NCBI GenBank assembly: GCA_030608005.1
Contig: JAUWIX010000013.1
Location: forward strand, 1-34,639
DNA from: Dehalococcoidia bacterium
GTDB taxonomy: Bacteria > Chloroflexota > Dehalococcoidia > Dehalococcoidales > BS750m-G39
Length of the DNA: 34,639 nucleotides
Direction: 5' to 3'
In this document: positions 1 through 34,639 of the stretch, in pieces
Layout: every line of letters starts with the position of its first letter
Position numbering within the stretch: position 1 is the first letter of the stretch
Notes under the pieces: model-generated
Database searches by the model: none
What the model saw: only the letters and a program-made list of their open reading frames with translations
Told to the model about the DNA's origin: nothing
Program-made: the position numbers and the translations under genes

Positions 1-296
1 ACTCTCGTTTCTATAGCATCTCTCTCCATCATCATAGCATTGAGGATAAGTCCTTGGCGTATAAGTATATTAGCTGCTATAGTGTCATTCCAAAAGCGAA
101 CTCCAAGATCAACTATGCTCTGGTCAGTTTTGCTTGCTCGGTCTTTCTCAAGCAAAAGACTGAGACATGTTGCTAAATACGTAAGAGCTCCTTCAGATAT
201 TGCTGTAGTTTCGCCAAGCAAATTGCTGATTTTACCGCTAGTAACAGTGGGGTCTTCATTAACAATACCCTTGAGTATCTTTAATGGTCTTGGCAT
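1..296 (-). CDS. hypothetical protein, truncated by the window edge (MPRPLKILKGIVNEDPTVTSGKISNLLGETTAISEGALTYLATCLSLLLEKDRASKTDQSIVDLG...)
   Basis: Open minus-strand frame from ATG (cat at 294-296) to the window start; preceded by gaggaggtgag RBS. Absent from ORF track because it has no stop inside the window. Confidence 0.7.
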   Translation of the reverse strand, partial: MPRPLKILKGIVNEDPTVTSGKISNLLGETTAISEGALTYLATCLSLLLEKDRASKTDQSIVDLGVRFWNDTIAANILIRQGLILNAMMMERDAIETR

Positions 297-368
297 CTCT
301 TGCTCACCTCCTCACCTCTTCGTTCTGCTTTCCATTTCTCTCAACCATCTTACCACTGAATGCCGTTT

Positions 369-462
369 TCCTAAAAGGGGTTCAAAGGGGCGTTAGCCCC
401 TTAAAAAAATATCTTCCCCCTCTCCTATCAAGGAGAGGGGGATAAAGGGGGTGAGGTAGATT
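369..462. repeat. GC-rich double-hairpin interspersed repeat, copy A
   Basis: aaaggggcgttagcccctt hairpin plus ccccctctcctatcaaggagaggggg hairpin, then ataaagggggtgagg. Confidence 0.8.
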
Positions 463-466
463 AAAA

Positions 467-1441
467 CTAAAGGAGCCCCATCTTCTGCTTGACCTCGTTG
501 AGGGTCTCCCTGGCAATAGCCTGGGCTCGGTTTGCGCCATCAGCCAGAACATCTTTTACATGCTGAGGTTTAGCGGCAAAGACAGCCCGCCGTTCCCGGA
601 AGGGTTTAAGGGCGGAATTAATCTTCTGAGCCAGAAGCATTTTGCAATCAACACAGCCAATCTTGGCCGAGCGACACTGGCCAGCTATATCACCTAGCTG
701 CGAGGGATTAAAATACCCCTGTAGGCGGTAAATATTACATATCTCAGGGTGGCCGGGGTCAGTGCGGTACTGGCGGGCGGGGTCGGTAACTGCCGTCATC
801 ACACGCTCTATAGTCTCTTCAGGCGAAAGGGCTATCTCAATGTCATTTCTCAGTTGCTTACTCATCTTCTCTTTACCATCAAGCCCCAATACCAACGGAA
901 AGGAGGTGAGCTTCGCCTGAGGCTCAGGAAAGGTATTGCCAAATAGATTGTTAAAGCGGCGAGCAATCGCCCTGGCCATCTCTAAATGAGGCAACTGGTC
1001 TTCGCCTACAGGTACAACCTCAGCTTTATAAAGCACGATATCGGCGGTCATTAGCACAGGATAACCCACCAGCCCATAGTTTATATTTTGAGGCTGGATT
1101 TTCGCTTTCTCCTTAAAGGTGGGCACACGCAGCAACCAGCTCAAGGGAGTAACCATGCTGAGTAGTGTGTGTAACTGCATTACCTCAGGGACATGGGACT
1201 GGACAAAAAGGATGCTTTTCTGAGGGTCGAGCCCAGCCGCCAGCCAGTCGAGCACCATTTCATATATATCTGTTTGCAAGCTACTGGTAACTTCCAATGT
1301 GGTGAGAGCATGGACATCAACGATGCAATAGATGCAATCATACTCATCCTGCATGCTAACCCAATTTTGTAAGGCTCCCAAGTAGTTCCCCAGGTGCTGC
1401 CTGCCGGTGGGACGAGCCCCAGAAAACACACGACGCTTCAT
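467..1441 (-). CDS. trpS: tryptophanyl-tRNA synthetase
   Basis: FSGARPTGRQHLGNYLGAL (HIGH-like) and KMSKQ (KMSKS-like) motifs; full length. Confidence 0.97.
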   Translation of the reverse strand: MKRRVFSGARPTGRQHLGNYLGALQNWVSMQDEYDCIYCIVDVHALTTLEVTSSLQTDIYEMVLDWLAAGLDPQKSILFVQSHVPEVMQLHTLLSMVTPLSWLLRVPTFKEKAKIQPQNINYGLVGYPVLMTADIVLYKAEVVPVGEDQLPHLEMARAIARRFNNLFGNTFPEPQAKLTSFPLVLGLDGKEKMSKQLRNDIEIALSPEETIERVMTAVTDPARQYRTDPGHPEICNIYRLQGYFNPSQLGDIAGQCRSAKIGCVDCKMLLAQKINSALKPFRERRAVFAAKPQHVKDVLADGANRAQAIARETLNEVKQKMGLL

Positions 1442-1499
1442 TTAAGCCTCCTCAAGGGCAAAGTGTAGCATAAAAGAGGATATGAGGACAAGGTTGCTT

Positions 1500-1731
1500 A
1501 TTGACCTCACCCCTCGAAGAGTCTTCGACCTTTACCCCCTCTCCTTGAAGGGGGGAAGAGAGCTAGAGAGGGGCAAAAACCCTATTGGGCGGGTGGGAAG
1601 TAAGACTTCAATTCTCTGCACTTCACCCACTTTAAATTTACTTAGCAACCCACCCCCTTAATCCCCCTCCCTTACAAGGGAGGGGGATAGTTTTTATAGA
1701 AGAGGGGCTAGCGCCCCTCTTAAACACCCCG
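1500..1731. repeat. Interspersed repeat, copy B, with a degenerate neighbouring copy
   Basis: cacccccttaatccccctcccttacaagggagggggata...agaggggctagcgcccctctt; upstream degenerate gacctcacccctcgaag...ctccttgaaggggggaagag. Confidence 0.75.
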
Positions 1732-1849
1732 CTTGGTTATCAGCCCCTTGTCATTACAGGCGGGGAGGAAAATAAGAGAGTTTTAGAGGCGAAGCCTATG
1801 AGGGCGGGGTGGTGGGAAGCAAGAAAACAGGGGGACACAGGGGGATAGG

Positions 1850-1877
1850 TTGACTGCCCGCAGGCTGAGCCTATAAT
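1850..1877 (+). promoter_or_regulatory. sigma70-like promoter for the gamma-carbonic-anhydrase-like gene
   Basis: TTGACT-16 bp-TATAAT, followed by gaagggggtaaaaATG. Confidence 0.65.
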
Positions 1878-1901
1878 ATGAGGTAACCGAAGGGGGTAAA
1901 A

Positions 1902-2426
1902 ATGATTAGAAGCCTGGGGGACAAGACACCCAAAATAGCTGAGTCAGCCTTTGTCAGCGAAGCAGCCTATGTTATTGGTGATGTAGAAATTGGTGAGAAC
2001 TCAAGCGTGTGGCCGGGGGCAGTAATCAGGGGAGACTTTGGTAGCATAAAAATTGGCAACAATACTGCTATAGAAGATAACTGCGTTATTCATTCAGGGA
2101 CGCTTTCCGCTCCTATTGAGAACCTTATCATTGGAGATGAAGTGCATATAGGGCATGGCGCTGTTATTAATTGCCACAAGATTGGAAACAACGTTCTCAT
2201 CGGCATGAATTCCACCATCCTCCATGACGCTGAAATCGGGGATTTCTGTATAATTGGAGCTGGTTGCCTGGTTAGGCAGGGGATGAAAATCCCAGACAAC
2301 TCGTTTGTTGCTGGTGTTCCCGGAGAAATCAAGGGAAAGGCATCACCACAGCAATTATGGTGGGTAGAGAAAGCACCGCAAATCTATGCTGAATTAGTCA
2401 AGCAATATAAGGAGCAAGGGCTTTAG
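1902..2426 (+). CDS. gamma-carbonic anhydrase / transferase hexapeptide repeat protein (YrdA-like)
   Basis: Hexapeptide repeats: SSVWPGAVIRGDFGSIKIGNNTAIEDNCVIH...IGHGAVINCHKIGNNVLIGM. Confidence 0.92.
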   Translation: MIRSLGDKTPKIAESAFVSEAAYVIGDVEIGENSSVWPGAVIRGDFGSIKIGNNTAIEDNCVIHSGTLSAPIENLIIGDEVHIGHGAVINCHKIGNNVLIGMNSTILHDAEIGDFCIIGAGCLVRQGMKIPDNSFVAGVPGEIKGKASPQQLWWVEKAPQIYAELVKQYKEQGL

Positions 2427-2438
2427 CTACTAAATGCT

Positions 2439-4097
2439 TCACATTCTCTCCGGTGTTGTCATCCCCATGAGGCGGAGAGTTCTAGCCAGCACAATCTTGG
2501 CTGCCTCCACCAGCCTGAGGCGAGCCTTGGTCAATGCCTCGTTCTGAGAAACGACGCGGCACTGCTTATAAAAGCTGTGAAACAGGGTAGCCAAATCCTG
2601 GGCATAATAGGCGAGATGGTGAGGTTCCAGGGTATGAGCTACCACCTCAACCATCTCGGGTAAAAGCAGCATCTTCCGGATTAAAGCCAACTCAGGCTCG
2701 GTGGTCAGCAAAGAAACATCCCCGTCGGCATAGTCAATCCCCCTCTGCTGAGCCAGTCGAAGGATGCTGGCAATACGAGCATGAGCATACTGGACATAGT
2801 AGACAGGGTTATCGGCTGACTGTTTCTTGGCTAATTCCAAATCAAAGTCCATTTGACTATCGGCGGAGCGAGAGGCAAAGAAGAAGCGGCAAGCATCAGC
2901 TCCCACCTCGTCTACCACCTCACGCAGGGTAATAATATCACCGCTGCGCTTGGAAATCCTGACCAACTCGTCACCGCGATGCAAGGTAACCATCTGAGAG
3001 ATTATCACCACCAGCCTCTCAGGGGCGATGCCCAGGGCAGCAACCACCGCCTTCATCCGAGATATATGCCCCTGATGGTCAGCCCCCCAGATATTGAGCA
3101 CCTTATCAAAGTTGCGCTCCAGGAACTTGTTATAGTGATAAGCAATATCTGAGGCGAAATAGGTAGGAGAACCATCGCTACGCACCACCACATTGTCCTT
3201 ATCCTCACCCAGGGCAGTAGATACAAACCAGGTAGCGCCTTCCTTCTCCCCGATATAGCCTCCCTGGCGCAGGAGCGACATTGCTCTATCATATTGCCCG
3301 TTATCAAACAAGCTCTGCTCACTGAACCAGACATCAAAGCTCACCCCTAATAACTCCAGGTCGCTCTTGATTAGCTCTATGAGCTTAACCAAACCTATAT
3401 GCCCCAGTTGGGATAGCGCTTCTTTCGGCGGCAGGGAGAGAAACCTGTCTCTCTCCTCAGTAATAATCTCCTTAGCCAGGTCAATCATATAGCTGCCAAG
3501 GTAACCATCAGATGGCATCTCGGCATCAATGCCCAAACACTGCTGATAGCGAGCATAGAGCGAGCGATAAAAGGCGTCTATCTGGCTACCAGCGTCATTA
3601 ATATAATACTCCGTCTCCACCCTGTAGCCAGCAGCGGCAAGGACATTAGCCAAGGTGCTACCCAGAATAGCACCACGACCATGCCCCACATGGAGGGGTC
3701 CGGTGGGGTTGACGCTAACAAATTCCAACTGCACTCGGCTTCCCTGCCCAAGGTCAATATTGCCATAGGAATCACCAGCCACCAGAATTGAATCTATCTG
3801 CTTGGTCAACCAATCGCTGTTGAGGGTGAAGTTGATAAACCCTGGTGGCGCCACAGCAATACTACCAATCTCGGGACTGGGGGCTATAAGCGCTACCATG
3901 TCTTGAGCAATGGTTAACGGGCTGAGCCCAGTAGCCCGGGCTAATTTCAAGGGGAAACTTGAGGCATAGTCTCCATATTCCGGGTTCTGAGGGTGCTCTA
4001 CAGTAACCTCAGGTAAGGCGACCGAAGGCAGCTTGCCCAACTCCTGTGCCTGGCTCGCTGCCTGCGTTAGTAGCTCTATAAGTCTTTGCTTAATCAT
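2439..4097 (-). CDS. argS: arginyl-tRNA synthetase
   Basis: [29 protein letters not shown] (HIGH) and C-terminal anticodon-binding domain ([18 protein letters not shown]). Confidence 0.97.
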
Positions 4098-4099
4098 TG

Positions 4100-4333
4100 T
4101 TATTCTACTAGCAGCTTTTGGAAGTCTTCTCTGCTGAGGTTAGCATCCCTTAGTATGCTCGCTAGCACCTTTGGGTGCAATACCTTGCCTTTGTGATAGG
4201 GTACAGTAACTCTTTTACCAGTTGAACTCTTGTAAATCTTGTGGCTGCCGCTCTGTCGCGCTAGAGCAAAGTCTACCTTTGCCAACACCCTTATTATTTC
4301 GTCAGCGGTGACCCTGGGTAACCTCTGGCTCAC
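4100..4333 (-). CDS. hicA: HicA-family mRNA interferase toxin
   Basis: [56 protein letters not shown] matches the HicA/YcfA dsRBD-like fold with G-S-H. Confidence 0.92.
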
Positions 4334-4554
4334 GCCGTTACCTCTATGTTAGACAGGCTCACAATCTCTGAAGTTGCAACTGGTTCGTTGTTGGCTAGCC
4401 TATCCTCAACATGGAGTTTTATGGCATCTTTTATATTCTCGATGACCTCCTCGAAGGTCTCCCCTTGGGTATAGCAACCCTGCAACTCAGGACAATAAGC
4501 AAAGTAACCCTGCTTATCTTTCTCTACCACCACAGCAAAATGATAATTCCCCAC
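4330..4554 (-). CDS. hicB: HicB-family antitoxin
   Basis: VVVEKDKQGYFAYCPELQGCYTQGETFEEVIENIKDAIKLHVEDRL is typical HicB; overlaps hicA by 4 nt (GTGA). Confidence 0.92.
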   Translation of the reverse strand: MGNYHFAVVVEKDKQGYFAYCPELQGCYTQGETFEEVIENIKDAIKLHVEDRLANNEPVATSEIVSLSNIEVTA

Positions 4555-4660
4555 CTTTGCCTCCTAATATGAGCCCCAGCTTTTTGAATTTATTCTAAGC
4601 TACCTTTATGCCCAAATTATAGCACAATGGTAGTTAAAAAGGATAACACGAGATTGTTTT

Positions 4661-4746
4661 ATTAACCTCACCCCCTTAATCCCCCTCTCCTTCCCAAGGA
4701 GAGGGGGAAGAGAAGAAAAGAGGGGCGAAGCCCCTCTTAGATGCCC
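4661..4746. repeat. Interspersed repeat, copy C
   Basis: attaacctcacccccttaatccccctctccttcccaaggagagggggaag...agaggggcgaagcccctctt. Confidence 0.85.
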
Positions 4747-4781
4747 CATTTAAGTTGATTAGTTATGAGTTGAGGATAACA

Positions 4782-5579
4782 CTACTGTACCCAAGGGATT
4801 AAATCCTTCTTGCCAGTCATTTGCCTCTGCCATTGAGTAAATCTAAGTTTTACCGCTTTAATATTAGTATCATCGAGCGGATTCATATGACAAACAACGC
4901 ATCGAGATTTATAGACTTCATCAACGAACTGTGTGAACCACTCTATAGAAGGGATAATGTCAGGGACAATGTCTTTTTGTACTTGTCTAACTAAAGCAGG
5001 TAGTTGGGCAAGGTCAAGATAATCTATTGGACGAGCACCTCTTCTTTGATGCCAAGAGTTCTTCTTTTCATCGGACATTCGCTCACTGACCTTATCTTTT
5101 AATTTTCCAGCTTTTAAATCCCACCAATTATTACCATAGCGGTTAGTCATAAGGCGGTCAATGACTTCACGGATTGAATTTTCCAGAACATAAAGAAGAG
5201 GATATATTGCTGCCATATCCCTAGCTTCTAATAGCTTCCTTTTTTCTAGGATAGGGTCAGTAACTGTGAATTCCTTAGGAAATACAACAAATAGCTGTTT
5301 CTTTTCCGCCTCCCTCTTTCCTCTGCGAGCTAATTTAGCTATTATTGTTGTATCTTGAGTTATATGAGAAATTTGCTGTATGATACCTCTTACGCGATTA
5401 ACAGTATCTCTATCAAGATATTTGTCTAGGATAATGCCTTCCCACTGAGCGATTATATAGGTAGCGTCTTCCGTAGTGACTGCGTATTGTCTTTTTAATT
5501 TCTGCACTCGCTGAGAAAGCGCTTGCGGAGTGACATTGAGTTTTTTAAGCAATGCCTTACGGAGTCGTCTGTTTATCAC
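4782..5579 (-). CDS. Swt1-like HEPN domain protein, putative RNase effector
   Basis: AIYPLLYVLENSIREVIDRLMTNRYGNNWWD...SWHQRRGARPIDYLDLAQLPALV, C-terminal SRCVVCHMNPLDD (R-x4-H). GTG start with GAGG RBS; overlaps upstream gene by 23 bp. Confidence 0.75.
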   Translation of the reverse strand: MINRRLRKALLKKLNVTPQALSQRVQKLKRQYAVTTEDATYIIAQWEGIILDKYLDRDTVNRVRGIIQQISHITQDTTIIAKLARRGKREAEKKQLFVVFPKEFTVTDPILEKRKLLEARDMAAIYPLLYVLENSIREVIDRLMTNRYGNNWWDLKAGKLKDKVSERMSDEKKNSWHQRRGARPIDYLDLAQLPALVRQVQKDIVPDIIPSIEWFTQFVDEVYKSRCVVCHMNPLDDTNIKAVKLRFTQWQRQMTGKKDLIPWVQ

Positions 5580-5835
5580 TGGGTATTACCTCTTCAGAAG
5601 GTTTAACTGCTTTACCCTTTCCAGTTTGAACTTTCTTTTTGATATTACTTAATTCAGCACTGACTATCTTCGGCGTAGTTCCTATTAGATCTGCAATTTC
5701 TTTGGGACGAAAACCAGCGCCAGAAAGGAGATTAATCTTCTCCCTTTGTTTCAACTCACTTGTGACTAACAAAGCCAAAAGCTTACTAATTCGCTGTAGT
5801 TCTTGTAAGGTTTCAGTGTCCTTTTGCTCATTCAT
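5557..5835 (-). CDS. small helix-turn-helix protein (HTH-B), sigma region 4-like
   Basis: MNEQKDTETLQELQRISKLLALLVTSELKQREKINLLSGAGFRPKEIADLIGTTPKIVSAELSNIKKK; start trimmed from the ORF-track 5931 to 5835, overlapping the preceding gene by 8 nt. Confidence 0.7.
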   Translation of the reverse strand: MNEQKDTETLQELQRISKLLALLVTSELKQREKINLLSGAGFRPKEIADLIGTTPKIVSAELSNIKKKVQTGKGKAVKPSEEVIPSDKQTTP

Positions 5836-6082
5836 TAGATTCCACCTTCTTCTTACTCTTTGCAGTCGCTGTCCTGCTTTTCTTTTTAGCCTCTGCCAAT
5901 CGAGCATAAACTGTGCCTGGGGTCGTATCAACTATTTTAGAAATTAGATTTGCATCTAAACCTAAAGCAGCAAGCGTCATAATAGCTTCAGTCTTAGTCT
6001 TTTTCTCAATAGATTTGCTTGCTAGCAATCGAACTACCGCATTGAGTTTCTTATCAATACTAATTAATACTTGTTCTTCCAT
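5828..6082 (-). CDS. small helix-turn-helix protein (HTH-A), paralog of HTH-B
   Basis: MEEQVLISIDKKLNAVVRLLASKSIEKKTKTEAIMTLAALGLDANLISKIVDTTPGTVYARLAEAKKK; start trimmed to 6082, with AAGGAGTGGAATA-ATG RBS. Confidence 0.75.
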   Translation of the reverse strand: MEEQVLISIDKKLNAVVRLLASKSIEKKTKTEAIMTLAALGLDANLISKIVDTTPGTVYARLAEAKKKSRTATAKSKKKVESNE

Positions 6083-6135
6083 TATTCCACTCCTTACATA
6101 CAAAGTAACCAAATATGAATTTGCAATATAATTAT

Positions 6136-6163
6136 ATAATACACTATTTGTAGGAAATGTCAA
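6136..6163 (-). promoter_or_regulatory. sigma70-like promoter of the HTH-HTH-HEPN operon
   Basis: Minus-strand TTGACA (6158-6163), 16 bp spacer, TATTAT (6136-6141), about 50 bp upstream of the HTH-A ATG. Confidence 0.65.
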
Positions 6164-6207
6164 GTATAATGCACAAGTTTCGATGGGGATTTCAGAATAT
6201 GGAAAAC

Positions 6208-8667
6208 CTAGCTCCATTCGCCACCCTTCTGCCACACCTGAGCTAGCTCTTTAGCCAGGAGATGGTGCTCAGGCTTTTCTAAACCGGGGTCTATTTCGAA
6301 GAGTCTTATTGCCTCACTACGAGCCAGCTCCAACAGAGCCACGTCAGAGAGCTTAGCCATGCGGAGGTCAGGAAGTCCGCTCTGCCTGGTGCCAAAGAAC
6401 TCCCCTGGACCCCGCAGCCTCAGGTCCTCCTCAGCCAATTGAAAGCCGTCCTGAATCTTCTCTATTAAATCCAGGCGCTCCCTACCTATCTCTGAGGGGT
6501 TTTGGGCTAACAGCATGCAGTAACTCTGCTCCTGCCCCCGCCCTACCCGACCACGAAACTGGTGCAGTTGCGATAGACCAAAACGGTCAGCGCTCTCCAC
6601 CAGCATCACGGTAGCATTGGGTACATCTATGCCCACCTCTACCACCGGGGTTGACACCAGCACATCCAGCTCGCCGGAGCGGAAGCGATGCATTACCTTA
6701 TCTTTTTCCACAGCCGGCATACGTCCGTGAATCAAGCCTAACCTCAGCTCAGGGAAGACCTCCCGGGACAGACGCTGATATTCAGCCACCGCCGCCTTAG
6801 CCTCAATAACCTCTGATTCCTCAACCAGGGGACAGATAATAAATGCTTGATGACCCTCAGCCGCCTGACGACGCAGAAAAGCATAGGCGCTATCCCTCTG
6901 GGCTGGCTTAAGCCATTTGGTCTTTATCACCTGTCTCCCCGGGGGGAGTTCGTCAATAACCGAGAGGTCAAGGTCACCATACAGGGTTAAGGCTAAGGTT
7001 CTGGGGATTGGCGTAGCCGTCATTACCAGCACATGGGGGTTAAACCCCTTCTGCCGTAGTGCTGAACGCTGGGCGACACCAAATCGGTGTTGTTCATCGA
7101 CCACAGCTAAACTCAAATGGTGGAACTCCACCTCCTTCTGAATAAGGGCATGGGTTCCGATAACAATATCAATATCTCCGCTCGTGATACGCTGCTGGAT
7201 TTCCTGCTTCCTAGCCTGGTTTATGTCACCAATAAGTAGCGCCACAGTAAGGGGATGAGATAAAAGCCCGGAGTAACTACGCAGGTTGTCTTCCCCTGCC
7301 ACTTGATGACCGGCTCTAGACATGAGCTGACAAACATTAGCGAAATGCTGCTCAGCCAGAATTTCAGTAGGCGCCATGAATGCCCCCTGATAGCCATTGG
7401 CAGCAGCAACAAGCAAGGCTGACGTAGCCACTATTGTCTTGCCACTGCCTACCTCTCCCTGCAACAGTCTGGACATCGGTCTTGGTTTCTCTAAATCAGC
7501 CAATAGCTCCCCAAGCACTCTGTGCTGAGCAGAAGTTAGCTCAAAGGGCAAAGTGCTTAGAAAAACATCCAGCACCGCTGTCTTAGCACTAAAAGGATTG
7601 CCCGGCTGGCTCTCCTGCCAGTCGTGTTTTCTTCCCAGCACTCCTAATTGAAGGATAAAGAGTTCGTCAAAAGCCAGACGAAGTCTTGCCCCATCCTTGG
7701 CTGCTTCATCCTCTGGGTAGTGAGCCTGACTTATCGCCTGAGGCAGGTCAAACAGGTGGCACCGCCGTCTCAACTCTGGGGGCAAAAAGTCCTCTACCTG
7801 CCATGCCCACTGGTCTACCACCTGTTTCATCAGTTTCCTTACCTGCCGAGGGCGCAGTCCCTGAGTAAGGGGATAGAGAGGAACCAGGCGCCCGGTATGA
7901 ATCAACTCTCTATCCTCCAATAGCTCCCACTCCGGGGATTCAAACACATGCCGCCCACCGAACAGGCTTACCCTGCCACTAAGAACTATTCGGGTATTAG
8001 TTGACAGCTTCCTCGCCAGGTAGGGATTATTAAACCATACCACCCTGACATTGCCTGTCTCATCGCCGACAATAGCCTCAGTGCCCCGCCTACCACCGAG
8101 CATAGTCACCTGAGCCTGCCACACATTAGCCATAATAGTTTGCTCCTCCCCCTCGGTAAGCTGGGAGATATATTTCCTTTGGCTATAGTCAAGGTGACGG
8201 TGGGGGAAGAAGTAGAGCAAGTCCCGAATGGTTTTCACACCCAAACGGTTGAACTTGGCAGCCAGACTGGTGCTAACCCCTCTAAGGGCGGTGATGGGGG
8301 AATTGATAGATTGACTAGCCACCACCCTCTGCCCCCTTGCTACTGGGGACGAGGGCACAATGCCTTCTTTTGGCAGCTTGACCTCGCCCTTTTCTAATTC
8401 AGACAAAAAAACGAACACCCTATTCGCCCACTCTTTGCGCTGCTGCTTGGTCAAAGAGGCATAATTAGAATCGACCAGTTGAAGTCTATGAAACTGGCTC
8501 AAAAGCTGGGGGTTAGTTATCGATTCTATGGCTTGACCTGCCCAGCGACGAAGGAATCTATCCAAACCACCGATTACCGCTGAATCTACATAACCCTTTT
8601 CATGCTCGAGCTCAAGAATCTTGCGCAGAGGCACGACATTTATTGACACGACTTGGTCTCCATCCAC
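6208..8667 (-). CDS. recG: ATP-dependent DNA helicase RecG
   Basis: LLQGEVGSGKTIVA (Walker A), VVDEQHRFG, VMTATPIPRTLALTLYGD, QFRGRVGRG. Confidence 0.97.
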   Translation of the reverse strand: MDGDQVVSINVVPLRKILELEHEKGYVDSAVIGGLDRFLRRWAGQAIESITNPQLLSQFHRLQLVDSNYASLTKQQRKEWANRVFVFLSELEKGEVKLPKEGIVPSSPVARGQRVVASQSINSPITALRGVSTSLAAKFNRLGVKTIRDLLYFFPHRHLDYSQRKYISQLTEGEEQTIMANVWQAQVTMLGGRRGTEAIVGDETGNVRVVWFNNPYLARKLSTNTRIVLSGRVSLFGGRHVFESPEWELLEDRELIHTGRLVPLYPLTQGLRPRQVRKLMKQVVDQWAWQVEDFLPPELRRRCHLFDLPQAISQAHYPEDEAAKDGARLRLAFDELFILQLGVLGRKHDWQESQPGNPFSAKTAVLDVFLSTLPFELTSAQHRVLGELLADLEKPRPMSRLLQGEVGSGKTIVATSALLVAAANGYQGAFMAPTEILAEQHFANVCQLMSRAGHQVAGEDNLRSYSGLLSHPLTVALLIGDINQARKQEIQQRITSGDIDIVIGTHALIQKEVEFHHLSLAVVDEQHRFGVAQRSALRQKGFNPHVLVMTATPIPRTLALTLYGDLDLSVIDELPPGRQVIKTKWLKPAQRDSAYAFLRRQAAEGHQAFIICPLVEESEVIEAKAAVAEYQRLSREVFPELRLGLIHGRMPAVEKDKVMHRFRSGELDVLVSTPVVEVGIDVPNATVMLVESADRFGLSQLHQFRGRVGRGQEQSYCMLLAQNPSEIGRERLDLIEKIQDGFQLAEEDLRLRGPGEFFGTRQSGLPDLRMAKLSDVALLELARSEAIRLFEIDPGLEKPEHHLLAKELAQVWQKGGEWS

Positions 8668-9615
8668 CTAGGCGAATAGCCGTGGGCAAGAAAACCTCAA
8701 CCTTGGTATATGTAAAGAGGGCAAAGAAATTCGCTTTCTGGAGGGCTCGCCTTCGCCAGCATCCTGCCTGATACTGCTCGCCTTCTCCCTCAAGGCTAAA
8801 ATCAAAGTCCCGGGACCACCATGAACCCCTAACGCTGGTCCCAGCCTAGCTATATGAATCCGTTCCCGGTCAAAGATAGAGGCTATGCGCTCCTTGAGTG
8901 AGCCGGCTTCATCAGGTGTGGTGCTATGAACAATGGCTAATTCCTGGATATTCAAGGTGTTCTTTACCAGGTCAAATAAACGGTCTATGCCTTTGGAGCG
9001 GGTACGGGCTAAACCAGCTTGAACAAGCTCACCATCCCGCATGGTAATTAAGGGCTTCACATTAAGCAAAGTGCCCACCATTGCCCTGGCTTTACTAATA
9101 CGCCCACCTAAAAGCAGGTATTTAAGGGTATCAAAAACACCGAATAGGCGAATACTAGGAATAGTCTGCCTTACCTCCTCCATTACCGCCTGCAAGCTTT
9201 CTCCCGCCTCAGCCAATCTGGCAGCCGCCATAGCTATCAACCCTAAGCCCATAGACGTTGAAAGCGAGTCTACTACCTCAATTTGGCAACCTGCCTTTAC
9301 CAGCTCCCTGCCCTGTAACGCTGAGTTATGGGTGCCGCTTAATTTGCTGGTAACCTGGATGGAGACTATCTCATCGGTCTCCTTTGACAGCTTACTGTAG
9401 ACATCGGCGAAGTCGGCAGGCGTAGGCTGGGAGGTAGATGGATGAACTGGGCTCTCCACTAATTTTTGGTAAAATTCATCCTCGCTTATGTCCACCCTAT
9501 CCCGGTAGACCTTTTCTCCAAAGCGTAGATAGACTGGCACCACGGTAATCCCCAGCTCCTGAGCCAATTGGACCGGGAGGTCAGCAGTGCTATCGGTAAC
9601 AATCTTGACTGTCAT
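8668..9615 (-). CDS. DegV family fatty-acid-binding protein (FakB-like), paralog 3, with extended basic C-terminus
   Basis: MTVKIVTDSTADLP...LLLGGRISKARAMVGTLLNVKPL...GVHGGPGTL; stop codon directly abuts the recG GTG. Confidence 0.93.
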   Translation of the reverse strand: MTVKIVTDSTADLPVQLAQELGITVVPVYLRFGEKVYRDRVDISEDEFYQKLVESPVHPSTSQPTPADFADVYSKLSKETDEIVSIQVTSKLSGTHNSALQGRELVKAGCQIEVVDSLSTSMGLGLIAMAAARLAEAGESLQAVMEEVRQTIPSIRLFGVFDTLKYLLLGGRISKARAMVGTLLNVKPLITMRDGELVQAGLARTRSKGIDRLFDLVKNTLNIQELAIVHSTTPDEAGSLKERIASIFDRERIHIARLGPALGVHGGPGTLILALREKASSIRQDAGEGEPSRKRISLPSLHIPRLRFSCPRLFA

Positions 9616-9643
9616 AAAAGCCTCCTACCCTTGCTTAATAGCT

Positions 9644-10483
9644 TTATCTATCCCCCAATATAGCTACCAACAGGAGACCGGGACCGGTATGTGTCCCGAT
9701 TACGGGGGTCATTTTTGAGCGGTAGATGCGCTCTGTGGGAAATATAGGGCTGAGCCGCTCAACCAGCGCCTCGGCTTCAGCAGGACAGTCAGTATCCTCT
9801 ACCGCCATCTCCTCAATATGGGAATAGCTCATAGCAAAGTCATATAAATAGTCTATTGCCTTAGCCCGGGAGCGGGTTCTGCCAGCAGGCTCAACCAACC
9901 CATCTTTTATGGTTATAATAGGATTTATCTTAAGCATTGACCCCAGCAAAGCCTGTGCCTTGCCGATACGCCCTCCCCTTTTGAGATACTCCAGGGTATC
10001 AAAGGCGGCACGAAAATCTACACGAGGAATGGTGTTTCGGGTTAGAGCTATCACCTCATCAAGGCTAGCCCCAGCGTTTGCTGCCTTAGCCGCAGTCATA
10101 ACTACGAATCCCTCTGCCATAGTAGCCCATTGCGAATCAACTACTTCTACCCGGCATTTCCGCTTCATTAGCCCTATACTTTGTAACGCCACCTCAAAGG
10201 TAGCACTAAGCTTGGAGCTAAGAATAATAGCCAGGATTTCATCCGTCTCTTCAGCTAGCTTATTATACGCCTCGGCAAAGGCTCCAGGCGACGGCACTGA
10301 AGTAACCGGTAGGGCTTTAGTGTACCTCAGCTTACGGTAGAACTGCTCAGCAGTCAGGTCAATGCCATCACGGTAGACCTTTTCGCCAAAACGGACATTT
10401 AGTGGAATGGCGGTAATGCCCAGCTCCCCAGCCACCTGAGATGGCACATCAGCGACGCTATCGGTAACAATCCTGACTGTCAT
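9644..10483 (-). CDS. DegV family protein (FakB-like), paralog 2
   Basis: MTVRIVTDSVADVP...KRGGRIGKAQALLGSMLKINPI...GTHTGPGLL. Confidence 0.93.
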   Translation of the reverse strand: MTVRIVTDSVADVPSQVAGELGITAIPLNVRFGEKVYRDGIDLTAEQFYRKLRYTKALPVTSVPSPGAFAEAYNKLAEETDEILAIILSSKLSATFEVALQSIGLMKRKCRVEVVDSQWATMAEGFVVMTAAKAANAGASLDEVIALTRNTIPRVDFRAAFDTLEYLKRGGRIGKAQALLGSMLKINPIITIKDGLVEPAGRTRSRAKAIDYLYDFAMSYSHIEEMAVEDTDCPAEAEALVERLSPIFPTERIYRSKMTPVIGTHTGPGLLLVAILGDR

Positions 10484-10488
10484 AGCTA

Positions 10489-11361
10489 TTATTTATCTCC
10501 CAGCACAGCTACCCCCAGAACCCGGGGACCAACATGCGCTCCAATTACTGGGCTCACCTTAGAGCGGTAGATGCGCTCTTTGGGAAATTTGGAACTAAGC
10601 CGCTCGGTCAGCTCATCTGCCTCATCAGGGGTGGTGGCATGCTCTACCGCCATCTCGTCAATATGGGAAAAGCTGGCAGCAAAGTTATATAAGTAATCTA
10701 TCGCCTTAGCCCGGGAGCGCTCCCTGGCAAAAGGAAACACTTCACCGTCTCTTAAACCGAGGACAGGGCTCACCTTGAGCACCGACCCCAGAAAAGCCTG
10801 TGCCTTACCAATGCGCCCGCCCCTTTTAAGGTATTCCAGGGTGTCCAAAACCATACGAACATCCACCCGGGGGATATTGAAGTGAGCTAGAGCCACCACC
10901 TCATCAAGGCTAGCCCCAGCGTCTGCTGCCTTAGCCGCAGCAATAACTATCAAACCCTGCGCCATAACAGCCCACAAGGAATCAACCACCTCTACTCGGC
11001 ATTTCCTCTTCATTAGCTCTTTAGCTTGTAGGGCTGCCTCATAGGCGGCACTGAGCTTATGGGAATTAGTAATGACAGCGATTTCGTCTGTCTCCTCAGC
11101 CAGCTTATTATATATATCAACGAACATGTCAAGGGGTGGTACTATGGTAGTGGGAAAGGTTTTGCTGTGCATCAGCTTATGGTAGAACTGGTCAGTGGTT
11201 AGGTCAACGCCATCGCGGTAGCTCTCAGTGCCAAAGAGAACATTTATCGGGATTACAGTAATTCCCAGCTCTCCAGCTACCTCAGAGGGTATGTCACCCA
11301 GACTATCGGTAACAATTTTGACTGCCATAACAGGACCCTCCCCTTTACTCCACAGAAACAA
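10489..11361 (-). CDS. DegV family protein (FakB-like), paralog 1
   Basis: MAVKIVTDSLGDIP...KRGGRIGKAQAFLGSVLKVSPV...GAHVGPRVL. Start may be the internal MAVKIV (M12). Confidence 0.92.
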   Translation of the reverse strand: MFLWSKGEGPVMAVKIVTDSLGDIPSEVAGELGITVIPINVLFGTESYRDGVDLTTDQFYHKLMHSKTFPTTIVPPLDMFVDIYNKLAEETDEIAVITNSHKLSAAYEAALQAKELMKRKCRVEVVDSLWAVMAQGLIVIAAAKAADAGASLDEVVALAHFNIPRVDVRMVLDTLEYLKRGGRIGKAQAFLGSVLKVSPVLGLRDGEVFPFARERSRAKAIDYLYNFAASFSHIDEMAVEHATTPDEADELTERLSSKFPKERIYRSKVSPVIGAHVGPRVLGVAVLGDK

Positions 11362-12979
11362 TATAGTTATAGTGAGGCTGACCGCCTGGAACTACCTCAA
11401 CCTGAAGTTGGGGGTGTTGTTGACGAATGGTGACGCCGACCTGCTCCGCTTCAGCCGGCTTGGTATCAGCCCCGTGGTAGATGGTAATCACCTCAGCGGA
11501 ATCTAAATCTACCCTAGCCAGCACCTCATTAAGAACAGCATCTGTCTTATCACCCACGGCTACCAGGTCTCCATCCAGAAAGCCGATTGCCTGTTTCTTC
11601 TTGATGTCCAATCCACCTAGCCGAGTTGAGCGTATAGCCCGGGTAATTTCAATAGACTTTACTGCTGATTTCGCTCTGTTCATATTCTGAGTGTTCGTTT
11701 CCAGGTCAGCCTCATAATCAAAGGCTAAAAGAGCAGCTACTCCCTGCGGGATTGTTTTGGCGGGCACCACTTCAATTGTTTTGGTGGTCAAGGACTGGAC
11801 TTGATTAGCGGTAAGCACTATATTTTTATTGTTAGGCAAAATAATAACCTTTTCCGAAACCACTGAGTCCACAGCCTGGAGCAAATCCTTGGTGCTGGGG
11901 TTCATTGTCTGTCCCCCGTGCACAATAGCTGTTGCTCCGAGGCTGGTAAAAACATTACTTAGACCCTCCCCAGCAACCACAGCCACAATAGCAATATCAA
12001 CCGCTGGCATCCTCTCCCTGCGCATCTCCAAGAAATCCCGGTACTGCTCATCCATATTGCGTATATTTATCTGATGCAAAGTGCCCAGGGGAATAACATA
12101 GCTCATAATATCACCAGGGTCTAAGGTATGAATATGAACCCTGACTGCTGAGTTGTCACCAACTACAATCACAGATTGCCCTCTCTTTTCCAGCCTCTTC
12201 CTAAGCTTATCAGGGTTAAGCCTTTGCCCCTTAATCACAAAATTAGTGCAATACCCGTAGGGCACTTCCTCTGCGCCCACCATTTGTGGCACTTTAGCAA
12301 TGAGTGGTACGCTACTGGCGATCATCCAGGGTCTGCGTAGCTTCAACTGCTCTACCTCGCCTTTAAGGTAGTGGAGAGCACCCTCCAGAATGGTATATAA
12401 ACCTTGCCCCCCAGCGTCCACCACCCCCGCTTCCATCAACACAGGCAGAAGACTAGGGGTATTAGCCACCGACTCCTTGGCAGCACCGACTGTAGCTTCC
12501 ATAACCGAGACTACATCATCACTAACATTAGAAGCATGCGCCTGGGCAGCCGATGCCGCCTCTCTAATTACGGTAAGGATAGTCCCTTCTACGGGATTGC
12601 TTAACCCTTTATACGCCACCGTTGATGCCTGTAGTAAAGCAGCAGCCAGTTCACTGCCAGTAAATGACTCCTTCTGTGCCAAACCCTGTGCCAAACCCTT
12701 CCAAATCTGGGACAGAATTACCCCGCTATTGCCCCGAGCCCCCATCAGTGCCCCCCTAGACATAGCTTGAGCTACGCTTGAAGCACTACCCTCAGAAGCT
12801 TGATAGGCTTCCTCCATAGAGGAACGCATGGTAAGCAGCATATTAGTCCCTGTATCTCCATCAGGCACCGGGAAGACATTCAGGGCATCAATATCTGCGG
12901 CGCTCTTCTCCAACCAGTCAGTGGCGGCAGCAAACATTTCCCTTAAATCTTGCCCAGTGATAGAATCGGCTTGTCCCAT
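11345..12979 (-). CDS. fakA: DAK2/FakA-family fatty acid kinase (YloV-like)
   Basis: LDALNVFPVPDGDTGTNMLLTM-type N-terminus, GARGNSGVILSQI, VVDAGGQGLYTILEG. Confidence 0.93.
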   Translation of the reverse strand: MGQADSITGQDLREMFAAATDWLEKSAADIDALNVFPVPDGDTGTNMLLTMRSSMEEAYQASEGSASSVAQAMSRGALMGARGNSGVILSQIWKGLAQGLAQKESFTGSELAAALLQASTVAYKGLSNPVEGTILTVIREAASAAQAHASNVSDDVVSVMEATVGAAKESVANTPSLLPVLMEAGVVDAGGQGLYTILEGALHYLKGEVEQLKLRRPWMIASSVPLIAKVPQMVGAEEVPYGYCTNFVIKGQRLNPDKLRKRLEKRGQSVIVVGDNSAVRVHIHTLDPGDIMSYVIPLGTLHQINIRNMDEQYRDFLEMRRERMPAVDIAIVAVVAGEGLSNVFTSLGATAIVHGGQTMNPSTKDLLQAVDSVVSEKVIILPNNKNIVLTANQVQSLTTKTIEVVPAKTIPQGVAALLAFDYEADLETNTQNMNRAKSAVKSIEITRAIRSTRLGGLDIKKKQAIGFLDGDLVAVGDKTDAVLNEVLARVDLDSAEVITIYHGADTKPAEAEQVGVTIRQQHPQLQVEVVPGGQPHYNYIVSVE

Positions 12980-13020
12980 CTTATCCTATCCTTGCCAGAT
13001 TATTTATCATCCTCACCCTT

Positions 13021-13036
13021 GCCAAGCTGGCTTGGC
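13021..13036. promoter_or_regulatory. perfect 7-bp-arm inverted repeat between divergent fakA and rpmB
   Basis: GCCAAGC-TG-GCTTGGC. Confidence 0.4.
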
Positions 13037-13098
13037 TATGGTAGTATTATAACAATAGCCTACAATAAATTTAATTGACAGTCAAAGGGGAAAAGATA

Positions 13099-13287
13099 TT
13101 GAAATGCGCTCTATGTGGCAAATCGCCTCAATTTGGTAACAATGTAAGCCACTCTAAACGTCATACCAAGCGTAGCTGGGTGCCTAATATTCATCCGGTT
13201 ACTCTCATCATAGATGGTAAGCCAAAAAGACTAAACCTGTGCACTAGATGCCTGCGCAATCAGCATAAAATGGCTAAAGTAGGCTAG
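13099..13287 (+). CDS. rpmB: 50S ribosomal protein L28 (zinc-ribbon form)
   Basis: KCALCGKSPQFGNNVSHSKRHTKRSWVPNIH...LNLCTRCLRNQ; probable TTG start at 13099 after aaaggggaaaagata. Confidence 0.93.
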   Translation: MKCALCGKSPQFGNNVSHSKRHTKRSWVPNIHPVTLIIDGKPKRLNLCTRCLRNQHKMAKVG

Positions 13288-13960
13288 CCCGGAGTTCTGC
13301 CAGGGCTTCGTTTACTGTCTGTCCCAAGCCAAACACTGCTGCTCCAACTACTAGCACCCTAGCTCCTGCCTTTACCACTCTGGGGGCAATCCCAGCATTG
13401 ATGCCACCATCCACCTCCAGCTCAGCAGTTAAACCCCTTTCATCTAGTTCAGCACGCAGGCGGGCTACCTTATCCAGCATAGCCTCAATAAAGCTCTGCC
13501 CGCCAAAGCCAGGATTGACCGTCATCACCAGGACCAAATCAAGGGAGGAAAGAACCTCCCTAAGCGCGTCTATAGGTGTGCCCGGGTTGAGAGCAACCCC
13601 TGCCTTAACCCCCAATCCCTTAATCACTTGCACCGCTCGGTGAATATGGGGACAGGCTTCTATATGAACGGTGATAATGTCAGCCCCAGCATCGGCAAAT
13701 TGACTGATTTGATGCTCTGGTGCCTCAATCATAAGATGGACATCCAGAGGGAGATTTGTCCAGTGACGAATGGCAGCCACCACTGGGGCACCAATGGTTA
13801 TTTGGGGGACAAAATGCCCATCCATAACATCTACATGAATATAATCAGCGCCGGCTTTAGTGACTTCAGCTACCTGCTCACCAAGGCGACTGAAATCGGC
13901 GGAGAGAATAGAGGAGGCAAGCTTGACCTGAGGGCTACTTTTCACCCCTAAAACCTCCAA
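13274..13960 (-). CDS. rpe: ribulose-phosphate 3-epimerase
   Basis: LASSILSADFSRLGEQV, IHVDVMDGHFVPQITIG, VNPGFGGQSFI, VDGGIN. Confidence 0.96.
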   Translation of the reverse strand: MEVLGVKSSPQVKLASSILSADFSRLGEQVAEVTKAGADYIHVDVMDGHFVPQITIGAPVVAAIRHWTNLPLDVHLMIEAPEHQISQFADAGADIITVHIEACPHIHRAVQVIKGLGVKAGVALNPGTPIDALREVLSSLDLVLVMTVNPGFGGQSFIEAMLDKVARLRAELDERGLTAELEVDGGINAGIAPRVVKAGARVLVVGAAVFGLGQTVNEALAELRASLL

Positions 13961-15359
13961 TTGTTTTCTTGGCAGTGGCTAACGCCCGCTCTACTTGCTT
14001 TGGGGCAGTGCCGCCGATAATATCCCTAGCGGCAATAGATGATTCTATAGTAATGGAGTAAACATCCTGCTCAAATAGGGGAGAAAAAACCTTATATTCA
14101 GCGAGGCTGAGCTCAGCGAAGGGTTTATCTTTTTCCATAGCGTAGCTTACCAGCCTAGCCACCAGAGCATGGGCGGTGCGGAAGGCTTCCCCCTTCTTGA
14201 CCAGATAGTCAGCTAGGTCAGTGGCTAAGATATAACCTTGCTCAACCGCCCGCCGGGTATTTTCTGGTTTAACCTGTAGGGTTTTAACCATCCCAGTGAA
14301 TACCTCCAGGGTGGATAGCAGGGTATCTACGGTATCAAAGAAACCCTCTTTATCCTCCTGCATATCTCTATTATAGGACAGGGGGAGAGCCTTCATAGTG
14401 GTCAGCAGAGCCATGAGCCTGCCATAGACCCTTCCCGTTTTACCTCGAGCCAGCTCGGCAACATCAGGGTTCTTCTTCTGGGGCATAATGCTTGAGCCGG
14501 TGGCATAAGCTTCATCAAGCTCAATAAAGTTGAACTCAGCAGAAGACCATAGAATAATCTCCTCTGCCAGTCTGGAGAGGTGCATCATAGTCAGACTGGC
14601 TGCCGCCTCATACTCCAATACGAAATCCCTATCTGAGACAGCGTCAATACTATTTTGGCTGAGCTGGCTGAAGCCAAGCTGGCGAGCTAGGAACTCTCTA
14701 TCAATATTTTTGTAGGCAACGCCAGCTAGAGCACCGCTGCCCAGGGGCATAACATCGGTGCGCTTCAGACAGTCGCTGAATCGGTCGGCATCACGCTGGA
14801 GCATCTCAAAATAGGCTAGAAGGTGATGAGCCAGCAGAACCGGCTGTGCCGGCTGTAAATGGGTATATCCGGGGATAATTATATCTTTATTGGCTTCAGC
14901 TAGGCTGATGAGAACCCGCTGAAGTTCCCTCAGCTTGGCCAGGGTGTCTGAGATTGCCTCCCTGGCAAAAAGGCGCAAGTCCAGAGCCACCTGGTCATTC
15001 CTGGAGCGAGCGGTGTGGAGCTTTCCCCCCACCTCACCCACCTTCTCCAGTAAGCGAGCTTCAATATTCATATGGATATCTTCCAATTCAGGCTTGAACT
15101 GAAACTTGCCCTGCTCTATTTCTTCCCTGATTGAAGCCAGCCCGCTGATAATAATCTCAGCCTCTTTGTCTGAGATTATGCCCTGCTTTGCCAGCATCCG
15201 GGCGTGGGCAATGCTGCCAGCAATGTCATAGGGGTACAGGCGCCAATCAAAGGGGATAGAAGCAGTATATTCAGCTACCAATTTATCGGCAGGCTTATGA
15301 AAACGACCGCGAATATGGCTCATATTAACCTTCTCATGCGGTTCTCTTCCATAGTTCAT
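13935..15359 (-). CDS. argH: argininosuccinate lyase
   Basis: GKLHTARSRNDQVALDLRLF, GYTHLQPAQPVLLAHH, GSSIMPQKKNPDVAEL. Confidence 0.97.
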   Translation of the reverse strand: MNYGREPHEKVNMSHIRGRFHKPADKLVAEYTASIPFDWRLYPYDIAGSIAHARMLAKQGIISDKEAEIIISGLASIREEIEQGKFQFKPELEDIHMNIEARLLEKVGEVGGKLHTARSRNDQVALDLRLFAREAISDTLAKLRELQRVLISLAEANKDIIIPGYTHLQPAQPVLLAHHLLAYFEMLQRDADRFSDCLKRTDVMPLGSGALAGVAYKNIDREFLARQLGFSQLSQNSIDAVSDRDFVLEYEAAASLTMMHLSRLAEEIILWSSAEFNFIELDEAYATGSSIMPQKKNPDVAELARGKTGRVYGRLMALLTTMKALPLSYNRDMQEDKEGFFDTVDTLLSTLEVFTGMVKTLQVKPENTRRAVEQGYILATDLADYLVKKGEAFRTAHALVARLVSYAMEKDKPFAELSLAEYKVFSPLFEQDVYSITIESSIAARDIIGGTAPKQVERALATAKKTIGGFRGEK

Positions 15360-15362
15360 CCT

Positions 15363-16208
15363 TTAAGATAAAGTTATACCTAGATGCAGGTTGATTTTAT
15401 TCTCCAGTAGGGCTATGAAGTTATCAAGTTTTGGTGTTGGTTGCTTCGTGAAAGCTGTGAGAAGGTTGTCTATTGTAGAGGATCTCTTATCAACTAATTT
15501 TAAATGATAGTTGTCACTCTGCCTTGATAAATCATAAATAAAGAAAGAGGTACTATTTTGTGGGTTGTATTCTAGGTTAACTAAATTAAATCTATTAACT
15601 GTATTTTGAAAAATATACGGAGGACACACCCAAACTATCTTTTTCTGCCATTTCTCCAGAGTTTGCCCCTTATATAATATCTGCGTGTATGCCAATTTTA
15701 TTGTATTGTATGTGTTCATCCCGTAATTATATCTTCTCGCTGAAACATCTTCCCCATTAAGGAAATCCTTTAAGGCATTAACCAATTTACCCGTGTTTGT
15801 TGTAGAATCTGATTGGAATTCCACGATACAAAAATCCTCAACCTTGTTACTGATTGGTTTATGTTTAACTAACACGAAATCGAATGTTCCAACCGCTGTC
15901 AACCCAACTTCTTTAAACAAGAGTATATTGTTAGCCCCGCCTAAGAATTCGTTACATATGTCAATAAACACTATGTCATCTTGCAGAAATCTGTGAGGAC
16001 ATATTGGAATTGAGTTCCCCATATGTAGCACAGAACATACTCCCATAGGGTAAGACAGCATTCGACTTTGCTTATCGCACTTTTTATCCATAAATGGGCA
16101 CCAATATTTAGCCCTATTCTGTTGAGCTCCTTGCGTTGAAATATCAACGGGATACCCGAAGATCTCTACGGGATGATGACTGTTTTTTGGTTGAAGCATC
16201 TCTGACAT
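15363..16208 (-). CDS. NotI-family type II restriction endonuclease
   Basis: Cys-rich metal-site segment YWCPFMDKKCDKQSRMLSYPMGVCSVLHMGNSIPICPHRF; catalytic-like FDFVLVKHK...DFCIVEFQSDST (D...ExQ); adjacent to a methyltransferase. Confidence 0.8.
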   Translation of the reverse strand: MSEMLQPKNSHHPVEIFGYPVDISTQGAQQNRAKYWCPFMDKKCDKQSRMLSYPMGVCSVLHMGNSIPICPHRFLQDDIVFIDICNEFLGGANNILLFKEVGLTAVGTFDFVLVKHKPISNKVEDFCIVEFQSDSTTNTGKLVNALKDFLNGEDVSARRYNYGMNTYNTIKLAYTQILYKGQTLEKWQKKIVWVCPPYIFQNTVNRFNLVNLEYNPQNSTSFFIYDLSRQSDNYHLKLVDKRSSTIDNLLTAFTKQPTPKLDNFIALLENKINLHLGITLS

Positions 16209-16211
16209 CGT

Positions 16212-17804
16212 CTATCTCTGAAGGATTACAATTTCTTCTGGCAAGGGGATTTTATGATTAGTACTCCTACGTATTCTAAATAGCTCTTTCCTACAATTGT
16301 TATAACCTATACTCTTTGCCAAAGTAATTAGAATGTCACCCACAGGAATCAATACCCCTTTGACAGTTTGTTCGCCTACTACTAACAGGAAATGCCCACC
16401 ATTTGTTAATAGCGGATAGATTTCTCTCATACATAGGTACATATCGCCAAAATATTCCCTAACCATCCTTGGGTAATCAAACCCCCAATTCTTATCCTTA
16501 GTTTGTTCGTAAATCTTATCAGCTACATCACTTATCTCGCTGAAGTGTTGTACTACCTTTGCTGAGTCGCTCTCTTTGAATATAAGCTTCGTACTGCTCT
16601 TAACCATTTTACGCTTCAATTTTTGTATATCAGCCATACTATTGACAAAATCTAATAGGTAGAGCTCCAGTCTAGTTTGTCTAGTGTATTCCAGATCATT
16701 AGGATAAGGTGGAGACGTAATAATAAAATCAATGGAGTTATTATCTATATATTTTTGTGTATTCAAACAAGTATCATTTATAACTTTTGACCTGCCAAAA
16801 TGATTATATTGCTGTATTAGCTTCAAATCATCGTACATGCGTATGACAGTTTCACTAAATATACCCCAGAATTCTCCCTTTTCTCTAAAGGGATAAAAAG
16901 TAGTGCCTGGGCACAATGCGACATAAGAAGCTTCGAAGCAAGACCTTGACAAGGCAAGTAGGAGAAGTTCCCTTACCCTTTCGTCCTCAACATTAAGTAT
17001 TATACGTTTGAGTATAGAAACTTCCCTTTGCAAAACTGGACTTAACCATTGATTTATTTCCTTTTTAGGCATCTTTGCTATTGATTTATCTAAGAACTCA
17101 ATGTGGCCTAGATCCTTAACCTCGATTAGAAATTTCTCGGCAACTAATACGACTTCTTTTTTGAGTCTTTCCAAGTTTATATCCCAAGTCGTCTTCACTT
17201 TGGATACGAACGCCATAAGAGGATTAGTATCAAACCCGACGGCATCTATATGCAACATATTCGCAGCAACTAATGTTGTTCCACTTCCACAGAAGGGGTC
17301 TAGTACCAAACAACCTTTTTGAATATTGTATTCCCTAATCTTATTTTCAATCAGCCGGTAAGGGAAATCTTCAAGATAGCCATACCATTTATGGATTATG
17401 CCATGCTTATTAACTTCACTGATATTCTGTCTCTCCAAGAACAACATCAATTGAGTTGGTTGATTATTAAAGTTATCAATAAGAGTCTTCGAATAGTGTT
17501 TATGAGTAGTGTCGCTCTTCTCTATTACTTTCTGAAAGAGATCAAGTCTATCTTCGGGTACGGAGAATAAAGAAGGCTGATCAGGGTAGCCTATTAGGAA
17601 TCGTTTCTGAATGAGTGCCTTAATAGCACCTAAGAGTATCTTACTCGATTTTGGGTAATCGGTAAGTTCAGCGAGTTCCTCAAGAGATGTACCTTCCAAC
17701 TTGCTTATGTTCAAATATATTCTTTCCAAAACTTGTGCTTGCAGAAAAGGGAGATTGTTTGGTGAACGTGTGCTTGTATTTTTGTTTTCTATAAACTCAA
17801 CCAT
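16212..17804 (-). CDS. DNA methyltransferase (N4-cytosine or N6-adenine class) of the R-M system
   Basis: LVLDPFCGSGTTLVAANMLHIDAVGFDTNPL (SAM motif) and IITSPPYPNDLEYTRQTRLELYLLDF (catalytic SPPY). Confidence 0.9.
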   Translation of the reverse strand: MVEFIENKNTSTRSPNNLPFLQAQVLERIYLNISKLEGTSLEELAELTDYPKSSKILLGAIKALIQKRFLIGYPDQPSLFSVPEDRLDLFQKVIEKSDTTHKHYSKTLIDNFNNQPTQLMLFLERQNISEVNKHGIIHKWYGYLEDFPYRLIENKIREYNIQKGCLVLDPFCGSGTTLVAANMLHIDAVGFDTNPLMAFVSKVKTTWDINLERLKKEVVLVAEKFLIEVKDLGHIEFLDKSIAKMPKKEINQWLSPVLQREVSILKRIILNVEDERVRELLLLALSRSCFEASYVALCPGTTFYPFREKGEFWGIFSETVIRMYDDLKLIQQYNHFGRSKVINDTCLNTQKYIDNNSIDFIITSPPYPNDLEYTRQTRLELYLLDFVNSMADIQKLKRKMVKSSTKLIFKESDSAKVVQHFSEISDVADKIYEQTKDKNWGFDYPRMVREYFGDMYLCMREIYPLLTNGGHFLLVVGEQTVKGVLIPVGDILITLAKSIGYNNCRKELFRIRRSTNHKIPLPEEIVILQR

Positions 17805-17874
17805 AGCAAAGCAATCCCTAATTAATCGGATAGTTTCCTGCAGGATATGTCAAGACCAAACACATGTTGATATA

Positions 17875-19107
17875 TTATACTACCTTTTCCTCCAAACTGC
17901 TGATACCCTGTGCCTGAGCCTGGGTTCTGGCCGGTAATCCCCAGATGTGGATAAATCCAGGGGAGGCACTCTGGTCAAACTGGTCGCCTTTATCATAGGT
18001 AGCCAGACCATAGTTATATAATGACTTTGGTGACTTGCGCCCGACGACAGTTGAATGCCCCTTGAGTAGCTTTATCCTTACTGTCCCGGTAACATAGCGC
18101 TGTGAGCTGAGTATGTAGGCAGAGAGGTCCCTATTTAGCTGGCTAAACCAGAGACCGTTGTAAATAAGGTCGGCATATTCCACAGCCACCTTTTGCTTAA
18201 AACGCAGTTGTGCCTTGGCTAGGGTCATCGCCTCCAAAGCCTGGTGCGCCTGTAGTAATACTGTAGCTGCCGGCGCTTCATAAATCTCCCTTGATTTTAT
18301 CCCCACCAGCCTATTCTCTAAATGGTCAATCCTACCTACCCCGTGCTCACCAGCTAACTGGTTCAGCCGCTGGATTAAGCTAACGCCATCCATTTCCTGC
18401 CCATCAATGGTAATCGGGATGCCCTGTTCAAAGCCAATCTCTACATAGCCTGGCTCATCTGGAGCCTTGTCAGGAGACTTTGTCCAGACAAAGACATCAG
18501 CAGGTGGCTCAACCCAGGGGTCCTCAAGAACCCCACACTCAATACTCCTCCCCCACAGGTTCTCATCAATGGAATAGGGGCTAGCAGCAGTAACAGGCAC
18601 CGGAATCCCATAACGCTGAGCATAGTTGATGGTTTCTTCCCGGGTCATGCCCCATTCCCGAGCTGGGGCGATAATTTTGAGGCTGGGTGCTAAGGCACTG
18701 ATGCTCACCTCAAACCTCACCTGGTCATTCCCCTTGCCGGTGCAGCCATGAGCTACGGCTGAAGCCCCCTCCTTTAGGGCGGTATCCACCAGCAACTTAG
18801 CCATTAACGGACGAGATAGGGCTGTAGCCAAAGGGTATTGTCCCTCATAGAGGGCGTCCGCCTGTAGGGCGGGGAAGATAAAATATTTGACCAATAACTC
18901 CTTGGCATCCTCCACCAGCGCCTTCACTGCGCCGATATCGAGCGCCTTCTGACGAACAGCGGAAAAATCTCGCTCATTGCCCACATCAACATTAAGGGCA
19001 ATAACATCCAGGTTATACCTCTCTTTGAGCCATCTGATAGCTACTGATGTATCTAACCCACCACTATAAGCCAGTACTACTTTATCACGCTTAATTGGAA
19101 CTATCAT
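17875..19107 (-). CDS. argG: argininosuccinate synthase
   Basis: VVLAYSGGLDTSVAIRWLKERY, AVAHGCTGKGNDQVRFE. Confidence 0.97.
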   Translation of the reverse strand: MIVPIKRDKVVLAYSGGLDTSVAIRWLKERYNLDVIALNVDVGNERDFSAVRQKALDIGAVKALVEDAKELLVKYFIFPALQADALYEGQYPLATALSRPLMAKLLVDTALKEGASAVAHGCTGKGNDQVRFEVSISALAPSLKIIAPAREWGMTREETINYAQRYGIPVPVTAASPYSIDENLWGRSIECGVLEDPWVEPPADVFVWTKSPDKAPDEPGYVEIGFEQGIPITIDGQEMDGVSLIQRLNQLAGEHGVGRIDHLENRLVGIKSREIYEAPAATVLLQAHQALEAMTLAKAQLRFKQKVAVEYADLIYNGLWFSQLNRDLSAYILSSQRYVTGTVRIKLLKGHSTVVGRKSPKSLYNYGLATYDKGDQFDQSASPGFIHIWGLPARTQAQAQGISSLEEKVV

Positions 19108-19221
19108 AACATCACCTCAGTTTGCTATATACAGCAAGAAGGGTACTATGTCCTCCCATATAAACTAGCTTATACCTATTCAGGTACTTACTGCAAAGCT
19201 TGACACTAACTAAACTGTTTA

Positions 19222-19320
19222 TCAACCTCACCCCCTGTATCCCCCTCTCCTTCAAAGGAGAGGGGAAAGGATAGGTTTTGAAGGGGCTTTGCCCCTTCAA
19301 TCTTCCCCCTAAACGCCCCC
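19222..19320. repeat. Interspersed repeat, copy D
   Basis: caacctcaccccctgtatccccctctccttcaaaggagagggg...gaaggggctttgccccttc. Confidence 0.85.
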
Positions 19321-19338
19321 CAAACTAATAACTTATCG

Positions 19339-20244
19339 CTATTCAATCCCAAAATTTTGTCTTAAAAAGTTTGTAATTTGAGAACAAACCTCAGGATATT
19401 GCCACCAGTAGTCGTGCCCCGGTGCTGCTATATAGTGAGGAGCGGTGCCAAAATCGTCCTCTGGCTCAGATAAACCAAACCAATTTTTCAAGTAGCCCCA
19501 AGCTATACCAAGGAAATCCCCCTGACAAAAGGAATCGGGGATTATCCCGTTACCAGTCAGCACCAGCGTCCTGTCCAACATAGTAGTCTGATGCCAGAAA
19601 GGAGGACCTGTCTGAATGCTATAAACCCGTGGATTATCCTCAAGAATTTCCATTGCGCCATCAGTGATAACAGCGCCAGTGCTCTCACCAGCCAGGATAA
19701 TCTTAAGGTCGGGAATATGGCTGGTGAGAAACTCGGCGCTACAGGCTAAATCCTTAGCCTTTGATTGGTAGCCAGTGAGCATTTCCCCAACCTCATCCAG
19801 GCGCCCCTGAAAACTGTCAGCCACCCGCAGATAGTTCAACTCCAATGAGGTATAACTTAAGCCTTCCAGCTCAGATTCAACGCCGTTAAAAATACTCCAC
19901 CAACCCGGTGAATCCTCCACCAAATTCCACCCCCAACCACCCGAGTTAAAGACAATAACAAAATCCTTATCCTCAGCCTCCAAATATATTGCCAATAGCT
20001 GATTGACAAAATCATCACATTTCTCCTGGCAATCTCCGAATAGCTCCATAGCTAACCCAGTGGCATCATCTATCACCGATTGTGGTACAGTCGAAATGTC
20101 AGTAAGGGTTAAGGGGAGACCTTCAGCCCCAATCTCACAGGTTACCCCAGACTCGGAATATGAGGCGGCCAGCACCACCATACCAAGCAACAGGACTAAG
20201 CCTAACGCTATTACTATCCCAAGCCGGCGAATCTTACTTGCCAT
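19339..20244 (-). CDS. membrane-anchored or secreted alpha/beta-hydrolase-like protein of unknown function
   Basis: N-terminal signal/TM IVIALGLVLLLGMVVLAASY; nucleophile-elbow-like AGESTGAV. Confidence 0.6.
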   Translation of the reverse strand: MASKIRRLGIVIALGLVLLLGMVVLAASYSESGVTCEIGAEGLPLTLTDISTVPQSVIDDATGLAMELFGDCQEKCDDFVNQLLAIYLEAEDKDFVIVFNSGGWGWNLVEDSPGWWSIFNGVESELEGLSYTSLELNYLRVADSFQGRLDEVGEMLTGYQSKAKDLACSAEFLTSHIPDLKIILAGESTGAVITDGAMEILEDNPRVYSIQTGPPFWHQTTMLDRTLVLTGNGIIPDSFCQGDFLGIAWGYLKNWFGLSEPEDDFGTAPHYIAAPGHDYWWQYPEVCSQITNFLRQNFGIE

Positions 20245-20267
20245 TTAAACCTCTCACTATTTTGTCT

Positions 20268-21455
20268 CTAGCTGATAACGCTGGATAATGCGCTATCTAA
20301 AATGCCCAATGCCTCATCAACCTCCTCAGTCCCGATAATAAGGGGAGGCATAAGGCGCAAGGCGTTGGGCTTCAGTCGGTTAACCAATAAGCCCCGAGCA
20401 AGGCAAGCCATTACTAATGACTGGGCGATATCACTGCCGAACTCCATAGCCACCAACAACCCACGCCCACGAACATCAGTAATAAGCTGAAATTTCTGCT
20501 TCATCTCTTCCAGCCCGTTGATAAGATACTGTCCCACCGTCTTTGCCTTCCCGGCTATATCATTATCAATAATAAATTTTACTGTAGCATAGCCAGCAGC
20601 ACAGGCTAAGGGATTACCACCAAAGGTAGAGCCGTGGTCCCCGGGAGCGAACACTGCCACCCTCTCCTTAGCCAGAATAGCCCCAATGGGCACGCCACTG
20701 GCTAAACCCTTAGCTAATGTCATTATATCAGGTTCAATGCCATATTGCTCGTAAGCAAAGAGGGTTCCGGTTCGACCTATGCCAGTTTGAATTTCATCCA
20801 GAATGAGCAAGATACCCTTTTGCTCACACCAAGCTCGTATGGCGGTCAAATAGCTATCATCAGGCAGGTTAACCCCACCCTCCCCCTGCACCGGTTCCAG
20901 CATCACGGCACAGGTTTGCTCGGTAGTGGCTGACTTTATGGCTCCAACATTATTATACTCCACATTGACAAAGCCAGTGGGCAGAGGAAGATATGGCTGT
21001 TGGAATTTAGCCTGACCGGTAGCCGCCACCATAGCTAAAGTGCGACCATGAAAGGAACCCGAGGTGGTAATAACCTCATAGGCTCCACCCAGATAGCGCT
21101 GCCCATAACGCCGGGCTAACTTTACCGCCCCCTCATTAGCCTCAGCGCCGCTATTGCAAAAAAAGACCTTATCCAGACAGCTATTCTGGACTAAAAGCTC
21201 GGCCAAGCGAATCTGAGGAATAGTATAGAACTGGTTGGAAGCCTGAATAAGTATATGTGCCTGTTCGGTCACCGCTTGGGTAACCACCGGGTGGCAGTGC
21301 CCCAGACTATCCACTGCCCAGCCACCGAGAAAGTCAAGGTATTCCCGCCCATCTTCATCCCACACCCGTGCTCCCTGTCCCCTGACTATGGTTAAGGGTA
21401 CACGCTCGAAAGTTTGCATAAAGTATTGGTGCTCAAGCTCCTGCCAGAGACTCAT
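20268..21455 (-). CDS. argD: acetylornithine aminotransferase
   Basis: FFCNSGAEANEGAVKLARRYGQ, ILDEIQTGIGRTGTLFAYEQYGIEPDIMTLAKGLASGVPIGA. Confidence 0.95.
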   Translation of the reverse strand: MSLWQELEHQYFMQTFERVPLTIVRGQGARVWDEDGREYLDFLGGWAVDSLGHCHPVVTQAVTEQAHILIQASNQFYTIPQIRLAELLVQNSCLDKVFFCNSGAEANEGAVKLARRYGQRYLGGAYEVITTSGSFHGRTLAMVAATGQAKFQQPYLPLPTGFVNVEYNNVGAIKSATTEQTCAVMLEPVQGEGGVNLPDDSYLTAIRAWCEQKGILLILDEIQTGIGRTGTLFAYEQYGIEPDIMTLAKGLASGVPIGAILAKERVAVFAPGDHGSTFGGNPLACAAGYATVKFIIDNDIAGKAKTVGQYLINGLEEMKQKFQLITDVRGRGLLVAMEFGSDIAQSLVMACLARGLLVNRLKPNALRLMPPLIIGTEEVDEALGILDSALSSVIS

Positions 21456-21489
21456 TTTCCCACGCCTTTCTCCCTATTTAGTGAGGGTT

Positions 21490-21652
21490 TATTCTACCTC
21501 ACCCCTTAGATATTTACTTAGCAACCCTCCCCCTTTAAGCACCCAGAAAAATCTTTGATTTTCCTGGGGACCCGCTTTATCCCCCTCCCTTACAAGGGAG
21601 GGGGAAGATTTGTTTTTGAGAGGGACTTTGCCCCTCTAAAACTCCTCTCATA
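21490..21652. repeat. Interspersed repeat, copy E, carrying a nested AT-core hairpin
   Basis: ctacctcaccccttag...cccagaaaaatctttgattttcctggg...ccccctcccttacaagggaggggga...gagggactttgcccctc. Confidence 0.8.
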
Positions 21653-21655
21653 TAA

Positions 21656-22453
21656 TTACTTCCCTATGGTGGTGCCACCACCACCTCCTCCTCCTCCTCC
21701 TTCCATTTCATTGAGCAAGGCGTGCCGCTGCCGACCATCTATGATGCGAGTAGTTGAAGTGCCAGACAAAGCTCTCAGGCAGGCTTTAATCTTGGGAATC
21801 ATCCCCCCTGAAGCCACACCTGAAGCCACCAGAGCTTCAGCTTCATCAGGTGATAGACGAGACAGCAAATTGCCTGATTGGTCACAGATACCAACTACAT
21901 CGGTCAAAAAGATAAGCCTCTCGGCACCAATGGCGGCAGCAATTTCACCAGCTACAGCATCAGCATTGATGTTAAGCACCTGCAGCGCTTTATCTGGCTT
22001 ATCAGTAGCATGAAGGCTAACCGGAGCAATTACCGGGATATAGCCAGACTTTAGTAGTGCTTCTAGGGGAGCGGGATTTACTTTCGCCACCGTGCCAACA
22101 TAGCCCAGCTCCTCGTCCTTAATCCTGCCTTGAATGAAAGCTCCGTCCACGCCGCTAATACCTACCGCATTTCCACCCAAGCTATTGATAGCAGCTACAA
22201 TCTCCTTATTGACCAGTCCAGCCAGCACTGAAATCACCACCTCAAGCGTGGCCTCATCGGTTACCCGCTCGCCGTGGACAAATCGGCTAGAAATCCCTTG
22301 CTTTTCAAGCCAATCGGTTATCAGTTTACCACCGCCATGGACTACAACCAATGATTTACCCTGCTGCTGGAGATAAACTATGTCCTCAACAGTGGTACCC
22401 AAGGTGGCACCACCGAGCTTAACTACGATAATGGAATTATTTATTAACCTCAC
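21656..22453 (-). CDS. argB: acetylglutamate kinase
   Basis: IIVVKLGGATLG, VVHGGGKLITDWL, ADAVAGEIAAAIGAERLIFLTDV. Start placed at GTG 22453 because the ORF-track N-terminus (to 22540) is repeat-encoded. Confidence 0.93.
   Translation of the reverse strand: MRLINNSIIVVKLGGATLGTTVEDIVYLQQQGKSLVVVHGGGKLITDWLEKQGISSRFVHGERVTDEATLEVVISVLAGLVNKEIVAAINSLGGNAVGISGVDGAFIQGRIKDEELGYVGTVAKVNPAPLEALLKSGYIPVIAPVSLHATDKPDKALQVLNINADAVAGEIAAAIGAERLIFLTDVVGICDQSGNLLSRLSPDEAEALVASGVASGGMIPKIKACLRALSGTSTTRIIDGRQRHALLNEMEGGGGGGGGGTTIGK
21667..21702. repeat. GGN/CCN microsatellite encoding the Gly tract at the ArgB C-terminus
   Basis: tggtggtgccaccaccacctcctcctcctcctccttcc; translation MEGGGGGGGGGTTIGK. Confidence 0.85.
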
Positions 22454-22530
22454 CCCCTTGATCCCCCTCTCCTTCAAAGGAGAGGGGGAAATACAGATTC
22501 TGAAGGGGCGAAGCCCCTTCACTCTCCCCT
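22438..22530. repeat. Interspersed repeat, copy F (between argJ and argB)
   Basis: ttattaacctcacccccttgatccccctctccttcaaaggagagggggaa...gaaggggcgaagccccttc. Confidence 0.88.
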
Positions 22531-22543
22531 TAATAAACAAAAA

Positions 22544-23761
22544 TCAGGTCATGTAGCGACTGTTAATAGTTACATATTCCTCAGACAGGTCGCAACCCCA
22601 GGCGGTGGCTTTGCCGGAGCCCAGGTTAAGGTTCAAATTTATAGATACCTCTCTTCCCTTTAATAGCTGGATTACACTTCGCTTACTAAAGGGCAAGGGT
22701 CTGCCCGCCTTTACCAACGGGATATCGCCAATATAAAGGTCAGTCTTTGATTCCACCATCTCCACCCCACTCCGCCCCACCGCCGCCATAACCCGCCCCC
22801 AATTAGGGTCAGCGCCATGAACCGCCGCCTTCACCAGGAGCGAGGTTACCACTGTTCTGGCAGCCAGCCTAGCTTCAGCAAGACCGGGGGCACCAACGAC
22901 AGTTACCTCAATAAGCTTAGTCGCCCCCTCACCGTCACGAGCAATACATTTAGCCAAATAGATACAAACTTGCTCAAGGGCTTGCTGAAAAGCATCAGCC
23001 CGCTCACTACCTGATGACACTGGCTCGCTTTCTGCCAGTCCATTAGCCATTATAAGCACCATATCATTAGGGCTGGTATCGCCATCAATAGAAATCATAT
23101 TAAAGGAGATGTCCACCGCCTTTTTCAGAGCCGATTGGAGAAAATCTATTTCTACGGCGGCGTCGGTGGTGAGGAAGCAAAGCAAAGTTGCCAGATTGGG
23201 GTGAATCATCCCTGAGCCTTTGGCTACCCCACCAATGGAGAACTTATTGCCATCTTTCTTGACCGCCACCGCCGTTTCCTTAGCTAAGGTATCAGTAGTC
23301 ATCATCGCCTTTGCCAGCTCATGACCACCATTACGAGAAAGGATAACCTGTTCTATACCACTTCTTATGCGCTTCATCGGTAGCGGCAGACCAATCACCC
23401 CGGTGCTGGCAACCAGGACATCCTCAGGCAATATTCCGATGCCCTCGGCGGTTAGCTTTGCCATCTCAGTGGCATGGGTAAGACCCTTTCCACCGGTAAA
23501 GGCATTGGCACAACCGCTATTTACCACCACTGCCAGGGCTCTCCCTTGTTGTAGCCTTTGCTGACACAAAACCAACGGGGCTGCCTTAATACGATTGGTG
23601 GTAAATAAACCTGTAGCCACACAGGGCGCCTCAGAAAAGAGGATGCCAAGGTCTAGTTTATCTCTGGCTTTTTTACTTATCCCGGCGCAGGTAGCACCGG
23701 CAAAAAAACCCTCAGGCGAAGTAACACCGCCTTCAGGAATGAACTCAATTTCGGCTTCCAC
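22544..23761 (-). CDS. argJ: bifunctional glutamate N-acetyltransferase / amino-acid acetyltransferase
   Basis: VVNSGCANAFTGGKGL, GVAKGSGMIHPNLATLLCFLTTDA, DGDTSPNDMVLIMANG, DPNWGRVMAAVGRSG. Confidence 0.96.
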   Translation of the reverse strand: MEAEIEFIPEGGVTSPEGFFAGATCAGISKKARDKLDLGILFSEAPCVATGLFTTNRIKAAPLVLCQQRLQQGRALAVVVNSGCANAFTGGKGLTHATEMAKLTAEGIGILPEDVLVASTGVIGLPLPMKRIRSGIEQVILSRNGGHELAKAMMTTDTLAKETAVAVKKDGNKFSIGGVAKGSGMIHPNLATLLCFLTTDAAVEIDFLQSALKKAVDISFNMISIDGDTSPNDMVLIMANGLAESEPVSSGSERADAFQQALEQVCIYLAKCIARDGEGATKLIEVTVVGAPGLAEARLAARTVVTSLLVKAAVHGADPNWGRVMAAVGRSGVEMVESKTDLYIGDIPLVKAGRPLPFSKRSVIQLLKGREVSINLNLNLGSGKATAWGCDLSEEYVTINSRYMT

Positions 23762-23807
23762 TATAAATAAACTATACCATACTGGATAGAGCTAGGCAAT
23801 GATTATC

Positions 23808-24016
23808 TATCAACCTCACCCCCTTAGGTTTTTGTTAGTAACCCTATCCCCCTTTATCCCCCTTTATCCCCCTTCCCCTTATCAAGGGGAAGGGGGAAGT
23901 TAATTAAAAAGAGGGGCTTCGCCCCTCTAAAACTCCCCTTAATTATTGCTCCAGAGTAAGGAGAGGGGGAAGAATGGTTTTTTGAAGGGGGCAGAGCCCC
24001 CTTCATACTACCCCTG
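23808..24016. repeat. Compound interspersed repeat, copy G
   Basis: caacctcacccccttagg...ccccctttatccccctttatcccccttccccttatcaaggggaaggggga...aaagaggggcttcgcccctct...ttgctccagagtaaggagaggggga...gaagggggcagagcccccttc. Confidence 0.88.
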
Positions 24017-24093
24017 ATAAACGCTCTATGGTAGAAATTTATGTATAGTGATAGAATGTTTGAAACGTGTTGATAAGGAGGCTTAAAGCAGAA

Positions 24094-24657
24094 ATGGAAT
24101 TAAAGACAGTCTATTTTGAAAAGCCGGGTAGGGAGAATACTGAGGAGGTGCTCCGCACCGCTAAACAGCGGGCGGAGGAATTGGGTATCAAAACTATACT
24201 GGTAGCATCCACCAGAGGCGATACCGCAATAAGAGCTACAGAAGTCTTCAACAAGTCAAGGGTCATCGTGGTCAGCCACTCTACTGGCATACGTGAGCCC
24301 AATACCCAGGAATTCACCGAGGAGAATAGGAAAATAGTTGAGAGTAAGGGGGGCACCATACTTACTGCTACCCATGCCTTTGGTGGACTGAGTCGCGCCA
24401 TGCGTAAGAAATTCAATATGTTTGTTCTGGGAGAGGTAATCGCCGATACCCTGCGTATTTTTGGTCAGGGGATGAAGGTAGTTTGTGAGATATCAATGAT
24501 GGCTGCCGACAGTGGACTGGTGCGCACCGATGAGGATGTTATTGCTATCGCTGGCAGCAGCCGAGGCGCCGATACTGCCATAGTGCTGAAGCCGGTCAAC
24601 ACCCACGACTTTTTCGACCTCAAGATTAAAGAGATTCTGTGCAAACCCCACTTCTAA
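24094..24657 (+). CDS. pyruvate kinase alpha/beta (C-terminal)-domain-like protein
   Basis: MELKTVYFEKPGRENTEEVLRTAKQRAEELGIKTILVASTRGDTAIRATEVF...VVSHSTGIREPN; start trimmed from 24067. Confidence 0.7.
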   Translation: MELKTVYFEKPGRENTEEVLRTAKQRAEELGIKTILVASTRGDTAIRATEVFNKSRVIVVSHSTGIREPNTQEFTEENRKIVESKGGTILTATHAFGGLSRAMRKKFNMFVLGEVIADTLRIFGQGMKVVCEISMMAADSGLVRTDEDVIAIAGSSRGADTAIVLKPVNTHDFFDLKIKEILCKPHF

Positions 24658-24667
24658 TATTTATTTT

Positions 24668-24832
24668 ATGGTAACCCTATCCCCCTTTATCCCCCTTCCC
24701 CTTGCCAAGGGGAAGGGGGAGGTTAATTAAAAAGAGGGGCTTCGCCCCCCTAAAACTCCCCTTAATTATTGCTCCAGAGTAAGGAGAGGGGGAGGTTATT
24801 TTTTTAAGGGGCTAACACCCCTTTGACCCTTT
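24668..24832. repeat. Compound interspersed repeat, copy H, near-identical to copy G
   Basis: taaccctatccccctttatcccccttccccttgccaaggggaagggggaggttaattaaaaagaggggcttcgccccc...ttgctccagagtaaggagagggggag. Confidence 0.88.
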
Positions 24833-24884
24833 CATCACCTACCTTGCAATCTGGAGCTAGCACAGGTAAACTTAATCTCGGATT

Positions 24885-25646
24885 ATGAAAATCATACGCT
24901 TTGCCATTGACAATAAGGTCAAATATGGCATTTTAGAAGGCGAATCTATTCAGGCTATTGAGGACAAGCCTTTCCGCTACATTAAACCCTCTGACCACTA
25001 CTACCAGATAAGCGAGGTTAAACTCCTCTCCCCATGCACCCCCTCTAAAATAGTGGCTCTGGGGCTTAACTACCACAGCCACGCCAAAGAAATCAATGCC
25101 CCCCTCCCCAATGCCCCCCTGATTTTCCTCAAACCTTCAACGGCGGTAATAGGACCGGAGGAAAATATTAGCTACCCCTCCAGCTCACATAGAGTTGACT
25201 ATGAGGGTGAGCTGGGGGTGGTCATTAAGAAACCAGTGTGGCTGGTATCAGAAGAGGACGCACTGGACTATGTCCTGGGCTACACCTGCTTTAATGATAT
25301 TACCGCCCGCGACCTGCAGTACCACGATAAGCAGTGGACTCGAGCCAAGAGTTTTGACACCTTTGCCGCCGTGGGACCCTGTATTGAGACTGAACTAGAG
25401 CCGGGAAACGTTGTTTTAGAGACATACCTGAATGGGGAACTCAAGCAGCAAGCCAACACCAGCGACCTTATCTATTCCGTGCCGGAACTGATAAACTTTA
25501 TCTCCCATGTAATGACCCTAGTGCCGGGGGATATTATCGCTACCGGAACGCCCAGCGGCATTGGACCGATGTATCCCTGCAATACGGTAGAGATAAAGAT
25601 AGAGGGAATAGGCACGCTGAGGAATTATGTAGTCAAAAAGGAATAG
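24885..25646 (+). CDS. fumarylacetoacetate hydrolase family protein
   Basis: KIVALGLNYHSHAKEI, VDYEGELGVVIKK, GYTCFNDITARDLQ, GDIIATGTPSGIGPM. Confidence 0.95.
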   Translation: MKIIRFAIDNKVKYGILEGESIQAIEDKPFRYIKPSDHYYQISEVKLLSPCTPSKIVALGLNYHSHAKEINAPLPNAPLIFLKPSTAVIGPEENISYPSSSHRVDYEGELGVVIKKPVWLVSEEDALDYVLGYTCFNDITARDLQYHDKQWTRAKSFDTFAAVGPCIETELEPGNVVLETYLNGELKQQANTSDLIYSVPELINFISHVMTLVPGDIIATGTPSGIGPMYPCNTVEIKIEGIGTLRNYVVKKE

Positions 25647-25660
25647 AGGGTAATTGTTGA

Positions 25661-25757
25661 ACATCACCCCCTTAATCCCCCTCTCCTTGGGAAGGAGAGG
25701 GGGAGGTTGTTTTTTGAAGGGGCTTACGCCCCTTTGACCTTCCCTGATAAAAGAGTT
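25661..25757. repeat. Interspersed repeat, copy I
   Basis: catcacccccttaatccccctctccttgggaaggagagggggagg...gaaggggcttacgcccctt. Confidence 0.85.
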
Positions 25758-25824
25758 GTATGGTAAAGGGTTGGAGACGGTGGTAGAATGTGTGAAAAGC
25801 TTTTTAAACCATGCATAATTAGTA

Positions 25825-25853
25825 TTGACAAATATTACCTGTGGGGTTATAAT
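25825..25853 (+). promoter_or_regulatory. consensus sigma70 promoter of higBA
   Basis: TTGACA (25825-25830), 17 bp spacer, TATAAT (25848-25853): consensus hexamers at optimal spacing. Confidence 0.85.
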
Positions 25854-25858
25854 TTATT

Positions 25859-26209
25859 GTGTACTATATTGACTACTATACGGAGCCCAGCGGGCGCAAA
25901 CCTGTTGCTGAGTGGCTCAATAGTTTAGATAAGAAAACACGCGAGTATATGCGAGACAAAGTAGTTCGGTTACAGCAAAATGGGCTTATGCTCCTTAATA
26001 CCAGTATGATGAAACCTATAAAAGGCTGCGGTGGTCATTTTTATGAGCTAAAATATAGCAATTATAGGATTGCAGTATATCACGATACAGCAAGAGATAT
26101 ATTCATTCTCTTACACGGGTTTAAGAAAGAGCGAAGACGAGAGCCAATAGAAATTAGGACAGCATGTTCCAGACTCCGTGAATACCAATCGAGGAGGCAA
26201 ATCCCATGA
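25859..26209 (+). CDS. higB: HigB/RelE-like toxin (phage-derived Gp49-like family)
   Basis: YTEPSGRKPVAEWLNSLDKKTREYMRDKV...GCGGHFYELKYSNYRIAVYHDTARDIFILLHGFKKE. Confidence 0.88.
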   Translation: MYYIDYYTEPSGRKPVAEWLNSLDKKTREYMRDKVVRLQQNGLMLLNTSMMKPIKGCGGHFYELKYSNYRIAVYHDTARDIFILLHGFKKERRREPIEIRTACSRLREYQSRRQIP

Positions 26210-26547
26210 CTAGGACATTTGAGAGTGACCTAAAACAGGAACTTCAAGACCCAGAGTTTGCAAAAATGTTTGGGGCAGCTCAGGCAAAATCTAGTTTTGC
26301 AATAACTTTATCTAAAGCCAGAGCAAAATTAGGTCTGACACAAAAAGGACTTGCTACCAAGGTAGGTGTGTCTCAAGCATATATAGCTAAACTAGAGGGA
26401 GGAGAAGCAAATCCAACGCTGGAAAGGATTGGCAGCCTATTGGCAATCCTTGGACTGAGTCTTACCACGGGTACGACTACACTATCACCATATCCTGAGA
26501 CTTTACCTCGGGAAACGGTGTCACCAAAAACGGCGACTAAGGTATAG
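26206..26547 (+). CDS. higA: XRE-family antitoxin (HigA-like)
   Basis: ALSKARAKLGLTQKGLATKVGVSQAYIAKLEGGEANPTLERIGSLLAILGL-type HTH; 4-nt overlap with the toxin gene. Confidence 0.9.
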   Translation: MTRTFESDLKQELQDPEFAKMFGAAQAKSSFAITLSKARAKLGLTQKGLATKVGVSQAYIAKLEGGEANPTLERIGSLLAILGLSLTTGTTTLSPYPETLPRETVSPKTATKV

Positions 26548-26550
26548 GTT

Positions 26551-26655
26551 TTTCTACCTCACCCCCTCAGTCCCCCTCTCCTTGAAAATTTGGGAAGGAG
26601 AGGGGGAAGTTTGTTTTTTAAAGGGGCTAACGCCCCTTTAACCCCTGATAAAAGA
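26551..26655. repeat. Interspersed repeat, copy J
   Basis: ctacctcaccccctcagtccccctctccttgaaaatttgggaaggagaggggga...aaaggggctaacgcccctttaa. Confidence 0.85.
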
Positions 26656-26723
26656 GATGTGTGGCAAAGGCTAATAAGCTGTGCTATAATGTTGATGGAA
26701 AAAGTAACGGGTGATTTGAAATA

Positions 26724-26751
26724 TTGACAGTTTGACAACAAACATTATATA
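26724..26751 (+). promoter_or_regulatory. sigma70-like promoter for the three-gene orphan operon
   Basis: TTGACA (26724-26729), 16 bp, TATATA (26746-26751). Confidence 0.6.
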
Positions 26752-26781
26752 TTAATTGCATTATTTGCATTGGAGAGTGCC

Positions 26782-27087
26782 ATGGCAAAGAAAACAAAAA
26801 AGAGTTTGGAAACTGAACATCACGAAGTGTCAGTGCCATCGATGTACTCAAATACATTTGGAATAGGCTCTACTGATACAGAGGTTGCTATAAACTTTGG
26901 CTTGTCTACACTCAGTTATTTTGAACCCCATGATGATGAGGATGTTCCAGTTGCCCGCATATTCTTATCTTGGGAGGTAGCTGAGAGCCTAGCAGAAACT
27001 CTAAGAGATGTATGTGAGAAGCATAAAAAACCTCAAAAGCCAAAGCGAAAGAGTAAAACTAAAGGGGAAGGAGGTTCAGGCAGGTAA
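26782..27087 (+). CDS. DUF3467-like small protein
   Basis: MAKKTKKSLETEHHEVSVPSMYSNTFGIGSTDTEVAINFGLSTLSYFEPHDDEDVPVARIFLSWEVAESLAETLRDV; GGAGAG RBS. Confidence 0.6.
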   Translation: MAKKTKKSLETEHHEVSVPSMYSNTFGIGSTDTEVAINFGLSTLSYFEPHDDEDVPVARIFLSWEVAESLAETLRDVCEKHKKPQKPKRKSKTKGEGGSGR

Positions 27088-27536
27088 TGGCAGTCGATGC
27101 ATGTAAATTTAGCCATATGATGTTATACAGTCCCCGAATCAAGGCTCCAGAATATGCGAAATCAGGACTTCGCGGACATTTGAAGGGAAGTAGTCAGTTG
27201 CCAGCTAGAATTGAGAGGGAGACTCACTTCATAATTGTAGGTACAACCAAGGGCAGCTTTAAATCCGCAGAAATCAAAGGGGGGATAGGAACTATAAGCT
27301 TTAGCCGAAAGCCAGCACATTTACAGATGCCTTTTGTATCGAGGCAGCGGTTATTTGAAAGTAGGATTGAACAACTTGAAGAGCGATTTAACAAACTTGT
27401 TAGTAGCACATGGGGTTATTTGTTCAGTGAAAGAGATATCGAAGAGATGAGAGACCTATCTAAAGGTATGTTAGAAGGCAGCAAAAAGATGCGAGAGTTA
27501 GCCGAGCAATTACAAGAAGCGGATGACGAGGGTTGA
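27087..27536 (+). CDS. hypothetical protein, second gene of a coupled operon
   Basis: TAATG overlap with the previous gene, GGAGG RBS; C-terminal helical segment. Confidence 0.65.
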   Translation: MAVDACKFSHMMLYSPRIKAPEYAKSGLRGHLKGSSQLPARIERETHFIIVGTTKGSFKSAEIKGGIGTISFSRKPAHLQMPFVSRQRLFESRIEQLEERFNKLVSSTWGYLFSERDIEEMRDLSKGMLEGSKKMRELAEQLQEADDEG

Positions 27537-28090
27537 GCAAGAAGTCAGCCAATTTAGATAGACAGATAAAGTGCATTAAAGATTGTATTGAGGAGCTCAA
27601 GCAGCAAAGACATCGATTTGAGCTCCTTATGATTATATTACGTAACAGTCAGCAAGTTTTAGACCAGTGGACTATGCAGTACATCGGACTCCTAGAGATG
27701 AAGCGTGAGGTCGGACTCAAGTTAATCTTATTGCCGCAAAAAGAGAGGGAATCGTTAAAGGAAGTTTTGGGTTCTAAAACATTAGAAGAGCACGATAATA
27801 TTATTGATGAATCGATTTCACAACTAGTGTCAGAAGGTAGAATATTAACAATTGCGGAAATGGAAACAGCATTGGCAAAGATTGATGCACTAATTGTAGA
27901 ATTAATTACTTGTGTTAACCGAATACAGCAAGGGGAAAAGGCAGCAACTCGTAGTGCGAAAGAGATTATCCTCAAAAAGGTAGCACCAATTGGCCTTGGA
28001 CTCGCTTTAGTTGGTGTAGATATACCTTCACAAAGCTGGCCTACGGTTATAGGCGGTACTTATATAATATATACAGCTAGCATGAATTGA
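27533..28090 (+). CDS. hypothetical coiled-coil protein with hydrophobic C-terminus
   Basis: TTGA overlap with the previous gene; C-terminal VAPIGLGLALVGVDIPSQSWPTVIGGTYIIYTASMN. Confidence 0.6.
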   Translation: MSKKSANLDRQIKCIKDCIEELKQQRHRFELLMIILRNSQQVLDQWTMQYIGLLEMKREVGLKLILLPQKERESLKEVLGSKTLEEHDNIIDESISQLVSEGRILTIAEMETALAKIDALIVELITCVNRIQQGEKAATRSAKEIILKKVAPIGLGLALVGVDIPSQSWPTVIGGTYIIYTASMN

Positions 28091-28122
28091 GAACGAGGGA
28101 CGCAACCTGCCTTAATGAACCC

Positions 28123-30708
28123 CTACCCCTCCCTTGCCTTCTTCTGCAGTTCGTAGAGTTTGGTGATGGCTTCCAGCGGAGTCAAGGAGTTAATGTCCAG
28201 CTTCTCAAGCTCCTCTATCAGCGGTGACTTTTGCCCTAAAAGTGGTAACTGTTGTGGCACAGCCTCTTTGCGTCGGCGGCGACCTTTGAGTGAGCGTTTA
28301 GCTAAAGTTTTTTGGCTATCCCCTTCTAGCTCTTCCAAAACCTCCTGGGCACGGTGCACCACCGATTTGGGCAGCCCGGCTAGCTTGGCTACATGGATGC
28401 CATAGCTCTTGTCAACGCCACCAGGTACAATCTTATATAAAAAGGTAACCTCCCCACACTCCTCAGCTACGGCAACATTGAAGTTCTTCACCCTGGGCAG
28501 GAAGCTGGCTAGCTCCACCAGTTCGTGATAGTGGGTAGCAAACAGGGTCTTTGCCCCCAGCCTGGGATAAGAATGAATATACTCGGCAACGGCGCGGGCA
28601 ATGGAAAGTCCATCATAGGTGCTGGTGCCCCGCCCAATCTCATCTAAAATGATTAGTGAGCGTGGGGTGGCATTATTCAGGATATTGGCTGTCTCCACCA
28701 TCTCTACCATAAAGGTGGATTGACCCGCCGGCAGGTCTTCCCTGGCACCAATTCGGGTAAAGATTCGGTCGACCAGGCAAATAGTGGCTGATTCAGCGGG
28801 GACAAAGCTGCCAATCTGAGCCAGAAGCACAATTAAGGCTACCTGCCGCAGGTAGGTTGATTTGCCCGACATATTAGGACCGGTGAGGACGATAAGCTGG
28901 GCGTCATCGTTGGATAGATAGGTATCATTGGACACAAAGCTACCCTCAACCAGACTCCTCTCCACTACCGGGTGGCGTCCCTGTGAAATAACGAGCTCAT
29001 TGTCCGTGGTCAACTCAGGGCGGACATAGCTATGGCGCACTGCTACCTCAGCCAGACTGGAGAAAACATCTACATCAGCCAGGGCATTGGCTGAAGCCGA
29101 AATGCGCTCGCCGGATGCCCCTACCTGGTGACATACCTGACGAAATATTTGAGCCTCAAGCTCAGCAATTCTGTCCTGGGCATTCAAAATCAGCGACTCA
29201 TACTCCTTTAGCTCCGGGGTGAAGAAGCGCTCGCCACCGACCAGCGTCTGCTTCCTGATATAGTCCTGAGGCACCTGAGGAAGGTTGGACTTAGATACCT
29301 CAATATAGTAACCAAAGACCTTATTAAAGCCCACCTTCAGCGACTTAATCCCGGTTCTCTCTCGCTCCTTGCGCTCCAGGTCAGCCAGGTATTGCTTGGC
29401 ATTTCTAGATGTCTGGCGAAGGCTATCCAACTCCTCAGAGAAACCCTGCCTCACTACACCACCCTCATCCAGACTGCCCGGCTGCTCCACTACAGCCCGG
29501 GAAATCAAATCCACCACCTCAGGGCAGGGCTTTAGCCCATTCTTCAGCCAATTTATTGAGCTTCCAGACTCAACCACCTGCCGAAGCTTTGGTATAACCT
29601 CCAGGCTTCGGCGCAGGGCAACCAGCTCACGCGGGGCGGCAATATCGCCCTTTATCCGGTTAATCAAGCGCTCAAGGTCAGCCACCTCTCCCAGCAAGGA
29701 GATGGTCTGATTGCGAGCCAGGACATGAGCATAAAACCAGCCGATGGCATCCTGCCTCTTGTTCAGCTCGGCTATATCAAGCAGGGGCTGACCAAGCCAC
29801 CGCCGTAACAATCTGCCCCCCATGGCGGTTCGGGTCAGGTCAATAATTGACAGCAGTGAGCCAGCAATAGTTCCAGAGCGGCTGCTGTAGAAAAGCTCCA
29901 GGTTTCTCTGGGTTTGCACATCCAGCGCCATAAAAGAATCGGTGGAGTAGGTAGTGAGCCGGGTTAACTGCCCCAGAACCCCTTTCTGGGTTTCCTGAAT
30001 ATAGTGAATAATAGCGCCGGCGGCCCCGAGCGCCAGGGGTAGATGGGCACAACCATAGCCGTCAAGGGTAGCTACGCCGAAATGGTCGAGCATTGTTTGA
30101 CAGGCTACCTCCAGCTCAAACCAGTAGTCGTCAAGGCGAGTCACCGAAGCAGCCAGCCCCAAATCAGATAAGTCCGAGCTTTCTGCCGTGATAATCTCCG
30201 AGGGCTTGAGTCGCTCCAGTTCAGGAACAGCGCGGTGAAATGGGACCTGGGCAGTGGCGAACTCGCTGGTGGTTATGTCAACATAAGCCAGCCCTACCGC
30301 CTCCTCATCCAGAACCAGGCTGACCAGATAGTTATTGCTCTTGCTATCAAGGAGGCTGGGCTCAACCACCGTGCCTGGAGTTACCACGCGAATGACTTCA
30401 CGCTGGACCAAGCCTTTACCGGGAGCGGGCTGGGTTATCTGCTCACAGATAGCCACCTTATAGCCACGATTGATTAGCCGAGCCAGATAGTTATCCAGGG
30501 CATGATAGGGGATGCCAGCCATAGGCACCCGATACCCCCTGCCCATCTCCCTGGAGGTGAGGACAATCTCCAGCTCCCGAGAGGCAAGTTTGGCATCCTC
30601 GTCAAAGGTCTCATAGAAATCGCCCAAGCGGAAGAAGACAATAGCCTGAGGATACTTTCGCTTAATCCTGAGGTATTGCTGCCGGATAGGGGTTGAGCCT
30701 TCTTTCAT
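28123..30708 (-). CDS. mutS: DNA mismatch repair protein MutS
   Basis: FFRLGDFYETF, LTGPNMSGKSTYLRQVALI, ILDEIGRGTSTYDGLSIARAV, LFATHYHEL. Confidence 0.97.
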   Translation of the reverse strand: MKEGSTPIRQQYLRIKRKYPQAIVFFRLGDFYETFDEDAKLASRELEIVLTSREMGRGYRVPMAGIPYHALDNYLARLINRGYKVAICEQITQPAPGKGLVQREVIRVVTPGTVVEPSLLDSKSNNYLVSLVLDEEAVGLAYVDITTSEFATAQVPFHRAVPELERLKPSEIITAESSDLSDLGLAASVTRLDDYWFELEVACQTMLDHFGVATLDGYGCAHLPLALGAAGAIIHYIQETQKGVLGQLTRLTTYSTDSFMALDVQTQRNLELFYSSRSGTIAGSLLSIIDLTRTAMGGRLLRRWLGQPLLDIAELNKRQDAIGWFYAHVLARNQTISLLGEVADLERLINRIKGDIAAPRELVALRRSLEVIPKLRQVVESGSSINWLKNGLKPCPEVVDLISRAVVEQPGSLDEGGVVRQGFSEELDSLRQTSRNAKQYLADLERKERERTGIKSLKVGFNKVFGYYIEVSKSNLPQVPQDYIRKQTLVGGERFFTPELKEYESLILNAQDRIAELEAQIFRQVCHQVGASGERISASANALADVDVFSSLAEVAVRHSYVRPELTTDNELVISQGRHPVVERSLVEGSFVSNDTYLSNDDAQLIVLTGPNMSGKSTYLRQVALIVLLAQIGSFVPAESATICLVDRIFTRIGAREDLPAGQSTFMVEMVETANILNNATPRSLIILDEIGRGTSTYDGLSIARAVAEYIHSYPRLGAKTLFATHYHELVELASFLPRVKNFNVAVAEECGEVTFLYKIVPGGVDKSYGIHVAKLAGLPKSVVHRAQEVLEELEGDSQKTLAKRSLKGRRRRKEAVPQQLPLLGQKSPLIEELEKLDINSLTPLEAITKLYELQKKAREG

Positions 30709-30710
30709 CT

Positions 30711-30747
30711 CAAGCCTATTCTACTAGAATTTCAGGCTAAAAAGAAA
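30711..30747. promoter_or_regulatory. dyad-containing element, copy 1 (upstream of mutS)
   Basis: caagcctATTCTactAGAATttcaggctaaaaagaaa. Confidence 0.6.
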
Positions 30748-30751
30748 TAAG

Positions 30752-30944
30752 GGGGTTTATCTACCTCATCCCCTTTAGGTTTTTATCTGGTGACCCCATC
30801 CCCCTTTATCCCCCTTCCCCTTATCACGGGGAAGGGGGACTAGTTATATAAGAGAGGCTTCGCCTCTCTTCAACTCTCCTTTGGTCTTTTCCTCCTTCAA
30901 AGGAAAGGAGAGATATAGAAAAGAGGGGCTTCGCCCCTCTTGAC
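30752..30944. repeat. Compound interspersed repeat, copy K
   Basis: ctacctcatcccctttagg...ccccttatcacggggaaggggga...agagaggcttcgcctctct...agaggggcttcgcccctctt. Confidence 0.85.
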
Positions 30945-30972
30945 ACCTGCCTACGAGTAATAACAAACAATT

Positions 30973-31377
30973 TTACCTGAATAGCTCCCAGTCTCTATAG
31001 CCCTGCTGAATAACAGCCAGATACTCCTGTGACGGCTGTGTTTCTTCCAATCGTCCCGCTCTGATATAAGTAACTGCTTTTACAGCGTTACCATCCTCAT
31101 CAAATACGGTAACATTTAGCCTGTTGTAGCTCCGGGGGCAGTCCTCATAGGTGTCCAGTCGTCTCATGTCTTTTTCGGAGACTTCATAGATAGCGCCGAG
31201 AACTTTGTCGCCCCGAGACAGCATAATAGTAGCGTAGCCACCACGCCACTGCCGCGACCAGCCGACAAATATCAGCTTATAGTTAAGCAGGGTAGTCACA
31301 AACATAGGCTTACTCTCTGGCGCACGCTCCCGCATCTGCTTTTTATTCAAATTAGAAGCATAGGCAAAGTAATACAC
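30973..31377 (-). CDS. gamma-glutamylcyclotransferase-fold (AIG2-like) protein
   Basis: MYYFAYASNLNKKQMRERAPESKP...GAIYEVSEKDMRRLDTYEDCPRSYNRLNVTV. Confidence 0.88.
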   Translation of the reverse strand: MYYFAYASNLNKKQMRERAPESKPMFVTTLLNYKLIFVGWSRQWRGGYATIMLSRGDKVLGAIYEVSEKDMRRLDTYEDCPRSYNRLNVTVFDEDGNAVKAVTYIRAGRLEETQPSQEYLAVIQQGYRDWELFR

Positions 31378-31420
31378 TGGTTCTCTCTGTTTCCTCCAAG
31401 AAACTTATACTTCCATAACC

Positions 31421-31457
31421 AAAGCCTATTCTACTAGAATTTTGGGCTAAAAGGAAA
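31421..31457. promoter_or_regulatory. dyad-containing element, copy 2 (upstream of the AIG2-like gene)
   Basis: aaagcctATTCTactAGAATtttgggctaaaaggaaa. Confidence 0.6.
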
Positions 31458-31502
31458 GGGGAGGTTTATTAAAAAGAGGGGCTTCGCCCCTCTTAGACTC
31501 CC
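31458..31502. repeat. Partial interspersed repeat, copy L
   Basis: ggggaggtttattaaaaagaggggcttcgcccctctt. Confidence 0.75.
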
Positions 31503-31584
31503 TCAAAAATAACTTCGGAATAAAGTTAGTGGTATAATATATAGAAAGGTGTAGAACTGTCCTCCAGCCAATAAGGAGATTCAA

Positions 31585-31960
31585 ATGAGAACAAGGCAGA
31601 CCCTACCGCTTATCTTGTTATTCATGGTATTGCTCATAGTAGGGGCTTGTGCCACAGAATCACAAACACAGCCGACTCCCACTCTACCTATTGATAAGCC
31701 ATACCTATCACCCCAAGAAGCCATAAGCATAGCCCAGGAACATAGTATAAACTCCCCTCTCAACATTTACGAGAGACAAGCCAGTATGTATGCCAAAAGG
31801 GGTGGTACACAGGGCTGGAATGCCAGGATATACTGGGAATGGGAAGTGGACTGTAGAACTGCGCCTTCGTTCAGAGAGTAGGAGTCTAACGATTCACCGT
31901 TGGTCTGTGTTTGAAAGTAACATAACCGCAGTGTATGTTGGAGCGTTTAAAGGTAACTAG
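31585..31960 (+). pseudogene. lipoprotein gene with apparent single-base frameshift near 31828
   Basis: Lipobox LLIVGAC; frame 0 stops at 31881. The reading frame continues in register after dropping one base: ...GWNAR|YTGNGKWTVELRLRSESRSLTIHRWSVFESNITAVYVGAFKGN*, TAG at 31958-31960. Confidence 0.65.
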
Positions 31961-32004
31961 CTACTTGAGCAATAACCAGATAACTTAAACAGGAAGAGGG
32001 TAAA

Positions 32005-32595
32005 TTGTCTGATATAGTCTTAGGGGCACTTATTGGGGTTGGCGCGGTCGTAATAGGCGCTATAATCACAGGATTTATTAATTACAGAAACGCTAAATTG
32101 CAACTGACTTATCAAGAAAGAGAAGCTCAGCGAAATAGACTTATTGAACCTAGAAAAGACCTCCTTCTCGATTTGAGGCACACCATTAGCGAGCTGGTAG
32201 ATTGTTCAAATAAGCAAGTGGCTATGATTGTTAGACTTGATAAAGCCTTCAACAAATATGAGGAGGGGTCTCTTGACAGGGAGCTAGAAATAAGGGAATT
32301 TGGTAAGGTTTCAGAGCGACTGAAGCAACTATCAGCACAGTTTGATATACTCCGTGGACAAGTAAGTGACAACAAACTTGACAACTTAATTGAAGCTGTC
32401 AAGGACATACAATACAAAGTAGACACGCAAAGAATGCCTCTTATAAGGTTTTTCAATAATCCTGGCACTGCGGATGCGAACACTCTTGAGTCTGCACTAC
32501 AGACAGATGAGTTTCTTCGTAAAACAGTGTGGAAGCAAGTCCTGCAAGTTAACAAACGGATTGAAGAGTTGTTAAGTGGGGAACCTTCCAGTTAA
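32005..32595 (+). CDS. membrane-anchored coiled-coil protein of unknown function
   Basis: TTG start after aggaagaggg; N-terminal TM VLGALIGVGAVVIGAIITGFI followed by a charged helical region. Confidence 0.65.
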   Translation: MSDIVLGALIGVGAVVIGAIITGFINYRNAKLQLTYQEREAQRNRLIEPRKDLLLDLRHTISELVDCSNKQVAMIVRLDKAFNKYEEGSLDRELEIREFGKVSERLKQLSAQFDILRGQVSDNKLDNLIEAVKDIQYKVDTQRMPLIRFFNNPGTADANTLESALQTDEFLRKTVWKQVLQVNKRIEELLSGEPSS

Positions 32596-32615
32596 TTCAT
32601 ATTCAAGCAGAAATG

Positions 32616-34010
32616 CTATCCCCTCAAATACTCATCTATATCGGCAGCGGCGTGCTTGCCGGCACCCATGGCGCTAATTACGGTGGCAGCGCCGGTAACT
32701 ATATCACCACCAGCCCAGACCTTGGGCTTAACCGTCTTACCGGTCTCCTCATCAGCCACCACTGTGCCCCACCTGGTTGTCTCCAGACCTTCAGTAGTAG
32801 CGGCAATGAGAGGATTGGGACGAGTGCCCAGAGCTACAATCACCACATCTACATCAATAATGAACTCGCTTCCCGGCTTGACAATAGGACGGCGCCGGCC
32901 ACTGTCATCAGGCTCGCCCAGTTCCATCTCATAGCACTCCATGCCAACCACCCAGTTCTGCTCGTTGCCCAGCATCCGCTTGGGATTAGTCAGTAGCTTA
33001 AACTCAATGCCCTCCTCCATGGCATTCTCCACCTCCTCACGACGGGCTGGCATTTCCACCTCAGAGCGGCGATAGACAATATAAACCTGCTCAGCACCAA
33101 GCCTGAGGGCACACCGGGCCGAGTCCATAGCCACATTACCGCCACCAATTACCGCCACCCTCCGCCCAACCTTTACCGGTGTATCATACTCAGGGAAGCG
33201 ATACGCCTTCATCAGATTGACCCGGGTCAGGAATTCATTTGCCGAATATATACCGTTAAGGTTCTCACCAGGGATGTTCAAAAACATGGGTAATCCAGCG
33301 CCAGTGCCGAGGAAAACAGCATAATAGCCACTATTCAGTAACTCGTCTATAGTTACTAATTTACCTATTACTGAGTCCAATTCAATCTTCACCCCTAAAG
33401 AGGCAACATAGTCGACCTCAGCCTGCACAATCTCTTTGGGTAATCTGAACTCTGGGATACCATACATTAGCACTCCACCAGCTACATGCAGCGCCTCAAA
33501 AATGGTAACGCTGTGCCCAAGCTTAGCCAAATCAGCAGCTGCAGTTAATCCGGCTGGTCCTGAGCCGACCACCGCCACCCGCTTACCGCTTGAGGAAGGT
33601 AGGTCTATCGCTATCGCAGCCCCCATATTAGCCCGCTCCCAGTCAGCCACAAACCGCTCCAAACGACCGATAGCGATAGGGGCACCCTTCTTAGCCAGGG
33701 AGCATGTTTGTTCGCACTGGGTCTCCTGAGGGCAAACCCGTCCGCAGATGCCAGGCAGGCTATTCTTACTTTTGAGTATCCTTACTGCTTCAGGCATATT
33801 GCCCTCACGGATAGCTTTGATAAAATCAGGGATATCCACCCCTACTGGACAGCCATCAACACAATTACGCTTCTTACACTGGATACAGCGGCTTGCCTCG
33901 GCTTTAGCCTGCTCTAAACTATAACCTAAAGCAACCTCGTTGAAATTTCTGCCTCGTATCTTGGGGTCTTGCCTGGGCATGGGCTCTCGGTTCAGATTAA
34001 GTTTCGGCAT
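32616..34010 (-). CDS. NADPH-dependent glutamate synthase small-subunit-like / NfnB-like flavoprotein
   Basis: CIQCKKRNCVDGCPVGVDIP, GICGRVCPQETQCEQTC, VAVVGSGPAGLTAAADLAKLGH, VAVIGGGNVAMDSARCALRLGAEQVYIVYRRSEVEMPARREE. Confidence 0.92.
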   Translation of the reverse strand: MPKLNLNREPMPRQDPKIRGRNFNEVALGYSLEQAKAEASRCIQCKKRNCVDGCPVGVDIPDFIKAIREGNMPEAVRILKSKNSLPGICGRVCPQETQCEQTCSLAKKGAPIAIGRLERFVADWERANMGAAIAIDLPSSSGKRVAVVGSGPAGLTAAADLAKLGHSVTIFEALHVAGGVLMYGIPEFRLPKEIVQAEVDYVASLGVKIELDSVIGKLVTIDELLNSGYYAVFLGTGAGLPMFLNIPGENLNGIYSANEFLTRVNLMKAYRFPEYDTPVKVGRRVAVIGGGNVAMDSARCALRLGAEQVYIVYRRSEVEMPARREEVENAMEEGIEFKLLTNPKRMLGNEQNWVVGMECYEMELGEPDDSGRRRPIVKPGSEFIIDVDVVIVALGTRPNPLIAATTEGLETTRWGTVVADEETGKTVKPKVWAGGDIVTGAATVISAMGAGKHAAADIDEYLRG

Positions 34011-34033
34011 ATACCCTCACCTCAGATTTCTAT

Positions 34034-34639
34034 TCAGCGATGAATGCTTCTCTGCCATTGCTCAAAAGAACGCTTCTCTTCATCAAGGTAAATACGCTGG
34101 CGAGCAAAGAGTAGCTCCCAGTCTACCTGATGTCCATCAAAATCAGGACCATCAACACAGGCAAACTTGGTCTCACCGCCAACTGATACCCGACAACAGC
34201 CACACATGCCGGTGCCATCAACCATTATAGGGTTCAGGCTAACAATGGTTTTAACTCCAAAGGGCTCGGTGGTTAGAGCACAAAATTTCATCATGATACT
34301 GGGTCCAATAGCAACAACCCGGTCAACCTCCTCCTCACCTTCAAGTAGCTCCTTTAGTGGCTCGGTTACCAGCCCTTTGCGAGCATAAGAGCCATCATCA
34401 GTAGTAACTATGAGCTGGTCACTGACACTGCGTAGTTCATCTTCCCAAAAGATGAGGCTTTTGTTCCGTGCCCCCATAATGGAAATAACCTTATTACCTT
34501 TGTGCCTCATAGCTCTGGCAATAGGCATTATAGTGGCAACAGCAAATCCCCCGGCAACACAGACTACAGTGCCAAACTTCTCTATATGGGTGGGTAAACC
34601 TAGCGGTCCGATAAAATCAGCAATGAAATCGCCAGTCTG
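34034..34639 (-). CDS. ferredoxin:NADP+ oxidoreductase alpha (NfnA)/PyrK-like subunit, truncated by the window edge
   Basis: Frame continues upstream past 34528 to the edge (QTGDFIADFIGPLGLPTHIEKFGTVVCVAGGFAVATIMPIARAM); CGCCRVSVGGETKFACVDGPDFDGHQVDW 2Fe-2S motif. Confidence 0.9.
   Translation of the reverse strand, partial: QTGDFIADFIGPLGLPTHIEKFGTVVCVAGGFAVATIMPIARAMRHKGNKVISIMGARNKSLIFWEDELRSVSDQLIVTTDDGSYARKGLVTEPLKELLEGEEEVDRVVAIGPSIMMKFCALTTEPFGVKTIVSLNPIMVDGTGMCGCCRVSVGGETKFACVDGPDFDGHQVDWELLFARQRIYLDEEKRSFEQWQRSIHR

Follow-up and report, generated by a model that had tools for sequence, protein, structure and literature searches.

Restriction-modification (R-M) systems are thought to act as small mobile and self-preserving units, which at times become established in operons whose genes are needed. 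Those of the PabI family have been found in operons for glutamate and histidine, in Helicobacter and Campylobacter (PMC4615327, PMC10273834), and an addiction or operon-maintenance idea has been proposed for these insertions (PMC4615327). NmeDI is located between pheS and pheT in Neisseria meningitidis (PMC7973814), at a locus whose content differs between strains (PMC3082526). Among restriction endonucleases, NotI possesses an iron-binding Cys4 motif and a glutamine that replaces the usual lysine (PMC4081073).

Here, we analyzed a stretch of 34,639 nucleotides from a Dehalococcoidia bacterium (the window), in which the genes of a DNA methyltransferase (M) and of a NotI-family restriction endonuclease (R) are found between argG and argH. 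The block resembles the PabI-family systems in being an R-M pair inserted co-directionally in an amino-acid biosynthesis operon, although the enzymes are unrelated (PabI is a restriction glycosylase) and both the operons and the bacteria are different. With NmeDI it shares the position between two genes of one operon; enzymes, operon and bacteria differ again, and the variation at NmeDI is one within a species, not between families. Since the block is co-directional and its flanking partners are adjacent in relatives, it can be counted among the operon-inserted R-M systems. Insertion of R-M systems into operons has already been described (PMC4615327, PMC7973814), and what the window adds is a divergent NotI branch.

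Very probably, a horizontally acquired type II R-M module was inserted in the end of argG or behind it, with M modifying and R restricting DNA, and with argH being translated independently. This reading draws on the genes observed, with the motifs of their families, on a site that is empty in relatives, on the foreign composition of the block, and on the start of argH.

Organization of the Locus

All genes concerned lie on the minus strand and are transcribed in the order argG, M, R, argH and then rpe. The argininosuccinate synthase gene argG (17875..19107; NCBIfam argG equivalog) forms the upstream flank of the insertion and is separated by a leader of 70 nt (17805..17874) from M (16212..17804; 530 aa), which is followed after only 3 nt by R (15363..16208; 281 aa). 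A spacer of 39 nt (15324..15362) leads to the argininosuccinate lyase gene argH (13935..15323, with a corrected start; TIGR00838, 5.7e-189), whose end is overlapped by the ribulose-phosphate 3-epimerase gene rpe (13274..13960; TIGR01163, 2.5e-83). The ORF positions and the Pfam matches agree with the initial annotation, which had described a co-directional NotI-like R-M pair between argG and argH; the 3-nt junctions that it reported hold for M-R, but not for R-argH and argG-M. The block had also been called more AT-rich than its arg flanks, as is borne out by a GC content of 36.7% in M and 36.4% in R vs. 50-51% in argG and argH. A two-change-point fit placed the borders of this composition at 15219-15363 and 17875-17919. 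The C-terminus of ArgG, QGISSLEEKVV followed by the stop, is like that of the nearest relative G002, QGISDLEEDIGRK followed by the stop, as far as LEE and diverges after it.

The genome assembly is in draft state, with 38 contigs, and the GC content shifts abruptly at the block, as would be expected if a foreign M-R fragment had been misjoined into the arg operon during assembly or binning. Such an artefact is extremely improbable, since argG (90-91%) and argH (88-93%) are intact and both close to the same relatives (G006 and G002), both edges of the block coincide with gene ends, and comparable inserts are present in other genomes of the order.

The leader between argG and M contains a TTGACA hexamer, with no convincing -10 box. 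Scans for promoters and terminators in the M-R-argH stretch and in the M leader gave results no better than those on shuffled sequences, and an Rfam search returned no match. Transcription of M and R would probably come either from argG, by read-through, or from a weak promoter within the 70-nt leader, and rpe, downstream of argH, would likewise depend on read-through. The motif CCTGCAGG in the M leader was considered as an autoregulatory site and rejected: it occurs 11 times in the genome, and is absent from the examined stretches upstream of M in the two loci with homologous pairs (L048 and L049, see below).

The Endonuclease and the Methyltransferase

R matches the Pfam family NotI (PF12183) with 47.6 bits (E 1.8e-12), the curated cut-off of this family being 22 bits. 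In an alignment of 11 members of the R family, four cysteines of the N-terminal module (C37, C44, C58, and C70) are invariant, as are D110, E130, and Q132, which form a D...ExQ active site, that is, a site of the PD-(D/E)XK type with glutamine in place of lysine. A search with the single sequence of R against NotI gave no significant match (E 1.6), and the profile built from the alignment finds NotI (3bvq) at 9.5e-8, with the cysteine and ExQ regions lined up. The Cys4 module, the D...ExQ site and the profile match are thus common to R and NotI; R differs in its score, as most PF12183 members of the same class exceed 200 bits, and in its partner methyltransferase, which is of another type. As judged from its sequence, R is a divergent member of the NotI family. 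The structure model of R has a pLDDT of 32.6, which is too low to read a NotI fold from it. As a putative nuclease of the NotI fold, with an N-terminal Cys4 module for metal binding, R would cut unmethylated incoming DNA.

It would be unsafe to take GCGGCCGC as the recognition site of R. One copy of this sequence is present in the host genome and none in G002, which carries no R; avoidance of NotI sites was discarded as a test of specificity because of this equal scarcity.

M is matched by Pfam N6_N4_Mtase above the cut-off of that family (2.5e-17) and labeled MTase_II by PADLOC. Its motif I, DPFCGSGTT, lies at about residues 169-177 and TSPPY at residues 363-367, an order and a motif that are typical of N4-cytosine enzymes. 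M would methylate the host DNA, probably as N4-cytosine. The N-terminal part of about 125 aa falls outside the Pfam match and has no Pfam hit of its own; a low-confidence model of it is weakly helix-turn-helix-like. Most of the NotI-family loci examined in the same class adjoin Dam-like IDPPYT methyltransferases, and plasmid members of the family adjoin adenine, cytosine or TSPPYW-type methyltransferases. Here, a methyltransferase of the TSPPY type is combined with a divergent NotI branch, and the pair is a candidate for a new specificity among rare cutters.

Probable Horizontal Acquisition of the Block

In order to compare the junction, 156 genomes of the order were searched, and those in which argG and argH lie close together on the same contig and strand were taken as comparable. 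This left 119 genomes after G429, in which argG and argH are 490 kb apart on one contig, had been removed by hand from 120. The argG and argH matches are less than 300 nt apart in 113 of the 119 and farther apart in six. The initial annotation had taken argG and argH to be usually adjacent, as this comparison confirms, and the empty site in these 113 genomes excludes that the block is ancestral at the arg locus in all relatives. R itself has a single homologue in 60 relatives, of 28% identity, in G057. The distance between argG and argH is no more than 4 nt in most relatives, many of which show a 4-nt overlap of the two genes; we conclude that the ancestral arrangement was a tight argG-argH junction, broken by the insertion. 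On the other side of argH, rpe is adjacent in 41 of 45 comparable relatives.

Two homologous pairs were found in other metagenome-assembled genomes (MAGs). The pair of locus L048, from the unclassified MAG CSMAG_2763, is 65% (R) and 66% (M) identical to that of the window, and the pair of L049, from the Nitrospirae MAG RIFCSPLOW2_12_42_9, is 58% identical in both proteins. The order M-R is kept and the spacing is close in both, so that the adjacency of M and R, which is a criterion for type II R-M systems, is conserved. The neighborhoods differ: in L048 the pair is located upstream of a branched-chain amino acid permease gene, and in L049 it is found about 0.5 kb after a gene of the Csm6-HEPN type and before another methyltransferase gene. 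Horizontal acquisition is the best reading of the block. The proposal that the block entered the arg operon horizontally is therefore well supported by the comparisons made here, namely by the empty site in relatives, the AT-rich composition, and the nearest homologues in unrelated MAGs.

As to the vehicle, no integrase, transposase or repeats that could account for movement were detected at the block edges. Insertion of R-M systems with long target duplication has been reviewed (PMC3874152); between 13000 and 20500, no direct repeats of some 100 bp were found to flank the block. No homologue was present in phage records or viral contigs, and the plasmid homologues of R are only 26-29% identical. 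According to the proposed course of events, a compact type II R-M module would have entered the last codons of argG, or the DNA just behind them, as M followed by R.

Translation of argH

A start of argH at 15359 and a coupling of its translation to that of R had been suggested for this locus; neither could be upheld. The ATG at 15359 just happens to be the first one in frame downstream of a stop codon, and the TIGR00838 match starts at residue 17 of the resulting longer ORF. In nearly all relatives argH starts with MSHIRGR or an equivalent, and this conserved start maps to 15323 in the window, where GAGAAGG-TTAAT-ATG leads into the start codon. With the real start at 15323, the spacer after the R stop is 39 nt long and holds a Shine-Dalgarno sequence of argH's own (GAGAAGG, 15335-15329), as is also indicated by the leaders of the relatives.

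If argH translation depended on R, the module would be protected, since its loss would shut off argH. Such a dependence would be in line with the co-directional arrangement of M, R, and argH, between which there is neither a convincing terminator nor a promoter that exceeds chance, and with the operon maintenance proposed for inserted R-M systems of the PabI family (PMC4615327). We consider it quite improbable, because argH has its conserved start and Shine-Dalgarno sequence after R, the start at 15359 being an artefact, and because precise excision of M-R would restore the ancestral argG-argH junction. A promoter of argH inside R had been named beforehand as a finding against coupling; as a candidate it was dropped, since the scan was no better than shuffles.

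In the preferred reading of an inserted module with independently translated argH, argH would be translated from its own native-type ribosome-binding site and arginine synthesis would be kept. The module may have gained stability from its place between the arg genes, as in the proposal for the PabI family (PMC4615327, PMC10273834). The argH leader is possibly the stranded 3' tail of the old argG. Because no alignment of this 39-nt leader, which is short and purine-rich, with the argG tails of relatives rose above composition controls, the exact breakpoints are not fixed.

Other Inserts at arg Junctions of the Order

Inserts with methyltransferase genes were also found at arg junctions of other genomes of the order. 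The argG-argH insert of G034 (L098, G034:C16, 1478-3438) codes for a TSPPYN methyltransferase and for ORFs of 232 aa and 100 aa, the larger of which carries an E-x-K motif and is unrelated to R; its GC content is 0.44 vs. 0.58-0.59 in the flanks. At the same junction, G387 (L100, G387:C20, 1321-4327) has a 673-aa N6 methyltransferase and a 333-aa ORF with a weak match to type II endonucleases (9.5e-5), whose end falls in the ATGA of argH. Immediately upstream of argH in G387, 23 nt match the native argG tail of G038 without a difference and in the same register. This indicates that the insertion took place within the argG tail, and that the old tail was left before argH together with its ribosome-binding site. 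The insertion in the window may fit the same picture. In G482, an insert at the argH-rpe junction (L110, G482:C28, 204-1968) contains a TSPPY methyltransferase of 428 aa and a 166-aa ORF. M has only short motifs in common with the methyltransferase of G387 and is 22% identical to that of G482.

Unrelated methyltransferase modules are thus present at the argG-argH junction in genomes of three families, that of the window included, and at argH-rpe in a fourth. This distribution hints at a recurrent landing site but falls short of proof, since the other three inserts at the argG-argH junction hold metabolic genes (see below). Unrelated modules at one junction in different families constitute a natural replicate of the settling of R-M systems in operons, and allow testing whether operon position guards such modules against loss.

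A more general reading would regard the argG-argH junction, or the whole arg operon, as a recurrent niche for unrelated R-M modules in the order, of which the window is one of many. It is favored by the modules of G034, G387, and G482, by the old argG tail left intact before argH in G387, and by the frequency of PF01555, which has 284 matches in the 156 genomes: at the argG-argH junction 0.13-0.18 cases are expected (with 1200-1700 genes per genome) and two were seen, the seed included. However, as one of these two was our starting point, the enrichment is suggestive only, and with the seed left out the probability of one further case is about 0.12-0.17. Moreover, three of the six argG-argH inserts are metabolic genes, namely AMP-dependent ligase genes in G020 (L097, 1688-3286) and G022 (L102, 1307-2914) and a CoA transferase gene in G437 (L101, 1387-2661); the single control junction examined, argH-rpe, which is wider than 300 nt in 4 of 45 genomes, also held a module in one of these four (G482); and the partner ORFs are only weakly supported as endonucleases. 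We therefore regard this general reading as rather doubtful. The same holds for the course of events that it would imply, a tentative one, in which inserts would land in the variable 3' tail of argG, leave the old tail and its ribosome-binding site stranded ahead of argH, and persist because of the arginine genes on either side.

Changes in argG itself were observed in two further genomes. In G005 (L099, G005:C6, 331-1761), an argG of 476 aa with a C-terminal LuxR-type helix-turn-helix-like extension is located ahead of argH. In G463 (L107, G463:C15, 4893-5465), argG is cut to an ORF of 190 aa that lacks about residues 135-311, and a 46%-identical argG homologue is present elsewhere in the genome.

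Elsewhere in the window, three DegV-family genes follow in a row (8668-11361, minus strand) behind a gene of the FakA/YloV type (11345-12979), with recG (6208-8667) after them. A gene with a HEPN_Swt1 domain (4782-5579, minus strand) has a GC content of 0.39 and is possibly another acquired gene.
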